From Polyangium fumosum (GTDB taxonomy: Bacteria; Myxococcota_A; Polyangia; Polyangiales; Polyangiaceae): a stretch of DNA of 64,000 nucleotides. The notes below the pieces were generated by a model. The model searched no databases. It was not told the origin of the DNA and saw only the letters and a program-made list of their open reading frames with translations. The stretch lies in contig NZ_SSMQ01000034.1 of NCBI RefSeq assembly GCF_005144585.1, positions 1 through 64,000 on the forward strand, written 5' to 3'. The position numbers were made by a program, and so were the translations under genes. Positions 1-64,000 of this stretch are shown here, in pieces (within the stretch, counting starts at the first letter, position 1; each line of letters opens with the position of its first letter).

Positions 1-405
1 AGGCGCGGCTCCCGTCGCAACGGTGGTCGCGCGGCGTGGCGGCGCGGGACGCCCCGGGACTGGCGGCGGCGCCATCGGCGGAAGCGGCGGCGGCGCCATC
101 GGCGGAAGCGGCGCGGGCGCGGCGGCGGCGGGCTCCGGTGCGGCGCGCACCACGGTCGTCGTGGGCTTCGGCGGGAGCGGCCCCACCGCGGGCACGACCT
201 TGCCAGGCGGAGCGGGCTTCGGCGCGGACGCGCCTTGCGGCGGCTGCGCGGCTTGCGCGGGCGGCGCGGGCTTTCCGGGCGCTGCGGGCTTCCCCTTGTC
301 CGGCACGTCCCAGCCCGCGTCCACGGACATCATGGCGGGTCGCGCCTGCGGGGCGGGTTTGTCCTCGGCCTTCGGCTCGTCGGGGCGCTCGTCTTTCTCG
401 GCCAC
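1..405 (-). CDS. Ala/Pro-rich protein, N-terminal part (runs off the left edge)
   Basis: The minus-strand frame is open from GTG at 405 to the window edge (135 codons, no stop). An in-frame TAG lies four codons upstream, so this GTG is the first possible start; no clear Shine-Dalgarno is seen. The N-terminus is highly charged (MAEKDERPDEPKAEDK), followed by a patch with VDAGWD and then a long Ala/Pro/Lys-rich linker with the repeated unit PLPPMAPPP. Such linkers usually precede a globular or membrane domain, which here lies outside the window. Function unknown. Codon use fits the neighbours, and the antisense frames are low-complexity shadows. Confidence 0.6.
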   Translation of the reverse strand, partial: MAEKDERPDEPKAEDKPAPQARPAMMSVDAGWDVPDKGKPAAPGKPAPPAQAAQPPQGASAPKPAPPGKVVPAVGPLPPKPTTTVVRAAPEPAAAAPAPLPPMAPPPLPPMAPPPVPGRPAPPRRATTVATGAAP

Positions 406-420
406 GCGTCGATGCTACAC

Positions 421-445
421 GGCTTGCCCGTCGATCGAGCAAGCC
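421..445. terminator. Weak stem-loop between two minus-strand genes
   Basis: GGCTTGC and GCAAGCC form a perfect 7-bp inverted repeat around an 11-nt loop. It sits between the stop of the Cys-rich lipoprotein gene (485) and the next GTG start (405). No T-tract follows on either strand, so this is at best a weak terminator or a leader structure. Confidence 0.2.
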
Positions 446-484
446 CTGGGCAAGAGGGGGCCCTCCTTCACGTGGGGACGGGCG

Positions 485-1525
485 TCAGTTGCACTTTGCG
501 CCGATGCAGGCCGCGAACTCCGCGCCGCACTCGGACTGGATGCACCCGAAGTCGCCGCCGCAGTCGGGAAGCACGCCGACGGCGCAGGTGAGCACCTGGT
601 CCACGAAGAACTGCACGTCGGCGCAGCCCTGGGCGACGCAGTTCGCCACGCACGTCACGCTGAATTTCGGGGGATTCGCGTTGAGATCGAGGCACCCGAG
701 GGCGCACGTGACCACTTCGAGGCAACCCTTCGTCTGGCACGTCCCGCAGTCCTGGGGGCAGATCGAGCACGTCTCGAACGCCTCGCACTTGCCGTTCGGG
801 CACACCGAGCAGACGCCGCAGTCCGCCTGGCACGAAGCGCACGTCTCGGTCCCGGTGCAGATGCCGTCGCCGCACCCCGCGCACTTTCCGCAATCTCCGG
901 GGCACGTGAAGCAGTTCTCGGTGCCCGCGTCGCACTCCTTGTCGCCGCAGCTCGGGCACGCGTCGCAGTCGGGCGCGCAGGAAAGGCAGTCCTCCGGCGA
1001 CGTGCAGAACCCGTCGCCGCAGCTCGAACACGCGCCGCAGTCCCCGGGGCACGACGCGCACGTCTCGCTCGCGTCGCACGCGCCGTTGCCGCACGTCTGG
1101 CAGAGCCCGCAATCGACGGGGCACGTCGCGCAGCTCTCGTTCGGATCACACGTTTTGTCGCCGCAGCCCGCGCACGCCCCGCAGTCGAGCACGCACGTCG
1201 CGCAGCTCTCCCCGTCGCCGCACGTTCCATCGCCGCAGCTCGCGCACACCCCGCAGTCGACGGGGCAGTTCTCGCAGGCCTCGATCCCGGTGCACGCGCC
1301 GTCGCCGCATCCCGCGCAGAACCCGCAGTCCTGCGCGCAGGTCGCGCACGTCTCCTCGGGATCACACGTGCCGTCGCCACACGCGCCGTCGCCGCCCAGG
1401 CTTCCCCCCTCCGCGGGCGTGATGCTCGTGCGGCCGCATCCGGCGAAGGGGAACAACGCGCCGAGCGCGCCGAGCAACATCACCCCGACGAACGACCTCT
1501 GCACGAAGCGCCGCGAGCTCTGCAT
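485..1525 (-). CDS. Cys-rich repeat lipoprotein (nine CGDGxC repeats)
   Basis: 346 aa. The ATG at 1525 was chosen over an in-frame ATG 21 codons upstream because AGGTGG lies 5 nt before it and because it gives a clean lipoprotein signal (basic start, hydrophobic stretch, lipobox FAGC at about residue 27-30). After a short linker come nine consecutive repeats of about 24 residues, consensus CGDGxCxxxExCxxCxxDCGxC, six Cys each. The last ~80 residues form a different Cys-rich domain (KGCLEVVTCALGC ... IGAKCN). The protein should be lipid-anchored and disulfide-stabilised in the envelope. Role unknown; a binding or structural surface protein is a guess. The gene stands alone with divergent composition from globular neighbours. 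Confidence 0.85.
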   Translation of the reverse strand: MQSSRRFVQRSFVGVMLLGALGALFPFAGCGRTSITPAEGGSLGGDGACGDGTCDPEETCATCAQDCGFCAGCGDGACTGIEACENCPVDCGVCASCGDGTCGDGESCATCVLDCGACAGCGDKTCDPNESCATCPVDCGLCQTCGNGACDASETCASCPGDCGACSSCGDGFCTSPEDCLSCAPDCDACPSCGDKECDAGTENCFTCPGDCGKCAGCGDGICTGTETCASCQADCGVCSVCPNGKCEAFETCSICPQDCGTCQTKGCLEVVTCALGCLDLNANPPKFSVTCVANCVAQGCADVQFFVDQVLTCAVGVLPDCGGDFGCIQSECGAEFAACIGAKCN

Positions 1526-1625
1526 GGGATCCACCTGTCGAACGAAGAAAACGAAGCGAGCGAGCTTCGATCCTACCCGACGAGGCATCCCCGTGCTGCG
1601 CGCCTGCGCGGTCTTCTTTCAGGCG

Positions 1626-1675
1626 CACAAAAAAGGACACCCCGGCGATCCGCGGGAAGCGGATCGCCGGGGTGT
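1626..1675 (-). terminator. Strong rho-independent terminator
   Basis: A perfect 17-bp stem (1637-1653 with 1659-1675) closes a 5-nt loop. Read on the minus strand it is followed by CCTTTTTTG. It lies just after the stop of the small lipoprotein gene at 1684. Confidence 0.93.
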
Positions 1676-1683
1676 AAGTCGTT

Positions 1684-1896
1684 TCACTTCGGGGCGGCCT
1701 CGCCACCAGCCGGCGGCGCAGCCTGGTCGCCCGCCGGAGCGGCGCCGTCAGCCGGCTTCGCATCGGCCGGAGCACCCTCGGCCGGCTTCGCATCGGCCGG
1801 GGCACCCTCAGGCGACTTCGCCTCTTCCGCCGGAGCGCCGCCGCAGGCGACCGCGAGGAGGGAAACCGAGAGAGCGAGGATGATGTGCTTGATCAT
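1684..1896 (-). CDS. Small Ala/Pro-rich lipoprotein
   Basis: 70 aa. MIKHIILALSVSLLAVACGG is a classic lipoprotein signal with lipobox AVAC, so the mature chain is only about 53 residues. That part is low complexity with the repeat EGAPADAKPA and ends GGEAAPK. GGAGGA lies about 8 nt before the ATG. The gene is monocistronic, with a strong terminator directly downstream and a short divergent intergenic region shared with the sigma-factor gene. It resembles small abundant envelope lipoproteins; a Lpp-like structural role is conceivable, but no coiled-coil heptad is evident. The long plus-strand frames over it are shadows. Confidence 0.85.
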   Translation of the reverse strand: MIKHIILALSVSLLAVACGGAPAEEAKSPEGAPADAKPAEGAPADAKPADGAAPAGDQAAPPAGGEAAPK

Positions 1897-1979
1897 GTTC
1901 GTGATCCTCCGTACTAGCTAGAAGCTCCCGCAGACGTCCGACCTGCGGCACTCCCCTGGACGCCCAAGGTCCCTGGAAC

Positions 1980-2023
1980 GGCTCACGTGAACTTCAAAAA
2001 AATCTTTGTAGCCGCCGTGAGCC
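1980..2023. promoter_or_regulatory. Inverted repeat GGCTCACG/CGTGAGCC in a divergent promoter region
   Basis: Perfect 8-bp arms at 1980-1987 and 2016-2023, 36 bp centre to centre, flank an A/T-rich core. They lie between the small lipoprotein gene (minus) and the ECF sigma gene (plus). A two-site operator is possible; no recognised -35/-10 pair was found here. Confidence 0.3.
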
Positions 2024-2068
2024 ACCTGCCACACCCTGAGCGTCCTTAGACACGCAGGATTAACGAAA

Positions 2069-2818
2069 ATGGCGCCGAGACTTCAGCGCGGTCGGTTGCG
2101 GCTCGTCGAGCCATCGCCCCGCCCCACGAACGAGGGCGATGAGGTGGCCGCGACTCCCATCGCCGACGATCGCGCCGAAGCCAAGCGCCCGCCCGAGACC
2201 TCGCGTGTCCCCAAAGGCAGGCGCTCCGCCCTCGCCGACCTGCCCGACGCGCAGCTCGTCGGCCTCGGCGCAGAGGGCGACGTCCAGGCCCTCGAGATCC
2301 TCTACCGGCGCCACGCGGCCTTCGCGATCAACCTCGCCACGCGGATCGAGGGCTCGCCGCGCGACGTGGAGGACATCGTTCACGACGCGTTCCTCCGCGC
2401 CTTCGAGCGCCTGCGTGATCTCACGGATCGCGCGGCGTTCCGCGGCTGGCTCGGCTCGATCGTGGTGCACGCGGTGCGCTCGCGCATGCGCCGCGGCAAG
2501 CTCCTGAACCTCCTCGGGCTCGGCCGCGCGAGCGAGCCCGTGGATCTCGACGCGATCGCGAGCCCCGAGGCCTCGCCGCACGTGCGCGCGCAGCTCGCCC
2601 AGATCTACGCGCTCCTGCGCACGCTCCCCTCGGACGAGCGCATCGCCTGGACGCTCCGCTGCATCGACGGGCACGAGCTCGAAGCGGTCGCCGGGCTCAC
2701 GCGGTGCTCGCTCGCCACGGTCAAACGTCGTATCACGCGCGCGCAACGCTTCCTCGACGAACACTTCGTCGACCCGACCGGCAAGGAAGAACCGGTGAGC
2801 AAAGAGGTGGACCAATGA
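2069..2818 (+). CDS. ECF-type RNA polymerase sigma factor
   Basis: 249 aa. After a disordered N-terminus of about 65 residues comes sigma region 2 (about 75-145: ALEILYRRHAAFAINLATRI ... DVEDIVHDAFLRAFERL ... FRGWL), a linker, and region 4 (about 185-235: LPSDERIAWTLRCIDGHELEAVAGL ... TVKRRITRAQRFL). This is the two-domain ECF layout. Start ATG at 2069 with GCAGGA about 11 nt upstream. The stop overlaps the next start (ATGA), so it is translationally coupled to a FecR-like protein, the usual arrangement for an ECF sigma and its membrane-bound regulator. The target regulon is unknown. Confidence 0.93.
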   Translation: MAPRLQRGRLRLVEPSPRPTNEGDEVAATPIADDRAEAKRPPETSRVPKGRRSALADLPDAQLVGLGAEGDVQALEILYRRHAAFAINLATRIEGSPRDVEDIVHDAFLRAFERLRDLTDRAAFRGWLGSIVVHAVRSRMRRGKLLNLLGLGRASEPVDLDAIASPEASPHVRAQLAQIYALLRTLPSDERIAWTLRCIDGHELEAVAGLTRCSLATVKRRITRAQRFLDEHFVDPTGKEEPVSKEVDQ

Positions 2819-4113
2819 CCCGCCGCGTGGTGCCTCCCCTGCGCCCGCAAGACCTGCGGGATCACGCGGATCCGGCGCGCATCGAGCGCGTCTGGGACCG
2901 TCTCGAGCACGATCTGCCCGGACGCCGCGAGCCCGAACGCGCACGCATGACGGGCACCCTGCTCGCCGTCGCCGCCGCTGCCGTCGCCGCCTTCAGCGCG
3001 GGCCTCTACGTCGGGTCGAGCTCGAGCGGCGAAGGCGGTCCGACCGAGGTCCGCGCGATCGCGGCCGAAAACAATGCGTCGCCGAGCGTGCTCGCTGCAG
3101 GGACCCGGCAAGCGAGGTATCCACTGCCCGGCGGCGGCACGTTGACCCTCTCGCCCGGCGCCACCGTGGAGGTCGAGCGCGGCGAAGGCGAAGCCGTGAC
3201 GTTGCGCCTCCTGCGCGGCGAGGCCTCGGTGGACACGGCCAGCGCGCCCAAGGCCGCGGAGATCGCGCTCGTCGCCGAAGGCGCAGCCCTCTTCGCGCGC
3301 GCGGGCAGCGTGGTGTTTGTCCGGCGAAACGAGGCCGACATCGACGTGCGCGTGGCGAGCGGATCGGCGCGCGTCTCCTGGCCCGCCGGCTCGCGCGAGC
3401 TCTCGGGCGGCGACGGCCTCGAAGCCGTGCCGATGATCGCGCTCGCCGAGGCCCCGCACGACGATCCGACGAACCCCGATCCGCGCCCGCGCCGCACGAT
3501 CGCGCCGATGCCCCGCGACATCTCTCCCCGCACGCTCGCGCTGCCTCTGCGCCCCGAGACGCCGGCGGTCGCGATCGCGGCGCCCGACTGGCGCGCCAAG
3601 TACAACGCAGGCGAGCTCGCCCAGGCCCTCGAGCTCCTGCGCCAGCAGCCTGGTGGGATCGAAGGCGCCATCGCGTCGTCGAGGAGCGCCGCCGAGCTCG
3701 TCGTGATCGGCGACATCGCCCGCGCCAAAGGCGGAGATCCTTCGGCCGCGTTGCTCGCACTCACCCGCGTCGTCGAGGGCTTCCCGAACGATCCGTACGC
3801 GGAGATCGCGGCCTTCACGCTCGGCGGCATGTACGAGAAGATGGGCCAGGCCGATCAAGCACAAAAGTACTTCGAGCGCGCGCGGAGCCTCAAAGGTGTG
3901 CTGGCGGAGGACGCCCTCTGCAAACAGATCCGCGCCGAGCACCGCGCCGGTCGGAAGGAGGAGGCGGCGCGCATGGGCACGGAGTATTCGAACAAGTACC
4001 CCGATGGCCGGTGCAAGGAGGACGTGGAGCGTATTCTCTCGGGCGAGGAGCCCACGCAGGAGGAGCCCCAAGCTTCACCAGACGCGGGAGCAGGCGACGC
4101 AAGCGCGCCCTGA
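2815..4113 (+). CDS. FecR-like anti-sigma/regulator with C-terminal TPRs
   Basis: 432 aa. Starts at the ATG overlapping the sigma stop (ATGA). Residues 1-40 are cytosolic and would bind the sigma factor; one membrane segment follows (about 42-63). The FecR-like region (about 90-190) has the pattern RYPLPGGGTLTLSPGATVEV ... LRLLRGEASVDTA ... VASGSARV. The C-terminal part has TPR-like repeats (SAAELVVIGDIARAKGGDPS, YAEIAAFTLGGMYEKMGQAD) and an acidic tail. TPRs here are typical of delta-proteobacterial FecR fusions and suggest sensing through a periplasmic partner. The next gene, an exported barrel-like protein, is the obvious candidate. Confidence 0.88.
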   Translation: MTRRVVPPLRPQDLRDHADPARIERVWDRLEHDLPGRREPERARMTGTLLAVAAAAVAAFSAGLYVGSSSSGEGGPTEVRAIAAENNASPSVLAAGTRQARYPLPGGGTLTLSPGATVEVERGEGEAVTLRLLRGEASVDTASAPKAAEIALVAEGAALFARAGSVVFVRRNEADIDVRVASGSARVSWPAGSRELSGGDGLEAVPMIALAEAPHDDPTNPDPRPRRTIAPMPRDISPRTLALPLRPETPAVAIAAPDWRAKYNAGELAQALELLRQQPGGIEGAIASSRSAAELVVIGDIARAKGGDPSAALLALTRVVEGFPNDPYAEIAAFTLGGMYEKMGQADQAQKYFERARSLKGVLAEDALCKQIRAEHRAGRKEEAARMGTEYSNKYPDGRCKEDVERILSGEEPTQEEPQASPDAGAGDASAP

Positions 4114-4147
4114 AGCACCACGCGCGTGGCGCTCGCCCACCCCGCGC

Positions 4148-5182
4148 GTGGCCCTCGCCGCCCTCGTGACGTTCGCCCTCGGCCCGAGCGCCGCGCGCGC
4201 CGAAGGGCCTGCGGCCGCCACCACCCCGCCCGCCGTCGCTCCAGCCACGCCCGCTGCCACGGCCCCGCGCCGCGTCGAGGTGCGCCTCTCGCTCTCGCGC
4301 GCGGCCGCCGAGGCGCTTGGCGGCGAGCCCCGCGTGCGGCGCCTGCTGGAGATCGAGCTCGACGACACGGGCACGCTCGCGCCCGGCCCGAGCGGCCCGC
4401 TCGGCGACGACGTGGCGCACGTGTGGATCGATCTCCCGAGCCCGTCCGAGGTCCTCATCGAAGCGAGGCTCGCCGAACGCACCGCTGGGCGACGTTTCCT
4501 CCTGATCGGCGGCCTCAACCCCGACGTCGCCGCGCGCCTCGTGGCCATCGCCGCAAACGAGCTCGTCCGCGCGCAGGCACGCCCGCTCCGGCCCCGCAAA
4601 GCCCCGGCCCCACGCACGCCCACGCCGAAGGAACTCGAGCTCGCTGCGCGGCGCGCCCCCGCGATCGTCTGGTCGGCCGCGCCGAGCTTCGCGTTCCTGC
4701 CCGGTTCGTCCGGCACCTTGTGGGGCGCGGGCGCGTCGCTCGGCTTCCGCGGCGCCGGCGTGAGCGAGCGCGCGACCGCTCGCTGGCTCACGGGCCCCAC
4801 GAGCGCCGGCCCCACGCGCTGGTTCGAGGTCGGCCTCGCGGTCGACTACCGCGTCTACCTCGGCTCGTCGGTCCGCCTCGCGCTCGGCGCCGACGCTGCG
4901 CTCGGCTTCCTGCACCTCGGCGACGCGCGCGCGACGGACGGCATCCTCGGCGCGCGGGACGCGTGGTCCGGCCGCGCGGGCGGCCTGCTCGGCGTCGACG
5001 TGCGCGCGTTCGGCCCCGCGTGGCTCGGCCTTCACGTGAGCCCGGGCGCCATCCTCCGACCCACGCGCTTCGAGACCGCGGGCGGGCTCGGCGGCACCGT
5101 CGAGGGGCTCTGGCTCGGCGTGGACCTCGCCTTGCAGCTCGAACATCCGCTCGCCCGATCCGTTTCGACGAACCCCCGTTGA
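4148..5182 (+). CDS. Exported protein, possible outer-membrane barrel, in the ECF operon
   Basis: 344 aa from GTG 4148. This start gives a hydrophobic segment ending GPSAARA, plausible for signal peptidase I, but it lacks basic residues before the core and has no Shine-Dalgarno. The alternative ATG at 4004 overlaps the FecR gene by 110 nt and would add a basic stretch. The start is therefore uncertain; the frame is not. The middle is charged (VEVRLSLSRAAAEAL ... LEIELDD) and the last ~150 residues alternate polar and aromatic residues with many Gly (RWFEVGLAVDYRVYLGSSVR, LALGADAALGF), as in beta-barrels. It likely sits downstream of, or feeds the signal to, the sigma/FecR pair. Confidence 0.75.
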   Translation: MALAALVTFALGPSAARAEGPAAATTPPAVAPATPAATAPRRVEVRLSLSRAAAEALGGEPRVRRLLEIELDDTGTLAPGPSGPLGDDVAHVWIDLPSPSEVLIEARLAERTAGRRFLLIGGLNPDVAARLVAIAANELVRAQARPLRPRKAPAPRTPTPKELELAARRAPAIVWSAAPSFAFLPGSSGTLWGAGASLGFRGAGVSERATARWLTGPTSAGPTRWFEVGLAVDYRVYLGSSVRLALGADAALGFLHLGDARATDGILGARDAWSGRAGGLLGVDVRAFGPAWLGLHVSPGAILRPTRFETAGGLGGTVEGLWLGVDLALQLEHPLARSVSTNPR

Positions 5183-5249
5183 TCGCTCGCGAGGAAGGGG
5201 CCTTGTGCCTCGGCGGCGCGTCTCCATGAACCTCGGGGGGAGCCTTTCG

Positions 5250-5525
5250 ATGCAACACCAGCGAGAGCCCGAGGAGACCTTCGTGCTCGGGCCTGCGAGC
5301 GCGGGGCGTGCGCTGCGCGCGCGCTTCGGCACGTTCGTCGGCGCCGACTACCTTCCCGGCAAGACGGCGATGCGCGACGCGCTTTGCGAGCGGTTCGGCG
5401 TCTCGCAGCTCGAAGCCGAGGAGCTCTGCGACGCGCTCGAAGCCTCGGGCGCGCTGCGCTTCATCAGCACGCCCGACGGCGAGGGTTTCCACATCGACAG
5501 CGACGTGGTCGACGAGGCCGCGTAA
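5250..5525 (+). CDS. Small hypothetical protein, winged-helix-like
   Basis: 91 aa from ATG 5250, which has GGGGGGAG about 7 nt upstream. GTG 5205 (behind GAGGAAGGGG) and ATG 5226 are credible alternative in-frame starts. The protein is soluble. It contains GTFVGADYLPGKTAMRDALCER followed by FGVSQLEAEELCDALEASGA and LRFISTPDGEGFHIDSD, a helix-helix-strand pattern that could be a small winged helix. No family is recognised. It stands between the ECF operon and the site-2 protease gene on the same strand and might be co-transcribed with either. Confidence 0.7.
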   Translation: MQHQREPEETFVLGPASAGRALRARFGTFVGADYLPGKTAMRDALCERFGVSQLEAEELCDALEASGALRFISTPDGEGFHIDSDVVDEAA

Positions 5526-5633
5526 CGCGCCTCCTGCTTCGCCGCGCGTCGAGCGACCTCGGGGCACGCGTGTTGCCCCTTCGCCGGGGGAGCAGCTCGA
5601 CCCGGCGCGCGCGCTGCCACCGGAGGAGCCACC

Positions 5634-6779
5634 ATGTTGGACCGAGGCTGGACGATCTTCCGCATTCGCGGCATCCCCGTGAAGCTCCACATCACGCTCG
5701 TCCTGTTTCTCCCGTACGTCGCGTTCGTCACGTCCTCCCAGTTCAAGGCCATCGCCGACGCCGTCGGCGTCCCGCGGAGCGACCTGCACCTGCCGCCGCT
5801 CGTGTGGGGCACGATCCTCGCGGTCGGGCTCTTCGTCTCCATCCTGCTGCACGAGCTCGCGCACTGCCTCGTCGCGGTCTCGAACGGCGTCCGCGTCCGA
5901 TCGATCACGCTCATGATGCTCGGCGGCGTCTCGCGCATGGAGCGTGATGTGCGGCCCGAGCGTGAGGCGTGGATGGCCTTCGCCGGGCCGCTGTCGAGCT
6001 TCGGCATCGCCGTCGCTTGCTGGCTCGCCTCGCTCTTGCCGCTCCTCGCCGAGGTGCGCGTCGCCTTCCTCGCGCTCGCGCTCGCCAACGCTGTCCTCGG
6101 CGCGTTCAACCTCCTGCCCGCCTTCCCGATGGACGGCGGCCGCGTCCTGCGCGGCCTCCTCTCGACGCGGCTCGGCATCCGACGCGCGACGAGCGTGGCC
6201 GCGACGATCGGCAAGGGCATGGCCGTGCTCTTCGGCCTCTTCGGCCTGCTCTCGTTCAACGTGCTGCTCGTGCTCATCGCGGTGTTCGTGTACATGGGCG
6301 CGGCCGGCGAGCAGGGGCGCAGCCAGTGGAGGCAGGTCCTCGAAGGTTTGCCCGTGGCCGAGGTGATGACCGATCGGCTCGGCGAGGCGCACGCGGACGA
6401 ACGCGCGGGCGAGGTCGCGCGGCGGCTCTTCCGGCAGAACCTCGCGGGCGCGCTCGTGGTCGACAACGGGCACGCGCACGTGCACGAGCACGACGCGCTC
6501 GACCCGGAGCACGTGCTCGGCGTGGTGACAGCGTGGGACCTCGCGCGTCCCGAGCTTCACCGCGTGCCCGACGCGACCGTCGGCAAGGCCATGCGGACGG
6601 ACGTGCCACGCGTGCACACCCGGGACGACGCCGCGGCCACGCTCGATGCGTTGGTGAGTGGAGAAGCGGAAGCGGTGCTCGTGCTCGACGAGGGCGAGCA
6701 CGTCGTGGGTCTCGTGACGCCGGCCGACCTGCAGCGCGCGCTCGCGCTCCTCGGAGCAGCCGGCGGACGGGGTCGTTAG
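5634..6779 (+). CDS. Site-2 protease family (M50) membrane metalloprotease with CBS domains
   Basis: 381 aa. GGAGGAGCC precedes the ATG. Several membrane segments lie in residues 15-230. The zinc motif HELAH is at about 73-77 in a helix; the second signature NLLPAFPMDGGRVL (about 160-173) supplies the third ligand Asp. Residues 235-375 form a pair of CBS domains (VAEVMTDRLGEAHADERAG ... VGKAMRTDVPRVHTRDD), which usually bind adenosine nucleotides and gate the protease. The architecture matches the M50B peptidases with C-terminal CBS pairs. Substrate unknown; a membrane-tethered regulator such as the upstream FecR-like anti-sigma is attractive but unproven. Confidence 0.93.
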   Translation: MLDRGWTIFRIRGIPVKLHITLVLFLPYVAFVTSSQFKAIADAVGVPRSDLHLPPLVWGTILAVGLFVSILLHELAHCLVAVSNGVRVRSITLMMLGGVSRMERDVRPEREAWMAFAGPLSSFGIAVACWLASLLPLLAEVRVAFLALALANAVLGAFNLLPAFPMDGGRVLRGLLSTRLGIRRATSVAATIGKGMAVLFGLFGLLSFNVLLVLIAVFVYMGAAGEQGRSQWRQVLEGLPVAEVMTDRLGEAHADERAGEVARRLFRQNLAGALVVDNGHAHVHEHDALDPEHVLGVVTAWDLARPELHRVPDATVGKAMRTDVPRVHTRDDAAATLDALVSGEAEAVLVLDEGEHVVGLVTPADLQRALALLGAAGGRGR

Positions 6780-6783
6780 TCCC

Positions 6784-6808
6784 GAGGGGGACGCCTCGCG
6801 TCCCCCTC
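6784..6808. terminator. GC-rich hairpin between convergent genes
   Basis: GAGGGGGACGC and GCGTCCCCCTC form a perfect 11-bp stem around a 3-nt loop just after the site-2 protease stop. No T-tract follows, so it may act as a bidirectional but inefficient terminator or an mRNA end stabiliser. Confidence 0.55.
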
Positions 6809-6890
6809 TCAGCCAGACAATGCCCGGCGGATTCATCCCCCGAGGCGAGTTCGCTTCGCGACCTCGCAGAGCAGCGAACGAGGCGCTGCT

Positions 6891-8291
6891 CTAGGCGCTC
6901 ATCTTCGGAATGATCAGACGCACGCGCGCGCCGCCGCTCGGCGCATCCTCGATCTCGAGGTGCATGCGCACGTGCGCCGCCACCGCCGTCGCGGCGATGA
7001 GCGAGATCCCCGCCGGACGACCTGCCGCGAGCACCTCGAAATCACGACTCAACACGCCGGTCCTCGCCGCCTCGGGCAGCGGGTGCCCGGCGTCGTCGAC
7101 CGCGAGCGCGTACCCGCCGCTCGTATGCTCGGCGAGCGTCAGCACCACCTCCGTGCCCGGCGGCGATGCGCTGATCGCATGATCGAGCAGCGCGTGCATC
7201 AGCACCGTCAGCGCCCCGATTTGCGTCACCTCGTACGCGCTCTGCGGCGCGTGCAGCGTCACGCGCACATCGTGCCGCGCTGCGCGCCCCATGTCGTCGC
7301 GCACCACGTCCCGCAGCGCCTCGGCGATGTCCACGTGCCGCGGCAGCTCGCCGATCGGGCACGCGCCGAGCCGCGCGAGGTCCCCCATCGTCTCCGACGC
7401 CGCCGTCACGTGCCGCATTGCGCTCGCCACGATGTCGCCGACTTCGCCCTGCCGATCCCGAAGCGGCAAGAGGTCGCGCGTGATCGCCGAGAAGATGCCG
7501 CGCAGCTCCGACACGAGCCCACGCATGCCGGCCACGAGCACCGCGAGCCCCTCGCTGCTCACCGGCTCGATCGACGCGCTCGCCGGCGGCAAGCTCGACA
7601 CCTTCGTGTTGCCGCTCGCGAACACCGCCGCGAGCTCTTTCGCGTAGGCCTCGCCTTGCTCCTGCGCGGCCTTCAGCTCGCGCTTCAGGTTCTCGAGCTC
7701 CAGCCGCTGCATGTCCACGTCGGCCGGCAGGACCAGCGTCTGCATCGAGCCGTCGAGCTCGAGCCGCCCGCCGTGCCGGATCGCCATGCGCGACAGCCAC
7801 GCGCGCTCCGACTCGAACGTCGCGGGCTGGTCTGGACCGAGCACCACGCTGACCTTCACCTCTTCGCCTTCGCGGCGCACGCTCACCTCGGAGGTGCCCT
7901 TCGCGTTCGCCGGGTCGCCGGCTTGACCGACGAGCAAGAGCAGCATGCGACGCAGCTCGGCCTCGTCGCCGAACACCGTCGTGCCCTCGCCCATCTCGAT
8001 CTGCACGCGCGCCTCGGGCGCGACCTCCCACATGAGCTGCGCGAGATCGATCTTGCCTCGCCGCCCTCGGCTCGCGGGATGCCCGTGGAGCGAGGCCAGC
8101 ATGCCGACGGCCTCGTCGAGCTGGTTCAGCGTCGTCTCCACGGCGACCGTGCTCTCGCCGTCGGGCACGCGAACGGAGCCCGGGGGCCCGTCCTGGATGA
8201 TCACTCCCTGGCGGAGCTTCTGCGCTGCAGTGCGGGCTTCCTGCGCGAGCAGCCACGTCAGCTCGTTGCGCGTCAATCGATCGCTCGTCAC
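6891..8291 (-). CDS. Degenerate tandem histidine-kinase-like protein
   Basis: 466 aa. Start GTG 8291 with GGAG 6 nt upstream; longer in-frame extension over the next gene is antisense shadow. Two kinase-like modules are visible. Module 1 (about 10-175) has an H-box-like helix (LLAQEARTAAQKL) and an ATPase-like GDEAELRRMLLLLVGQA. Module 2 (about 230-466) follows a coiled coil and has SELRGIFSAITRDLLPL, LMHALLDHAISASPPGTEV, VDDAGHPLPE and a GGARVRLIIP end. In both H-boxes the phospho-acceptor His is replaced (Gln, then Ser) and the N-box Asn is His. Probably a non-catalytic signalling scaffold. No transmembrane segment and no response regulator adjacent. Confidence 0.82.
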   Translation of the reverse strand: MTSDRLTRNELTWLLAQEARTAAQKLRQGVIIQDGPPGSVRVPDGESTVAVETTLNQLDEAVGMLASLHGHPASRGRRGKIDLAQLMWEVAPEARVQIEMGEGTTVFGDEAELRRMLLLLVGQAGDPANAKGTSEVSVRREGEEVKVSVVLGPDQPATFESERAWLSRMAIRHGGRLELDGSMQTLVLPADVDMQRLELENLKRELKAAQEQGEAYAKELAAVFASGNTKVSSLPPASASIEPVSSEGLAVLVAGMRGLVSELRGIFSAITRDLLPLRDRQGEVGDIVASAMRHVTAASETMGDLARLGACPIGELPRHVDIAEALRDVVRDDMGRAARHDVRVTLHAPQSAYEVTQIGALTVLMHALLDHAISASPPGTEVVLTLAEHTSGGYALAVDDAGHPLPEAARTGVLSRDFEVLAAGRPAGISLIAATAVAAHVRMHLEIEDAPSGGARVRLIIPKMSA

Positions 8292-8399
8292 CCGATCTCC
8301 GTCCTCTGCGCTTTCTTCGAGAAATCGCGCCGACGCATGATGCCAGAACCCGTCCTGCCCTGCTACGCTGAAGGCGGACCTGCCTCCTCTTCCTTTGCC

Positions 8400-10622
8400 A
8401 TGACGAGCGCCGAGACGAAGGCTCCGCGGCCCCGGCTCCTGCGACATCTTCGCTGGATCCCAGCCCTCCTCCCCGTGGCCGCGCTCGCGAGCGCTTGTGG
8501 GCCATCCACCGCGCCGAACCCCTTCACCCTCGACGCCGGCCCCGACGGCGCAACCGACCCCGACGGCGGCACGGGCGGCGGTACCGGCGGCGGTAATCCC
8601 GACGACGGTGGCACGCCCGACGACACCCTCGGCGGCCCTTGCAACGACGACACGCAATGCGACGACGCCATCGCTTGCACCGTCGACGCTTGCGACACCT
8701 CGATCGCGCGTTGCCGCCACAGCCCCGACGACGCGGCTTGCCAGGACGGCGTCTACTGCGATGGCGTCGAGCGTTGCGCGCCCAAGCTTGGCTGCCTCCC
8801 CGGCCCTCCCGTCGCTTGCTCCGACGGCGACGTCTGCACCATCGACACCTGCGTCGAGTCCACGGGCGCCTGCACCCACGTCCTGCGCGACGCCGACGGC
8901 GACGGCGCGCCCGACGGGCACTGCATCGCCAAGGGCGACTGCAACGACGACGATCCCAAGGTCTCCCCCGCGCTGCCCGAGGTCTGCGCGAACGGCAAGG
9001 ACGACGACTGCGACGGCGCCGTCGACGAAGGCGACTGCGCTTCCCCCAAGCACGACACCTGCAGCGATCCCCTCGTGATCGACGCGCCCGGCGCCTACAC
9101 GATCGACACCACCGCCGCCGCCTCGAACTTCGCCGCCTCGTGCAACGTCAACAACCAGCCCGCCGCGCGTGACGTCGTCGCCGCCATCGTCCTCCCTGCG
9201 GGCCCGCCCCTCGACGTCGAGATCACCGCCCGGACGAACGGCGCCGACGTCGCCATCGCCCTCCTCGGCCAGTGCGGAGATCCCTCCACCGAGATCACCT
9301 GCGGCACGTCGTTCTTCCACCCCCAGGGCGGCCGCTTCGCCAAGATCCGCGGCCGCGGCCTCGGGGATCCTGCGAAGACCACCGCGCTGCCGCTTTACGT
9401 CTTCGCCGACGCGGACACGCCCGTCATCCTCGACGTCGCCTTCCTCCCGCCCGAGCCCGTTCCCACGAACGAGACCTGCGGCACGGCCGAGCCCATCTCC
9501 TTCGGCGTGCCCTTCTTCTCCACCTTGGTCGACGCCGCCACGGACGTCGGCATCTCCTGCGCGCCGCTCACCGGCGAACTCCTCTACAGCTTCGAGCTCG
9601 CGTCCCCCGCGAACGTCCACGTTTATGCGAGCTCCGTCGACGGCGACGGCTTCCCCGTCATCTCCCTCCGCGACGCGGACTGCGCGCTGCCCGAGGACGA
9701 GATCACCTGCAAGGGCGCGCCGATCGTTGACGTCTTCCGCCACGCGCTCCCGGCGGGCACGTACCATGTCGCCGTCGCTGCCGGCGCGCCCACGATCGTC
9801 TCCACGACCGTCGTGATCGAGCCGCCCACCGAGCCTCTCCCCGATGAAACCTGCGAGGGCGCCCCCGCGCTCACGCCCAACGTCACCCTCGACGTCGACC
9901 TCCTCGATCGGCAGGACGACGTGCAGCTCGGCTGCTTGCCGGGCGCCGTCGACGCGGCCTACACGCTCTCCTTGCCCGTCGCCTCCGACGTCCTCCTCGT
10001 CCAGCGCATCTCCCAGGGCGACACCGGCGCCGTCACGCTCGCCCTCCCAGCGTGCGCCGACCCCTTGGATCAGCTCATCTGCGATCCTGGTTCGCAGTCG
10101 CCTCTCCGCATCGGCAAGCGCAACGTCCCGGCCGGCGATTACCGGGTCGTCGCCGAATCCCTCCTCGGCCAACCCGCGCAGGTCACGGCGTTCGTCCGCA
10201 AGACCACGCCGCCTGTGGTCGTCCCCTTCGCCGACGCTTGCGCCGACGTGCTCATGATTCCCGCGACGGGCGGTTTTTTCCAGGGCAACACCGCGAATGC
10301 CACGGCGAGCTTCAATGCGGGCTGTGATCAAGGCGGAGGGCCCGAGGGCGGGGCGCGTGACCAGCTCCTCGGGCTCTCCCTGTCTGATAAAAAACGCGTC
10401 GTGCTGGACATGGGCGGATCGGGGTACACGACGCTCCTCGATGTTCGAAAAGGTCCCGATTGCCCCGGCGTCGAGGTCCCGAAGGCCTGCGCCGTCGGTT
10501 ACGGCCAAAACAAAAGCTTCCTCGACCTCACCCTCGATCCTGGTGTATATTTCCTCCAAATCGATGGGCTCGGCCAGGATAGCGGCCCTTGGTTCCTCGA
10601 CGTTCGTATCGTTGATCCCTGA
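8400..10622 (+). CDS. Cys-rich lipoprotein with MopE-type metal-binding motif
   Basis: 740 aa. ATG 8400 gives a lipoprotein signal with lipobox ASAC (Cys at about 33); no strong Shine-Dalgarno. A Gly/Asp-rich linker is followed by a Cys-rich region (CNDDTQCDDAIACTVDAC ...) and a putative metal-binding motif of the MopE type (DADGDGAPDGHC ... GDCNDDDPKV ... ANGKDDDCDGAVDEGDC). The remaining ~550 residues contain several repeats of a pre-peptidase C-terminal-like beta-sandwich pattern (DTCSDPLVIDAPGAYTID, NETCGTAEPISFGVPF, DETCEGAPALTPNVTLDVD). It should be outer-membrane anchored and calcium or copper binding by family analogy. The partner is unknown; it is convergent with the next gene. Confidence 0.88.
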   Translation: MTSAETKAPRPRLLRHLRWIPALLPVAALASACGPSTAPNPFTLDAGPDGATDPDGGTGGGTGGGNPDDGGTPDDTLGGPCNDDTQCDDAIACTVDACDTSIARCRHSPDDAACQDGVYCDGVERCAPKLGCLPGPPVACSDGDVCTIDTCVESTGACTHVLRDADGDGAPDGHCIAKGDCNDDDPKVSPALPEVCANGKDDDCDGAVDEGDCASPKHDTCSDPLVIDAPGAYTIDTTAAASNFAASCNVNNQPAARDVVAAIVLPAGPPLDVEITARTNGADVAIALLGQCGDPSTEITCGTSFFHPQGGRFAKIRGRGLGDPAKTTALPLYVFADADTPVILDVAFLPPEPVPTNETCGTAEPISFGVPFFSTLVDAATDVGISCAPLTGELLYSFELASPANVHVYASSVDGDGFPVISLRDADCALPEDEITCKGAPIVDVFRHALPAGTYHVAVAAGAPTIVSTTVVIEPPTEPLPDETCEGAPALTPNVTLDVDLLDRQDDVQLGCLPGAVDAAYTLSLPVASDVLLVQRISQGDTGAVTLALPACADPLDQLICDPGSQSPLRIGKRNVPAGDYRVVAESLLGQPAQVTAFVRKTTPPVVVPFADACADVLMIPATGGFFQGNTANATASFNAGCDQGGGPEGGARDQLLGLSLSDKKRVVLDMGGSGYTTLLDVRKGPDCPGVEVPKACAVGYGQNKSFLDLTLDPGVYFLQIDGLGQDSGPWFLDVRIVDP

Positions 10623-10634
10623 ACGACTCGTTCT

Positions 10635-10970
10635 TCACCCCCTTTTCTTCTTTTTCGACCTCGCCGATCCAGCTTGCGCGCTGACGGTCACGTTGAAGGC
10701 GAGTCGATGGATCTCCTCCACAGCGCGCTCGGCCTCGCTCGGCGTCATCGCGAATCCCGTGAACATCTTGCGCCCGGCATACCGCGCCGGATCGATGCCC
10801 TCGGCATTCACGTAGATCAGACCGTCGCTGCCCAGCGCGAGCTCCGTCGGGAGCTCCGACGGGACCTCGTCCTCCTTCGTTCGGACATCTCTCGTTCGTC
10901 GCCTCGTCGCCACCGCCATAACGTCCTTGCGGATGCTGGTTTTTCGGGGTCGAACCGATTTGTCACGCAT
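10635..10970 (-). CDS. Small basic protein of unknown function
   Basis: 111 aa from ATG 10970 (GAGGG about 7 nt upstream); ATG 10919 (AAGGA 4 nt upstream) is an alternative giving 94 aa. The N-terminus is very basic (RPRKTSIRKD ... TRRRTRDVRTKED). The centre, SDGLIYVNAEGIDPARYAGR followed by KMFTGFAMTPSEAERAVEEI, looks like a small folded domain. The end is SARSKKKKRG. A nucleic-acid-binding role fits the charge but is only inference. The upstream region holds three CCGAAAAACC-type direct repeats. Confidence 0.65.
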   Translation of the reverse strand: MRDKSVRPRKTSIRKDVMAVATRRRTRDVRTKEDEVPSELPTELALGSDGLIYVNAEGIDPARYAGRKMFTGFAMTPSEAERAVEEIHRLAFNVTVSAQAGSARSKKKKRG

Positions 10971-11066
10971 GTACGGGCCCTCATTGGGAAGGACGCCGAA
11001 CTCTGCAGACCCGACCAAGGCTCTTCCATGCTCGGTTTTTCCCCGAACGTCAAGCTCGGTTTTTCC
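10935..11066 (-). promoter_or_regulatory. Three direct repeats around a TTGACG hexamer
   Basis: On the plus strand GCTCGGTTTTTCC occurs at 11030-11042 and 11054-11066, and a variant GCTGGTTTTTCGGG at 10935-10948. Read on the minus strand the first two flank a TTGACG hexamer upstream of the basic-protein gene. This could be an operator array or a decayed repeat; no good -10 was identified. Confidence 0.3.
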
Positions 11067-11140
11067 GGGACCGTGGTTTGTCGTCGCGGAGGTTTGTCCC
11101 ACGACCCTGGCACGCGGGCGGGGTCCGGTCCGGACGGCGC

Positions 11141-12199
11141 TCAGCCCGCGTTCGCCTTCGACGTGCCCTGCTCCGCGGCAAGCGCCGACACGAACGCCCC
11201 GCGGAGCGCCTCGAAGTCCTCGATCGAGAGCGTATGGCTATCCTGGACGAACCCATTGAACCAGTGCTTCGGCGCGCCCGGCCGGAGCGACTCCAGGATC
11301 GGCCGCGTCCGGATCTCCTTGCCGAGCTCCCCGAGCACCACGAATTTCTTGCGGAATGGCGGTGCCCCGCCGTCCATCCCCCGGATCGAGGGCGCCTCGT
11401 CGCGGTACGTCTCCCCCGTGAACATGCCCATCGCCCGCAGGCCCCGGCCGCGCCCCGTCACGTGGAAAAAAAACGGATCGCCCTTGCCGTACCGATCGAG
11501 CTCGGCCTGCCTCCGCCGCCCGAAGCTCTTCGTCTGCATGCAGAGCGCGTAGCTCTTCGCCGTCACCACGAGCAAGTGCCGCCGCGCCGACGCCTTGCCG
11601 CGCTGCTCGCCGAGCTTCTCGGCCACCGCGAAGCCGAGCCGCGCCTCGGCCGAAGGATCCGGCGCGCGCTCGATCGCCGCTCGACGCGCGGCCCGCAACG
11701 CCTCGTACTCGGCCTCGAACACATACGACAGCGGCCACGACAGCTCCGACCAGAAGAGCTCCTCGAAGAGCCGCATCGGCCGTTCGAGCTCCGGCTCCGA
11801 CGCGCTCCCCTCGATCCGCACGTTCACTGCGAGGTCCCGCGAGAGCCCCGACGCCGCGAGATCCGACGAACCCACATAGACGACGCGCCGCGGGCCGATG
11901 TCGAGCACGTAGAGCCGCGGCAGAAAAGCCGTCCCGCTCCATGCGTGATAGATGCGGCAACGCGCGCCCGGCATCCGTTCGAAGCGGCGCAGCATCGCCG
12001 TCTCCGTCCCGTACCCGTCGAGCCCGGCGAGCAGCATCAGCTCGCCGCCGCGCTCCACGAACCCCACGAGAGCGATCACCCCGAGCGCGCTCGCCTCCGC
12101 GCGGCTCACCGCGATGCAGGCCCGCGTCGCCTCGCCGAGGTCCGCGGCGAGCCGGGCCCCCATCTCTCGGCCGTGACGCAAGAGCTCGATGGTCGGCAT
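11141..12199 (-). CDS. Phospholipase D-like protein with an EVE/PUA-like C-terminal half
   Basis: 352 aa. The N-terminal half (about 1-140) resembles a PLD-type nuclease domain: a helical start, YHAWSGTAFLPRLYVLDIG, then RRVVYVGSSDLAASGLSRDL, matching the KxxxxD...GSxN part of HKD motifs. The HxK is not recognisable, so the active site appears degenerate or displaced. The C-terminal half contains YGKGDPFFFHVTGRGRGLRA and MGMFTGETYRDEAPS, reminiscent of EVE/PUA-like domains, which can read modified bases. GGGTGGC precedes the ATG closely. PLD and EVE domains are both common in DNA-defence proteins; here the assignment rests on pattern resemblance only. Confidence 0.75.
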   Translation of the reverse strand: MPTIELLRHGREMGARLAADLGEATRACIAVSRAEASALGVIALVGFVERGGELMLLAGLDGYGTETAMLRRFERMPGARCRIYHAWSGTAFLPRLYVLDIGPRRVVYVGSSDLAASGLSRDLAVNVRIEGSASEPELERPMRLFEELFWSELSWPLSYVFEAEYEALRAARRAAIERAPDPSAEARLGFAVAEKLGEQRGKASARRHLLVVTAKSYALCMQTKSFGRRRQAELDRYGKGDPFFFHVTGRGRGLRAMGMFTGETYRDEAPSIRGMDGGAPPFRKKFVVLGELGKEIRTRPILESLRPGAPKHWFNGFVQDSHTLSIEDFEALRGAFVSALAAEQGTSKANAG

Positions 12200-12327
12200 G
12201 CCACCCGCATTTCTAGCAAGGGATCCCGCGCCGCGTCGAGCCTCTTTCCGCGGCGCGCGCGTTCCAGGGCAAACGCGGGTCCCGGTCCGATTGACGCCCC
12301 TCGCCGGCTCGGGTCTCCTCGCGACGC

Positions 12328-12978
12328 ATGAGCCACGATCCCGAGCGCGAGCTCGTCTACTTCGACATCCGCGGCCGAGCCGAATCGATCCGCCTTTTGC
12401 TCGCCTACGCGCAGGCGCCGTACATCGATCGGGGCATCCCGCGCGCCGACTGGCCGAGCCTCAAGAAGACCGTCCCCCTCGGCCAGGTCCCCGTCCTCGT
12501 CGAGCGCACGCCCGCGGGCGAACGCGTGATCCCGCAGAGCCAGGCCATCCTCCGCCACCTCGCCCGCGTCTTCGGGCTCGACGGGGCGAACGAGGACGAG
12601 CGCGTCCGCGCTGACATCGTCGCCGAGACCGTCCTCGAGCTCCGGACCGCGTGGAACCGCGTCGCCTACAACCCTGGCTGGCTCAAGGACCAAGCCGCCA
12701 CCGACGCGCATTTCCGCGACGTCTTCCCCCGCTTCCGCGCGACCCTCGAAGGTTTGCTCGAACAATCCGAGGAGCGCGGCGCCCTCTACTTCGCTGGCTC
12801 CGCGCCCACGCACGCGGACTTTTTCGCCTTCGACACCCTCGAATCGCACCGCGAGGTCGTCCCCTCTTGCCTCGACGGCCACGGCTCGCTCCAGCGCTTC
12901 CTCGACGACATCCGCGCCCTGCCCCCGATCGCCGACTACCTCGCCCGCCGCCGCCCCTCGGACTTCCAGCGGGCCTGA
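12328..12978 (+). CDS. Glutathione S-transferase family protein
   Basis: 216 aa, the usual GST length. The N-terminal thioredoxin-like domain starts LVYFDIRGRAESIRLLLAYA, with the Tyr-RGRAE signature of sigma/alpha/mu-like GSTs, and has GQVPVLVE (cis-Pro loop) and the Gln-Ser pair PQSQAILRHLARVFGL. The C-terminal helical domain includes YFAGSAPTHADFFAFDTLE, matching the N-capping box region. It would conjugate glutathione or act as a related thiol transferase; substrate unknown. No strong Shine-Dalgarno, and the divergent neighbour is the PLD-like gene. Confidence 0.9.
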   Translation: MSHDPERELVYFDIRGRAESIRLLLAYAQAPYIDRGIPRADWPSLKKTVPLGQVPVLVERTPAGERVIPQSQAILRHLARVFGLDGANEDERVRADIVAETVLELRTAWNRVAYNPGWLKDQAATDAHFRDVFPRFRATLEGLLEQSEERGALYFAGSAPTHADFFAFDTLESHREVVPSCLDGHGSLQRFLDDIRALPPIADYLARRRPSDFQRA

Positions 12979-13007
12979 CCCCACTTCCCGGTCGTTTCGT
13001 ATCACAA

Positions 13008-13080
13008 AAGGTCTAAGATAGACCTTGCAAGGGACCCGTGTGTCTGCGACTGTCTACATACCTTCCACAAAGGGTAGACA
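13008..13080 (+). promoter_or_regulatory. Two GTCTA/TAGAC inverted repeats upstream of the cytochrome lipoprotein gene
   Basis: The first is AAGGTCTA-AGA-TAGACCTT (13008-13026), a perfect 8-bp dyad. The second pairs TGTCTAC (13051-13057) with GTAGACA (13074-13080), 5 nt before the start codon. All four arms contain the same GTCTA core, which suggests one regulator binding both; the second could also fold in the mRNA and cover the ribosome site. The first lies 29 nt after the GST stop but has no T-tract, so it is a poor terminator. Confidence 0.45.
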
Positions 13081-13084
13081 AACC

Positions 13085-15964
13085 ATGCGATCCTTGCGCC
13101 TATCTCAGCTCCTCGTGATCCTTGTTGGCTGCGCGCCGTTTGCGGCGGTGGCGTGCAGCGACGACCCGACGAACCCGAACACGACCACGAGCTCGAGCAG
13201 CGCCTCCGGCAGCGGCGGTGGAGGCGGCGTCGGGGGCGACGGCGGGATGGGCGGCGTCGGCGGCGGCAGCTCGAGCTCCGGCACCCCCGGCGTCGCCTGC
13301 GCCGATGCGCTCCTGCCGCTCCAGAACCCGCGCGCCCACACCCTCGGCGAGACCTTTTATTTGCCGCGTTTCCTCACGGATCCCGGCTGCCCCGCCGAGC
13401 TCGCGTGGCAGGTCGTCGCGGCGCCGCCCGACAGCAAAAACGCCGTCTACAACACCGGCGCCCCCGAGCCGCGCTTCACGCCCGACGTCCCCGGCAACTA
13501 CACCTTCCGCCTCAACGACCCCGCGCAGACCGAGCTCACGCTCCGCGCCGTCGCCCGCACCCCCGAAGCGCGCTTCCGCAACCACCACCTCACGCCGCTC
13601 CACGGCGCCGCCGCCGTCGACGGCGAGCTCTGGACCACGAACGGCGCCTCCTACACCGTCACGCGCCTCGTCCCCGAAAATGGCCAGTGGAAAAAAGCCG
13701 GCGAAATCACGGTCGGCGCTTGGCCCGCCGCGATCGCGCATCACCCCGGCGACAAGAAGGTCTACATCGCGCAGCGCGGCGGCGACACGGTCGGCATCCT
13801 CGATCGCGACCGCAACGTCCTCGAAGACGCGCTCTGGGTCGGCGACGAGCCGAGCGGCCTCGCCATCGCGCCCGACGGCGCGACCCTCTACGTCTCGCTC
13901 GCCACGATGCGCAAGGTCGCCGTGGTCGACCTCGCCAAACGCGAGGTCAAGGCCACGATCGACGTCGGCTTCGACCCCCGCGCCCTCGCGCTCTCGGCCG
14001 ACGGAAAACGCCTCTTCGTCGCCTCCTACCGCTCGGGCAACAAGATCAAGGACACGCGCGGCACCTACGGCCCCGGCGACGACGAGGACATCTGGATCGT
14101 CGACACCGAGACCCAAAAGGTCTCGCTCGTGATCTCCGGCGTCGCCGCGGATCTCCGGTCGATCGCGCTCTCGGAGGACGGCGCCGAGCTCTACGTCGCC
14201 TCGACCGACGGCGACCCCGAGCCCTCGCAGTCCGCGCCGGGCGCCGAGCCCTTCGTCCACGAGGTCGTCGTGCTCGGGGCCGACCCGGCCAAACCCGACT
14301 ACGGCACCGTCCTCCGCCGCGCCGATCTCACGCGGCAATCGGGCTCCGGCGGCGCTGTCGTCAATCCCTCGGGTGTGCTCGGCGTCGGCGATACCATCTG
14401 GGTCGCGTCCGAGTCCTCCGACGTCGTCGTGGCCCTCGACCGCGCCACGCTCGCCGAAAAAGGCCGCACCGCCGTCGGTCCCGGCGCGCGCGCGCTCGTC
14501 AAGATCGGAAACGACGTCGCCATCCACTGCTACCAGAGCTTCGAGGCGAGCTTCCTCGACGCGACCGGCACCGTCGTGCAGACCGTCTCCCTCACCGAGG
14601 ACCCGCGCCCCGCGGACATCGCCCTCGGCGAGCGCGTCTTCACGCGCCCGGGCGGCGGCTTCGCCTCGAACCACGCTTGCTCCAGTTGCCACGTCGAAAC
14701 GCAGAACGACGGCATGGTCTGGCGCTTCGGCCCGCAGATCTGGCACAACGTGCGGCCGCTCCAGCTCCTCGACGCCACGACCCCGCTCGAATGGGGCGCG
14801 TACGTCTCGAACACGGACAATTTCGGCTATCAGGGCCCGAGCTCGATCGTCGGCCGCCCGGCCACGCCCGAGGAAGCGCTCGGCATGCAGGCCTTCTTGA
14901 GCTCGCTCCTCGGCGCCCCGCGCGAGACGGGCCATACCCGGGTCGACGGCAGCTTCACGCAGGCCGCGCTCCGCGGCAAGGATCTCTTCGAGGGCAAAGC
15001 CGCTTGTTATGGCTGCCACGCGCCGCCGCTCTACACGTCGCGTGAATACATCCCCGTCGGCAAATCGGGCGAACCGGCGGACATCCCCTCGCTGCTCGGC
15101 GTCTACCGCCACGGCGTGTATTTCGTGAAGGGACAGGCGCGCGACCTCGAAGCAGCGCTCGACGTGGCCATCGATTACGTGGGCGCCGACCTCACGGCCA
15201 ACGAAAAGGCCGATTTGCTCCAGTTCTTGCGCGAACTCACGCCGAAGGGCGCACACCCGCTCGGGATCTGGCCCGACATCGACAGCGACGACGCCGTCTA
15301 CCCGAACATTCGCCCACGCATCGCGTTCACCGATCCGATCGACGATTCGCAGCCCGGAAAAACCGCGGCCGACCTCGCCGCCGAATACGTCACGCTCGAA
15401 ACCGAGGCGGGCGAGAAGGTCGCGGGCTCGGTCGTGGTGACCGGCGGCGTCGTCGAGTTCGTCCCGGCGGCGCCGCTCACGGCCGGCGCGAAGTATCGGT
15501 TCCGCGCCTTGGCGGGCCTCCCGTTCCTCTCGGGCGGCGCGCTCTGGGGCGAGCGGAGCACGGAGTTCGTCGTGGCGAACCCGGCGATCGGCACGTGGCC
15601 GAAGACCATGAAAATGACCGTCACGGTCCCCGGCCCGGGCGGCGTGATGACCCCGCTCGATTACGTGCTCGAAGCGAGCGACACCCCGCGCCCGGGCGGC
15701 ATGACGTTGATCGTGAAGCCGCAGCTCTTCGGCAACCAGCAGCGGCAGGAGGTGTGGGCGCGGCTCGACGGCGACAAACTCTACATGCAGCCGATCGCCT
15801 TGCCGATCAACCCTAGCGGCGTCGCCGACGCCGCGATGATCCTGGGCACGGTGAAGACCGTGAACCAGGCCGATCAGAGCATCTCGCTCGTCGAAGGCAC
15901 GCTCCGGCTCGGCGGCCCGGGCATCAACATCCCGGGCGTCAAGTTCGTCCTCGTGCCGAACTGA
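13085..15964 (+). CDS. Lipoprotein with beta-propeller and two-haem cytochrome c domain
   Basis: 959 aa. ATG 13085 opens a lipoprotein signal with Cys at about 24, followed by a Ser/Gly linker. Residues about 160-500 contain YVTN-type beta-propeller blades (VYIAQRGGDTVGILDRD, LAIAPDGATLYVSLATMRKV, ALSADGKRLFVASY). Two haem c motifs follow: CSSCH at about 532 and CYGCH at about 641, in a layout like di-haem cytochrome c peroxidase/MauG proteins. The C-terminus (about 730-950) has an Ig-like segment (RIAFTDPIDDS ... LTAGAKYRFRAL). Likely an exported redox enzyme or electron-transfer protein. An upstream AAAGGGT may serve as ribosome site. Confidence 0.9.
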   Translation: MRSLRLSQLLVILVGCAPFAAVACSDDPTNPNTTTSSSSASGSGGGGGVGGDGGMGGVGGGSSSSGTPGVACADALLPLQNPRAHTLGETFYLPRFLTDPGCPAELAWQVVAAPPDSKNAVYNTGAPEPRFTPDVPGNYTFRLNDPAQTELTLRAVARTPEARFRNHHLTPLHGAAAVDGELWTTNGASYTVTRLVPENGQWKKAGEITVGAWPAAIAHHPGDKKVYIAQRGGDTVGILDRDRNVLEDALWVGDEPSGLAIAPDGATLYVSLATMRKVAVVDLAKREVKATIDVGFDPRALALSADGKRLFVASYRSGNKIKDTRGTYGPGDDEDIWIVDTETQKVSLVISGVAADLRSIALSEDGAELYVASTDGDPEPSQSAPGAEPFVHEVVVLGADPAKPDYGTVLRRADLTRQSGSGGAVVNPSGVLGVGDTIWVASESSDVVVALDRATLAEKGRTAVGPGARALVKIGNDVAIHCYQSFEASFLDATGTVVQTVSLTEDPRPADIALGERVFTRPGGGFASNHACSSCHVETQNDGMVWRFGPQIWHNVRPLQLLDATTPLEWGAYVSNTDNFGYQGPSSIVGRPATPEEALGMQAFLSSLLGAPRETGHTRVDGSFTQAALRGKDLFEGKAACYGCHAPPLYTSREYIPVGKSGEPADIPSLLGVYRHGVYFVKGQARDLEAALDVAIDYVGADLTANEKADLLQFLRELTPKGAHPLGIWPDIDSDDAVYPNIRPRIAFTDPIDDSQPGKTAADLAAEYVTLETEAGEKVAGSVVVTGGVVEFVPAAPLTAGAKYRFRALAGLPFLSGGALWGERSTEFVVANPAIGTWPKTMKMTVTVPGPGGVMTPLDYVLEASDTPRPGGMTLIVKPQLFGNQQRQEVWARLDGDKLYMQPIALPINPSGVADAAMILGTVKTVNQADQSISLVEGTLRLGGPGINIPGVKFVLVPN

Positions 15965-15967
15965 TCC

Positions 15968-16618
15968 TCAAGGCGCCTTCGTGTTCGCCGCGCCGGGCGT
16001 CGGCTCGCAGGCCTCGAAATCGCCGATCCCGTTCGGCACGCGGCCGAACGTCTGCCCCTCCGCCACGGCCTCCGCCGGGTAGGCCGCCTCCTCGACGATC
16101 GCATCACTCGGCGACAGGAGGAAAATCTTGTCGCCTTTCGACGCGCTGATCCCGAAGCCAGCCTGATAACAGGTCGCCGGCCCGCCCTCCGCGAGGCATT
16201 CCGCTTGCGGGCCGGCCTCGGGCGCGTCGAGGCCCGCGACGATGACGAGGTAGGAGCCCGGCGCGAGCTTCGTCCCGGCCTCGAAACGCACGGCCTCCGC
16301 GAGCTTCGGCGCGTCGCCGTCCTGATCGGCGATCCCGTATCCGTCGAGATCCATCACCGCGTCGCCGACGTTGACGAGCTCGATCCATTCCTCGCCGGTC
16401 GCCGCAATCTCGTTGATCACCACCTTCGCCGCGCCTGCGCCGCCCGCGCCGCCGCCACCTTGCCCGCTCCCGCCGCTCCCGCCGCTCCCGCCGCCGCCTT
16501 GCCCCGCGGAGCTGCTCGCGCTCCCCGTGGGAGGCCGATCCTCGCTCGCCTCCGAGCAGCCGAGGGCGGCGGTTGCCGCGACGAACACCCCTGCCAGGAA
16601 AAACTCCATCCGCGCCAT
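15968..16618 (-). CDS. Lamin-tail-domain lipoprotein
   Basis: 216 aa. AAAGGAGA is about 8 nt before ATG 16618. The signal ends in lipobox ALGC, then a Ser/Gly-rich tether. From residue about 65 comes a lamin-tail (LTD) fold pattern: VVINEIAATGEEWIELVNVG, DLDGYGIADQDGD, LAPGSYLVIVAG, GDKIFLLSP, and the end TFGRVPNGIGDFEACEPTPG, matching the usual D...ptPG LTD ending. LTD domains in bacteria are often on surface nucleases and hydrolases; no catalytic domain is attached here. It ends 3 nt from the convergent cytochrome gene. Confidence 0.88.
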   Translation of the reverse strand: MARMEFFLAGVFVAATAALGCSEASEDRPPTGSASSSAGQGGGGSGGSGGSGQGGGGAGGAGAAKVVINEIAATGEEWIELVNVGDAVMDLDGYGIADQDGDAPKLAEAVRFEAGTKLAPGSYLVIVAGLDAPEAGPQAECLAEGGPATCYQAGFGISASKGDKIFLLSPSDAIVEEAAYPAEAVAEGQTFGRVPNGIGDFEACEPTPGAANTKAP

Positions 16619-16635
16619 CTCGTGGTCTCCTTTCG

Positions 16636-17775
16636 TCAGAAAACGACCCGGCTCGCGAGCCGGAGCTCCCAGAAATCCGAGCCGGGCAGCGCCGCCCTCG
16701 CGACCTCCCCCGGCGCCTGCCGCGTCACCGCAATGTGCCCTTCGAGCGGCTGCACGACGCGATACCCGACCGACCCCGTCACCGTCGCGACCGTGTCCCC
16801 CGCCCCACCGAGATCCCGATTCCAGTACGCGCCGCGCACGCCGAAGATCAGCCGATCCACGGGTTCGAGCCGCACGAACCCATCGACGAGCAGGGACCTC
16901 CGCGCGCCGTCGTCCGCGAGCCCCCACGCGTGCGTCACCGACGCGCCCGCGCGCACACGAATGCCTTGCCAGAGGACCGAACCGGTCAGCCTGTCCGCGC
17001 GCGAGAGCCCCGTCCCCGACGAGCCGACCACGTACGACCCGAGAATCGCGAGCGGCCGCGCGGCCCCGCCGGGCGCGGGATGCACCGACGCCGCGATTTC
17101 GATGTTTTTCCCGCGGTTCAGCTCGCGGTTCGTATACCCCTCACCGTTGTAAGCCCCAACGGCGACGAACCCATATTTCCGCGGCAGATTCACGCGCGCC
17201 GTCGCCCCGAGGTCCGCGGGCGAGAGCATCCCGGTTTGCTCGATCGGCGCGGGCCCGACGACCCGCAGGCGCCAGGTCCCTTCGAGCTCGGGCACGGTGA
17301 GCGTCGGGACGACGCCGGCCGAGAACACGAACCACGACGAATACCGAACTCCGGCCCAGGCCTCGCGGAGCCGCAGCACGATGCTATCGCCCGCCACGCC
17401 GATCAGCGCGCCCTCGCTCGCCGAACGCACGCCTTCGATCACGACGCGCCCCACGGCCGGACCAAACTCTCCGGTGATCGCGCCGTGCACCCGAGGCACC
17501 TCGAACAGATGAAACCACGCTCGTTGCCCCGGCTCGGTCGCGGTCCATCGAACCGCATATTGCGCGAACATTTCGAGCCCCGGTGTCACCTTGAGCCCCG
17601 TGGTGCCTGCCGCGGTGGGAGGCGCCGCGGTCCCCTCGAGATCGGGGGCGGGGGCAGACGCAGGCGAGGGCGCACGCGCGGGAGCGGCTGCGGGCGCGGC
17701 CGTTTCCTGCGCCGCGGCAGGTCCCGCGGCGGCAAACATCACGGCGAACATCGTCGTCAGGGTGAAACTACGCAT
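16636..17775 (-). CDS. Porin-like outer-membrane protein
   Basis: 379 aa. ATG 17775 (GAGGAGCG about 9 nt upstream) starts a signal peptide cleaved after GPAAAQ. A Pro/Ala-rich linker of about 40 residues is followed by an all-beta region with alternating residues typical of barrels: GLEMFAQYAVRWTATEP, VHGAITGEFGPAVGRVVIEG, LREAWAGVRYSSWFVFSAGV, and a terminal strand ELRLASRVVF ending in Phe, the classic outer-membrane C-terminus. It resembles phosphate-selective-type (OprP/O-like) porins in layout. Same strand as its neighbours with short gaps (17 nt to the lamin-tail gene), so an operon of exported proteins is likely. Confidence 0.82.
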   Translation of the reverse strand: MRSFTLTTMFAVMFAAAGPAAAQETAAPAAAPARAPSPASAPAPDLEGTAAPPTAAGTTGLKVTPGLEMFAQYAVRWTATEPGQRAWFHLFEVPRVHGAITGEFGPAVGRVVIEGVRSASEGALIGVAGDSIVLRLREAWAGVRYSSWFVFSAGVVPTLTVPELEGTWRLRVVGPAPIEQTGMLSPADLGATARVNLPRKYGFVAVGAYNGEGYTNRELNRGKNIEIAASVHPAPGGAARPLAILGSYVVGSSGTGLSRADRLTGSVLWQGIRVRAGASVTHAWGLADDGARRSLLVDGFVRLEPVDRLIFGVRGAYWNRDLGGAGDTVATVTGSVGYRVVQPLEGHIAVTRQAPGEVARAALPGSDFWELRLASRVVF

Positions 17776-17791
17776 GCGGGCTCGTCGCTCC

Positions 17792-19279
17792 TCAAGGCGC
17801 GTAGGCATCGCCATAAAGCGCTCGCACATCAGGCGGCGGCGTATCCGCCGGATCCATCGGGATACCGAGGCGCGGCCCGCGCGCCTCCAAGGCCTCCCGG
17901 AACAACCCCCAATCGACGACCACCTGCGCCGCATATCGATCCCCGACCTCGACCTGCTCCGCGACGAACCCGGCCGGATCCCGACCGATCACCGCGGCCA
18001 CGTCCGCCACGGCCCACGACGTACCCAGCGGATCCGCCGCATGCGCCCGCGCCACGACGCCGCCGAGCCGCCGCCCGAGGCTCGCGAGCGCCGCCGGGCT
18101 GCCTCGCTCCTCGCGCATGCGGCTCGTCCGCAGCGTCTTTTGCCCGGCGCTCTCGCGCTTGATCTGACAGACGAACCCCATCCAATCCGTCGTCCCCCAG
18201 AGCGGCTCCGCGTCGGGCCGGGCCCAGGCCGCGCGGGACGCGAGGCGCACGCGCTCGGCGACGCCGTCATAAAACACCCCCGGCGGATAGAGGCCCCCAA
18301 GCCCGCTGTCGGCGAGCTCCTTCAATTCGAGCACGACGTCGTCGCCCGGATCGTCCGTCGGCCCGCGGACGAGCAAGATCACCCGCACCCGCGCCCAGCT
18401 CGCGACGCCCGAGCCGAGCTCGCGCGCAGCATCGAGCAGCGTGAAAAACGCGGGCGGCGGCGGATCGACGAGCGTCCCGCGATATCGCTCGATCGCCCCA
18501 GAAAGCGCATCATACGCAGCCGGCGGGACATCGAGATACACGCCCGTCGGCTCCTCTGGATCGAGCACACCCCGGCGAAGACGCCGCACGTTGCCTTCGA
18601 GCGCCGAAAGCTCATCGAGCTCGGCGCGCGCGTCCCGATCCTCGATCGAACGCTCGAAGAGATCGTCGAGGTTCGGATCTCCCCCGCCCTCTGTGATCCG
18701 CTCGCGGGGCCCTCCTTTCGCGAGGGCGGCGATCGCGTCCGCATACCCTTCCGCCGCGGCGCGGGCGACGTCACGCGAGGCCGCGGCGGTCGCCGCCTGC
18801 GCCGCCGGATCGTCGGCATTCGTCAGGCGCGCGGCGAGCGCCATTCCCGCGACGAGGCGGCGCACGTCCCATAGATACGGCGCGAACTCGGCGCTGTCGA
18901 AATCGTTCGGCTCCAGCGCGAGCGTGCCATCGGACGCGAGCAGCGCGCCGAAGTTCTCGGGGTGCGGATCACCGAGCGCAGGCACGAGCGGCCCGGCGAG
19001 CGCAAACGCGGAGGCGCCGAAGCCGAAGTTGTTCCCCCGAAAATCGTGGAGCGAAAGGGGCACCGTCCCCCGATAAAAATCGTACACGCTCGCGGCCATC
19101 CGCGCGTATTTGCCCTCGCAGAGGCGCGGCCTCGCGCGGAGGAGCGGCTCGTCGGCCCGCGCCATCACGCTCGTGATCTCGGCCTTGCGCGCCTCCTCCT
19201 CGGTCCGGCCGCCACACGCCGCGAGCCCGAGCGCGAGCGCGAGGCAACGACGAATACTTTTCGAGGACGGCCCGTTCAC
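17792..19279 (-). CDS. DUF2252 family protein with lipoprotein signal
   Basis: 495 aa from GTG 19279, which gives a lipoprotein signal (KSIRRCLALALGLAACGG); an ATG 19 codons upstream would bury the signal. The body matches DUF2252: KYARMAASVYDFYRGT near the start, GDPHPENFG (about 135), NDFDSAEFAPYLWDVRRL (about 155-172), and a C-terminal AQVVVDWGLFREAL. DUF2252 proteins are related by fold to aminoglycoside-phosphotransferase-like kinases, but the activity is not established. Most are cytosolic, so an exported, lipid-anchored version is unusual. Gap to the porin-like gene is 16 nt, consistent with one transcript. Confidence 0.85.
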   Translation of the reverse strand: MNGPSSKSIRRCLALALGLAACGGRTEEEARKAEITSVMARADEPLLRARPRLCEGKYARMAASVYDFYRGTVPLSLHDFRGNNFGFGASAFALAGPLVPALGDPHPENFGALLASDGTLALEPNDFDSAEFAPYLWDVRRLVAGMALAARLTNADDPAAQAATAAASRDVARAAAEGYADAIAALAKGGPRERITEGGGDPNLDDLFERSIEDRDARAELDELSALEGNVRRLRRGVLDPEEPTGVYLDVPPAAYDALSGAIERYRGTLVDPPPPAFFTLLDAARELGSGVASWARVRVILLVRGPTDDPGDDVVLELKELADSGLGGLYPPGVFYDGVAERVRLASRAAWARPDAEPLWGTTDWMGFVCQIKRESAGQKTLRTSRMREERGSPAALASLGRRLGGVVARAHAADPLGTSWAVADVAAVIGRDPAGFVAEQVEVGDRYAAQVVVDWGLFREALEARGPRLGIPMDPADTPPPDVRALYGDAYAP

Positions 19280-19395
19280 GTGGGCGATGCCTAATCGACC
19301 GTCCACGTCGAGGCAATCGCGCGGCGCGCGCGACACCCTTCCGTCACGGCGATGCCATGTTGTCTACGCGGGTGACATCGACCCGTCACCGACGG

Positions 19396-22300
19396 TCATT
19401 GCGGAGGCCCCCCGAGCCACGCGCCCGCGAGCCTTCGAATGCGCACGTTCCCGGGGACCCGCTCTCCGAAATGCCGGCGGTAGGAGGGATCTCCGATCGC
19501 CGCCTCGCGTGCGGAAAGCTCGTCGGCCGCCTCGCGCAACGTCGCCTTCGCCGCCTCCGTCTCCCCGGCCGCCATGAGGGCCTCGGCGAGCGTGAGGAGC
19601 ACCCGCTCCACCCCGCGCGGGCCGATCTGCCGATGGAGCGCGAGCGCCTCCCGAGCCACGTGCACCGCTTCGGCGGGCCGACCCCGCGCGAGCAGGACCC
19701 TCGACCGGAACCACGCGCACGAGGCGCTGACGATCAGGTTTCCGCGGCTGCTCGTCGCCTCGATCCTCGCCGCCGCCTCCTCCACGTCCCCGCGCTCGAT
19801 ATGCGCCTCGATCAGCGTCATCGCGCCGAGCGTGCTGACCACGTTGCCGTCCTTGCCGTGCACCCGCTCCGCCACGGAGCGCGACACCGTGATGGCCTCC
19901 TCGAAGCGGCCTTGCGCGAGCCTGAGCTGGGCGAGGTACGCCGCGACCACGTTCGCCGCCATGCTCGACGCGCGCGCCTCCGTGCGGTCGAGCCACGACT
20001 CGGCCTCCTCGAACGCGCCGAGGTCCGTGCAAATGCCGACGAGCATCCCCGTCACGATCGGCACGATGTGACGCTCCCCGGCCTGCTCCAGCGATCGCAC
20101 GGCGTCGAGCGCGTGTTGCCTCGAAAGCCACGGATTGCGGCCGAGGTTCTTCTCCACCATCGCCGACGCATACGCGAGCGCCCCGGCCCTCGACGGCTCC
20201 ACCTCGATGCCGGCCCCCATCGTCGCGCGGAGTTTTTCCAGGAACACAAACGCGTCGCCGTTCCCGCTCGCCGCGAGCGCGGCGATGAGCGGCGCGAGCG
20301 CCCGCGCCAGCGCGGAGAGCGCATTCGGCGCGGGCTCCGTCTGCAAAACGCGCCGGCTCAGGTCCTGGAGCGTATCGTGCCTGCCGAGCAGCATCGCGCC
20401 GCCGATGGCCCCCTCCAGGGCGATGCAATGGGCCACGGATCCGGGGGTCGTGCGGCGCAAAGCCTCTTCAGCCGCGGCGAGCGAGGCCTCGTAATCGCCC
20501 GAGGCCGACGCGATGCGGGCCCGGAGCGCCCAGAGATCCGTCGCCACCTCGTCCGTCGGCCCGGCCGCGAGGCCCCGCTCGACGGCCCGCACGCCTGCCT
20601 GGAGATCATTGCCGCGCATCGCCGTCTGCGCTGCCCGCGCGTGCCAGTACGCCGCCTTCTCGCCCTGCCCGCCGCGCTCGAAATGCATCGCCAGCACCGA
20701 GGGATCCGGCTCGCCCACGCGCTCGAGCCACGCGCCCGCGAGCCCGTGCCCGAGCGCGCGGTCCCGCTCCGTCAACATCGCATACGCCCCCTCCCGCAGG
20801 AGCGCGTGCCGGAACGCATACTCCTCCTCGCCGACGAACCGCCGCGAATTCCGGCGCGCCACGAATTCGCGCGCCACGGCATAATCGAGGGCGGCGTCCA
20901 CGTTCACCGGCCTGCGACCGCCGAGCAGCCGCCGCACCCCATTCGGCCAGAACGCCTCCCCATAGACGCTCGCCGCGCGCAAAAAATGGCGCACGTCCGG
21001 CGGGAGCGCGGCGAGCCGGGCCTCGACCATCCCGAGCACCGTCTCCGGCAACGCGCCGCTGCTGCGCCCCTCCGTGAAGGCCCGGACGAGCTCCTCCAGG
21101 TAAAACGCATTTCCCTCCGACCGCGCCACGAGCCCCGTCACGAGCACATCATCGACGTCGGCCCCGAGCGCGGCGCGCACCAGCGCGGCGGCCGCGCGGC
21201 GCGGCAAGGGTCCAAGCCGGACCTCGTGCGTCCGCTCCGCCCAGATTCGCGGAAACAAATCATGCACCTCGGGCCGGGCAAACGCGACCACCGCGAACGG
21301 CTCGTCCCGCAGCTCGCGCAGCGTCGTATCCACGAGCTTCACGGACGAACCATCCCCCCAGTGCAAATCCTCCAGCACGAGCAGCGTCGGCCCCTTCCGG
21401 GCCGCGGCACGCATGAACTCGACCCAGGCCGACTCGATCCGGCCCGCCATGAGCGGCGCATTCTCGCGGGCCGATCGGAGCAGGGGATGGCGTTCGTCCG
21501 GGAACGCCGCCCCCACGAGCTCGCCCAGAAACGGCGCCGTCCGCGTTGCCGCCTCTCCCGACAAGAGCGCGCGCACGGCCGACGAGACCTTCTCCTGCTG
21601 CACCTCGCGCCGCTCGCCGACCTCGATCTGCATGAGCATCCGCAGCGCCGACGCGATCACCGAAAACGCGGCGCCCGAGCGCATCGCATCGGCGCGACCG
21701 ACCGCCAAACACAGCTCCGGCACGTTGCCCTGCAGCTTCGTGATGAGCTCCTGCCGCAATCGGGATTTCCCCATCCCCGCCGGCGCCGTCACGAGCACGG
21801 ACTGCGCGCGCTGCTCGTCGAACTCTTGCTGCAGGAGATCCATCAGCGTGGTGAGCTCGCGCTCGCGGCCGACGAACGGGCTCGGATGACCGAGCAACGT
21901 GCGCCTCTCCTCGCCGCGCGCGTGCTCGGAGAGCAGCCACGCATGCCCGGCGTGCTCCTGCACCTCGAAGCGTGGATCGAGCAGCGCGCGCGTGACCTCG
22001 TCGACGATCACCCCGGGCCGGCCGTCCTCTCGCGCGCGATCGAGCAGCAATGCCACGAGCTCGACGAGATCCCCGACGGGGAGCCGATCGGCGAGATCGC
22101 TGCGGCCCGTGACGAGCGCGAGCGTCCGGTCCGACGAGGCCGCCTGAATCGCCAGCGCGGCGCGCGCCGCCCGCAGCACCTGATCTCCCGGGCTCCCCAC
22201 GCCGGGCAACACCATCAAGATCGTGCCCCCGGCGAGCGTATCCACGAACGCGCCGAGCGGCTCCGCGATACGACGGACCTCCACGAGCGCGCCGCGCGCG

Positions 22301-23214
22301 GTCCCTGCGATCGCCACGATCGAGAGCAGCCGCCGCTCCCGCTCGCTGAGCCGCGACGGCGTCATGCTCCGCACGGACGGCGAGCTCGACGAGGAAATCC
22401 CGCCGATCGCGGACAGCTCGGCCACGAGGGCCGCCCCGTCGTCCGGCCGCTCCCCCGGATCCTTTGAAAGCATACGTGTGCAGAGGCTCGACACGGCGGA
22501 GGAGACCTCGGGCCGCACGACCGCGAGCTCGGGCGGCTCTTCGAGCAAGAGCTTCGCGAGCAGCGCCATCGGGTGCGAACCCTGAAATGCGGGTCGTCCT
22601 GCCAAACACTCGAAGAGCACGCAGCCGAGCGAGAACACATCGGCGCGCGGCCCCACGACCCCGTCGCCGCGCGCTTGCTCCGGCGCCATGTAGCCGGGCG
22701 TCCCGAGCACCGAACTCGAGCGCGTGTGCTGGGTCGAGCCGGTCGACGCGCGCGCGATGCCGAAATCGAGAAGCTTGATGTGATCGACGCGCCGGCCGAC
22801 GAGGAAGATGTTGCTCGGCTTGATGTCGCGATGAACGATGCCGCGCGCGTGCGCCGCGGCGAGCCCATCCGCGACGTTGCGCACGAGCGCGAGGCCTGCG
22901 TCGATTTCGAGCGGCGCGCGCGCGAGGCGCGTGGCGAGGTCCTCGCCCGAGAGCCACTCCATCACGAGGTACGGCTCGCCGAGGGCCGTGAGCCCGTGCC
23001 CGACGTGCCGCACGATGCACGGATGTTCGAGCCGCGCGAGGATACGCGCCTCGGACAGGAATCGCTCGGCGCCGTGCTCGGGATCGCGCAGGACCTTCAG
23101 CGCCACGGCCTCGTTCGTCGCGAGCTCGCGGGCGCGCCAGATGGTCCCCATGCCGCCGGTGCTCGCCCGCGACTCCAGCTCGAACCGCCCGTCCACGATG
23201 TCGCCGCTCCGCAT
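19396..23214 (-). CDS. Large Ser/Thr kinase with degenerate cyclase-like, ATPase and TPR regions
   Basis: 1272 aa. Start ATG 23214 with TGAGG 6 nt upstream. Residues 8-265 form an intact Hanks kinase: glycine loop STGGMG, ALKVL, HRDIKPSN (about 129), DFG (about 151), GTPGYMAPE. Residues about 290-430 have the outline of a nucleotidyl-cyclase domain (RRLLSIVAIAG ... LVTGRSDLADRL) but lack its metal-binding Asp. An AAA/STAND-type ATPase follows (GRERELTTLM; Walker A APAGMGKS about 476; Walker B LLVLEDLHWGD about 612). The rest to the end is TPR-like helices. The plan resembles PknK-type regulators. A soluble signalling hub is likely; targets unknown. Confidence 0.93.
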   Translation of the reverse strand: MRSGDIVDGRFELESRASTGGMGTIWRARELATNEAVALKVLRDPEHGAERFLSEARILARLEHPCIVRHVGHGLTALGEPYLVMEWLSGEDLATRLARAPLEIDAGLALVRNVADGLAAAHARGIVHRDIKPSNIFLVGRRVDHIKLLDFGIARASTGSTQHTRSSSVLGTPGYMAPEQARGDGVVGPRADVFSLGCVLFECLAGRPAFQGSHPMALLAKLLLEEPPELAVVRPEVSSAVSSLCTRMLSKDPGERPDDGAALVAELSAIGGISSSSSPSVRSMTPSRLSERERRLLSIVAIAGTARGALVEVRRIAEPLGAFVDTLAGGTILMVLPGVGSPGDQVLRAARAALAIQAASSDRTLALVTGRSDLADRLPVGDLVELVALLLDRAREDGRPGVIVDEVTRALLDPRFEVQEHAGHAWLLSEHARGEERRTLLGHPSPFVGRERELTTLMDLLQQEFDEQRAQSVLVTAPAGMGKSRLRQELITKLQGNVPELCLAVGRADAMRSGAAFSVIASALRMLMQIEVGERREVQQEKVSSAVRALLSGEAATRTAPFLGELVGAAFPDERHPLLRSARENAPLMAGRIESAWVEFMRAAARKGPTLLVLEDLHWGDGSSVKLVDTTLRELRDEPFAVVAFARPEVHDLFPRIWAERTHEVRLGPLPRRAAAALVRAALGADVDDVLVTGLVARSEGNAFYLEELVRAFTEGRSSGALPETVLGMVEARLAALPPDVRHFLRAASVYGEAFWPNGVRRLLGGRRPVNVDAALDYAVAREFVARRNSRRFVGEEEYAFRHALLREGAYAMLTERDRALGHGLAGAWLERVGEPDPSVLAMHFERGGQGEKAAYWHARAAQTAMRGNDLQAGVRAVERGLAAGPTDEVATDLWALRARIASASGDYEASLAAAEEALRRTTPGSVAHCIALEGAIGGAMLLGRHDTLQDLSRRVLQTEPAPNALSALARALAPLIAALAASGNGDAFVFLEKLRATMGAGIEVEPSRAGALAYASAMVEKNLGRNPWLSRQHALDAVRSLEQAGERHIVPIVTGMLVGICTDLGAFEEAESWLDRTEARASSMAANVVAAYLAQLRLAQGRFEEAITVSRSVAERVHGKDGNVVSTLGAMTLIEAHIERGDVEEAAARIEATSSRGNLIVSASCAWFRSRVLLARGRPAEAVHVAREALALHRQIGPRGVERVLLTLAEALMAAGETEAAKATLREAADELSAREAAIGDPSYRRHFGERVPGNVRIRRLAGAWLGGPPQ

Positions 23215-23221
23215 GCGCGCC

Positions 23222-23785
23222 TCACCCCGGACTGTAAAGGATGTCCGTGCGCAGGACGAACTTCTCACCGCGGGCCACCTGGCTCGCGATATGGAGGATC
23301 CGGTGCTGGAACATCAATGCGCGCCCGCGCCGCGGGGTGACGCGCCGTTCGAGTTCCGGAAAATCGGTCTCGCCGCCCTCGAAGTCGTCGTTCAGGTAAA
23401 AGACGAGCGTGACCAGGCTGCGCACGCCGCCGTCGAGGTGCACGACCGTGTCCCAATGCGCCCCGTGTTGCTCGCCGGGGCCGTATCGATACAGGCGGAT
23501 GCGCGGGTTGCCGCCCGCGAGCTTCATGCCCATCAGCAGCTTCGGCACGTGCGGCGCGACCCGCGCGACGAGCCCGTCGGCCTCCGCCGCGTCGTCCCAC
23601 ATCACGCGCGTGTTGTTCCGGACCCCGAGATCGACCTCGGGCTCCCCGTCCTCGCCCACGATCGGCGCGATCTCTGCGTGCCCCATCCGCATGCGCTCGA
23701 TATACGCGTCGCAGTCGGCGGACGAGAGCGCGTCGTCCACGGTCCAGACGAGGGGCTGCGTCAAGTCGAGGTGACCGGCGTACAT
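23222..23785 (-). CDS. 2OG-Fe(II) oxygenase (prolyl 4-hydroxylase-like)
   Basis: 187 aa from ATG 23785; an in-frame ATG 28 codons upstream would add a basic, low-complexity leader. The double-stranded beta-helix signature is clear: RLYRYGPGEQHGAHWDTVVH (HxD metal ligands), LVTLVFYLNDDFEGGETDF, then RGRALMFQHRILHIASQV with the distal His and RTDI with the 2-oxoglutarate-binding Arg. It would hydroxylate a protein or small molecule; substrate unknown. There is no Shine-Dalgarno; TATACT ends 8 nt before the ATG, so the mRNA may be leaderless. It lies 7 nt upstream of the giant kinase gene on the same strand, suggesting co-transcription. Confidence 0.9.
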   Translation of the reverse strand: MYAGHLDLTQPLVWTVDDALSSADCDAYIERMRMGHAEIAPIVGEDGEPEVDLGVRNNTRVMWDDAAEADGLVARVAPHVPKLLMGMKLAGGNPRIRLYRYGPGEQHGAHWDTVVHLDGGVRSLVTLVFYLNDDFEGGETDFPELERRVTPRRGRALMFQHRILHIASQVARGEKFVLRTDILYSPG

Positions 23786-23793
23786 GGGAGGGG

Positions 23794-23799
23794 AGTATA
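23794..23799 (-). promoter_or_regulatory. -10-like TATACT placed for a leaderless mRNA
   Basis: Read on the minus strand TATACT is followed by 8 nt and then the ATG of the oxygenase gene, which puts the transcription start at or next to the A of ATG. No convincing -35 hexamer is visible at 16-18 nt, so confidence is moderate. Confidence 0.4.
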
Positions 23800-23880
23800 C
23801 GCGGGCGCAGGGCGGAAGGGGCCCTTCGTCGTCGACGCGGGGCTTGCGCCGGGACCGACGCGACCTCACCGTGGGGGGAC

Positions 23881-24492
23881 ATGGCGCGCCGCCTCCTCGC
23901 CCTCCTCGCGGTCCTCTGCGCCCTCGTCCTCGGGTTACCGGGCCGCGCGCACGCCGGCGCCCTCACGACGGACGAAAAAGCCCGCCTCGCGCGGGGCGAG
24001 GTCGTCAAGCGGACCTTCGACGTCGAGCTTCCGGAGGGCGATTTCATTGGCGGCCTCGGGTACGTGATCATCGCGGCCCCGCCGGCCGAGGTCATGGCCG
24101 TGTTGCTCGACCCGGGCGCGTATCGGTATATTTTCCCGCTCACGCAGGACGCGCGCCTCGTCGGCCGCAAGGGCGACGATTTTTTCCTGACGCTCCGCCA
24201 GGGCGGGGCCACGGTCGCGGGCGAATACACCGTACGCGCGCGCCGGGAAACCCCATCGCTCGTCCGATTCTGGATGGACCCGACGCGGCCCCACGACATC
24301 GGCGATTGCTGGGGTTTTTTCCGGGTCGACCCCGCCGACGGCGGGAAAACCCTGCTCACCTATGGCGCCCTCCTGCACCTCGAATTCGGCGTGATCAAGC
24401 TCCTCTTCCAGGAGAAGATCCGCACGTATGCATTGCAGACGCCGGAGCTCTTGCGGCGCCATGTCGAGGATCGGCGGGGGCCGCGGCCTTGA
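23881..24492 (+). CDS. Secreted START/SRPBCC-like lipid-binding protein
   Basis: 203 aa. GGGGGAC directly precedes the ATG. A signal peptide (MARRLLALLAVLCALVLGL ... AHA) would be cleaved near residue 27. The mature chain has an SRPBCC pattern: VVKRTFDVELPEGDFIGGLG, VIIAAPPAEVMAVLLDPGAY, then a row of beta strands (TVAGEYTVRARRETPSLVRF, LTYGALLHLEFGVIKLLF) and a terminal helix. Family members bind hydrophobic ligands in a helix-grip cavity; this one would act in the periplasm. Ligand unknown. Divergent from the 2OG oxygenase gene with a 95-nt spacer. Confidence 0.82.
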   Translation: MARRLLALLAVLCALVLGLPGRAHAGALTTDEKARLARGEVVKRTFDVELPEGDFIGGLGYVIIAAPPAEVMAVLLDPGAYRYIFPLTQDARLVGRKGDDFFLTLRQGGATVAGEYTVRARRETPSLVRFWMDPTRPHDIGDCWGFFRVDPADGGKTLLTYGALLHLEFGVIKLLFQEKIRTYALQTPELLRRHVEDRRGPRP

Positions 24493-24550
24493 CGCGCGCG
24501 GCCGCGCCTTTTCTCGATCGGAAGGGGAGGAGGAGGAGGCGGAGGACGGG

Positions 24551-25114
24551 TCAGTCGATGCCGAGGTTGGTCACGTCCGTGATCGGGGCGGACGAGGCGA
24601 TCGTGCGGATCTTGCCTTTCTTCGTGGTCACGATCCAGCCCGAGCCGCCGGGGATGCGCGTCTTCGTGCCTGGGCGCATGCGACGCGCCCCGCCCTTCGG
24701 CGGATAAAGGATCTCCACCGACCGGTCCTCCGCCGCGATCTGCACGACGTACACGTACGCGAGCCGATCGAGCTCGCCCTCGATCGCGACCTTCGTGCCC
24801 GCCTCGACGTCGAACTCGTTCATCGCCTCGTCGCGCATCTCGCTGAGGAGCGCGTAGCCCCACGCGAGGCGCCGAAACGGCCGACCCATGAGGCTCGGCG
24901 GCGGCTCGTCGATGAGCTCCACCGGCGCGGCGGCCGCGGCCCTCGCCGCCGCCTTCGCCCTCGCCTCGATCTTCGCCGTCGCGCTGACCTTCGCCGCCCT
25001 GGCCGCGGCCTTCGCCTTCTTTGCCACGCCCTTCGCGGGCGCCTTGGCCGCAACCTTCGTCGCCTTCTTCGCCGCGCCCTTGACCCCGCCCTTCGTCGTC
25101 CCCTTGGTCTTCAT
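24551..25114 (-). CDS. Histone H1-like tail fused to a DUF4384-like domain
   Basis: 187 aa from ATG 25114 (GAAGGG about 7-8 nt upstream); an ATG 11 codons upstream lacks a Shine-Dalgarno. Residues 1-65 are a Lys/Ala-rich tail (KKATKVAAKAPAKGVAKK ...) like histone H1 or AlgP. Residues about 75-187 fit the DUF4384 pattern: GYALLSEMRDEAMNEFDVEAG ... LAYVYVVQIAAEDRSVEILYP ... GWIVTTKKGKIRTIAS. DUF4384 usually sits on kinases or proteases of the envelope, so pairing it with a DNA-binding-like tail is odd. No signal peptide. The 5' flank of this gene is the left end of the segment duplicated at 27.7 kb. Confidence 0.75.
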   Translation of the reverse strand: MKTKGTTKGGVKGAAKKATKVAAKAPAKGVAKKAKAAARAAKVSATAKIEARAKAAARAAAAAPVELIDEPPPSLMGRPFRRLAWGYALLSEMRDEAMNEFDVEAGTKVAIEGELDRLAYVYVVQIAAEDRSVEILYPPKGGARRMRPGTKTRIPGGSGWIVTTKKGKIRTIASSAPITDVTNLGID

Positions 25115-25367
25115 CGTGCCGCCCTTCGCGCTGCTCCTGGTCACCATCGCAGACGCATTCTATGGCGGAGCGTCGAAAAACCCTAGCGCGACGAACATGC
25201 CTCCTCGCGTGAGCGAGACCTCCTCGCGGGGTTTGGGGCCACAGCTCGGCGGACCCGCGCCAAGCCCCGCGCACCGAAGGACGTGGTGCCGCCGCTTCGA
25301 GCGTGCTCTTCTTGACGTCCCGCACGAAAGGAGCTCGGCACGACGATTGCGTCGAGCGCGTCGCCCC

Positions 25368-25646
25368 ATGGTGGCCGAACAACTCGCACGCCGCGACATC
25401 CAGGACCGGCGGGTGCTCGATGCGATGCGTCGCGTCCCGCGGCACGCCTTCGTGCCTGCCGCGCGGCTCGCGCCGCTCGGGTACGGAAACATCCGGGTGG
25501 TCACGGGAGATGGCACCAGGACGGCTGGGCCCGGGCGGACGGCTGGAAAACTTCATTCGTCCCGCTTGACGATTGGGGCGTCACGCGGACGAGCCGTGTT
25601 ACGCCCCAAACCCCATACCGTTCCGCCCTCCGCCCTGGTACGATGA
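25368..25646 (+). pseudogene. pcm: Truncated protein-L-isoaspartate O-methyltransferase, copy A
   Basis: The first 33 residues, MVAEQLARRDIQDRRVLDAM followed by RRVPRHAFVPAAR, match the N-terminal helices of Pcm (MVxxQLxxRGIxDxxVLxAMxxVPRHxFVP). Similarity stops near GYGNIRVVTGDGT; the SAM-binding Rossmann fold (VLEIGTGSGYQ-type motif) is absent and the frame runs on as unrelated residues to a stop at 25646. Pcm normally has about 210 residues, so this is a relic that cannot methylate. The same truncation point occurs in the copy at 27881, so truncation preceded the duplication. Confidence 0.75.
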
Positions 25647-25650
25647 ACGC

Positions 25651-25881
25651 ATGGCGCATCCGTACCGCATGAGGCCCACGGTGCCCCCCGAAGGCTCGTC
25701 CGACGACGAACGGCTCTCCGGTCCGACGCTCGCGTTCGGTTTGTTTTGCGTCATCTCGGGCCTCGCGCTCGCGGGCGCGTCGCGCCCGGGCGCGCTGCTC
25801 CTCGCGGGCGGCGCGGGGACTGTCGCGATCGCGGCGCGCCGAACGCCGCGCGGAGGGGCCTACCCGCGTGACAAGGATTGA
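25651..25881 (+). CDS. Small membrane protein
   Basis: 76 aa. The start MAHPYRMRPTVPPEG is followed by a hydrophobic region in two parts (LAFGLFCVISGLALAG and GALLLAGGAGTVAIAA) consistent with two short membrane helices, and a basic tail. It overlaps the alkB start by 14 nt, so the two are probably coupled. TACGAT ends 6 nt before the ATG and there is no Shine-Dalgarno, as for a leaderless mRNA; this hexamer is kept in copy B. The coding part is nearly unchanged between the two copies. Function unknown. Confidence 0.65.
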   Translation: MAHPYRMRPTVPPEGSSDDERLSGPTLAFGLFCVISGLALAGASRPGALLLAGGAGTVAIAARRTPRGGAYPRDKD

Positions 25882-26458
25882 GCTCCAGCGCGGGGGATTC
25901 CTCCTCTTCCACGACCCGTTTCTCACGCGGAGCGAGGCCGACGCCTCGTTTCCCGCGCTGCTCGCGGAGGTCCCGTTTCAGCAGCAAACGATCCGGCTCT
26001 TCGGCAAATCGATCTTGCAGCCGCGCCTCTCGGCCTGGCACGGGGATGCGGGCGCCTCGTACACGTATTCGGGCCTGTCGCTCACGCCGAACCCGTGGAC
26101 GCCGGCGCTCTCGGCGCTGCGCGCGCGGGTCGAGGCGGCGGCCGGCTGCACGTTCAACAGCGTGCTCGTGAACCACTACAGGGACGGCGACGATTCGATG
26201 GGCAAACACGCCGACGACGAGCCCGAGCTCGGGGAAAACCCGGTGATCGCGTCCCTCTCGCTCGGGGCGCGAAGGAGGTTCGTCCTGGAACCGAAGCACA
26301 AGGGCGGGGAGAAGGTGACGCTCGAGCTCGGCGAGGGGAATCTGCTCGTGATGGCGGGGACGACGCAGCACCATTATCGGCACGGGGTGCCGAAGCAGGC
26401 CGGGCGGGGGGCGAGGATGAATTTGACGTTTCGCCGGATTTTGGGGTCAGGGGGCTGA
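25868..26458 (+). CDS. alkB: AlkB-family Fe(II)/2-oxoglutarate dioxygenase (DNA/RNA repair)
   Basis: 196 aa. GTG 25868 with GGAGGGG about 9 nt upstream. Resembles the ALKBH2/3-type branch: PRLSAWHGDAGASYTYSGL, TFNSVLVNHYRDGDDSMGKH with the HxD metal ligands in MGKHADDE, FVLEPK, LLVMAGTTQHHYRHGVPK with the distal His, and ARMNLTFR with the Arg pair binding 2-oxoglutarate. It would remove alkyl lesions such as 1-methyladenine by oxidative demethylation. Full length and apparently functional, unlike the broken copy at 28.3 kb. It overlaps the convergent DUF6968-like gene by 12 nt. Confidence 0.92.
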   Translation: MTRIELQRGGFLLFHDPFLTRSEADASFPALLAEVPFQQQTIRLFGKSILQPRLSAWHGDAGASYTYSGLSLTPNPWTPALSALRARVEAAAGCTFNSVLVNHYRDGDDSMGKHADDEPELGENPVIASLSLGARRRFVLEPKHKGGEKVTLELGEGNLLVMAGTTQHHYRHGVPKQAGRGARMNLTFRRILGSGG

Positions 26459-27151
26459 GAAATCAGGCATGTCGGGGTCGCTGGTCGGTTCCATCGCGTA
26501 GGCTCGGCCCACCTTGTAGGGCAAGAACGTGGGCCCCAAGAATTCATCGGAAAGCGGCGCCTCCCAACCTTCCGGAATCATGGCTTCGTAGGTCGCGCGC
26601 GCCAAGGCGAGGCCGTCCAGAAGCGCCTCGATGAAGTCGTCGCCCGTGCCATGACGAACAGGCTCGTCGAGGGTCGAACCAAGGAGGAACGCGCATTTCC
26701 ACGTTCCGTCATCGACGCGAACCGGCTTGTACACCGTGAGGGCCAATGCTCGTGCGCGACCCGCCTCATCGGGGCAGCCGAGCGTGCCGACCGCGAGAGG
26801 TTCGAGCCCCCCGGGATTCGCCTCGCATGGGGGGACGGTGGGGGGCTGGTACGCCTCAGGTTTCTCGGCGAAACGCGGCAGGCCCGCATGAACCATCCCT
26901 TGCCAGCTCGACCGTTCCTCCGTGGGATGCTCGATGTAGCTGCGGGCGACCGTGAGGCAGCTCAGGAGCGCCTGAATGGCGTCGACGCCCCTCACGTGGA
27001 GGGTCCTCTGGTTGGGCGGCGGGCTGAACTGGAATCCGCACTCCCAGTCATCCTGATCCGTCTTGCGTGGGGTAAATACCGTCAGGGTGACGTCCTTCAC
27101 GACGCCGTTATCGCTGCGGTACTGGAGCACGCGTGTGGTGAGAACGGCCAT
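26447..27151 (-). CDS. DUF6968-like protein with two repeated domains
   Basis: 234 aa. GAGG about 5 nt before the ATG. Two similar units are seen: residues 5-75 (LTVFTPRKTDQDDWECGFQF ... RGVDAIQALLSCLTVARSYI) and 135-195 (LTVYKPVRVDDGTWKCAFLL ... TGDDFIEALLDGLALARATY). Each has the strand-W-x-C then helix pattern of DUF6968-type domains, proteins often found near toxin systems, where an immunity role is suspected but not shown. It lies 7 nt after the read-through end of the Cys-rich secreted-protein gene, so the two probably form an operon. A degenerate copy of its N-terminal half sits at 28.85-29.05 kb. Confidence 0.8.
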   Translation of the reverse strand: MAVLTTRVLQYRSDNGVVKDVTLTVFTPRKTDQDDWECGFQFSPPPNQRTLHVRGVDAIQALLSCLTVARSYIEHPTEERSSWQGMVHAGLPRFAEKPEAYQPPTVPPCEANPGGLEPLAVGTLGCPDEAGRARALALTVYKPVRVDDGTWKCAFLLGSTLDEPVRHGTGDDFIEALLDGLALARATYEAMIPEGWEAPLSDEFLGPTFLPYKVGRAYAMEPTSDPDMPDFSAP

Positions 27152-27158
27152 CTCGTCC

Positions 27159-27239
27159 TCAATCTGCGTAGGGGATTTTCTTCATGCAATCGCCGAGCTT
27201 TTGGCTGCACTCCGCGTAGCATTGGCGTCCAAGTTTTCC
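27159..27239 (-). other. In-frame coding extension after the TGA of the Cys-rich secreted protein
   Basis: Directly after TGA 27240-27242 the same frame continues for 26 codons (GKLGRQCYAECSQKLGDCMK ...) to a second TGA at 27159-27161. It supplies three Cys that mirror the three in the annotated end, giving CX6CX3C before and CX3CX6C after. With this extension the gap to the next gene is 7 nt. This looks like original coding sequence cut by a recent nonsense change, or read-through. Confidence 0.7.
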
Positions 27240-27488
27240 TCACGTACACCAGTCGCGGCACGCCTCGAACAACGTCTCGCATTCCTGCACACGGCGCTCG
27301 CGCTCCTCCTCGCTGATCCCTCCCGTCGGCACCGCGGCTCCCTCATGAAGCTCCGGTTCTCTTGGGTCAGCCCCCCTCGACGTCAACGACGAGTCAGGTG
27401 ATGCCAGTCGGACGTCACCCACGCCTGACGCCATACCGAGCGACCCGTACAGAACAAGCGCCCCGAGCCCCAAGATCAGCTTCGCCAT
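27240..27488 (-). CDS. Secreted Cys-rich protein, truncated by an in-frame TGA
   Basis: 82 aa. GGAGGA about 6 nt before ATG 27488. A signal peptide (MAKLILGLGALVLYGSLGMA) is followed by a disordered stretch with SPDSSLTSRGADPREPE and a helix, ISEEERERRVQECETLFEAC, ending CRDWCT before TGA. The frame continues past the stop with three more Cys and no further disruption, so the ancestral protein was probably 109 residues with a two-helix disulfide hairpin. The truncated form keeps three Cys, an odd number for a secreted protein. Upstream partner of the DUF6968-like gene; function unknown. Confidence 0.75.
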   Translation of the reverse strand: MAKLILGLGALVLYGSLGMASGVGDVRLASPDSSLTSRGADPREPELHEGAAVPTGGISEEERERRVQECETLFEACRDWCT

Positions 27489-27606
27489 GGTTGTCCTCCC
27501 TCGTGCGTCGTCCGAACACGCTGGAAGCACGTTAACATGAGCCGGCGACAAATGCCTAAATTCGCGCTCGCCGAGGACATGCTGCTCCCGCGAGCCCGCG
27601 GCAATC

Positions 27607-27669
27607 CCCCGGTCGATCACGACGCCGCCAAGGCCGCCTTCGAAAAACTCCTGCCGCGCCTCGCCCAGC
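27607..27669 (+). pseudogene. Fragment of the gene at 31216 (N-terminal part)
   Basis: About 62 bp match 31240-31302 with one or two mismatches, encoding PVDHDAAKAAFEKLLPRLAQ (residues 10-29 of the 274-aa protein at 31216). The match stops abruptly at 27669, where copy B of the duplicated segment begins. It is a rearrangement scar, not an expressed gene. Confidence 0.8.
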
Positions 27670-27880
27670 ATTCTATGGCGGAGCGCTGAAAAACCCTAGC
27701 GCGACGAACATGCCTCGCTCGCGTGAGCGAGACCTCTTCGCGGGATTTGGGGCGTCGCTCCGCGGGCCCGCGCGAAGCCCCGCGCCCCAAGGACGTGGTC
27801 GCGCCGCTTCGAGCGTGCTCTTCTGGACGTCCCGCACGAAAGGAGCTCGGCGCGACGATTGCGTCGAGCGCGTCTCCGTC

Positions 27881-28054
27881 ATGGATCCGAGGGAGCAAGC
27901 GCGTCACAACATCCAGGACCCGCGCGTGCTCGATGCAATGCGTCGCGTTTCGCGGCACGCCTTCGTGCTCGCCGCGCGGCTCGCGTCGCTCGGGTACGGA
28001 AACACCCGGGTGGTCACAAGAGATGGCACCCGAGGTGCGGTTTGTCCCGCTTGA
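27881..28054 (+). pseudogene. pcm: Truncated protein-L-isoaspartate O-methyltransferase, copy B
   Basis: 57 codons. MDPREQARHNIQDPRVLDAM then RRVSRHAFVLAAR parallels copy A and the Pcm N-terminus. It has lost more of the conserved residues (VPRH to VSRH, FVP to FVL) and stops after TRDGTRGAVCPA. The catalytic domain is absent, as in copy A. Confidence 0.75.
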
Positions 28055-28135
28055 CGATTGGGGCTCCACGCGGACGAGCCGCGTTACGCCCCAAACCCCA
28101 TACCCTTCCGCTCTCCGCGCTGGTACGATGGACGC

Positions 28136-28297
28136 ATGGCGCATCCGTACCGCATGAGGCCCACGGTGCCCCCCGAAGGCTCGCCCGAGGACGAACGGCT
28201 CTCCGGTCCGACGCTCGCGTTTGGTTTGTTTTGCGTCATCTCGGGCCTCGCGCTCGCCGATCTTGCAGCCGCGCCTATCGGCCTGGCACGGGGATGA
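28136..28297 (+). pseudogene. Truncated copy of the small membrane protein gene
   Basis: The first 41 residues match the gene at 25651 almost exactly (MAHPYRMRPTVPPEG ... ISGLALA). The 237-bp deletion then runs the frame into alkB sequence out of phase, ending ADLAAAPIGLARG. One hydrophobic segment is retained, so a short peptide could still be made. TACGAT upstream of the ATG is conserved. Confidence 0.7.
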
Positions 28298-28584
28298 GGG
28301 CGCCTCGTACACGTATTCGGGCCTGTCGCTCACGCCGAACCCCTGGACGCCAGCGCTCTCGGTGCTGCGCGCGCGGGTCGAGGCGGCGGCCGGCTGCACG
28401 TTCAACAGCGTGCTCGTGAACCACTCCAGAGACGGCGACGATTCGATGGGCAAACACGCCGACGACGAGCCCGAACTCGGCGAAAACCCGGTGATCGCGT
28501 CCCTGTCGCTCGGGGCGCGAAGGAAGTTCGTCCTGGAACCGAAGAAAAAGGGCGAGGAGAAGGTGACGCTCGAGCTCGGCGAGG
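28258..28584 (+). pseudogene. alkB: alkB fragment lacking both ends
   Basis: Corresponds to 26010-26339 of the intact gene, 329 bp without indels. It lacks about the first 48 residues and the C-terminal distal His and Arg. The metal-binding MGKHADDE is kept, but NHYRDG has become NHSRDG. The missing ligands make it catalytically dead. Confidence 0.85.
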
Positions 28585-28849
28585 GCCGATGGCAAGACCA
28601 CGGACGCGCGTCTCTACTGGCAACGGGGCGTTGCCAGCGGAGCCGTCAGCGCTGCGGCCTTGGCCTTGGGCGAAATCGTCGCAGGTCTTGCCACCGGCTG
28701 TTCGATGAACTGCGCGGAGCGCAGTTTATTGACCCCGAGTCCAGCGCTTGCGCAGGCCCCGGGTCCAGGGGCGGATAGCCCCGGTGGGGTCTGGGGCAAA
28801 GCCCCAGCGAAGCGCCTGCACGATGAGACCAATGCTCAGCTCCGGAATG
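28585..28849 (+). other. Unassigned insert with an open frame
   Basis: Sequence unique to locus B. One plus frame stays open through it and reads DGKTTDARLYWQRGVASGAV, then a hydrophobic stretch and CSMNCAERSLLTPSPALAQA. It has no start of its own and merges with the antisense of the DUF6968-like fragment. It may be the remnant of a larger protein, but no family is recognised. Two small hairpins lie at 28768-28807. Confidence 0.35.
28768..28807. repeat. Tandem GGGGC/GCCCC hairpins (REP-like)
   Basis: GGGGC-GGATA-GCCCC (28768-28782) is followed 8 nt later by CTGGGGC-AAA-GCCCCAG (28791-28807). Two compact hairpins in tandem resemble palindromic intergenic repeats. Only one instance was seen in the window. 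Confidence 0.35.
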
Positions 28850-29049
28850 AATGGGGGGACAGCGGGGGGGCTGGTACGCCGCAGGTTTCTCGGCGAATCG
28901 CGGAAGGCCCGCATGATCCATCCCTCGCCAGCTCGACCGTTCCTCCGTGGGATGCTCGATGTAGCTGCGGGCGACCGTGAGGCAGCTCAGGAGCGCCTGC
29001 ATGGCGTCGACACCCCTCACGTGGATGGTTCTCTGGTTGGGCGGCGGGC
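28850..29049 (-). pseudogene. Degenerate fragment of the DUF6968-like gene
   Basis: Matches 26827-27023 of the intact gene, encoding PPNQRTIHVRGVDAMQALLS, SYIEHPTEERSSW and GLPRFAEKPAAYQPP. A one-base insertion in the G-run near 28862-28868 breaks the frame on one side, and the start codon region and second domain are missing. Weak similarity may continue to about 29070. Confidence 0.8.
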
Positions 29050-29104
29050 AGCGAGCTTTGTACTGCACTCCGACTTGCGTGCGAAGCCGCCCTTCGCTCC
29101 CGCG

Positions 29105-29176
29105 AGCCTCCCGGCGGTCCCCTCCCGACCTCCTCCCGGCTCCCGCCAGCCTCCCGGCGGTCCCCCACCGACCTCC
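29105..29176. repeat. 29-bp direct repeat pair
   Basis: 29105-29133 and 29148-29176 share 27 of 29 positions (AGCCTCCCGGCGGTCCCC then CCGACCTCC). They lie in the 29.05-29.28 kb stretch, which otherwise holds no recognisable gene. Confidence 0.6.
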
Positions 29177-29285
29177 GGAGGTTGGCTTCATCCCAAATGT
29201 CGTCGCCTACCGACCGTCCCGCGGCTCGGCCGGGCCGTCCGGAGGTCACCCTTCGCCCGCCGCGGGCTCACGCCGCGAATCTGCC

Positions 29286-29315
29286 TTGACGGCGCAGGCC
29301 GTGCTCGGACAAGAT
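29286..29315 (+). promoter_or_regulatory. Candidate sigma-70-type promoter of the fluoride operon
   Basis: TTGACG (29286-29291), 18 nt, CAAGAT (29310-29315). The predicted start falls a few bases before the riboswitch, as expected for a 5' leader aptamer. Confidence 0.5.
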
Positions 29316-29325
29316 GCAGGTCGAT

Positions 29326-29380
29326 GGCGGTGGAGTCCGCCGATAACCGCGGTCCTTCGCGACCGCCAATGACTCCTACG
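29326..29380 (+). promoter_or_regulatory. Fluoride riboswitch (crcB motif) aptamer
   Basis: Matches the fluoride aptamer plan. First stem GGCGG (29326-29330) with CCGCC (29337-29341); then the conserved GATAAC; second stem GCGGTC with GACCGC; then AATGACTCCTACG. GGAGTC in the first loop (29332-29337) can pair with GACTCC (29371-29376) to form the pseudoknot. The downstream genes, DUF190 and a CLC-F-type antiporter, are classic fluoride-detoxification cargo, which independently supports the call. Confidence 0.9.
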
Positions 29381-29408
29381 ATGCATGCCCCCAGGGCACC
29401 GTAGGAGT
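29372..29408 (+). promoter_or_regulatory. Riboswitch expression platform (alternative hairpin)
   Basis: ACTCCTACG (29372-29380), the 3' strand of the aptamer, is a perfect complement of CGTAGGAGT (29400-29408). An inner GCCC-CCA-GGGC hairpin lies between. Formation of this stem would disrupt the aptamer. It is followed by TTGTCCGTCTTCTCC, a weak T-rich tract, so it may terminate transcription without fluoride. Confidence 0.75.
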
Positions 29409-29455
29409 TGTCCGTCTTCTCCTCCGGTGCCGCCAGAGCCAGGAGAGAGAACGAC

Positions 29456-29827
29456 GTGACGACCAGCCTTTCGGGAGCCCTGTCGGTGCTCCGCATCTAC
29501 CTTCCCCGCCGCGGCGTCAAGCACGGTCGAGGCTTCTGGGGGTGGCTCTTCGGTCGCTCGATCACGCATCACCTCGCAGCGGAGGCGCTGCGGTCGGGGG
29601 TGCTGTACGCGACCGTGACGCAGGGACACATGGGCTTCGTGTCGGGATCGACCGCGGTCGTCGCCGACCTCTCCGATACGCCGCCGGATACGTTGCCGAG
29701 CTGCGTCGAACTCATCGGGACGCCGGAAATCCTCGAGGCGTTCGTGACGGCGCACCGCGATGATCTTCGAGGCGCGGTCATCGTCCGCCTCGATGGAGTT
29801 GCCCTGTCCATCGGGGGGCCATCGTGA
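29456..29827 (+). CDS. DUF190 family protein (PII-like), fluoride operon
   Basis: 123 aa. GTG 29456 with AGGAGAG about 9 nt upstream; an earlier in-frame GTG overlaps the riboswitch platform and is less likely. The pattern LSVLRIYLPRRGVKHG, then AEALRSGVLYATVTQGHMGF and LPSCVELIGTPEILEAFVTA fits the ferredoxin-like, PII-related DUF190 fold. DUF190 genes often accompany fluoride channels or CLC-F genes and are thought to be regulatory, without a proven mechanism. Its stop overlaps the start of the antiporter gene (GTGA), so they are translationally coupled. Confidence 0.85.
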   Translation: MTTSLSGALSVLRIYLPRRGVKHGRGFWGWLFGRSITHHLAAEALRSGVLYATVTQGHMGFVSGSTAVVADLSDTPPDTLPSCVELIGTPEILEAFVTAHRDDLRGAVIVRLDGVALSIGGPS

Positions 29828-31158
29828 CGCGGCGGCGACTCTCGACGCTCGGGCAGTGGATTGTCCTTGGCGTGTGCGTCGGCGTGATATGCGGGGGCTC
29901 GTCCGCGCTCTTCCTTTCTCTCCTCGAAAAGGCCACGGAGGTCCGCACGGGTCACGAGGTCGTCGTGTATACCCTGCCCCTCGCGGGCCTCGCCATTGGA
30001 TGGATTTATGAGCGGTTCGGAAAGCCGATCAAGGCCGGGAGCAACCTCATCCTCGACACCCTTCACGACGAGGGCCCCGAGATCCCGCTGCGCATGGCTC
30101 CCATGGTGCTGATCGGCACGGTATTGACCCACCTCTTCGGCGGCAGCGCCGGACGGGAAGGAACGGCCGTGCAGATGGGGGCGAGCCTCGCCGATGCCGT
30201 AGCCCACCGCCTCCGCTTGACGCAAGAGCTGCGCAAACAGCTCCTCGCGGCCGGCGTCGCGGGCGGCTTCGGCTCGGTCTTTGGCACGCCGATCGCTGGC
30301 ACGGTGTTCGGGCTCGAGTTCATCACGCTCGGACGCATCGAATACACCGCCCTCGTCCCGGCGCTGGTCGCGTCCGTGGTCGGCGACATGACGACGCGCT
30401 GGCTCGGCATCGGGCATACCCACTACCCGGCTCCCCCGCACGTCCCCCTCTCCTCGCTGCTCCTGTTGAAATGGCTCCTGTTCGCCGTGGCCATCGCAGC
30501 TTCGACGACGGTCTTCATCGAGCTCACCCATTTCATCAAAAAGCAGATGGAGAAGCGGGTACCTCGGCTGCCCGTGCGGATGATGCTCGGCGGCGTCGTC
30601 GTGGTCGCGATGTGGCAGATCATCGGGACGAGCGACTATCTCGGCCTCGGGGTGCCGATGATCGTGCGTTCGTTCGAGGATCCGGGCCTGCCCGCGTATG
30701 CGTTCGCGGCCAAGCTCGTGTTCACGGCCGTGACGCTCGGGGCGGGTTTCCTGGGCGGCGAGGTGACGCCGCTCTTCTTCGTCGGCGCGGCGCTCGGGAA
30801 TGCGCTCTCCGGGCCGCTCGGGCTACCGCTCCCGCTCTGCGCGGGCGTCGGCCTCGCCGCCGTGTTCGCGAGCGCATCGAACACGCCGCTGGCGCTCTCG
30901 ATCATGGCGATGGAACTGCTCGGGCCCAATGTCTTCCCGCACGTGGCCGTGGTCTGCGTACTCTCGTATCTGCTGGCGGGGCATCGCAGCATCTACCCAG
31001 CGCAGCGGCTCTGGCAGCGCAAGGATGGGAGCCCGCTGCTCCGCTCCATCCCGTTACGGGACCTGGATGAAGCCGAACAGGGGCGCAAGTCTGGTTTTCA
31101 CGGCGGGACAGACCAGGGCGACGCCCAGCCCCCCAACACCGGAGATCCCCGCGCCTGA
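29824..31158 (+). CDS. CLC-type anion transporter, CLC-F (fluoride/proton) subtype
   Basis: 444 aa. Start GTG 29824. About ten membrane helices with CLC signatures: IKAGSNLILDTLHDEGPEIP where canonical chloride CLCs have GSGIP, GGSAGREGTAVQMGASLADA containing the gating Glu, AGFLGGEVTPLFFVGAALGN, and SASNTPLALSIMAMELLG. The replaced GSGIP region and GREGT are typical of the fluoride-exporting CLC-F branch. With the fluoride riboswitch upstream the role is export of fluoride from the cytosol coupled to proton entry. The C-terminal tail (residues about 405-444) is hydrophilic, with no CBS domain. Confidence 0.93.
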   Translation: MTRRRLSTLGQWIVLGVCVGVICGGSSALFLSLLEKATEVRTGHEVVVYTLPLAGLAIGWIYERFGKPIKAGSNLILDTLHDEGPEIPLRMAPMVLIGTVLTHLFGGSAGREGTAVQMGASLADAVAHRLRLTQELRKQLLAAGVAGGFGSVFGTPIAGTVFGLEFITLGRIEYTALVPALVASVVGDMTTRWLGIGHTHYPAPPHVPLSSLLLLKWLLFAVAIAASTTVFIELTHFIKKQMEKRVPRLPVRMMLGGVVVVAMWQIIGTSDYLGLGVPMIVRSFEDPGLPAYAFAAKLVFTAVTLGAGFLGGEVTPLFFVGAALGNALSGPLGLPLPLCAGVGLAAVFASASNTPLALSIMAMELLGPNVFPHVAVVCVLSYLLAGHRSIYPAQRLWQRKDGSPLLRSIPLRDLDEAEQGRKSGFHGGTDQGDAQPPNTGDPRA

Positions 31159-31215
31159 ACGACCGCTTTCTCGTAGAGGTTCCCGTCCGCGCATCCTCAT
31201 GGTAGCTTCCCCACC

Positions 31216-32040
31216 ATGAGTCCTCCCCAAAAGAAAAAACCCCCGGTCGACCACGACGCCGCCAAGGCCGCCTTCGAAAAACTCCTGCCGCGCCTCGCCC
31301 AGCTCCCCAAAGATGGCCTCCAATCACCGAACACCAGCGTCGACGCCGCGGCCATCGTCGCCCTCGGCATTGCCCGCGAGTTCTCGGCGCCCCAGGCGCG
31401 CGCGCGCTTCGAGCTCTTGCCCAAGGAGCTCTTCGATATCGCCGCCATAGACGACCTCGAAGCCGCGGCGCTCGCGGCCTGGTATACGGCCACGAGCCTC
31501 CTCTCCGCCAATGCCCAGGGCACGGAGGCCAAGCTCCCCGTCGAGCTCGTCGACGACGCCACCACGCTCAAGGCGCGGATGCTCAAGGTCGGCGAGTACC
31601 ACTTCGACCCGGCCACGCCCACCGGCCGCGAGATCGCCGATATCCGCGTCGGCACGGGGTACCGCGACCTCGCCCAGGACCTCGCCCGGCTCGCCAGGCT
31701 CTACCGCACCGAGAAGAACCAGCTCGAAAACGACAAAGTCCATTACAGCGTCGAGGACGCCACACGCGCGGACGAGCTGTCCCACCGGATCTTGGCGGAG
31801 CTCGCCACGTCCCGCAGCACGGAGCAAGCGCTCTGGACCGAGCGGGTCCAGCGCGCCTGGACGCTCCTCCTCGGACTTTATGGGGAGGCGACCACCACCG
31901 CGGCGTGGCTCTGGCGGAAAGAAAGCGGCGCGGCGCCGTATCCGTCGCTCGTCACGGCGGGGCGCGCGGCCCGCAAGGCGAGGTCCGAGGGCGCGGCCGA
32001 GGAGCCGCCGCCGGGCGGAGGCGAATCCACAGGCGGCTGA
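31216..32040 (+). CDS. Hypothetical helical protein
   Basis: 274 aa, soluble, no signal. Mostly helical with conserved-looking blocks PVDHDAAKAAFEKLLPRLAQ, FELLPKELFDIAAIDDLEAA, TLKARMLKVGEYHF, DIRVGTGYRDLAQDLARLAR and an acidic, Gly-rich tail. No family recognised. TAGCTT ends 7 nt before the ATG and no Shine-Dalgarno is visible, so the message may be leaderless. A 62-bp piece of its N-terminal coding region recurs at 27.6 kb, which shows that this gene or a paralogue took part in local rearrangement. Confidence 0.8.
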   Translation: MSPPQKKKPPVDHDAAKAAFEKLLPRLAQLPKDGLQSPNTSVDAAAIVALGIAREFSAPQARARFELLPKELFDIAAIDDLEAAALAAWYTATSLLSANAQGTEAKLPVELVDDATTLKARMLKVGEYHFDPATPTGREIADIRVGTGYRDLAQDLARLARLYRTEKNQLENDKVHYSVEDATRADELSHRILAELATSRSTEQALWTERVQRAWTLLLGLYGEATTTAAWLWRKESGAAPYPSLVTAGRAARKARSEGAAEEPPPGGGESTGG

Positions 32041-32119
32041 CGCATCGGCCGACCGCATCCCCCATTCTCCCATTCACGCCCTGCATGCGTGACATCGCTC
32101 ACGCCAATACGCTCCTCGT

Positions 32120-32148
32120 TTGACAGTCGTATCGGTGCCCATTAGCTT
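32120..32148 (+). promoter_or_regulatory. Sigma-70-type promoter of the MBL-fold lipoprotein gene
   Basis: TTGACA (32120-32125), exactly 17 nt, TAGCTT (32143-32148). Start of transcription would be about 30 nt before the ATG at 32185, leaving room for the AAGGAG ribosome site. Confidence 0.75.
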
Positions 32149-32184
32149 CGCGGTGCTTTCATCCTTCCAAGGAGCGAATTCACC

Positions 32185-33141
32185 ATGAAGCAGGGTCTTT
32201 GGCTCGCGCTCGGCCTCGGCGCGGCGCTCGCGGTCGTGGCTTGTGGCGACGATACGAACAATAACAACAATACAACCTCGTCCTCCTCGTCGGGCTCGGG
32301 CGGCAGCGGCGGCAGTGGTGGCAGCGGCGGAAATGGAGGCGCCGGCGGCAGCGGCTCGGAGATCGAAGTGCAGACGCACGTCTCGCCCGATGGATTCGGC
32401 GTCGACTCGCACCTCATCGTGGGCCCGACCGAGGTCGTCCTCGTCGATGGCCAGTTCTTCACCGCGGAGGCGCAAAAGGTCGTCGACCTCGTCAAAGGCA
32501 CGAACAAGAAGCTCACCACCGTCTGGCTCACGCACGCCCACCCCGACCATTACCTCGGGATGGAGGTCATCCGCGCGGCGTTCCCGGACGCGAAGTTCGT
32601 GACGACGGCCGCGGTCCTCGCCGATTACAACGCGAAGAAGGACGGCACGCTCGCGTTCGCCCAGACGAACTTCCCCGGCCAGGTGCCCGACAAGGTCGTC
32701 GCCTTCACCGCGCTCGCAGGGACCACGATCACGGTCGACGGGCATACACTCGACGTCGTCGAGATCGGCGACGCGGGCGAGAGCGTGGAGGCCGCGGGGC
32801 TCGCGCTGAACGAGCAAAAGGCATTTTTCGCGGGCGATCTGCTTTACAACAAGGAGCACCTCTGGCTCGCGGAGTGCAACTTCGACGGCTGGATCAAGAA
32901 CCTCGACGCCCTCGCCGGGAAGGGCTTCACGACGTTTTATCCGGGCCACGGCGAAAAGGCCACGGCCGCCGTCATCGACGAGGACAAGAAGTACTTGAGC
33001 GACGCAAAGCCGATCCTCGATGCCGCGACGACCGCCGACGAGGCCGTGACGAAGCTCAAAGAAGCGTACCCCACCTGGGGCGGAGACGGCCTGCTCTCGT
33101 TCGGCACCTCGAATTATTTCATGGCCTGCAAGATGCCCTGA
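32185..33141 (+). CDS. MBL-fold metallo-hydrolase lipoprotein
   Basis: 318 aa. AAGGAG about 12 nt before the ATG. A lipoprotein signal ends AVVAC, followed by an Asn/Ser/Gly tether of about 40 residues. The metallo-beta-lactamase fold is marked by THAHPDH (about 118), later EIGDAGESVEA, FFAGDLLYNKEHLW and FYPGHGEKA, giving the usual His/Asp set for a dinuclear zinc site. It resembles the lactonase/glyoxalase-type MBL proteins rather than class B beta-lactamases. Being tethered outside the cytosol, it probably hydrolyses an extracellular ester or lactone. Monocistronic with its own promoter. Confidence 0.9.
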   Translation: MKQGLWLALGLGAALAVVACGDDTNNNNNTTSSSSSGSGGSGGSGGSGGNGGAGGSGSEIEVQTHVSPDGFGVDSHLIVGPTEVVLVDGQFFTAEAQKVVDLVKGTNKKLTTVWLTHAHPDHYLGMEVIRAAFPDAKFVTTAAVLADYNAKKDGTLAFAQTNFPGQVPDKVVAFTALAGTTITVDGHTLDVVEIGDAGESVEAAGLALNEQKAFFAGDLLYNKEHLWLAECNFDGWIKNLDALAGKGFTTFYPGHGEKATAAVIDEDKKYLSDAKPILDAATTADEAVTKLKEAYPTWGGDGLLSFGTSNYFMACKMP

Positions 33142-33190
33142 TCGAGATGAACGGCCTGCGGCCGCGCGCGATTTCTGGTAGGCTGCGTTC

Positions 33191-35173
33191 GTGCGCAGCG
33201 CCCTTGCCTTCCCCCTTCCCCTCGCCGCCCTGCTCCTCTCCGCATGCAGCGATCCCGTGGAGCTGCCCGTGCCGCCGGAGACCGGCGTCGTCGCGCTCTA
33301 CGGAAAGCCCGCCGAGACGGTCCTCTCGCCCTACCCGTCCGACCGATACACGACGGCCGACGCGGCCACGGCCACGGGCCGGCGCGTGCGGATCGGGCCG
33401 GACACGGCGGCCGATCCGCTCGTCACCAGCTACCAGGGCACGGTCGATCTCCTGAACGAAATGGATGGTTTCTCCACGGTGGGCGGCGTCGTGGTGAATT
33501 TCAGCGGCCCCATCGACGCGCGGCCGCTCGTGCTCGCGCCGTATGCGGAGCCGCCGCTGCTCGGGCCCATCCTCGACGCGGAGGACTACAAAAAGCCCGG
33601 CGCGCCGCTCTACCTCGTCGACGTGGACCCGGACTCGCCCGAGCAAGGAAAACCCGTCGGGCTGATCCCCCGCTGGTTCCCGCAGCCCGACGACGGGTTT
33701 TACCCGGACGATTTCACCTTGGTCGCGGAGCCCGCCACGCCGCTCCGTCCCGGGACACGCTATCTGTTCGTCGCGACGAACGTGCTCCGCGCGGACGATG
33801 GTGCCCCCGTGCGGCGATCGCCGGACATGCAGGCGCTCCTCGGAGGCACGGCCGAGGGCGAATACGGCGACGAGGTGCGCAAGGCCATCACCGAGGCGCG
33901 GACGAGCGGGCTCTTCCATACCGAGGACGTCGTGCTCGCGACCGCGTTCACCACGGCCACGGTGCGCGCCGGGATCGAGGCGATGGGCGTCGCCGCACGA
34001 AAGTCCCCTCCGCCTGCGCTGCTCACGCCCTTCGAAGTCGAGACGCCGGCCGAGCCGGGCGGGCGCGTGCGTTTTCGTGGCGTGTACGAGGCACCCGAAT
34101 ATCGCGGCGAGACGGGGAAATGGTCCTTCGAGGGAGGGACACCCGTCGCGAGCAAGAAGGTCGGGCTCGATGTGTTCCTGGCGTTCTCGAAGGCGGAGGT
34201 GAGCGGAAAGAGGCCGGTGGTCATTTACGGGCACGGGCTCGGCGGCGACAAGGGCGGCACGTGGGGCACGGCCCAGAGGCTCGCGGCGATTCACCCGAAC
34301 GGCGCGGCCGTCTTCGGGATCGACTCGCCCGAGCACGGCTCGCGCGCGAAAAAGCCGGACCAGAATGCCCTGCTCGCCGCGTTCGGCTTCTTCGGCATCA
34401 ACAGCGCGACGGGCGAATTCGACATCGGCAAGGCGCGGGACAATTTCCGGCAAATGGCCTCGGATCAGCTCGAGCTCGTGCGGCTCATCGATTCGCTCGG
34501 CTCGCTCGATCTCCTGCCCGTTGGCGCCCCGGACGGCGTGCCCGACCTCGATACCTCGCGGATCCTCTACATCGGCCATTCGTTCGGGTCCGTGCAGGGA
34601 CCGACGATCCTCGCGCTCGCGCCCGAGATCCGGCAAGCCGTCTGGAACGTGGGCGGCGACGGGCTCATGATGCTCCTGCGGGACTCCGGCACGTTCGCCC
34701 TGCTCGTCGACGCGATGCGTCCACCCAAGACGCCGGACGGCGCGCTCGCCCGTTTCTTCGCCGTCACGCAGGCGATCGTGGACCCGGGCGATCCGATCAA
34801 CTACGCTCGGTTCGCGTCGGGCGAACGTCTGCCGGGCGCACCGGAATCAAAGCCGCGCGACGTGCTCTTGCAGGTGGTCATGAACGACACGATCGTCCCA
34901 AACTCGACCAGCGAAGCGCTCGCGCGGGCCTCGGGCATGACGCTCATGAATGCGATCCGCCCGGTGAGCGGCTTGCCCGTCGCCGAGGGGCCGCTGGCGG
35001 GCAACGGCAAGACCGGCTCGACGCTGGTGATGTCGCAGTTCGACCGGATCGAGGGGACGAAGCTCGCCGTGCATGGCGAGCTCATCTTCTCGCCGGAGGG
35101 ACAGGCGCAATACGTGGAGTTTTTCCAGACAGGGCTCGCCGAGCCGTACGCGACGGCGAAGCCGCCCTACTGA
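33191..35173 (+). CDS. Alpha/beta-hydrolase lipoprotein, lipase-like
   Basis: 660 aa from GTG 33191. Lipobox LSAC at about residue 18-19. An N-terminal beta domain (about 25-290; VVALYGKPAETVLSPYPSDR ... VVNFSGPIDARPLVLAP ... LRPGTRYLFVATN) resembles the bacterial virulence-factor lipase N-terminal domain. The hydrolase domain has VVIYGHGLGGDKGG (oxyanion region) and the nucleophile elbow GHSFGS at about 460. The plan matches VolA/Pla-type surface lipases and phospholipases. TAGGCT lies 6 nt before the start and no Shine-Dalgarno is visible. Likely acts on lipids outside the cell. Confidence 0.87.
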   Translation: MRSALAFPLPLAALLLSACSDPVELPVPPETGVVALYGKPAETVLSPYPSDRYTTADAATATGRRVRIGPDTAADPLVTSYQGTVDLLNEMDGFSTVGGVVVNFSGPIDARPLVLAPYAEPPLLGPILDAEDYKKPGAPLYLVDVDPDSPEQGKPVGLIPRWFPQPDDGFYPDDFTLVAEPATPLRPGTRYLFVATNVLRADDGAPVRRSPDMQALLGGTAEGEYGDEVRKAITEARTSGLFHTEDVVLATAFTTATVRAGIEAMGVAARKSPPPALLTPFEVETPAEPGGRVRFRGVYEAPEYRGETGKWSFEGGTPVASKKVGLDVFLAFSKAEVSGKRPVVIYGHGLGGDKGGTWGTAQRLAAIHPNGAAVFGIDSPEHGSRAKKPDQNALLAAFGFFGINSATGEFDIGKARDNFRQMASDQLELVRLIDSLGSLDLLPVGAPDGVPDLDTSRILYIGHSFGSVQGPTILALAPEIRQAVWNVGGDGLMMLLRDSGTFALLVDAMRPPKTPDGALARFFAVTQAIVDPGDPINYARFASGERLPGAPESKPRDVLLQVVMNDTIVPNSTSEALARASGMTLMNAIRPVSGLPVAEGPLAGNGKTGSTLVMSQFDRIEGTKLAVHGELIFSPEGQAQYVEFFQTGLAEPYATAKPPY

Positions 35174-35208
35174 AGGACGAGTCGCAGGGTTCGAGGAGAG
35201 TTCGAGGA

Positions 35209-36678
35209 ATGTCGTATTTCGACGGTCTGCCGGGCAAGCCGCCGCGCGAGCGGGGCATCTTTTGCAACCGGACCATGAACATGCGGTCGATCAAGGCGAT
35301 CGGCTACGACATGGACTACACGCTCATCCATTACCGGGTGGAGGAGTGGGAGCGCCTGGCGTACGAGCACCTGCGGACGCGGCTGCTCGCGCATGGGTAT
35401 CCGGTGGAGGATCTCCGCTTCGATCCGGAGCTCGTGATCCGGGGGCTCATCATCGACACGGAGCTCGGCAACCTGCTCAAGGTGAACCGCTTCGGTTACG
35501 TGAAGCGCGCGATGCACGGGACGTCGCTGCTCGATTTCGAGCCGATGCGCGCGGCGTACGCGCGGACGATCATCGACCTCGCCGAGCCGCGGTTCGTCTT
35601 TCTGAACACGCTCTTCTCGCTCTCCGAGGCGTGCATGTACGCCCAGCTCGTCGACCTCGCGGACGCGGGAAAGATGCCGGCCGGGACAGGCTACGAGCAG
35701 CTTTATCGGCTCGTGAAGAGCGGCCTCGACGAAGCGCACATGGAGGGCCGCTTGAAGGCCGAGATCATCGCGGATCCGGACCGGTTCGTGGTGCTCGACC
35801 CGGAGGCGCCGCTCGCGCTGCTCGACCAGCAGCGGGCCGGGAAAAAGCTCCTGCTCATCACGAACTCGGAGTGGGGCTACACGGACGCGATGATGCGTTA
35901 TGCATTCGAACGATTCCTGCCGAACGGGATGCGGTGGCGGAATCTCTTCGACGTGGTGATCGTGCAGGCGCGGAAGCCCGATTTCTTCATGCAGAAATCG
36001 CCGCTCTTCGAGGTCGTGAGCGAGGACGGGCTGCTCCGGCCGTGGATCGGTCCGCTCAAAGAAGGCGGCTCGTACCTCGGCGGGGACGCGACGCAGGTGG
36101 AGCGCTCGCTCGGGATCTCGGGGGACGAGATCCTGTACGTGGGGGACCACATCTGGGGCGACGTGCGGGTGTCGAAGAGCGTCTTGCGCTGGCGGACGGC
36201 GCTCATTCTGTGGGAGCTCGAAGAAGAGGTGCGGGCGGCCTATGCGTCCCGCGTGGACGAGGCGCGGCTCGGCGCATTGATGGAGGAAAAAGAGGCGCTC
36301 GAGCTCGCCTCCTGCCAGCTCCGGCTGCTCGCCCAGCGGCACAGGGAAGAGGATGGGTTGCCCGAGGACGCCCCCTCGTGCGACGAGGTCCTCGCGCGGC
36401 TCGGCGCGCTGAAGACGGCGCTCGCGGAGCTCGACGATCGAATCGCCCCGCTCGCGAAGGCGGCGGCCGAGGTCTCGAACTCGCGCTGGGGCCTGCTCCT
36501 GCGCACGGGCAACGACAAGAGCCACCTGGCGCGGCAGATCGAGCGCTCGGCCGACATTTACACGTCGCGCGTCTCGAACTTCCTGCGCTACACGCCGTAT
36601 TCGTATTTCCGCTCCCGCCGCGGGAGCCTGCCGCACGATCCCTCCGGAGAAGCGCCGAGCCCGAACCCGGGGCCTTGA
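35209..36678 (+). CDS. HAD-IG family 5'-nucleotidase
   Basis: 489 aa. GAGGAGAG about 8 nt before ATG 35209. HAD motif I is at KAIGYDMDYTLIHYRVEEWE, with the nucleophile and acid Asp pair (DMDYT); motif II is near LLLITNSEWGYTDAMM; motif IV is YVGDHIWGDV. FEPMRAAYARTIIDLAEPRF and the helical C-terminus agree with the HAD-superfamily purine 5'-nucleotidase (HAD-IG, cN-II-like). It would dephosphorylate IMP/GMP-type nucleotides in the cytosol. Length and motif order are complete. A strong terminator follows. Confidence 0.93.
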   Translation: MSYFDGLPGKPPRERGIFCNRTMNMRSIKAIGYDMDYTLIHYRVEEWERLAYEHLRTRLLAHGYPVEDLRFDPELVIRGLIIDTELGNLLKVNRFGYVKRAMHGTSLLDFEPMRAAYARTIIDLAEPRFVFLNTLFSLSEACMYAQLVDLADAGKMPAGTGYEQLYRLVKSGLDEAHMEGRLKAEIIADPDRFVVLDPEAPLALLDQQRAGKKLLLITNSEWGYTDAMMRYAFERFLPNGMRWRNLFDVVIVQARKPDFFMQKSPLFEVVSEDGLLRPWIGPLKEGGSYLGGDATQVERSLGISGDEILYVGDHIWGDVRVSKSVLRWRTALILWELEEEVRAAYASRVDEARLGALMEEKEALELASCQLRLLAQRHREEDGLPEDAPSCDEVLARLGALKTALAELDDRIAPLAKAAAEVSNSRWGLLLRTGNDKSHLARQIERSADIYTSRVSNFLRYTPYSYFRSRRGSLPHDPSGEAPSPNPGP

Positions 36679-36686
36679 CCGCTGGA

Positions 36687-36731
36687 GGCGCGCGGCGCGG
36701 AGATTCGTCCCCGCCGCGCGCCCAGGGTTTT
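36687..36731. terminator. Hairpin terminator between convergent genes
   Basis: GGCGCGCGGCG (36687-36697) and CGCCGCGCGCC (36712-36722) form an 11-bp stem, followed on the plus strand by CAGGGTTTTA. It ends the HAD nucleotidase transcript and may also serve the convergent VWA gene. Confidence 0.75.
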
Positions 36732-37863
36732 ACTTGGCCACCTCGGTCTTGCAGCCGAGGGCGATTTGCACCTTCGCGCCGAAGTCTTTGCGGACGGCGT
36801 CGCAGGTGGCCGGGCAGAACGAAATCTTCGAGGGAACGACGGGATTGTCGTAATACCAGCCGAGGCCGTTCGTGCACGCCTTGTCCTGGAGGATCGTCTG
36901 CGGCTCGCCGCCGCTCGACGGCGTGAAGAGCACGTTCACGAAGCCCGGATCGACCTCGCCCCCCGAGACCTTCGTCGGAATCTCGTAATCGCAGGGCAAG
37001 GCCTTGCCGCGGGCCTTCGCGAGCGCATTCTGAAACTCGACCTGGACGTTCACGCTGCCGACGAGGATGGCCGAATCGGTGCCGCCCGACGCCGCGATGA
37101 GGTTCACCGTATCCTGCGTGACCCCCGGGAGGCCAATCACGAACGTGCGGACCTTGAATTGCGAGAGGCCCGTCGCCGCGAGGTTCGCGATGACCTGCGG
37201 GTCCTCCGGATTGACGCCGCTGCACACAGGCGCGGGCCCGGCCGGCTGCCCGTCCGTGACGAGGAGCACGGCGCACCCCGTCCCCGGCTTTTGCTGCAAT
37301 GCGTCGGCGCAGGCGAGGAGGGCGCCGCCGAGCGCCGGGTAGATCGGGGTCTTGAAGCCGTTCGGGTCCTCGGCGGCGATGGCCTGAATGATCGGCTCGG
37401 CGTTCGCCGGCAGCTCGCCGAAGGGCACGACCGGCGGCTTGTAGAGCATCTGATCACAAGTGGACTCGGCCGGCAGGGGGAAAAAATTGAGCGCGACCGA
37501 GGTGCCCGCCGAGTTCGGATCGTTGACGAACGCCGCGAGCCCCGCTTCGGCGCTGTTCCACTTCGTTCCCACCATCGAGCTCGACTTGTCGAACGCGATG
37601 TAGAGCGAGAGCGGCACGGACTTTCCTTGCTCGGTGAGGAGTCCGCAGCCTGGATCCACGACGCCGCTGGAGCTGCTGCTGCCGCCGCTGCCGACGAAGA
37701 TATCTCCGCCCGTGCCCATGCCGCCCGCGCCACCCGAGCCGCCCGCGCTCCCGGCGCCGGCGCCGGCGGGATTGCCCGAGGGAGGCAGGTTCGAGTCGGG
37801 CGCACAGGCAACGCCGAGGGCGCATGCCGATAGAACAAGCAAAGCGGCGTGGATACGGTTCAT
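36730..37863 (-). CDS. VWA-domain lipoprotein
   Basis: 377 aa. The signal MNRIHAALLVLSACALGVAC ends in a lipobox and is followed by a Gly/Ser-rich tether to about residue 75. The von Willebrand A domain starts SLYIAFDKSSSMVGTKWNSA with a DxSxS MIDAS motif, and later CAVLLVTDGQPAGPAP and VRTFVIGLPGVTQDTVNLIA. The C-terminal part contains paired Cys (NGLGWYYDNPVVPSKISFCP ... CDAVRKDF). Such exported VWA proteins bind protein partners through a metal. No strong Shine-Dalgarno. Divergent from the Gly-rich lipoprotein gene. Confidence 0.88.
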   Translation of the reverse strand: MNRIHAALLVLSACALGVACAPDSNLPPSGNPAGAGAGSAGGSGGAGGMGTGGDIFVGSGGSSSSSGVVDPGCGLLTEQGKSVPLSLYIAFDKSSSMVGTKWNSAEAGLAAFVNDPNSAGTSVALNFFPLPAESTCDQMLYKPPVVPFGELPANAEPIIQAIAAEDPNGFKTPIYPALGGALLACADALQQKPGTGCAVLLVTDGQPAGPAPVCSGVNPEDPQVIANLAATGLSQFKVRTFVIGLPGVTQDTVNLIAASGGTDSAILVGSVNVQVEFQNALAKARGKALPCDYEIPTKVSGGEVDPGFVNVLFTPSSGGEPQTILQDKACTNGLGWYYDNPVVPSKISFCPATCDAVRKDFGAKVQIALGCKTEVAK

Positions 37864-38044
37864 GTCTGGATGGTGCCCGATCGAGGGGAGAGACGTCAAC
37901 CCGAGCCGGGACGCTCGCACCCGCGTCGCATTTTGCGACGTCCCCGGAGGCCTGGGTCGGACGATCACATTCGGGCTGTACGGCGTTCGTCGAAATGGAA
38001 GAAATTCCTTGCCAACCGATGGTGCGGGAGAGAAAGATTCAGGC

Positions 38045-39919
<1,875 letters not shown>

Positions 39920-39945
39920 AGCGGCGCGCTTCGCGCGGCGAGAGC

Positions 39946-39981
39946 GAAATGGGGCGGCCCGTACGCGGGCGGCCCCATTTC
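39946..39981 (+). terminator. Hairpin terminator
   Basis: GAAATGGGGC and GCCCCATTTC form the outer stem, with an inner GCCCG/CGGGC stem. It lies 26 nt after the Gly-rich lipoprotein stop and ends CATTTCGTTCC, a modest T-tract. Confidence 0.7.
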
Positions 39982-40042
39982 GTTCCATGTTCCCTCGTTT
40001 CCTCTTGCGTCGCCGGCCTCCGAACGGTACGGACGGCGGGCA

Positions 40043-41179
40043 ATGGCCATCGAGATCGTCGAGCTTGGCGAGAAGGACAAGAAGCGGCGGCGGGATTTCC
40101 TCGACGTCGCGCGGGAGATCTACGCGGACGATCCGGCCTGGGTGCGTCCCCTCGACATGGACATCGAGGACCGGCTCGACCGGAAGAAGAACCCGTTCTT
40201 CGACCACGGCGACGCGCAGGCGTTCGTCGCCTACCGGGATGGGCGCCGCGTCGGGCGTATCACGGCGCAGATCGACCACACGCACCTCGAACGGCACAAG
40301 GACGCGGCCGGGTTCTTCGGGTTCCTCGATACGCTGGACGACCCGGAGGTCGCGCGGGCCCTGCTCGAAAAGGCCGCGGACTGGAACCGCGCCCGGGGGA
40401 TGAAGCTCCTGCGCGGGCCGATCTCGCTGAACATCAACGAGGAGCTCGGCTGCCTCGTCGAGGGCTTCGATACGCCGCCGATGATCATGATGCCCCACCA
40501 CCGGCCCTACCAGGGCGGGCTCATCGAGCAGGCGGGCCTCGCGAAGCTCAAGGACTTCTATGCGTGGACGTACGACGTCGGCTCGGTCCCGGCGCGCGCG
40601 CAGAAGGCGCACGACGAGGTCCTCGGCATGCCCGAGGTGACGGTCCGCCACTTGGACCCCGCGCATTTCGGCGAAGAGGTCCGCGTCCTCATGGACATCT
40701 TCAATGACGCGTGGAGCGACAACTGGGGCTTCGTGCCGCTCTCGGAGCGCGAGCTCGCCAAGATGGCGGCCGACATGAAGCTCATCCTGTTCCCCGAGAT
40801 CACCTACCTCGTCTCGATCGACGGCGAGCCGGCCGCGGTGGCGCTCGCGCTGCCGAACATCAACGAGGTGATCCGCGATTTCGACGGAAAACTCTTTCCG
40901 TTCAACGTGGCGAAGCTCCTCTATCGGCTGCGCGTGAAGGGGCCGAAGAGCGGGCGGCTCATCATCCTCGGCATCAAGAAGAAGTACCGGCACGTGCGCA
41001 AGTACGCGGGGCTCTCCGCGTTCCTCTACGTCGCGATGAACCGCTCCGCCCACCTGCTCGGCCTCGAACGAGGCGAGCTCTCGTGGACACTCGAGGACAA
41101 CGCGGCCATCAATGCGGGGATCCGGCTGATGGGCGGCCGCATTTACAAGAAATATCGCGTCTACCAGCGCGAGCTGTGA
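40043..41179 (+). CDS. GNAT-like N-acyltransferase family protein
   Basis: 378 aa, cytosolic. FLDVAREIYADDPAWVRPLD, FFDHGDAQAFVAYRDGRRVG, ITAQIDHTHLERH and GFFGFLDTLDDPEVARALLE form an N-terminal GNAT-like half. VEGFDTPPMIMMPHHRPYQG and ITYLVSIDGEPAAVALALPN with the end TLEDNAAINAGIRLMGGRIY form a second half, as in two-domain acyltransferases. Homologues are often mis-annotated as dATP pyrophosphohydrolase; the sequence does not support that. Substrate unknown. GGCGGGC just upstream is a weak ribosome site. Confidence 0.85.
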   Translation: MAIEIVELGEKDKKRRRDFLDVAREIYADDPAWVRPLDMDIEDRLDRKKNPFFDHGDAQAFVAYRDGRRVGRITAQIDHTHLERHKDAAGFFGFLDTLDDPEVARALLEKAADWNRARGMKLLRGPISLNINEELGCLVEGFDTPPMIMMPHHRPYQGGLIEQAGLAKLKDFYAWTYDVGSVPARAQKAHDEVLGMPEVTVRHLDPAHFGEEVRVLMDIFNDAWSDNWGFVPLSERELAKMAADMKLILFPEITYLVSIDGEPAAVALALPNINEVIRDFDGKLFPFNVAKLLYRLRVKGPKSGRLIILGIKKKYRHVRKYAGLSAFLYVAMNRSAHLLGLERGELSWTLEDNAAINAGIRLMGGRIYKKYRVYQREL

Positions 41180-41211
41180 GCAGAATGGGCCGGCGCCTCC
41201 CGAAAAACACT

Positions 41212-41240
41212 TTGACGGGGCGATAGGTCGTCCGTAAAAT
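41212..41240 (+). promoter_or_regulatory. Near-consensus promoter for a leaderless gene
   Basis: TTGACG (41212-41217), exactly 17 nt, TAAAAT (41235-41240). The ATG at 41247 begins 7 nt after the -10, so transcription should start at or beside the start codon. No Shine-Dalgarno fits in between. Confidence 0.8.
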
Positions 41241-41246
41241 CCGCAC

Positions 41247-42017
41247 ATGCGTTTTCGTGTGCTCGCCCTTACCCTCGCCGGGTGCGGGATGTGGCTCGGC
41301 TCCCCAGGCGTGAGCCTGGCGGCGGAGCCCGAGGCGCGAGGATCGGAGACGGCGGCGCCGGCAGGCCGCGGGGCGGTCGTCGTGGCGATCGGGAGCGGCG
41401 TGGAGGCCGCGGCCAAGCCGCTCGCGCGCGAGATCTACCGGGATGACGTGCTCCGGCCGGGCCTCGACGACCGGGCGGCGCGGCTGCTCGCCGGTGAGGC
41501 CGCCGCGCCGGACGCGCCCGCGAAGGAGCGCGAGCTCGCCGAGGTGCGGAGCGCGCTCACGGCGAACGACGACGCCCCGAGCCGCAGGCTGCTCGCCTCG
41601 CTCGGCGCCGAGCAGAAGGCCGAGATCGTGGTCGCCGTGTCGATGGCCGGCGATCGCCCCGTCGCGCGCGTGCTCCGCGTGGGAACGGCGCGGTACGAGT
41701 CGATCGAGCTCGGGCCGACGATCGAACGAAGCGAGGCCGGGGAGATCCGCTACACGTGGCCCGGCGCCGCGTCGACGTTGCGAAAGCTCGTGATCGTGCC
41801 GCAGGCCGCGCCGCCTCCGCCGATCGCACCGAAACAAACCAGCACGCCCGCCCCGCCGAAGCCGGAGGAGCCGACGCGCAAGCCGTTCTACAAGTCGGCC
41901 TGGTTCTGGGGCCCGCTCGGCGCGGTCGTGGCCGCGGGCGCCGCGGTGCTGATCACGTCGAAGGTGACGGAAGATTCGACGGGCATGGTGCGGCTGAAAG
42001 GGCAGGTCGCGCCGTGA
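41247..42017 (+). CDS. Exported protein with C-terminal membrane anchor
   Basis: 256 aa. Signal peptide (MRFRVLALTLAGCGMWLG ... SLAAE), a charged periplasmic domain of about 150 residues (GAVVVAIGSGVEAAAKPLAR ... GAEQKAEIVVAVSMAGDRPV ... ARYESIELGPTIE), a Pro-rich spacer (APPPPIAPKQTSTPAPPKPE) and one membrane helix near the end (WFWGPLGAVVAAGAAVLITS). No family recognised; this layout recurs in myxobacterial envelope proteins. Probably translated from a leaderless mRNA. Its stop overlaps the next start (GTGA), so the peptidase-MA-like protein is its likely partner. Confidence 0.83.
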   Translation: MRFRVLALTLAGCGMWLGSPGVSLAAEPEARGSETAAPAGRGAVVVAIGSGVEAAAKPLAREIYRDDVLRPGLDDRAARLLAGEAAAPDAPAKERELAEVRSALTANDDAPSRRLLASLGAEQKAEIVVAVSMAGDRPVARVLRVGTARYESIELGPTIERSEAGEIRYTWPGAASTLRKLVIVPQAAPPPPIAPKQTSTPAPPKPEEPTRKPFYKSAWFWGPLGAVVAAGAAVLITSKVTEDSTGMVRLKGQVAP

Positions 42018-43150
42018 GAGCGGGGTTGCGGGCGCTCGTCGTCGTGTCGGTCGCGTCGTGGCTCGTCGCCGCGGACGCGTTCGCCGCGCCCTCGCGCCCG
42101 CACGACGCGCCGGCCGTGACGGATCCACGCGCCGACGTGCCCGCGCGCCCCACGGGATACCTGGAGCTTCAGGAGGCAGGCCTCACATTCGCGTACCACC
42201 CCTCCGCGCACGAGCGCGTGCGCGCCGCGATCCCCGCGGTGCTCCGGGCGCGAAAGGCCATGGGCGAGCTGCTCGGGCGGGAGGTCCTCGGCGCGGTGGA
42301 GATCCGCGTGGCCGCGGTGCCCGAGGAGGTGCGCTCGCTCGGCCCGATGGAGGACGTGCCCGGGTATGCGCCGGCGCTCGCGTTCTCGAAGCAGCGGCTC
42401 GTGGTGACGAGCCTCGGCTCGCATCGATCGCTGGAGCCGACGGATCTCGCCGTGGCCCTTCCGCACGCGCTCGCGCACGTGGCGCTCGACGAGGCGCTCG
42501 ACCACAAGCCCGCGCCGCTCTGGCTGCACGAGGGGTTCGCCGCGCACGTGGCGGGCGAGGCGTCGGCGATCCGCGCGCAGGCGCTCCTCCTCGCCACGCT
42601 GCAAAGGCGCCTGCACGGGATCGCGGCGCTCGAAGGAGGCCTGCCGGCCGACGCGCCGGAGACGTCGCTCGCGTATGCCCAGGCCGCGGACCTCGCGCGC
42701 TTCCTCACGGACAAACCTCACCGATCGGCGTTCGTGGGGGCGCTCGATCGGGCGCGGAGCGGCGAGCCGTTCGAGCAGGCGCTCGCGGCCACGCACGAGG
42801 CGCCGCTCGCGCAGATCGAACGGAAGTGGCGGGAGGATCTCGCGCGGCGGTACGGGTTTTTGCCCGTGTTCCTCGCGGGGATCGGGGTCTGGGCGCTTTG
42901 CGCGCTGGTCCTCTTCGTGCGGCGCGTGTTCGAGCGCCGGCGCGCGGGGACGACGATGCCCGCGCCGCGCAAGGAGCCGCGGCCGCTCCCGATGGAACCC
43001 CCGAGCCGCCCGCTCCCGCGCCCTGCGCCCGCGCCGCTCCTCCTCGAGCGCATCGACGGCAGCGAGCGCGAGGACCTCGGCAAGACGTTCCCGCCGGAGG
43101 CCGAGGTGCCCAAGGTGGAGCACGACGGCGACTGGCACACGCTGCATTAA
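42014..43150 (+). CDS. Peptidase-MA-like membrane protein without the catalytic Glu
   Basis: 378 aa from GTG 42014 (GTGA overlap with the previous stop). Signal peptide, then a lumenal domain resembling peptidase MA-like proteins: LALPHALAHVALDEALDHKP and APLWLHEGFAAHVAGEASAI. The expected HExxH is HALAH (His151-His155): both zinc His and the downstream Glu of WLHEGF are present, but the catalytic Glu is Ala. It may still bind zinc but should not hydrolyse peptides. A membrane helix (PVFLAGIGVWALCALVLFV, about 285-303) is followed by a Pro-rich cytosolic tail. It ends overlapping the convergent lipoprotein gene by 4 nt. Confidence 0.85.
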   Translation: MRAGLRALVVVSVASWLVAADAFAAPSRPHDAPAVTDPRADVPARPTGYLELQEAGLTFAYHPSAHERVRAAIPAVLRARKAMGELLGREVLGAVEIRVAAVPEEVRSLGPMEDVPGYAPALAFSKQRLVVTSLGSHRSLEPTDLAVALPHALAHVALDEALDHKPAPLWLHEGFAAHVAGEASAIRAQALLLATLQRRLHGIAALEGGLPADAPETSLAYAQAADLARFLTDKPHRSAFVGALDRARSGEPFEQALAATHEAPLAQIERKWREDLARRYGFLPVFLAGIGVWALCALVLFVRRVFERRRAGTTMPAPRKEPRPLPMEPPSRPLPRPAPAPLLLERIDGSEREDLGKTFPPEAEVPKVEHDGDWHTLH

Positions 43151-43722
43151 TCCGGGAAGACGCGCGTCCGCAGATATTCTGCCACCTGCGCGCCCAGCAT
43201 CTCGCCGGCGCTGCGCAGACGGCCGCCGCTCGATGGGTTCGTCATCGTGGCGGGCACGACGGCGCGAAACTGAAGCACGTCGAGGCGCTGGGGCCCCGGC
43301 CCCCAGATCTCCAGCGTCATCCGCACCTCCGAGGGACGCGCCGCGACGTAGGCGTAAAACCCCGGCTCGATGAAGGTGACCACCGGCCGCACCACGAACG
43401 GGCTCGGCGCGGGCGCGGACACGAACTGGACCTCGGGCAGCTCCTCGGCGAGCTCCCGGCCGAATTCACCGGCGAACGCACGCTTGTCCTCGTCCCAGCT
43501 CGCCTGCTGATCGCCGTCCTTCGACGCCTGGTACTCCGCCTCGCTCTTTTCGCCGATCTGGACCCCTTCGAAGTGCACGGGCTCCACTGCGAAGCTGCGC
43601 TGGTTCACGAACGGATTCGGCACGGCCTTGGCCACCACATGCCAGGACGGCCCACACGCGACCGTGAAGAGCGACAGAAGACACGCCAAAACCCACGGAC
43701 GCGCCGAGATGATCGCGTTCAT
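43147..43722 (-). CDS. Small lipoprotein of unknown function
   Basis: 191 aa from ATG 43722 with GGGGGTT about 7 nt upstream. MNAIISARPWVLACLLSLFT ends in lipobox TVAC. The mature part reads PSWHVVAKAVPNPFVNQRSF ... AVEPVHFEGVQIGEKSEAEY ... FGRELAEELPEVQFVSAPAP, then strands VRPVVTFIEPGFYAYVAARP and a closing helix (LGAQVAEYLRTRVF). The shape resembles DUF4136/LptE-like small envelope proteins, without a firm match. The far longer frame reading through the next gene is antisense and false. Confidence 0.83.
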   Translation of the reverse strand: MNAIISARPWVLACLLSLFTVACGPSWHVVAKAVPNPFVNQRSFAVEPVHFEGVQIGEKSEAEYQASKDGDQQASWDEDKRAFAGEFGRELAEELPEVQFVSAPAPSPFVVRPVVTFIEPGFYAYVAARPSEVRMTLEIWGPGPQRLDVLQFRAVVPATMTNPSSGGRLRSAGEMLGAQVAEYLRTRVFPD

Positions 43723-43773
43723 GCCAGAACCCCCGTATCCGCTTTCGCGACGGTCGATTAGTATCACTCCGCC

Positions 43774-46473
43774 ATGGAGGTCGTCACGGTTTGTCCCTTC
43801 CGGGTCGCGTCGCTGCTCTGGCAGCCACGACGCGGCGGGTGGGTCCTCACGGTCGTCTGCAAGGCCACGTACGACCTCGCGCCCGTCCAGTCGCGCCTCG
43901 CCGCGAACCAGGACGATCCGAACGAGGACGACAACCACTGGAACGACGATCCCGCACGCAGCGTGTACTCGCCGAGTGATCTCGTTCCGTTCAAGGTGCG
44001 CGCCGACGTGATCCTCGTGGGCAACGCGTTCGCCCCGCGCGGCGAAGCGTCCCGGTCGATCGTCTCGCGCCTCGTCGTCGGCGGCGTCGACAAGTCGATC
44101 GAAGCGTTCGGCGAGCGCGTATACGGCCCGGACGGCGCCGTGCGCGAGACGAGCCGCGTGACGAAGGTGCCGCTGCGCTACGAGCGCGCGACGGGAGGTC
44201 CAGACACGCTGAACCCGGTGGGCATCCGGCCCGACGCGCAGCCCGACGCGTACGGCGTCTCCCCCGTGCCGAACTTGCAGCCGCCGGGGATGCTCGTGCA
44301 GAGCCGCGCAGACGTGATCCCCCCGATCGGGTACGGCCCGATCGCGCCGACGTGGCCGGGCCGCATGGAAGCGCTCGGCGCGCACGCGTCGTCGTTCTCG
44401 CAGCAAATCGTCCGTGAGCAGCCGGTGCCCGACGACATCGATCCTGCGTACTTCGACTGCGCCCCGCGTGATCAGCAGCTCGAAGAGCTGCGCGACAACG
44501 AGCGCATCGTGCTCGAGAACCTGCACCCGCAGCACCCGCGGCTCGTGACGAGCCTGCCGGGGCTGCATCCGCGCGCCTTCGTGGTTCGGCCCGGCGGGAC
44601 CCCGCAGGACCTCACGATGAAGTGCGACACGCTCTGGATCGACACGGACCGGGCGCAATGCACGCTGACGTGGCGCGCGCAGATCGGGCTCGACAGGCCG
44701 CATGGCCTCGGCCGCGTGGTGGTCGCGATGGAGGAGCCGGGACAGCGGCTCACGTGGGCCGACGTCGAGCGTCTGCTCGTCGCGAGCGGGCAAGCCGGCG
44801 AGCCGCTCCCGGAGGCCCCGGCCGAAGCCCCCACGCGGTCCACGCCGCCCCCGAGCAAACCACTTCGCCCTGCGACCGTGCCGTTTTTGCGGCCCGACGT
44901 GGCGGGGGATGTCCCGGCCAAACCGCCTTCGCCCTCGCCTGCGGTCTCCGCGCTCAGCCAGATGAGCGCGCCGCGCGCGGAGAACGCGTTGCCGCAGCCC
45001 CGCGTCGCGCCCACGGCGAGCGGCCTGCCGTTCATCGCGGCGAAAAACGTGGGGCCCGCCGGGGGCGCGCCGCAACCGCTGGCCGATCGTCCGCAACCTG
45101 GAGACGCCGCGCCGCCGTGGCTCTCGGCCGCGCGCCAATCGTCGTCCCCCAGCGTCCCCTCGCCGGCCGTGCCCAACGCGACGCCGTTCGCCCCCGCGGC
45201 CGCGCAACCCCAGCCGCCGCCCGCGACGCCGTTCGCCCCTCCCGCCGCGCAACCCTCCGCGCCGCCGCCTCCGCCGCTGCCCGCGCGCGTCCCGCAGGCC
45301 CCGCCCTCGCCGAGCCCCTCGCCGCTCGACAGCCCGTGGGCAAACCCGTCCGCGCGCGCCGGCGGAAACGAGAACCTCCCCGCGCCGACCGTGGGCAGCA
45401 TGGCCGCGGGTTTGTCCCCGCCGAGCCCGATCGCCCCCACGGCGACCGCGATGGCCGCCGCGGGCCTCGCCGGTGCGGCCGCCGTCGCCGCGTTCTCCAG
45501 CGCCTCGCAGGCCGCGCCCCCGCCGCCCGTCGCCGTCGCGAACGCCGCGACCGTCGGCGCCGCCGCAGCCTCGAACGCCGCCGCCGCCGCGGGCCCATGG
45601 TCGACGCCGAGCGACAGCTCGTCCTCGCCCTCCCCTGCCGTCTCGCCGCGGCCGTACACCCACCGCGGCCCTTCGCGCGACGTCGTCGACCTCATCTGGT
45701 ACGACCCGAAAGCCGCGCCGAAGATGCGCGAGCACCCGAGCTGGAAGCTCCTGCTCGACAAGAAGCCCGAGCCACGCGACCTCGACTTCGACGACGAGCC
45801 GCCGCCCGAGGAGCCGCCCGACGTGCGGGATCGCAAGGACGTTTTCGCCGTGCTCACGCGCGGCGCGACCACCGACGCCGAGGGCATCCAGGAGGCCATC
45901 GGTGATGCGGTCGCCGACGACGGCACCTTCACGCCGCCGCTCGTGCTCGTCTCGGCCGAGCTCACGTTCCCGTTCGACGAACTCGAGACGCTGAAGGCCA
46001 CGGTCACGGCGGTCTCGCCGCTCATCGCGGGCGACAAGAAGCTCAAGGAGACCGTGGACACGGTGAACGAGCTGCTCAAGACGCCGTGGCTGTCGAGCTC
46101 GAGCGGCGTCGCCGAGCGGCTCACGCAGCAGGTGAAGGACGCCTTCGCGCAGGGCAACCGCATGCTGCCGCCGAGCTACCTGGAGACGCACACCGAGCGG
46201 ATGCTGCTCGAACAACGGCACTACCAGAAACGCACGGTCTTCGGGGAGCCCTGGATCCGCAGCGTCCTCGTGCCCGCGGGCTCGCAGTCGCTGATGCCCG
46301 CCTACCTGCCCGAGAGCCTCACGAAGAAGCTGCCGATGTTCCAGCGCTTCAAGGCGCGCATCGTCGCCGAGGCGCACATGCAGCAGGACGAGTACGAGAA
46401 CCATCCGGCCGCGCTCAAGGTCGTCGCCCTCGGACGCGTCGTCAGCCTGCAACGACGCGGCTTCATGCGCTGA
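43774..46473 (+). CDS. DUF2169 protein with long Pro-rich linker and C-terminal domain
   Basis: 899 aa. Residues 1-335 are a DUF2169 domain: FRVASLLWQPRRGGWVLTVV, KATYDLAP, VPLRYERATGGPDTLNPVGI and NLQPPGMLVQSRADVIPPIG. DUF2169 proteins act as adaptors that load toxins onto type VI secretion spikes. Residues about 345-620 are a Pro/Ala-rich linker. The C-terminal part (about 630-899) is folded: HRGPSRDVVDLIWYDPKAAP, then AVLTRGATTDAEGIQEAIGD and LEDNAA-free helical segments ending VALGRVVSLQRRGFMR. The paralogue at 58792 shares the first and the LIWYD-type third part less clearly. No VgrG lies beside it. Confidence 0.87.
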   Translation: MEVVTVCPFRVASLLWQPRRGGWVLTVVCKATYDLAPVQSRLAANQDDPNEDDNHWNDDPARSVYSPSDLVPFKVRADVILVGNAFAPRGEASRSIVSRLVVGGVDKSIEAFGERVYGPDGAVRETSRVTKVPLRYERATGGPDTLNPVGIRPDAQPDAYGVSPVPNLQPPGMLVQSRADVIPPIGYGPIAPTWPGRMEALGAHASSFSQQIVREQPVPDDIDPAYFDCAPRDQQLEELRDNERIVLENLHPQHPRLVTSLPGLHPRAFVVRPGGTPQDLTMKCDTLWIDTDRAQCTLTWRAQIGLDRPHGLGRVVVAMEEPGQRLTWADVERLLVASGQAGEPLPEAPAEAPTRSTPPPSKPLRPATVPFLRPDVAGDVPAKPPSPSPAVSALSQMSAPRAENALPQPRVAPTASGLPFIAAKNVGPAGGAPQPLADRPQPGDAAPPWLSAARQSSSPSVPSPAVPNATPFAPAAAQPQPPPATPFAPPAAQPSAPPPPPLPARVPQAPPSPSPSPLDSPWANPSARAGGNENLPAPTVGSMAAGLSPPSPIAPTATAMAAAGLAGAAAVAAFSSASQAAPPPPVAVANAATVGAAAASNAAAAAGPWSTPSDSSSSPSPAVSPRPYTHRGPSRDVVDLIWYDPKAAPKMREHPSWKLLLDKKPEPRDLDFDDEPPPEEPPDVRDRKDVFAVLTRGATTDAEGIQEAIGDAVADDGTFTPPLVLVSAELTFPFDELETLKATVTAVSPLIAGDKKLKETVDTVNELLKTPWLSSSSGVAERLTQQVKDAFAQGNRMLPPSYLETHTERMLLEQRHYQKRTVFGEPWIRSVLVPAGSQSLMPAYLPESLTKKLPMFQRFKARIVAEAHMQQDEYENHPAALKVVALGRVVSLQRRGFMR

Positions 46474-46475
46474 CG

Positions 46476-47198
46476 TCAGAGCCGACCGGTGAGCGCGTCG
46501 AAGCGCAAGCGCCACACTTCCACGACGGCCTCCGCGAAGATCGAGCGGCTCATCTTGGAGTGGCCCGCGCGCCGATCGACGAACACGATCGGCACCTCGG
46601 TCACCCGCAGGCCTTTGCGCAGCGCGCGGTACGTCGTTTCGATCTGAAACGAATAGCCGTTCGAGCGCAGCGTCTCGATGTCGATCGCGCGCAAGGCGCG
46701 GCGCGTGAACGCCTTGAAGCCCGTCGTCAGGTCGCGGATCGGCACGCCGAGGAGGGTCCGCGCGTAGAGCGAGCCTCCCTTCGAGAGCACGTGCCGCCCC
46801 GGCCCCCATCCGAGGACGCCGCCGCCGGGCACGTTGCGCGAGCCGAGCACGACGTCCGCGCCCTCCTCGATCGCCCGCAGAAACGCGGGCAGGTACTTCG
46901 GATCGTGCGAGAGATCCGCGTCCATCTCCACGACGACGTCATAGCCGAGATCGAGCGCGCGCCGAAATGCGTCCACGTACGCCGTGCCGAGCCCGAGCTT
47001 GCCCGGTCGATGCAGCACGGTCGTGCGCGGGTCCTCGGCGGCGAGCGTGTCGGCGACGGCGCCCGTACCATCGGGCGAGGCATCGTCCACGACGAGAACG
47101 TGCGCCTCGGGGACGACCTCGAGCACCGAGCGCACGAAGCGCGGGAGGTTGTCACGCTCGTTGTAGGTCGGCGTGACGACGAGGATCCGCGGGGCCAT
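46476..47198 (-). CDS. Polyprenol-phosphate mannosyltransferase-like glycosyltransferase (GT2, Dpm1-type)
   Basis: 240 aa, usual length for the soluble Dpm1 type. PTYNERDNLPRFVRSVL and VVDDASPDGTGAVADTLA are the GT-A nucleotide-sugar motifs; EMDADLSHDP contains the metal-binding DAD; LGSRNVPGG, RDLTTGFKAFTRRAL and SYSFQIE-like NGYSFQIETTYRALRKGLRV follow as in dolichol/polyprenol-phosphate mannose synthases. It would move mannose from GDP-mannose to a lipid carrier at the cytosolic face of the membrane for cell-wall or protein glycosylation. No transmembrane helix. Convergent with the DUF2169 gene, 2 nt apart. Confidence 0.92.
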   Translation of the reverse strand: MAPRILVVTPTYNERDNLPRFVRSVLEVVPEAHVLVVDDASPDGTGAVADTLAAEDPRTTVLHRPGKLGLGTAYVDAFRRALDLGYDVVVEMDADLSHDPKYLPAFLRAIEEGADVVLGSRNVPGGGVLGWGPGRHVLSKGGSLYARTLLGVPIRDLTTGFKAFTRRALRAIDIETLRSNGYSFQIETTYRALRKGLRVTEVPIVFVDRRAGHSKMSRSIFAEAVVEVWRLRFDALTGRL

Positions 47199-47274
47199 TC
47201 GAGCTCGTGGGCTCCCCGACCGACGCGGGGGAGCGTGGGGTCATGTAGCAGAAAGGGAGCGTCAGCAGGAAGCC

Positions 47275-47303
47275 TTGTCGGCTCCGATTCTCGAAGTTAC
47301 GTT
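47275..47303 (+). promoter_or_regulatory. Sigma-70-type promoter of trxA
   Basis: TTGTCG (47275-47280), exactly 17 nt, TACGTT (47298-47303), about 75 nt before the thioredoxin ATG. Confidence 0.65.
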
Positions 47304-47378
47304 TCGTTGCCCTACCGGATCGTGCGGGTACCTGCAACAGGCGCCAATGGCCAACGGCCCGGCAGAGAACGAGGCACC

Positions 47379-47702
47379 ATGGCTAGCAAGAACGTCCGCA
47401 GCTTCAACGAGAAAAACTTCGAGCAAGAGGTCCTGCAGTCCGATGTGCCCGTGCTCGTGGATTTCACCGCCACGTGGTGCGGCCCCTGCAAGGCGCTCGC
47501 CCCGATCGTCGACAAGGTCGCCGACGAGTTCGAGGGCAAGGTGCGGGTCGGCAAGCTCGACATCGACGAGTCCCCGAACCTCGCCACGAAATACGGCGTC
47601 CGTAGTGTTCCGACCGTGATGATCTTCAAAGGCGGCGCGAAGGCCGACCAGCACGTGGGGCTGACGAACCGAGACAAGCTCGTCAAGCTCCTCGGCGTGT
47701 AA
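47379..47702 (+). CDS. trxA: Thioredoxin
   Basis: 107 aa, the standard thioredoxin length. The active site is VDFTATWCGPCKALAPIVDK (WCGPCK); the cis-Pro loop is VRSVPTVMIFKGG; FEGKVRVGKLDIDESPNLAT is the usual central strand region. GAGG is about 5 nt before ATG 47379. It is a cytosolic disulfide reductase for general redox balance. Transcribed alone, with its own promoter and a strong terminator. Confidence 0.97.
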   Translation: MASKNVRSFNEKNFEQEVLQSDVPVLVDFTATWCGPCKALAPIVDKVADEFEGKVRVGKLDIDESPNLATKYGVRSVPTVMIFKGGAKADQHVGLTNRDKLVKLLGV

Positions 47703-47731
47703 GACGAGCCACCAAAGTCGGCGGCCCCTAC

Positions 47732-47776
47732 GAGCGCGGCCCCTCGGAGCACGAGGGGTTCGCGCTCGCGTCTTTT
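47732..47776 (+). terminator. Strong rho-independent terminator after trxA
   Basis: Two stacked 7-bp stems: GAGCGCG/CGCGCTC outside and CCCCTCG/CGAGGGG inside, a 5-nt loop, then GCGTCTTTT. Confidence 0.88.
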
Positions 47777-47810
47777 CGCGCCTCCATTTTCCTCGTAGAG
47801 CTTGGCTCTC

Positions 47811-49760
47811 GTGGACGCCGAACTCCGACAAAGCCTGATCGGCCAGGTGCTTTCCGGCGCCCAGGGCGTCCGCTACGAGCTCGGCGAGCTCGTCGGCGAA
47901 GGCCGCTCCGGCTGGGTCTTCAAGACCACGAGCGAGGTCCTCGGCGCGACGACCGCCGTGAAGGTGTACCGGCCCGGGTTCGTCGACGGCGGCACAGCGC
48001 TCCTGCGGTTCGCCCGCGAGGCGAACGTCCTCTCCCGCTTGCTCGCCTCGCTCCCGGAGCGGCGCGGGCTCGCGCACGTGATCGATCACGGCACGATCGA
48101 GAGCCCGCGCGGCGCCTTGCCGTGCCTCGTCCGCGAGTACCTGCCGGGGCAGAACCTCGCGCGCGTGATCGCCGCGCACGGCGGCTTTGGGCTGCCCGCG
48201 GCGCGCACGCGGCGCGTCATGGGGCACGTGGCGCGGGCGCTCTTCGCCTTGCATGAAGCTGGCGGCGTGCATCGGGACCTGAAGCCCTCGCACGTGCTCA
48301 TCGCGCAGGAGCGCGGCCAGGAGACGGCCCGGATCACGGACGGCTTCGTCACGACCCTCGGCCCGCAAGATCCGCTCGACCCGCCGAACCTGCTCTACGA
48401 AGCGCCCGAGAGCTTCGGGCACCTCGCGGGCCCCATCGGGCCCGAGGCGGACGTGTACTCGTTCGCGGCCGTGCTCTACGAGCTGCTCTGCGGGACCGCC
48501 GCGTTCGCGCCGAAGCCGGGCGAAGCAAAGCCGAAAGCGCTCCTCCGCTTGATGACGGGCGATCGGCCGCAGCTCGGCCGCGTGCGCGCCACGTTGCCGG
48601 CGGAGCTCCGCGATCGCCCGGATCTCGTGGCTGCGCTCGATCGGGAGATCGGCCGCGCCACGAGCACGAATCCGATCCATCGGCACGGGTCGATCCGCGA
48701 GCTCTGGCTCGCGCTGGAGCCGCTCTTGCGCGAAGCCGTGCGGCCGACGGCGAGCGGCGGGAGCACACCGGAAGAGCCCGTGAGCTTCGACTCGGTCTTC
48801 CCGCGATCCAGCGAAGGCGCGCGCCTCGCCGCCGCGATGCCCATGCCGACGCCCTCGGCCGCGCCCGTCGCCGCGCCGATGCCCGTGTGGGAGCTGCTCG
48901 GCCCCGCGATCGCAGGCGAGCGCCTCCGCGCGGCGATGGTCGTCGAAGAGGGACGCGCGATCATGGCCCTCGGCACGCGAGGCCTCTACCGGCTCGTGCA
49001 CGGCGCGTGGTCCTTGGCGCCGCTGCCTGCGGGGATCGATGTGCGGGCCGTGCGAGGCCTGTCGCGGCTCCCGTCGGGCGAGGTCCTTCTCTTCGGCGAC
49101 GCGGGGCTCTGCGCGGCCCTCTCGCCGCGCGGCGGGCTGCGGCGGATCACGCTGCCGGAGCGCGAGCTCACGCTGCTCGCGGCGCACGCGGACGAGCGGG
49201 GGATCGTGCTCGTCGGCGAGCGCGCGTCGCGTCCGGGCGGCGTGGCGATCTTCCTGCCGAACGAAGGAGCACCAACGATGCTCGCCGCGCCGGACACGGC
49301 GCGCTTCGCGGGCGTGACGCGCACGAGCAGCGGGCATGGGATCGCGGTCGGCACGCAGGGGACGCTCGTGGAGATCAGCGAGCGCGGCGCGCGCGACGTG
49401 CCCTGGGGACGAACGGGGCACCTCTACGCGATCGCGGCGGGACCGGGCGGCGTCGCGTATGCCGTGGGCAGCGGGGGACATGCGCTCCGCGTCGAGCCGG
49501 CGCACGGCGGCGCGGTGGCGACGCTGGAGAGCGTGCAGACGACGCGGGATCTCGTGGGTGTCGCGGTCGATCCGACGACGGGCGGCGCGTGGGCCGTGGG
49601 CGCGGATGCGCGCCTGCTCGAACGGCAGGAGGGCGGGTGGATCCGCGTCCCGCTCGATCCCTCGGTCACGAGCGCGCTCTTGCTCGTCTGGCCCCGCACG
49701 CCGCGGATCACCGTGGTCGCGGAGGACGGATCGGCGCTCTGTTGTTACGCGGGGCGCTGA
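47811..49760 (+). CDS. Ser/Thr kinase-like protein with C-terminal propeller-like domain
   Basis: 649 aa from GTG 47811; TTG 47802 is an alternative in-frame start. Kinase domain about 20-300: LVGEGRSGWVFK (glycine loop), TTAVKVY (Lys), VHRDLKPSHVLIAQ (catalytic loop), LYEAPESF (APE). The activation-segment motif is DGF (ARITDGFVTTLG) where DFG is expected; the metal-binding Asp is kept, so activity is possible but uncertain. After a linker, residues about 370-649 contain WD/BNR-like repeats (VEEGRAIMALGTRGLYRLVH, LPSGEVLLFGDAGLCAALSP, AGVTRTSSGHGIAVGTQGTL), likely a beta-propeller. No membrane segment. Confidence 0.87.
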   Translation: MDAELRQSLIGQVLSGAQGVRYELGELVGEGRSGWVFKTTSEVLGATTAVKVYRPGFVDGGTALLRFAREANVLSRLLASLPERRGLAHVIDHGTIESPRGALPCLVREYLPGQNLARVIAAHGGFGLPAARTRRVMGHVARALFALHEAGGVHRDLKPSHVLIAQERGQETARITDGFVTTLGPQDPLDPPNLLYEAPESFGHLAGPIGPEADVYSFAAVLYELLCGTAAFAPKPGEAKPKALLRLMTGDRPQLGRVRATLPAELRDRPDLVAALDREIGRATSTNPIHRHGSIRELWLALEPLLREAVRPTASGGSTPEEPVSFDSVFPRSSEGARLAAAMPMPTPSAAPVAAPMPVWELLGPAIAGERLRAAMVVEEGRAIMALGTRGLYRLVHGAWSLAPLPAGIDVRAVRGLSRLPSGEVLLFGDAGLCAALSPRGGLRRITLPERELTLLAAHADERGIVLVGERASRPGGVAIFLPNEGAPTMLAAPDTARFAGVTRTSSGHGIAVGTQGTLVEISERGARDVPWGRTGHLYAIAAGPGGVAYAVGSGGHALRVEPAHGGAVATLESVQTTRDLVGVAVDPTTGGAWAVGADARLLERQEGGWIRVPLDPSVTSALLLVWPRTPRITVVAEDGSALCCYAGR

Positions 49761-49776
49761 GCGAAGCGCGCTTTTT
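49754..49776 (+). terminator. Terminator of the kinase gene
   Basis: GCGCT-GAGCGA-AGCGC, overlapping the stop codon, followed by GCTTTTT. Confidence 0.65.
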
Positions 49777-49784
49777 CGAGAAGG

Positions 49785-49803
49785 AGCCTCTTGTCAAGAG
49801 GCT
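49785..49803 (-). terminator. Terminator of the convergent metalloprotease gene
   Basis: AGCCTCTT-GAC-AAGAGGCT as read on the minus strand: a perfect 8-bp stem with a 3-nt loop, 6 nt after the stop at 49809, followed by CCTTCTCG. Confidence 0.6.
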
Positions 49804-49808
49804 TGTCG

Positions 49809-51650
49809 TTATCGACAGAGATTCGTCGTCCAGATCCCCTTGCGGAAATCGAACGCGACGAAGTCCGCCTTGCCGTCGCCGTCCATGTCGCCCGCGGCGC
49901 CCTGGGCCTGGTCCTCGAAGCCGGGGAACCAGATTCCCTGGCCGAGGCCGCCGGCGGCTCCATATCCTTCCGCGAAGCTCGTTCCGGTCGAGAGGTGGAC
50001 GGACCAGCCGGCGATCCGATGAAGGTAACGAATCGCGTCGGCCTTCCCGTCCGCGTCGATGTCCGCGAAGATCATATCGACATCTTTGGTCCTGCCTTGC
50101 CGTTCGAACCACGACGTGGGCGGCTCGAACGAGCTGCCGGTCGAGCGTGCCACGTGCAAGAGATGCTTCGGCGTCCACATGTCGTCGTCGGTGAAGCTGA
50201 TGGCGTCGGCCTTGCCATCGCCGTCCACGTCGGCCACGTATTGGCCTGCCGAGCCCGCGCCAAACCCTTCGATCCAGGGCACGGGCGTCGAGAAGGAGGT
50301 CCCCGTCGACAGCGCCACGGACCATCGCCCCGTCGCGTCGTCGAACGAGATTGCGTCGACCCTCTTGTCGCCGTTCACATCGGCGGCGAGCGGCCGCCGG
50401 TAGGGGTAGCCGCCCGGGAGATTCTCGACCCAGATCGAAGGCTCGGCGAACGACGTCCCCGTCGAGCGCGCCACGGACCAGGTGCCCTCCTCCGTGACGG
50501 CGATGGCGTCCGCTTTCCCGTCTCCGTCCACGTCTCCGACCGCGCCGTCTGCGAAGCGGCCGTGTTCCACGCTCCATACCGAGCCTTCGTCGAACGAGGC
50601 GCCATTCGAAAGCGCGACCTCCCAGGTGACGGGCGCGTCGTCGACGTAATGAAGGATGGCGTCGGCCTTCTTGTCGCCGTCCACATCGGCGATGTGCCAG
50701 CTCTTGTAGCCGCCATTGAAACTCGAGGCCCAATCCCAATCCACGCCGAAGCTCTCGGACCACCGGTTGTTGCACCGCGCGCCCGGGTGCAGCTTCTCGA
50801 CGTCGCACCGGATGAGGACCGCCTGCCCGGCGGAGAAGTGGCTCCGGCATCCGTGATAATAGGACATGAAGTTGCGGACGTCGGGCGTCGATCCGTCGGC
50901 GCAATCCACGGCGCACGAATTCGGGTCCACCGTACACTGACCTGGAAGCGCGCCGCTCGCGCATGAGAGGAGCGAGGCGCCGACGGGCCCCGGATCGTAC
51001 GGCGTGTCCGCGACGAGGTCCTCGTTGAGCGCCAGATTTTCGGGGTAATCGGCGTGCTCATAACACTCGTGCGTGTGGCTCAGGCCGAGGACGTGGCCGA
51101 GCTCGTGCGTCAGCGTCTCTGGGTCCGAGAAGTTGCCGTTGAGATCGCCGAACATCGCATAGGAGGTGTAGACGGTCATCATCGCGCCGCAATGATTCCC
51201 TTTGCCGCCGTACTTGTTGCCGTTCCCGAAGTCGATCGTGTTCACGTAGAGGATCGGGATCGCGTCGTCGGAGAGCGAGCTCAGATCGCCCCCGCAGAGG
51301 GGGCTCGCGCCGTACGGGATGTCGTAGAGCGCGTCGTCCGGGGGGAGCGCCTCCACGTCCACCAGCAGGAACTGAACGTTGGCCGACGCGAAATGCGCGT
51401 TGAGGGTGACCATGTCGAACAGGGGCCGGGAGATCGGGACGGCGAGCTCGCCGGCCGCGTTCGTGGCGATCCGCGCGCGGACGCGTAACGTCTTCGGCCC
51501 CGTGGACTGGTCGCCCAGGATGTCGCGCACCGCGGGGTTCGAGCAATCGTCGGGCAGAGGCTTCTTCGGGGCGTCGGGGAAAGGGCCGGAGCCACACGCG
51601 GAGACGAGCACCATTGCGGGACCAAGGAGAAGAATCGCGCGTTTGAGCAT
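49809..51650 (-). CDS. M43-like zinc metalloprotease lipoprotein with FG-GAP/VCBS repeats
   Basis: 613 aa. Lipobox VSAC at about residue 19. The protease domain (about 60-285) has ETLTHELGHVLGLSHTHECY, an HExxHxxGxxH metzincin motif, and the Met-turn VRNFMSYYHGC; Cys pairs and the length between motifs fit M43 pappalysin/cytophagalysin-type enzymes. Residues about 300-613 contain six repeats with DxDGDGKAD cores (ADVDGDKKADAI, GDVDGDGKADAI, ADVNGDKRVDAI ...), an FG-GAP/VCBS beta-propeller that binds calcium. A surface-anchored secreted protease, plausible for predation or matrix processing. No Shine-Dalgarno seen. Confidence 0.93.
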   Translation of the reverse strand: MLKRAILLLGPAMVLVSACGSGPFPDAPKKPLPDDCSNPAVRDILGDQSTGPKTLRVRARIATNAAGELAVPISRPLFDMVTLNAHFASANVQFLLVDVEALPPDDALYDIPYGASPLCGGDLSSLSDDAIPILYVNTIDFGNGNKYGGKGNHCGAMMTVYTSYAMFGDLNGNFSDPETLTHELGHVLGLSHTHECYEHADYPENLALNEDLVADTPYDPGPVGASLLSCASGALPGQCTVDPNSCAVDCADGSTPDVRNFMSYYHGCRSHFSAGQAVLIRCDVEKLHPGARCNNRWSESFGVDWDWASSFNGGYKSWHIADVDGDKKADAILHYVDDAPVTWEVALSNGASFDEGSVWSVEHGRFADGAVGDVDGDGKADAIAVTEEGTWSVARSTGTSFAEPSIWVENLPGGYPYRRPLAADVNGDKRVDAISFDDATGRWSVALSTGTSFSTPVPWIEGFGAGSAGQYVADVDGDGKADAISFTDDDMWTPKHLLHVARSTGSSFEPPTSWFERQGRTKDVDMIFADIDADGKADAIRYLHRIAGWSVHLSTGTSFAEGYGAAGGLGQGIWFPGFEDQAQGAAGDMDGDGKADFVAFDFRKGIWTTNLCR

Positions 51651-51792
51651 GGTCGCGACAGTCTACCGGAGGGGCCGGCGGCACGGAATGCGCGTCCTTC
51701 CCGGGGAAGATCGCCCCTCGCCCCGGGAAACACCCTTCCACCTCACAACCGCCCGCGCCTCGCCCGCGGCGCCTCGGGCCCTCCCCGCTCCT

Positions 51793-52566
51793 TCAGCCCC
51801 CTTGCCCTGCGGAGCTGCCTTCCTCCCCGCTCGTGGACTCCTCCGGCTCGGCCACACGCCCTGGCTTCCGCCCCGAAGGACGCACCTGGCGCGCGAATGT
51901 GTCCTCCTCGGCCAGCCGCAAGAGCCCCGACAGACACCCCGCGGAGCGCGCGAAGACGTCGTCGTTCCGATCCATTGCCGTCGCCTTCGCGTCGCTCGCG
52001 GCCTGCGCCTCGCGCGCCTCGCGCGCCACGTCGGAGAGCGCTTGCTCCAGCGTCGCGATGGGCTTCGTCAGGTCCGCGACCCACGCCGCCGGTTCGATCG
52101 TCACTCCCTTCCGCCGCGGCTTCGGCCATGCGCTCGCGGGCCGCCCGAGCTCGTCGACGAGCCGCTTCGCCTTCGCGAGGATCGCCTTCGGCTCGACCTC
52201 CGTTTTCCCATCGAGCCCGAGCTCACGCAGGATCCCCGCGCCATAGGCCGCTTCGAGGGTGCTGCGGATCTCCACGATCTCGCTCGTCAGCCTCGCCGCC
52301 GCTTCGTCGCGTCGCTCGCGGGGCCCGGCGTCGTCGGAGAGCTCCTTGTCGTAGGCGTCGCTCTTCTCCACGAGCGTTGCATTCGTCGCGCGCAGCCGCC
52401 TCGCGATGAGCAGCCCGAGGAGGCCGACGTCGGGGAGGACCTCGCCCGGCCTCAGGTGCTCCGCGAAGAGCGCCTCGAACCTCTGCTGCAAGCGCGCCGC
52501 GTGGGTATCCGCCGCCGATGCGACGAACACGACCGCGCCTTGCCGATCGGTAACCTGCTTTGCCAT
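51793..52566 (-). CDS. Coiled-coil/helical hypothetical protein
   Basis: 257 aa. GAGGAGG 5 nt before the ATG. Entirely helical in appearance: LQQRFEALFAEHLRPGEVLP, LIARRLRATNATLVEKSDAY, RRDEAAARLTSEIVEIRSTL, PIATLEQALSDVAREAREAQ. The end is charged and Gly/Ser-rich. No family recognised. It is divergent from the secretion-cargo genes that start at 52780 and might be unrelated to them. Confidence 0.82.
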   Translation of the reverse strand: MAKQVTDRQGAVVFVASAADTHAARLQQRFEALFAEHLRPGEVLPDVGLLGLLIARRLRATNATLVEKSDAYDKELSDDAGPRERRDEAAARLTSEIVEIRSTLEAAYGAGILRELGLDGKTEVEPKAILAKAKRLVDELGRPASAWPKPRRKGVTIEPAAWVADLTKPIATLEQALSDVAREAREAQAASDAKATAMDRNDDVFARSAGCLSGLLRLAEEDTFARQVRPSGRKPGRVAEPEESTSGEEGSSAGQGG

Positions 52567-52779
52567 GGATCCTCCTCGTCGTGGACGGCGGCTAACAGAT
52601 AGATCTGCGGCTCGTCAAGGAAGATCGGCACACACTTCGTGCGCAGCGTGCTGTCGCAGTGTTTCCCCGTGGTTATGCTGATCTGGTCTGCCGCTAACAA
52701 ACCACTTACGACGCGCACGGGGAGCGTGTAGAATGGTGGCTCACGTATGTAGAGGGTTTGGCGGACGAGGGGCGAAGGC

Positions 52780-53493
52780 GTGGCGGAGCTCAAGTACATC
52801 AGTCCTTTTGTGTCGGGCGACGGATGGCTGAAGGTCAAGAACGCCTCGGGCACCGAAGTATCGGTCCCCGCCGGGCTTCAGGTGCGGGTCGACGGCAAGA
52901 AGGATGGTCGAACGAACTTCACCTTCATGGAGGGCTCGGTCCCCAGCCTGGGGATTGCAGAGGGCAGGAAGGGAAGCGTCTGGACAATCGACCCGGATTC
53001 GAGGTGGCCGACGCTCTGGGACAACCCCTGGGATCGACGCGATGAGGAGGGGCTCATCTTCGTCGACTTCGTCGACGGCGACCGTGTCACGGATGTGTTC
53101 GACATGCTCCAGGGCAAGCTTTGGATCGGGGCGCGCTCGGGCCCCGGCTCGCGAGGTCCCTACTCCGTTCGTATGGAGGTCGACGATGTCCCTGGCGGGT
53201 TGAAGCCTGGCGAGGAGCGCTGGAGCGCGCTGGGGATCCCGAACTGGCCTATCGACAAGGCGCGGGGGTATGCGGACCGCGCGGCGATGCACCTGGTCTG
53301 GTTCCCCATTTATACCGGCACGAAGAACATCGCATTGTTGAACAACGAAGCACGATACCTTCATTGTGGGCTCCGGTCGGCGGGATGTCTCTCCGTCGAT
53401 CCGGATGTCTGGGATACGATCTACGCATATCTGATTCTTCGACGCAAAGGCACGAGGCGGGTGGGCGGTGTCCACATTCGATACAAGAAATGA
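52780..53493 (+). CDS. Candidate peptidoglycan-acting T6SS cargo (SAGC motif)
   Basis: 237 aa from GTG 52780 (GAAGGC directly upstream). The N-terminal ~70 residues form an SH3b-like strand set (WLKVKNASGTEVSVPAGLQV). The C-terminal half includes SRGPYSVRMEVDDVPGG, NIALLNNEARYLHCGLRSAG, then CLSVDPDVWDTIYAYLILRR. The string H...SAGCLSV resembles the SxGC catalytic motif of L,D-transpeptidase (YkuD-like) enzymes, including known type VI effectors, though the His-to-Cys spacing is not canonical. It lies 7 nt upstream of vgrG on the same strand, the usual place for cargo. No immunity-like gene is adjacent. Function is inference. Confidence 0.72.
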   Translation: MAELKYISPFVSGDGWLKVKNASGTEVSVPAGLQVRVDGKKDGRTNFTFMEGSVPSLGIAEGRKGSVWTIDPDSRWPTLWDNPWDRRDEEGLIFVDFVDGDRVTDVFDMLQGKLWIGARSGPGSRGPYSVRMEVDDVPGGLKPGEERWSALGIPNWPIDKARGYADRAAMHLVWFPIYTGTKNIALLNNEARYLHCGLRSAGCLSVDPDVWDTIYAYLILRRKGTRRVGGVHIRYKK

Positions 53494-53500
53494 GTATCCG

Positions 53501-55729
53501 ATGAAGAATTTCTCCCTCGAGATCGCCTCGGGCGACGCGCTCGACGTACGACACTTCTCCGTGAACGAGCGGCTCTCCTCGTTGTTCCAGGTGAGCCTCG
53601 TCGCCGTCTCGGAGAACCCGAGCATCGACTTCGACGCCGTGGTGGGCCAGCCCGCGCGTTTCGCGATGCAGGCGGGGCTGCACCCGCGGTTCTGGTCGGG
53701 CCTTTGCAATCATTTCGAGCTCCTGCGCTCGGAGCCGACGGGCCTCTCGACGTATCGTTTTTCGATCGTGCCGACGATGTGGCTTTTGACGCAGCGGAAG
53801 AACCACCGGATGTTCCAGCACATCGCGGAGCCGGACATCGTCGTGAAGGTGCTCTCGGAGTGGGGCATCGAGCCGGCGCTGAAGATCGACAAGGGGGCAT
53901 ACAAGAAGCGGAAGTACCGCGTGCAGTATGCCGAGTCGGACTTCGCGTTCGTGAACCGGATGCTGGAGGACGCGGGGATCACCTATCATTTCGCGCAGGA
54001 GGGCGAGGAGACGAAGCTCGTGCTCTCGGACGCGCCGCAATCGAATCCGCGGCGTGATGCGCCGCTCAAGTTCCTGGACGACGTGAGCTTGGTGCAGAAG
54101 GTCGACGTCGAGTTCGTGACGTCGGTGCAGGTGCACCAGCAGGTGCGGCCCGGGAAGTACGCGATACGGGACCACGATTACCGCAAGCCGCCGACGTACA
54201 AGCTGATGTCGACGGCGTCGAAGGGGCTCGCGGTGGAGGAGAAGCTGGAGCGGTTCCAGTACGCGCCGGGTGCGTTCCTGTTCGGCGCGGAGGCGGGGGA
54301 AGCGACGCCGAGCGCGGACGACAAGGGCAAGACGCGGACGGACGAAAAGGAGGCGGCGATCCTGGCGCAGAAGCGGCTGGACGCGAAGCGGGGGAAGGGG
54401 TGGGTGTGTTCGTTCGAGACGAACGCGTACGACCTCGCGCCGGCCGTGGTGATGAGCATGGTGGGGCATCCGCACGCGGCGCTGGGGGACGGGAAGGCGC
54501 TGCTCGTGGTGGATGCGACGCTGAGCGGGACGGCGCAGGGGGAATGGTCGTTGCGGTGCGAGGCGCGCAAGGCGGAGGTGCCGTTCCGGCCGGAGGTATC
54601 GACGCCGAAGCCGAAGGTGAACGGTGTGGAGAGCGCGACGGTGGTGGGACCGGCGGGGGAGGAGATCCACACGGACGAGTTCGGGCGGGTGCGTGTGCAT
54701 TTCCACTGGGATCGCGAGAGCAAGATGGATGACGGGAGCTCGTGCTGGATCCACGTGAGTCAGCCGTGGGGCGGCGCGGGGTATGGCGCGACGAATCTGC
54801 CGAGGATCGGGCAGGAGGTGCTGGTGGATTTCCTGGGGGGAGATCCGGACCGACCGGTGATCGTGGGGCGGGTGTATACGAACTTGCAGAAGACGCCGTA
54901 CAAGCTGCCGGAGAGCAAGACGCAGAGCGGGTGGAAGAGCAATTCGACGGGTGGGGGCGGCGGGTACAATGAGGTGATGTTCGAGGATGCGGTGGGGAAG
55001 GAGCTTCTCCGGATGCAGGCGGAGAAGGATTTGAAGAAGTTGGTGAAAAATGATGAGAGTGTGACGATTGGGAGGGATCGGGCGAAACAGGTCGGGCACG
55101 ACGATGCGCTGACGGTGGGGAATGATCGGACGCGTCAGGTGGTGCATGATGAGACGGTGCAGATTGGGAATGATCGGACCAGGATGGTGGGGAACAATGA
55201 GGGTGTGACGGTCGGGAACAATCGGACGAAGGTGGTCGGGCAGAATGAGACGATGACCGTGGGGGTCAATCAGAGTCTGAACGTGGGCGCGGCGCAGAAC
55301 GTGAAGGTGGGGGCCACGCAGACCATCACCGTGGGGGGCGCGCAGGCTGTCACGGTGAAGCTCGCGGCGGCGGAGACGGTGGGGCTCGCGAAAGCGCTGA
55401 CGGTGGGGGCGGGGTACCAGGTGACGGTGGGCGGGGCGATGAATACGACCGTGGGGTTGGTGCAGGCCGAGCAGGTGGGGTTGACAAAGACCGTCACGGT
55501 GGGAGACAAGATCGAATTCACGTGCGGTGCGGCGAAGCTCGTGCTGGAGAAATCAGGGAAGGTGACGCTGGAGGGCACGGAGTTCGTGTTCAACTCTTCC
55601 GGTCCGGTCGGTGTGACAGGCAAGAAAATCACGGTCGACGGCACCGAGCTCGGCCTCAGCGCATCCGGAAAGGCAGAACTCGCGGGCGGTACAGTTCAGA
55701 TTTCTGGCGATCCGATCGATCTCAATTGA
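53501..55729 (+). CDS. vgrG: Type VI secretion spike protein VgrG (TssI)
   Basis: 742 aa. Start ATG 53501 (MKNFSLEIASGDALDVRHFS), with a GTG 11 codons upstream as alternative. The gp27-like part covers about 1-380, the gp5 OB-fold shows GRVRVHFHWDRESKMDDGSS and WIHVSQPWGGAGYGATNLPR, IGQEVLVDFLGGDPDRPVIV, followed by the long gp5 C-terminal beta-prism with repeated VGNxRTxxV/VGxNxTxTV units (about 510-690). The trimer forms the puncturing tip. No extra C-terminal effector domain is seen beyond the short end (GKAELAGGTVQISGDPIDLN), so cargo is attached non-covalently, consistent with the neighbouring adaptor and PAAR-like genes. Confidence 0.95.
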   Translation: MKNFSLEIASGDALDVRHFSVNERLSSLFQVSLVAVSENPSIDFDAVVGQPARFAMQAGLHPRFWSGLCNHFELLRSEPTGLSTYRFSIVPTMWLLTQRKNHRMFQHIAEPDIVVKVLSEWGIEPALKIDKGAYKKRKYRVQYAESDFAFVNRMLEDAGITYHFAQEGEETKLVLSDAPQSNPRRDAPLKFLDDVSLVQKVDVEFVTSVQVHQQVRPGKYAIRDHDYRKPPTYKLMSTASKGLAVEEKLERFQYAPGAFLFGAEAGEATPSADDKGKTRTDEKEAAILAQKRLDAKRGKGWVCSFETNAYDLAPAVVMSMVGHPHAALGDGKALLVVDATLSGTAQGEWSLRCEARKAEVPFRPEVSTPKPKVNGVESATVVGPAGEEIHTDEFGRVRVHFHWDRESKMDDGSSCWIHVSQPWGGAGYGATNLPRIGQEVLVDFLGGDPDRPVIVGRVYTNLQKTPYKLPESKTQSGWKSNSTGGGGGYNEVMFEDAVGKELLRMQAEKDLKKLVKNDESVTIGRDRAKQVGHDDALTVGNDRTRQVVHDETVQIGNDRTRMVGNNEGVTVGNNRTKVVGQNETMTVGVNQSLNVGAAQNVKVGATQTITVGGAQAVTVKLAAAETVGLAKALTVGAGYQVTVGGAMNTTVGLVQAEQVGLTKTVTVGDKIEFTCGAAKLVLEKSGKVTLEGTEFVFNSSGPVGVTGKKITVDGTELGLSASGKAELAGGTVQISGDPIDLN

Positions 55730-55742
55730 CGAGGTTGCGACC

Positions 55743-56816
55743 GTGAAGATCCGGAACCGGACCCCGTTTTCTCCGTATACCTTCCAAACCCTGGATACCG
55801 ACGACGATCCATTCCAGGTCGTCATCGCCAAGGGAACATTCGACATCGTTCCCGACGCTCCCCTCTCGCTCTCTGCGGAGCAGGATCCCATCCGGACCTG
55901 CGATACTTACTGGGACAATCAGAAGCCATCCAGCCTGCGCTGGGAGGACGACCTCGCGCCCTTCAAGCCGTGCACGGACGTCGTGGTCAATGCCACTGCA
56001 TATGCGCCGAGCGGTCGGCCGTCGCCTGAATGGCTCGCAGGCATCACGATCGGCGACCGCGCGAAGCGGGTGCTCGTGACGGGGACACGCGCGTGGGCAT
56101 ATGCTCCGCTCGTCGGCTGGTCCCTCGGCCCCGTGACCCCCGTCACGGAGATGCCTATTCGTTACGAGCACGCCTTCGGGGGTTTTGTCGAACGAGATGG
56201 CATCGTGGAGGTGCACCAACAAAATCCGGTGGGGGTGGGCTTCGTGGACCGACGGAGGCTGCACACCGCGCAAACGATCCCGGCGCCTACGATCTTGTCG
56301 CCCGATGGCCGCGTCCCCGTTCTCGGTGAACCTTATCCTGTGGAGGGCCTCTCCGCGATCGCCAAGCCTTGGCTGCCGCGCCGCGCACGCGCGGGGTCGT
56401 TCGACGACGCGTGGGTGAAGAACCGGCATCCGCGGCTGCCACATGATTTCGGTCACGCGTTCTACAACTGTGCGCATCCCGACCTGATGCACGATGGCTT
56501 CCTCCGCGGTGACGAGGAGATTCGGCTCGAACGACTCCACAGGGCGCACGAGATACTGGTGGTTCGGCTGCCGTCGCTTGTCGTGGCAGTGGCCATCGTC
56601 GACCGCGACGACTACCGGTATGGCTCTCCGGCTCGGCTCGACACGCTCCATATCGACGCAGAGCGTTCGAAAGCCATACTCACATGGCGCGCCGTGCTGC
56701 CGCTCTACAAACACGGAATCCGGTACATCGATATAGCGATGAGAGAGTCGCTCGAAGCGGTGATCGCTCGCGCGACGGGTAGCGGATCGAGTCGAGGAGA
56801 CGCGCGCGATGCCTGA
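55743..56816 (+). CDS. DUF2169 adaptor protein
   Basis: 357 aa from GTG 55743 with GAGG about 8 nt upstream. A single DUF2169 domain: FSPYTFQTLDTDDDPFQVVI, VVNATAYAPSG, MPIRYEHAFGGFVE, QNPVGVGFVDRR, then IRLERLHRAHEILVVRLPSL. Family members chaperone or adapt effectors to VgrG. Starts 14 nt after vgrG and overlaps the next gene by 8 nt, so the three genes are one coupled unit and this is the likely adaptor for the DUF4150 toxin protein. Confidence 0.9.
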   Translation: MKIRNRTPFSPYTFQTLDTDDDPFQVVIAKGTFDIVPDAPLSLSAEQDPIRTCDTYWDNQKPSSLRWEDDLAPFKPCTDVVVNATAYAPSGRPSPEWLAGITIGDRAKRVLVTGTRAWAYAPLVGWSLGPVTPVTEMPIRYEHAFGGFVERDGIVEVHQQNPVGVGFVDRRRLHTAQTIPAPTILSPDGRVPVLGEPYPVEGLSAIAKPWLPRRARAGSFDDAWVKNRHPRLPHDFGHAFYNCAHPDLMHDGFLRGDEEIRLERLHRAHEILVVRLPSLVVAVAIVDRDDYRYGSPARLDTLHIDAERSKAILTWRAVLPLYKHGIRYIDIAMRESLEAVIARATGSGSSRGDARDA

Positions 56817-58326
56817 GCGAGCGGTCAATAAGGACGCGGAAGCAAAGGTGACATGCCTCGCGCCGGACGTGTGCTTGACCCCGATGGGTTCGAGCATGGT
56901 GCCAGTGCCGTATACGATCACCGCCCACTTCAACGTCGCCGAGGGCACGGCTCCCAAGGTCAACTACGGGGGATTGCCTGCATTCACGATGGCGAGCCGC
57001 CTGCCGCGCGTGGAGGGCGACGAGCAGGGGACGGGCGGAGGCATCCTATCGAAGGTGAACCTCGGATATTGTCGCCCCGTCGAGCATAGCGGCACGGTGA
57101 AGGCACACAAGCAGTACGTGGTACGTCAGGGCGACCTGATGTACATGAACTGCAATGGCCCGGACGGTCCGTGGAATACGTTCGGTCGCATCGAGTACAT
57201 CGGCACGGGCTCCGCAGGAGAGGTCTCGCGGGAGACGCTCCACAAAGAGTCGAAGGTCACCGTTGATGAAAAGAACGGCAAGACGGTGGTGGAAGAGCGG
57301 ACAGTCACGCGTGATCCGAAGACGGGCGCCATCACGGAGACGCGACAACGGACGGAAATTGACCCCAAGACAGGAGCCATCCAGACCCATAGCGCATCGG
57401 TGACGACAGACCCGAGCGGAGCTCAAACGTGCAAGACGATGACTGGGAATTTCGACCCTTCGAATCGCAATTTCTCGGTCGAGTCCAGCCTCGTCGATTC
57501 CGGTGTCGGTGAGGCGCCTGCTGCTGACTTCGACATCGCTGACGATGACCCGGCGTTACTCTCGGATCCTGAGTATCAGGCAGCGTTGAAGGAGCAGGCC
57601 GATGCGCAAGCGGAAATCGACGTCATCAACAAGGAACTGATCTGGGAAGGCGCCAAAACGGCCGCAGATGTCGCGGGCCTTGTCGACCCGACGCCGATCT
57701 CCGACACGGTCGCAGCAGGGATGGCGCTGAGTGATGGTGATATCGCAGGAGCGGGCCTAAGTCTGCTCTCATGGATTCCATATCTTGGAGACGCTGTAGC
57801 CAAGCCGATCAAGGGAGCTCGGACCGCTGCAAGGGTCGCCAAGCTGACGCAGCGGCTCGAGAAGCTCAAGGACAAGCTCAAGAAGACACAGGACCTCATC
57901 AAGAAGGCCAAAGACAAGATCGCGGATGCACTGAGAAGAAAAAAAGGGGGAGGCACGCCGGAGGCCCCGAATCCGAAGAAGCCGGAGAATCCGAATGATG
58001 GCGGGAGCGTGCCTACACCGCCCAAAATTCGCTACGGCACGAAAAATCTACCGGCAGATCCCGACGATCTTGTCAAGAAAGGCGGCTGGAAGGAGGTCAC
58101 GCACCCTCAAATGAAGAATAGACGAGAGTTCGAGGACCCAGCTACTGGGAGTAAGGTAGCATTCGACAAAGGGGTACCAGGCAAACCCGGATGGGAGGGT
58201 AAAGATCACTACCATATGTACAACCCGAACAGCACCGGCAAGAAAGATCTTTACCTCGATATCAACGGCAATCCCGTATCCAAGAACAACAATGCGTCAC
58301 ATATTCCTGTAGGAACGGGCCCTTGA
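56809..58326 (+). CDS. DUF4150/PAAR-like protein with C-terminal toxin candidate
   Basis: 505 aa. Residues 1-125 are DUF4150/PAAR-like (CLAPDVCLTPMGSSMVPVPY, SKVNLGYCRPVEHSGTVKAH, VVRQGDLMYMNCNGPDGPWN), which cap the VgrG tip. A charged linker (about 145-265) precedes a pre-toxin-like hydrophobic segment (DPTPISDTVAAGMALSDGDI, AGAGLSLLSWIPYLGDAVAK), typical of polymorphic toxins, and a Lys-rich coiled coil. The last ~85 residues (ATGSKVAFDKGVPGKPGWEG then KDHYHMYNPN) are the toxin candidate, with a DHYH group suggestive of a nuclease. The 3' half is richer in A/T than its neighbours. The next gene is the likely immunity gene. Confidence 0.88.
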   Translation: MPERAVNKDAEAKVTCLAPDVCLTPMGSSMVPVPYTITAHFNVAEGTAPKVNYGGLPAFTMASRLPRVEGDEQGTGGGILSKVNLGYCRPVEHSGTVKAHKQYVVRQGDLMYMNCNGPDGPWNTFGRIEYIGTGSAGEVSRETLHKESKVTVDEKNGKTVVEERTVTRDPKTGAITETRQRTEIDPKTGAIQTHSASVTTDPSGAQTCKTMTGNFDPSNRNFSVESSLVDSGVGEAPAADFDIADDDPALLSDPEYQAALKEQADAQAEIDVINKELIWEGAKTAADVAGLVDPTPISDTVAAGMALSDGDIAGAGLSLLSWIPYLGDAVAKPIKGARTAARVAKLTQRLEKLKDKLKKTQDLIKKAKDKIADALRRKKGGGTPEAPNPKKPENPNDGGSVPTPPKIRYGTKNLPADPDDLVKKGGWKEVTHPQMKNRREFEDPATGSKVAFDKGVPGKPGWEGKDHYHMYNPNSTGKKDLYLDINGNPVSKNNNASHIPVGTGP

Positions 58327-58351
58327 CCCCAGTCGAACGCAGCAAGATGCC

Positions 58352-58765
58352 ATGACGAACCCATCCGATCTCCTCGACCACATCTCGTTGCACGACAGTG
58401 TTGTCAATTCTGTCGTGTGGGACAGTTCGAATGGCGAGCTACGACTTCGGGTCGAGCTCGGCAACTACAATCAAGTCGGTTACGATGCATCCAAGGATCC
58501 GGAAATCATCGAAGGCACACTCGCCTTCTACGGAGTCTCTGATCTTCGATACGAACCAGAGGAAGCATTCACGATTTGGAACCAACAGATCGACGGAGAA
58601 ATCGTGGAGACAACGGCCGAGTCAGATGGGGCGCGCGGAGCGCGACTCAGGATTCTGATCGTCGTGATCGAGTACGGCTCCAATAGGAGCACGCCCTATA
58701 TTTTCGAGTTCACGACAACCGGTGCGGACTGGACCCCCGATCCCTCGCCTGCAGGTGCAGGGTAG
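58352..58765 (+). CDS. Candidate immunity protein
   Basis: 137 aa. Small acidic soluble protein (LLDHISLHDSVVNSVVWDSS, LRLRVELGNYNQVGYDASKD, LRYEPEEAFTIWNQQIDGEI, LRILIVVIEYGSNRSTPYIF). The LHDxxVxxV...L start resembles small immunity-type proteins paired with polymorphic toxins, but no named family is certain. It begins 25 nt after the toxin gene, on the same strand, with similarly reduced GC, which is the usual toxin-immunity arrangement. No strong Shine-Dalgarno; start ATG 58352 is the first in frame. Confidence 0.75.
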   Translation: MTNPSDLLDHISLHDSVVNSVVWDSSNGELRLRVELGNYNQVGYDASKDPEIIEGTLAFYGVSDLRYEPEEAFTIWNQQIDGEIVETTAESDGARGARLRILIVVIEYGSNRSTPYIFEFTTTGADWTPDPSPAGAG

Positions 58766-58791
58766 AGCAGTATCTGCGGTCCGACTACACG

Positions 58792-60741
58792 TCAATCCGC
58801 ACGCATATCCCTTACCGCCCGCATTGATTTCACTGCCAGATTCCCATCCCTCGCCACCTTCCTCGCCCAAACCCTCACGATCGGCATCAACGCCGCCCGC
58901 TGGATCCCCATCGCATCCAGCACCCCCTCCACCCTCCCGCGCTCCATCCCCACCAGGATCCTCGCGTACTCCTCTACCGTGATCACGCCCCGAAACCCTT
59001 CCACTCTCTCCACATAGGCCGCGTCATACGCCCCCCGTAGCGCATTCCTCCCGCGCCCCTGCTCCTCCTCCATCGCCTCGTCCCACCGCGCCACGTTCTT
59101 CTTCCACGCCCGCTCGCTCAACTCGCGCGCCTCCAGCACCGTCGCGCGCTCCACCTTTCCCTCGGCGATTTCCGCTGCGATCGCCGCCGTCTCCTCGATC
59201 GACAGGTCGACGCCCTCCTCCTCGACCTCGACCGGCGCGGCTTCCTTCTCCCCGGCAGAAGCCGTCTCCTTTGCCTCCCCCGCCTTCTCTTCGAGTTTGG
59301 CCTGCACCATCTCCGCTGTCGCCAACGGCCCAATCATCGGCGGCGGCGCTGGCAATGGCCCCGGCGCCTCCTCCCGATCCGCCAGCTCCTCGATCACCGG
59401 CACCGGCGGGCTCATGGGCACGCTTGGCAGAACGAACGGCGCCGCCATCATCGCCGGCCTCCCCATCGGCGGCAACGTCTTCGCCATATCGCCGTCGTCG
59501 TCCTCCGCCACCTCCCTCGCCCCCTCGAACGGAAGCGCCTTCCCTGCCGGCCGCGCCATCGGCGCGAAGACCGTCTCCGACCCATCGCCCGACTCACGCC
59601 CCGCCCACCGCGAAAGCGCCTGCAGAAGCTCCCGCCGCTCCGGCTCCGACAACCTCGACAACCCCGGCACGAACGGCAGCGCCGGCTCCCCCTTCTTTTC
59701 GAGCGGCGCGACCAGCGTCATCGTCGCCCCCCCATCATCCTCCTCGATATCACGATCACGGACCTCCCGCCCCACCTCGACCAGGGGCATCCCCTCCACC
59801 CACACCGCGATCCGCCCCGCCTCCGCCGCGTGCCGCAGCCCGATCCGCCCCCGCCAGACCACGCAGCACACCCCCCGATCCGTATCAATCCACAAAGTAT
59901 CCGCGACGAGCCCCACCTCCTCCCGCTCCCCCGTCGCCCGATCCACCACCGCCCGCGGCCGCAGCCCCGGCAAACTCGTCACCAGCCGCGCATGCTCCGG
60001 ATGCAGGTTCTCCAGCACGATCCGCTCGTTCGCCCGGATCTCCGCCACCTGCTGATCCGGCGGCGCCACCTGAAAAGTTCCGTAATCGAATCCCTCCGGA
60101 AACGGCCGGCCATTCCACCCCGGCCCGAGCCGCCCGAGCCGCGCCGACACGCGCGGCCATTCCGGCGCGATCGGCCCGAAGCACGCCGGGGCGAACGTAT
60201 CCGCGCGCGACGCCACGAACATGCCCGGCGGCTGCAAATTCGGGATTGGCACCATCCCATATCGATCCGGCGCCGCATCGAACCGCATTCCCACCGGATT
60301 GTTCGTCTCCGGCCCCCCCGCCGCCCGCTCCCACCGCAGCGGCACCTTCGTCACCCGCGGCCCTTCGAGGAGCTGCCCGTCCTGCCATCGGACCCCCCGA
60401 TCGCACCACACCTCGATCGACTTATCGAGCTCCCCCACCACGAGCCGCGCCATCCACGACCGCGACGGCTGCTTGCCCGGGGCATACGCATGCCCGACGA
60501 GCACCACGTCCGCCCGCGCTTTGTAGGGCGCTCCGTCGCTCGGAACGCGCACGCTGGACGAAGGCCCCTCGTCCCAGCGCCGCTCCTCCTCGCCCGGCGC
60601 GTCCTGCGCCTCGGCGAGGACCGCTTCCCCAGGAACCAGCCGAAACGTCGCCTTGACAACGACCGTCTGCGCGCACGTCCCCGCGCGCGGCTGCCAGACG
60701 AACCCCAGCGCCCGCAGCGGACACAGCGATAGCACGTCCAT
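58792..60741 (-). CDS. DUF2169 protein with C-terminal extension
   Basis: 649 aa from ATG 60741 (MDVLSLCPLRALGFVWQPRA); an ATG 20 codons upstream is less likely. Residues 1-330 are a DUF2169 domain close to that at 43774 (VKATFRLVPGEAV, VPLRWERAAGGPETNNPVGM, NLQPPGMFVASRADTFAPAC). A Pro/Glu-rich middle (about 380-530) and a helical end (ERVEGFRGVITVEEYARILV, VLDAMGIQRAALMPIVRVWA) follow. Likely another type VI effector adaptor, facing the VgrG cassette convergently. Why one island carries two adaptors is unclear; this one may serve cargo encoded elsewhere. Confidence 0.87.
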   Translation of the reverse strand: MDVLSLCPLRALGFVWQPRAGTCAQTVVVKATFRLVPGEAVLAEAQDAPGEEERRWDEGPSSSVRVPSDGAPYKARADVVLVGHAYAPGKQPSRSWMARLVVGELDKSIEVWCDRGVRWQDGQLLEGPRVTKVPLRWERAAGGPETNNPVGMRFDAAPDRYGMVPIPNLQPPGMFVASRADTFAPACFGPIAPEWPRVSARLGRLGPGWNGRPFPEGFDYGTFQVAPPDQQVAEIRANERIVLENLHPEHARLVTSLPGLRPRAVVDRATGEREEVGLVADTLWIDTDRGVCCVVWRGRIGLRHAAEAGRIAVWVEGMPLVEVGREVRDRDIEEDDGGATMTLVAPLEKKGEPALPFVPGLSRLSEPERRELLQALSRWAGRESGDGSETVFAPMARPAGKALPFEGAREVAEDDDGDMAKTLPPMGRPAMMAAPFVLPSVPMSPPVPVIEELADREEAPGPLPAPPPMIGPLATAEMVQAKLEEKAGEAKETASAGEKEAAPVEVEEEGVDLSIEETAAIAAEIAEGKVERATVLEARELSERAWKKNVARWDEAMEEEQGRGRNALRGAYDAAYVERVEGFRGVITVEEYARILVGMERGRVEGVLDAMGIQRAALMPIVRVWARKVARDGNLAVKSMRAVRDMRAD

Positions 60742-60854
60742 CGGTACGAAGCTTACCAAGCGTCGCCACAAGGCAGAAGGGGCACAACGCGACGACTCCA
60801 AGGAAACCGTGATCGCGGCCCGGACGTGGTCTTCGCTCGACGCGGAACCTTCGC

Positions 60855-60883
60855 TTGACCGATCGGGGCCACCTGGCTAGGTA
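60855..60883 (+). promoter_or_regulatory. Candidate promoter of the gap-pgk-tpiA operon
   Basis: TTGACC (60855-60860), 17 nt, TAGGTA (60878-60883), 36 nt before the gap start codon. Confidence 0.5.
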
Positions 60884-60919
60884 TCGTGCCCGAAACCACA
60901 CCTTTTCCAGGAGTCTCCG

Positions 60920-61942
60920 ATGGCGACGAGGATTGCAATCAACGGGTTTGGTCGGATCGGTCGCTGCATCGTGCGCGCGCTCGTCGAGCGCGGCGAGAAG
61001 GATCTCGAGATCGTGGCGATCAACGATCTCACCGATGCCGGCACGCTCGCACACCTCTTGCGCTTCGACTCCATCCACCGCGAGTTCCGCGCGGCGAAGG
61101 TGAGCCACGGCGACGGCTACATCGCGCTCGACGACAAGCGCATCCAGGTCCTCGCGAAGAAGGACCCCGCCGAGCTGCCCTGGAAGGACCTCGGCGTCGA
61201 CATCGTCCTCGAGTGCACCGGCCTCTTCACCGACAAGGCGAAGGCCGCCCTGCACCAGAACGCGGGCGCCAAGCGCGTCATCATCAGCGCGCCGGCCAAG
61301 GGCCACGACCTCACCGTGGTCCTCGGCGTCAACGACAAGCAGTACGATCCGGCCAAGCACAGCGTCATCTCGTGCGGCTCGTGCACGACGAACTGCCTCG
61401 CGCCGGTCGCGAAGGCCCTGCTCGACAATTTCGGGATCGTCCGCGGCCTCATGACCACGATCCACTCGTACACGAACGACCAGCACATCCTCGATCTCCC
61501 GCACCGCAAGGGGGATCTGCGCCGCGCCCGCGCGGCGGCGGTGAACATGGTGCCCTCGTCGACGGGCGCGGCGAAGGCGCTCAGCGAGGTCATCCCGGAG
61601 CTCAAGGGCAAGTTCGACGGCCAGGCGATCCGCGTCCCGACGGTCGACGTCTCGCTCGTGGATCTCACGCTCGAGACGGAGAAGCCGATCTCGAAGGACG
61701 CGATCCACGAGGCGATGAAGCGCGCGGCCGAGGGCCCGATGAAGGGCATCCTCCAGTACACCGAGCTCCAGCTCGTCTCGGGCGACTTCATCGGCAACCC
61801 GCACTCGAGCATCTTCGACGCCACGCTCACGCAGCACATCGGCGACAAGTTCGCGAAGGTCTTCTCCTGGTACGACAACGAGTGGGGCTTCTCGAACCGC
61901 ATGATCGACCTGGCCAAGCTCATGGCCGAGAAGGGCGTCTGA
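60920..61942 (+). CDS. gap: Glyceraldehyde-3-phosphate dehydrogenase, type I
   Basis: 340 aa. AGGAG about 8 nt before the ATG. NAD-binding start TRIAINGFGRIGRCIVRALV, with AINDLTDAGTLAHLL whose Asp favours NAD; the active site is ISCGSCTTNCLAPVAKALLD with the catalytic Cys; further family blocks are VPSSTGAAKALSEVIPELKG and SWYDNEWGFSNRMIDLAKLM. It oxidises glyceraldehyde 3-phosphate to 1,3-bisphosphoglycerate. First gene of a glycolytic operon; pgk starts 3 nt after its stop. Confidence 0.98.
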   Translation: MATRIAINGFGRIGRCIVRALVERGEKDLEIVAINDLTDAGTLAHLLRFDSIHREFRAAKVSHGDGYIALDDKRIQVLAKKDPAELPWKDLGVDIVLECTGLFTDKAKAALHQNAGAKRVIISAPAKGHDLTVVLGVNDKQYDPAKHSVISCGSCTTNCLAPVAKALLDNFGIVRGLMTTIHSYTNDQHILDLPHRKGDLRRARAAAVNMVPSSTGAAKALSEVIPELKGKFDGQAIRVPTVDVSLVDLTLETEKPISKDAIHEAMKRAAEGPMKGILQYTELQLVSGDFIGNPHSSIFDATLTQHIGDKFAKVFSWYDNEWGFSNRMIDLAKLMAEKGV

Positions 61943-61945
61943 GCC

Positions 61946-63178
61946 ATGAAGCTCACGGGCATCCGCTCGATCGAGGACCTCGCCAAAGATTCTGGACTCG
62001 CGAACAAGCGCGTCTTCATCCGCGTCGACTTCAACGTCCCGCTCGACAAGAAGACCGGCGCGATCACCGACGACGCGCGCATCCGCGAGTCGATCCCCAC
62101 GATCAAGGTCGCGGTGGACGCGGGCGCGAAGGTGATCCTCGCCTCGCACCTCGGCCGACCGAAGCCGGGCAAGCACGAGGGCTGCTCGCTCGAACCGGCC
62201 GGCGCGCGCCTCGCGGAGCTCACGGGCTACGAGGTGCACCTGACCGACGACTGCATCGGTGACGGCCCGAAGAAGGTCACCCACGACCTGCGCGCCGGCC
62301 AGGTTTGCCTCCTCGAAAACCTCCGCTTCCACGAGGAGGAGGAGAAGGACGAGGAGAACTTCGCGCGTCAGCTCGCCGAGCTCTGCGACATCTACGTCGA
62401 CGACGCGTTCGGCGCAGCGCACCGCGCCCACGCCTCCGTGCACGCCCTGCCCCGCATGATCCGTGATCGCGCCGCGGGCCTGCTCATGCTGAAGGAGCTG
62501 CGCTCGCTCGCCCGCTTGCTCGATCGTCCCGAGAAGCCGTACGTCGCGGTGCTCGGCGGCGCGAAGGTGTCGGACAAGATCGCCGTCGTCGAGTCGCTGC
62601 TCAACGTCGTCGACACGCTCTGCATCGGCGGCGCCATGGCGAACACCTTCCTCGCGGCGCAAGGCAAGAAGGTCGCGGCGAGCAAGATCGAGGACGACAA
62701 ACTCCCGCTCGCCCGCACGATCCTGCAGAAGGCGCGTGAACGCGGGGCCAAGGTCCTCCTGCCCGTCGACGTCGTCGTGGCCAAGAGCCTCGACGCGGAG
62801 AGCGGCACGGCCGTCAGCGTGGACGCGATCCCCGACGGAACCATGGCGCTCGACATCGGCCCGAAGACGGTCGAGCTCTTCGGGAGCGCCATCGAGCGCG
62901 CGAAGACCGTCTTCTGGAACGGCCCCATGGGCCTCTTCGAGTCGAAGCCGTTCTCGAACGGCACCTTCGAGATCGCCCGTATCATGAGCCGCGCCGAGGG
63001 GTTCACCGTCGTCGGCGGCGGCGACAGCGCGGCGGCCGTGCGCGCCGCGGGCGAGGAGATCGCGAAGGGCATGGATCACATCTCGACGGGCGGCGGCGCT
63101 GCGCTCGAGCTCATCGAGGGCCGCAAGTTGCCGGGCGTCGAGGCGCTTCGTTCTGCCGTGGCGGAGGAAGCGTCGTGA
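61946..63178 (+). CDS. pgk: Phosphoglycerate kinase
   Basis: 410 aa, normal length. KRVFIRVDFNVPLDKKTGAI is the PGK signature; SHLGRPKPGKHEGCSLEPAG, LENLRFHEEEEKD, DAFGAAHRAHASVHALPRMI bind 3-phosphoglycerate; LGGAKVSDKIAVVESLLNVV and FTVVGGGDSAAAVRAAGEEI, then MDHISTGGGAALELIEGRKL, form the nucleotide domain. It makes ATP from 1,3-bisphosphoglycerate. Between gap and tpiA with a 3-nt gap and a 4-nt overlap. Confidence 0.98.
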   Translation: MKLTGIRSIEDLAKDSGLANKRVFIRVDFNVPLDKKTGAITDDARIRESIPTIKVAVDAGAKVILASHLGRPKPGKHEGCSLEPAGARLAELTGYEVHLTDDCIGDGPKKVTHDLRAGQVCLLENLRFHEEEEKDEENFARQLAELCDIYVDDAFGAAHRAHASVHALPRMIRDRAAGLLMLKELRSLARLLDRPEKPYVAVLGGAKVSDKIAVVESLLNVVDTLCIGGAMANTFLAAQGKKVAASKIEDDKLPLARTILQKARERGAKVLLPVDVVVAKSLDAESGTAVSVDAIPDGTMALDIGPKTVELFGSAIERAKTVFWNGPMGLFESKPFSNGTFEIARIMSRAEGFTVVGGGDSAAAVRAAGEEIAKGMDHISTGGGAALELIEGRKLPGVEALRSAVAEEAS

Positions 63179-63966
63179 ACGTCGCGCGCCGCCCCCTCAT
63201 CGCGGGCAACTGGAAAATGAACGCCGGTGGCCAGGACGCATGCAGCCTGGCCCTCGGCGTGGTCGAGGCGGCGCGCCGCTCGGCCCGCGTCGACGTCGTG
63301 ATCTGCCCGCCGTTCACGGCGCTCGCCGCGGCCGCGCATGAGCTCTGGGAGTCGAAGAGCGCGGTGATGCTCGGCGCCCAGAACATGCACCCCGAACCTG
63401 CCGGGGCCTTCACCGGCGAGATCAGCGCGCCGATGCTCAAGGACTCCGGCGCGACCTGGGTCATCCTCGGCCACAGCGAGCGCCGGCAGATCTTCGGCGA
63501 GACGGACGAGCTCATCGCTCGGAAAATCGCCGCCGCGATCCGCGCCGAGCTCCAGCCGATCGCCTGCGTCGGCGAGACGCTCGAAGAACGCGAAGCTGGA
63601 AAGACGCTCGAGGTCGTCGAGCGCCAGACCCGCGCCTTCCTCGACGAGCTCGCCAAGCGCCCGGGCTTCGGCGTCATCGCTTACGAGCCGGTCTGGGCGA
63701 TCGGGACGGGCAAGGTCGCTCGTCCCGAGGACGCCCAGGAGGTCCACGCGATGATCCGCGGCCTCTGCGCCAGCGTCTCGGAGGAGCTCGCCGCGTCCAC
63801 GCGGATCCTCTACGGCGGCAGCGTGAAGGGGGACAATGCCGAGGGTCTGCTCGGCCAGGCGGACGTCGACGGCGCCCTCGTCGGCGGCGCCTCCCTCGAC
63901 GCGGCCGGCTTCGGCAAGATCATCGACAGCGCCGAGCGGCTGGCGGACGCCGCGGAACGAGGGTAG
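63175..63966 (+). CDS. tpiA: Triosephosphate isomerase
   Basis: 263 aa from GTG 63175, which overlaps the pgk stop (GTGA); GGAGGAAG about 7 nt upstream inside pgk. PLIAGNWKMNAGGQDACSLA holds the Asn/Lys of the active site, VILGHSERRQIFGETDELIA the His, VIAYEPVWAIGTGKVARPED the catalytic Glu and loop 6, and ILYGGSVKGDNAEGLLGQAD the phosphate-binding end. It interconverts dihydroxyacetone phosphate and glyceraldehyde 3-phosphate. The 34 bases after its stop contain nothing recognisable before the window edge. Confidence 0.98.
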   Translation: MNVARRPLIAGNWKMNAGGQDACSLALGVVEAARRSARVDVVICPPFTALAAAAHELWESKSAVMLGAQNMHPEPAGAFTGEISAPMLKDSGATWVILGHSERRQIFGETDELIARKIAAAIRAELQPIACVGETLEEREAGKTLEVVERQTRAFLDELAKRPGFGVIAYEPVWAIGTGKVARPEDAQEVHAMIRGLCASVSEELAASTRILYGGSVKGDNAEGLLGQADVDGALVGGASLDAAGFGKIIDSAERLADAAERG

Positions 63967-64000
63967 AACGTCGCCGTGCGCCGATGCTGACCACTCTGCT

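What the first reader, a model, noticed from the sequence alone, without database searches (positions are those of the whole stretch)
27159..27488. In-frame TGA splits a secreted protein with a mirror-image cysteine pattern
The frame continues past TGA 27240-27242 for 26 codons to a second TGA. The six Cys then read CX6CX3C before the stop and CX3CX6C after it, a symmetric pattern expected of a disulfide-linked helical hairpin. With the extension the next gene starts 7 nt downstream, instead of 88. Chance would not conserve frame, Cys spacing and operon spacing together. Either a recent nonsense mutation (for example CGA to TGA), stop read-through, or a sequencing error; the truncated form has an odd Cys number.
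Basis: partly seen in the sequence, partly recalled or inferred. Interest (0 to 1): 0.7.

Follow-up and report, generated by a model that had tools for sequence, protein, structure and literature searches.

The report
Broken six-cysteine hairpin gene, partner intact
A small, apparently secreted hairpin protein of a soil myxobacterium seems to have been cut in half by a recent stop mutation, while its neighbour, which may be the gene that protects the cell from it, is still intact; the two belong to a wider group of linked genes that look like toxin and immunity pairs.

Summary
Every fact in the finding checks out, on the minus strand: an 82-codon ORF ends at TGA 27242-27240, the frame runs on for 26 codons to TGA 27161-27159, and the six cysteines read CX6CX3C / CX3CX6C. 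The three closest relatives are collinear and open, keep all six cysteines, and carry arginine codons where the window has TGA. The extension is therefore a lost part of the gene. A recent nonsense mutation is the best reading. Assembly error or leakage in this strain is not excluded; selenocysteine is unlikely. AlphaFold2 predicts two confident helices, with the stop at the end of the first. The larger result is the partner: all 43 strong matches to three cysteine-rich domain classes lie 5-93 nt upstream of a DUF6968 gene. Carriers are short exported-looking proteins, lipoprotein-like proteins and, once, an Rhs-core protein. Five other hairpin genes in the genus are broken or altered beside an open DUF6968 gene. 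That resembles polymorphic toxin-immunity modules that lost the toxin and kept immunity. Toxicity and immunity are inferred, not shown.

The parts
27243..27488 (-). ORF as it stands: 82 codons, signal-peptide-like N-terminus, linker, first helix with Cys70, Cys77, Cys81
   Evidence: signal peptide judged by eye, no predictor run
27240..27242 (-). in-frame TGA at codon 83, at the end of predicted helix 1, next to the turn; arginine codons in three relatives
27162..27239 (-). 26-codon extension (second helix, Cys90, Cys94, Cys101), conserved in frame
27159..27161 (-). second TGA, at the gene end of the relatives; 7 nt before the next ATG
27237..27311 (-). predicted helix 1 (residues 60-84 of the read-through form)
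27180..27227 (-). predicted helix 2 (residues 88-103)
26447..27151 (-). partner gene, 234 aa: one clear DUF6968 domain (PF22302) and a second, weaker copy; open, pairwise dN/dS 0.27 against G088
27603..29251 (.). decayed tandem duplicate just upstream of the hairpin gene, with scraps of the AlkB-like gene (named by eye), of DUF6968 and of the gene at 31216; no hairpin copy found in it

Best explanation
The window holds a recently inactivated member of a family of small, apparently exported proteins whose C-terminal domain is a two-helix hairpin, probably stapled by three nested disulfides (C1-C6, C2-C5, C3-C4, which would explain the mirror spacing). A TGA at the end of helix 1 removes helix 2 and with it the partner of every staple. 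Shown: frame, relatives, conservation, stop, linkage to DUF6968. Inferred: the hairpin is the effector (toxin-like) domain of a polymorphic toxin-type module and the downstream DUF6968 protein is its immunity protein, so that this strain has lost the toxin but kept immunity.
For: Open, collinear relatives with Arg at the stop. Low dN/dS after the stop and no faster change in the window lineage: 7 non-synonymous differences to outgroup G089:C7 for the window, 8 for G088. Two confident helices with the stop at the end of the first. Strong matches to the Cys domains lie 5-93 nt upstream of a DUF6968 gene on the same strand: class A 9 of 9 (E up to 1.1e-12, of 10 rows), class B 17 of 17 (E up to 9.7e-11, of 41 rows), class C 17 of 17 (E up to 1.3e-18, of 21 rows). 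Carriers vary: short exported-looking proteins, lipoprotein-like 226-247 aa proteins, and in G057 an Rhs core (TIGR03696, 70.7 bits, cut-off 32.5) followed by a class C domain split between frames. Five other hairpin genes are broken or altered beside a DUF6968 match without stops: G085:C1:8127811 (two in-frame stops, in a 2-contig genome), G088:C10 (stop right after the aligned start), G088:C198 (indels and a stop), G085:C1:4954944 (stop ahead of the domain), G000:C22 (two indels, one Cys lost). In the four of these compared with an intact counterpart, pairwise DUF6968 dN/dS is 0.08-0.24.
Against: Neither toxicity nor immunity was tested. DUF6968 has no signal peptide by eye, so it should be cytosolic, whereas disulfide hairpins fit the periplasm or outside; an awkward match for simple immunity. 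Only one Rhs carrier was seen. Of 20 DUF6968 loci examined outside the genus (of 21 matches), 5 have a class A or C domain upstream and 15 do not; four of the 15 sit beside an unrelated small gene. The pairwise dN/dS values average over both lineages and much of the time before the breaks, so they do not prove that DUF6968 stayed under selection afterwards. No read data, so the stop could be an assembly error. dN/dS on 26 codons is noisy.
Confidence: 0.55

Rival explanations
1. Assembly or sequencing error: the gene is intact in the living strain.
For: One base in one assembly of 201 contigs; the extension shows no decay; no reads or second genome of the species were available.
Against: The changed codon is not in a homopolymer run by eye; other members of the wider family are broken too, one in a 2-contig genome, so a true mutation is not improbable here.
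Confidence: 0.15
2. The TGA is read through at some level in this strain, so both short and long proteins are made.
For: Frame, Cys and low dN/dS after the stop are preserved.
Against: The three closest relatives have sense codons, so read-through is not a conserved feature; the next base is G, not a classic leaky context (recalled); the RNA after the stop is no more stable than shuffles (z +0.5 to +0.85).
Confidence: 0.08
3. TGA encodes selenocysteine.
For: All 6 genus genomes have a tRNA-Sec match above the Rfam cut-off (71.3 bits in this genome; 5 of 14 control genomes are also above it).
Against: Relatives have Arg, not Cys, at the position; no downstream structure more stable than shuffles (no SECIS model or positive control was run).
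Confidence: 0.02
4. The truncated 82-aa protein is the functional product in this strain and the second helix was shed under selection.
For: Codons 57-82 have no non-synonymous difference to G088.
Against: That is equally expected if the whole gene was under selection until recently; three unpaired Cys in an exported protein are unfavourable (general knowledge).
Confidence: 0.06
5. The hairpin and DUF6968 are a non-toxic pair (for example an exported binding protein with a dedicated cytosolic factor), so the loss is not loss of a toxin. This can be true together with a nonsense mutation.
For: No activity is known; DUF6968 looks cytosolic by eye; no paper in the library names DUF6968 or PF22302; 15 of 20 loci outside the genus lack the Cys domains.
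Against: Carrier swapping, one Rhs core, a cluster of pairs (G000:C164) and repeated loss of the upstream gene beside an open downstream gene are typical of toxin-immunity loci.
Confidence: 0.35

Closest known systems
Polymorphic toxin-immunity modules (Rhs, CDI, SitA/SitI)
   Same: Variable carriers in front of shared C-terminal domains, a small partner gene immediately downstream, clustered and solitary partner genes
   Different: No known toxin or immunity domain is recognised; the effector-like domain is a tiny Cys hairpin; activity untested
SitA lipoprotein toxins of Myxococcus (PMC5562445, PMC8546572; passages seen)
   Same: Also myxobacterial; lipoprotein-like carriers with a downstream partner gene in some DUF6968 loci
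   Different: Per the passages, SitA families have ~375-aa escort domains and nuclease C-termini; here whole proteins are 226-247 aa (lipoprotein-like) or ~109 aa (window type)
Plant alpha-hairpinins (vicilin-buried peptide-10, luffin P1)
   Same: CX3C...CX3C; the family profile aligns both CX3C pairs in register (E 0.013 and 0.057)
   Different: Plant peptides with four Cys (abstract of PMC11591084); here six Cys with an extra outer pair, bacterial; similarity is weak, Cys-driven and probably convergent
Orphan immunity genes after toxin loss
   Same: Upstream effector-like gene broken, downstream partner open
   Different: Here immunity function is only inferred

Membership tests
Disrupted gene (nonsense allele) | collinear homologues have a sense codon at the stop | tested here: met
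   Arg codons in G088:C2, G089:C7, G089:C5
Disrupted gene (nonsense allele) | stop confirmed in reads or another isolate | not testable with these tools
   no reads; one genome per species held
Selenoprotein | Cys at the position in relatives | tested here: not met
   Arg in the three closest relatives; no Cys at that column in any of the six rows
Selenoprotein | SECIS-type stem-loop downstream | tested here: inconclusive
   three stretches, z +0.5 to +0.85, no stable stem; no SECIS model and no positive control
Selenoprotein | Sec machinery in the genome | tested here: met
   tRNA-Sec above cut-off in 6 of 6 genomes; SelA and SelB not searched
Alpha-hairpinin | two helices, each with a CX3C | tested here: met
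   relative orientation of the helices not inspected
Alpha-hairpinin | four Cys, significant sequence similarity to the family | tested here: not met
   six Cys; best PDB match E 0.013
Polymorphic toxin-immunity module | same C-terminal domain behind different export carriers | tested here: met
   class C: lipoprotein-like, short exported-looking, Rhs core; class B: lipoprotein-like and short exported-looking; class A: short exported-looking plus one unresolved carrier in G433
Polymorphic toxin-immunity module | dedicated partner gene directly downstream | tested here: met
   43 of 43 strong matches, 5-93 nt
Polymorphic toxin-immunity module | toxicity neutralised by the partner | not testable with these tools
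   needs an expression assay
SitA lipoprotein toxins | SitA escort domain | tested here: inconclusive
   no NCBIfam family above cut-off in four lipoprotein-like proteins; whether the library holds a SitA model was not checked, and no SitA sequence was compared

The most novel reading that the evidence does not exclude
Myxobacteria carry an undescribed class of polymorphic toxins whose effector is a miniature, mirror-symmetric, disulfide-stapled helical hairpin in several spacing classes. They are exported as short secreted proteins, lipoproteins or Rhs tips, each neutralised by a DUF6968 immunity protein. The genus repeatedly disarms the hairpin while keeping DUF6968, and the window catches one such event at an early stage.
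Probability: 0.4. Interest if true: 0.6.

Novelty: new member of a known kind. Interest (0 to 1): 0.42.

Why it matters
The stop itself is an ordinary mutation. It matters as a pointer to a hairpin-plus-DUF6968 gene pair that occurs in many copies in one myxobacterial genus and in a few distant relatives. Neither DUF6968 nor PF22302 is named in the paper library searched. The linkage gives DUF6968 a first testable function (immunity). Because the break looks fresh and the partner is open, it is a clean case for studying how effector genes are lost while a partner is retained.

Tried and rejected
Selenocysteine: tRNA-Sec is present, but relatives have Arg and nothing unusually structured follows the stop; judged unlikely. 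A formate dehydrogenase search, meant as a SECIS control, gave 10 matches, none over the cut-off; the one with an internal TGA was looked at once, led nowhere and was dropped.

Conserved read-through: rejected because the relatives have sense codons.

Family libraries: Pfam had none for the 82-aa window form and, for relatives, only one chance-level hit (SCAN, E 0.13); NCBIfam had none for four relatives; PADLOC had none for four proteins (G088 hairpin, window DUF6968 protein, two lipoprotein-like proteins). Lipoprotein-like proteins: nothing over a cut-off. Foldseek against PDB: best E 1.2. The VIA second look topped at Z 5.8, rmsd 4.4, 57 aligned, which for a helical hairpin may mean only a common arrangement. 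None of this shows that the fold is new.

AlphaFold2 of the DUF6968 protein with two sequences was too poor to use (mean pLDDT 45.9); no fold search was run on it.

Rows with E above 1e-4 were ignored as chance-level. Left out of the linkage count: 24 of 41 rows (E 2.8e-5 and above) and 4 of 21 rows (E 1e-5 and above); these weak rows were not tested for linkage. The one weak row (G443) was tested and has no DUF6968 match. The searches scored at most 17 candidates a genome, so further members may be missed. The classes were collected beside DUF6968, so linkage is partly built in; the informative part is that no strong match away from DUF6968 turned up. One mirror hit beside a DUF6968 gene (G086:C20:711290) is a low-complexity repeat and is not counted as a hairpin.

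Papers: searches. PMC5562445 and PMC8546572: search passages only. All others: search listings with abstract starts only.

Full report
Observation. The gene lies on the minus strand. ATG 27488 opens an 82-codon ORF that ends at TGA 27242-27240; the same frame continues for 26 codons to TGA 27161-27159. The six cysteines (70, 77, 81, 90, 94, 101) give CX6CX3C and CX3CX6C. The next gene starts at 27151, 7 nt after the second stop or 88 nt after the first.

Homologues. The window's genome is G000 (201 contigs). Among 108 family genomes the matches below E 1e-4 are all in the same genus. The five best besides the window are G088:C2 83% identity, G089:C7 71%, G089:C5 63%, G085:C1 57% and G089:C11 56%, none with a stop; two more (G088:C215, G087:C94) share the N-terminus but have another Cys spacing. 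A profile search of 183 order genomes found the family in 5, all of this genus. In the alignment of six, all six Cys are invariant and the second half is conserved. At the stop the three closest relatives have AGA, AGG and CGA, all arginine.

Age of the stop. Against G088 the 26 post-stop codons have 7 synonymous and 5 non-synonymous differences (dN/dS 0.11); codons 57-82 have 4 and 0; codons 1-56 have dN/dS 0.38. Against outgroup G089:C7 the window's extension has 7 non-synonymous differences and G088's has 8, so there is no sign of relaxed evolution in the window lineage. The stop is thus very recent, or an assembly error, or not fully effective. The numbers are small.

Recoding. All six genus genomes carry a tRNA-Sec match above the Rfam cut-off (5 of 14 control genomes do too), so selenocysteine had to be considered. 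The position is Arg in relatives, and the RNA downstream is no more stable than shuffles (z +0.5 to +0.85; no SECIS model or positive control). I judge it unlikely. Read-through as a conserved device is rejected, because relatives carry sense codons; low-level leakage in this strain cannot be excluded.

Structure. AlphaFold2 on the read-through form (Arg at the stop) with its G088 orthologue, two sequences in all, gives helices at residues 60-84 and 88-103, with block pLDDT 93-96 over residues 61-100; most of residues 1-50 is of low confidence. Codon 83 is at the end of helix 1, next to the turn. Nested disulfides C1-C6, C2-C5, C3-C4 would follow from the mirror spacing; this is inference. A profile of the family picks plant alpha-hairpinins as best PDB sequences (E 0.013 and 0.057), aligning both CX3C pairs in register. 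That is a likeness of design, not shown kinship.

Partner. The downstream protein (26447-27151, 234 aa) has a DUF6968 domain (PF22302, 75.4 bits) and a second, weaker copy. The six genus genomes have 60 DUF6968 matches, grouped by a script into 52 genes. Mirror-patterned six-Cys ORFs lie upstream of 22 of the 52, one of them a low-complexity artefact, so 21. Two spacing classes appear: A [6,3,n,3,6] and B [3,10,n,10,3]. A third class C has a CLDAA..GG..W..C...CW....WC signature. In 377 phylum genomes the strong matches are class A 9, class B 17 and class C 17; all 43 lie 5-93 nt upstream of a DUF6968 match on the same strand. Because the classes were collected beside DUF6968, the useful point is that no strong match was found elsewhere; the searches scored at most 17 candidates a genome, and weak rows of classes B and C were not tested for linkage.

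Carriers. Class A and B members include short proteins with signal-like starts; class B and C domains also sit at the end of 226-247 aa proteins with a lipobox-like start (all judged by eye). In G057 the ORF before DUF6968 contains an Rhs core (TIGR03696, 70.7 bits, cut-off 32.5), followed by a class C domain split between two frames. In G433, far from this genus, a class A domain [6,3,12,3,6] lies directly before DUF6968. Against this: of 20 DUF6968 loci examined outside the genus (of 21 matches), only 5 have a class A or C domain; four have an unrelated small gene instead.

Recurrent loss. Other hairpin genes are broken or altered beside a DUF6968 match without stops: G085:C1:8127811 has two in-frame stops in an otherwise near-identical match to intact G088:C145; G088:C10 has a stop right after the aligned start; G088:C198 has indels and a stop; G085:C1:4954944 has a stop just before the domain (no intact counterpart compared); G000:C22 has two indels and one Cys lost. 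Pairwise DUF6968 dN/dS in the four compared pairs is 0.24, 0.15, 0.12 and 0.08; for the window pair it is 0.27. These values average over both lineages and do not prove constraint after the break. G085 is a 2-contig assembly, so not all of the breaks can be artefacts of fragmented assemblies.

Local setting. Upstream of the gene, 27603-29251 is a decayed tandem duplicate that includes a 199-nt DUF6968 scrap and no hairpin gene (the genome has a single hairpin match). The locus has been rearranging.

Interpretation. Linkage, carrier exchange, an Rhs carrier, a cluster of pairs (G000:C164) and the one-sided loss of the upstream gene are what toxin-immunity modules look like; SitA/SitI of Myxococcus is the closest described case that I found (PMC5562445 and PMC8546572, passages seen). 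The weak point is topology: DUF6968 has no signal peptide by eye, while a disulfide hairpin suits an extracytoplasmic site. No activity has been measured. No paper in the library contains DUF6968 or PF22302; three papers hold both Polyangium and polymorphic toxin, none about this by its title or abstract start.

Verdict. As an event it is ordinary. The gene pair behind it is the interesting part: probably a new family of a known kind.

Noticed in passing
window 27603-29251: Decayed tandem duplicate of pieces of 25155-27024 and 31237-31303 (88-97% identical) with a truncated AlkB-like copy and a DUF6968 scrap; single-copy in the 8 kb of G088:C2 compared.
   Followed up: partly
window 29272-31187: Stretch without a BLAST match in the ten loci compared, G088 and G086 included; contains a chloride-channel-like ORF 29824-31158 (name by eye), possibly inserted.
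   Followed up: no
L074 (G000:C164:34500-44000): Cluster of five DUF6968 matches with four class C partners on both strands, like an expanding toxin-immunity locus.
   Followed up: partly
L075 (G000:C123): Class B hairpin whose usual lipoprotein-like N-terminal part is replaced by an array of short repeats.
   Followed up: no
L141 (G057:C1:693500-700000): Rhs-core ORF with its Cys-rich C-terminal domain split between two frames, DUF6968 open downstream.
   Followed up: partly
L135-L138: In four genomes of one other genus DUF6968-like genes (two of them at or below the cut-off) follow a conserved ~100-aa protein with a VEIEYCxGCRW motif; a different context for the domain.
   Followed up: no
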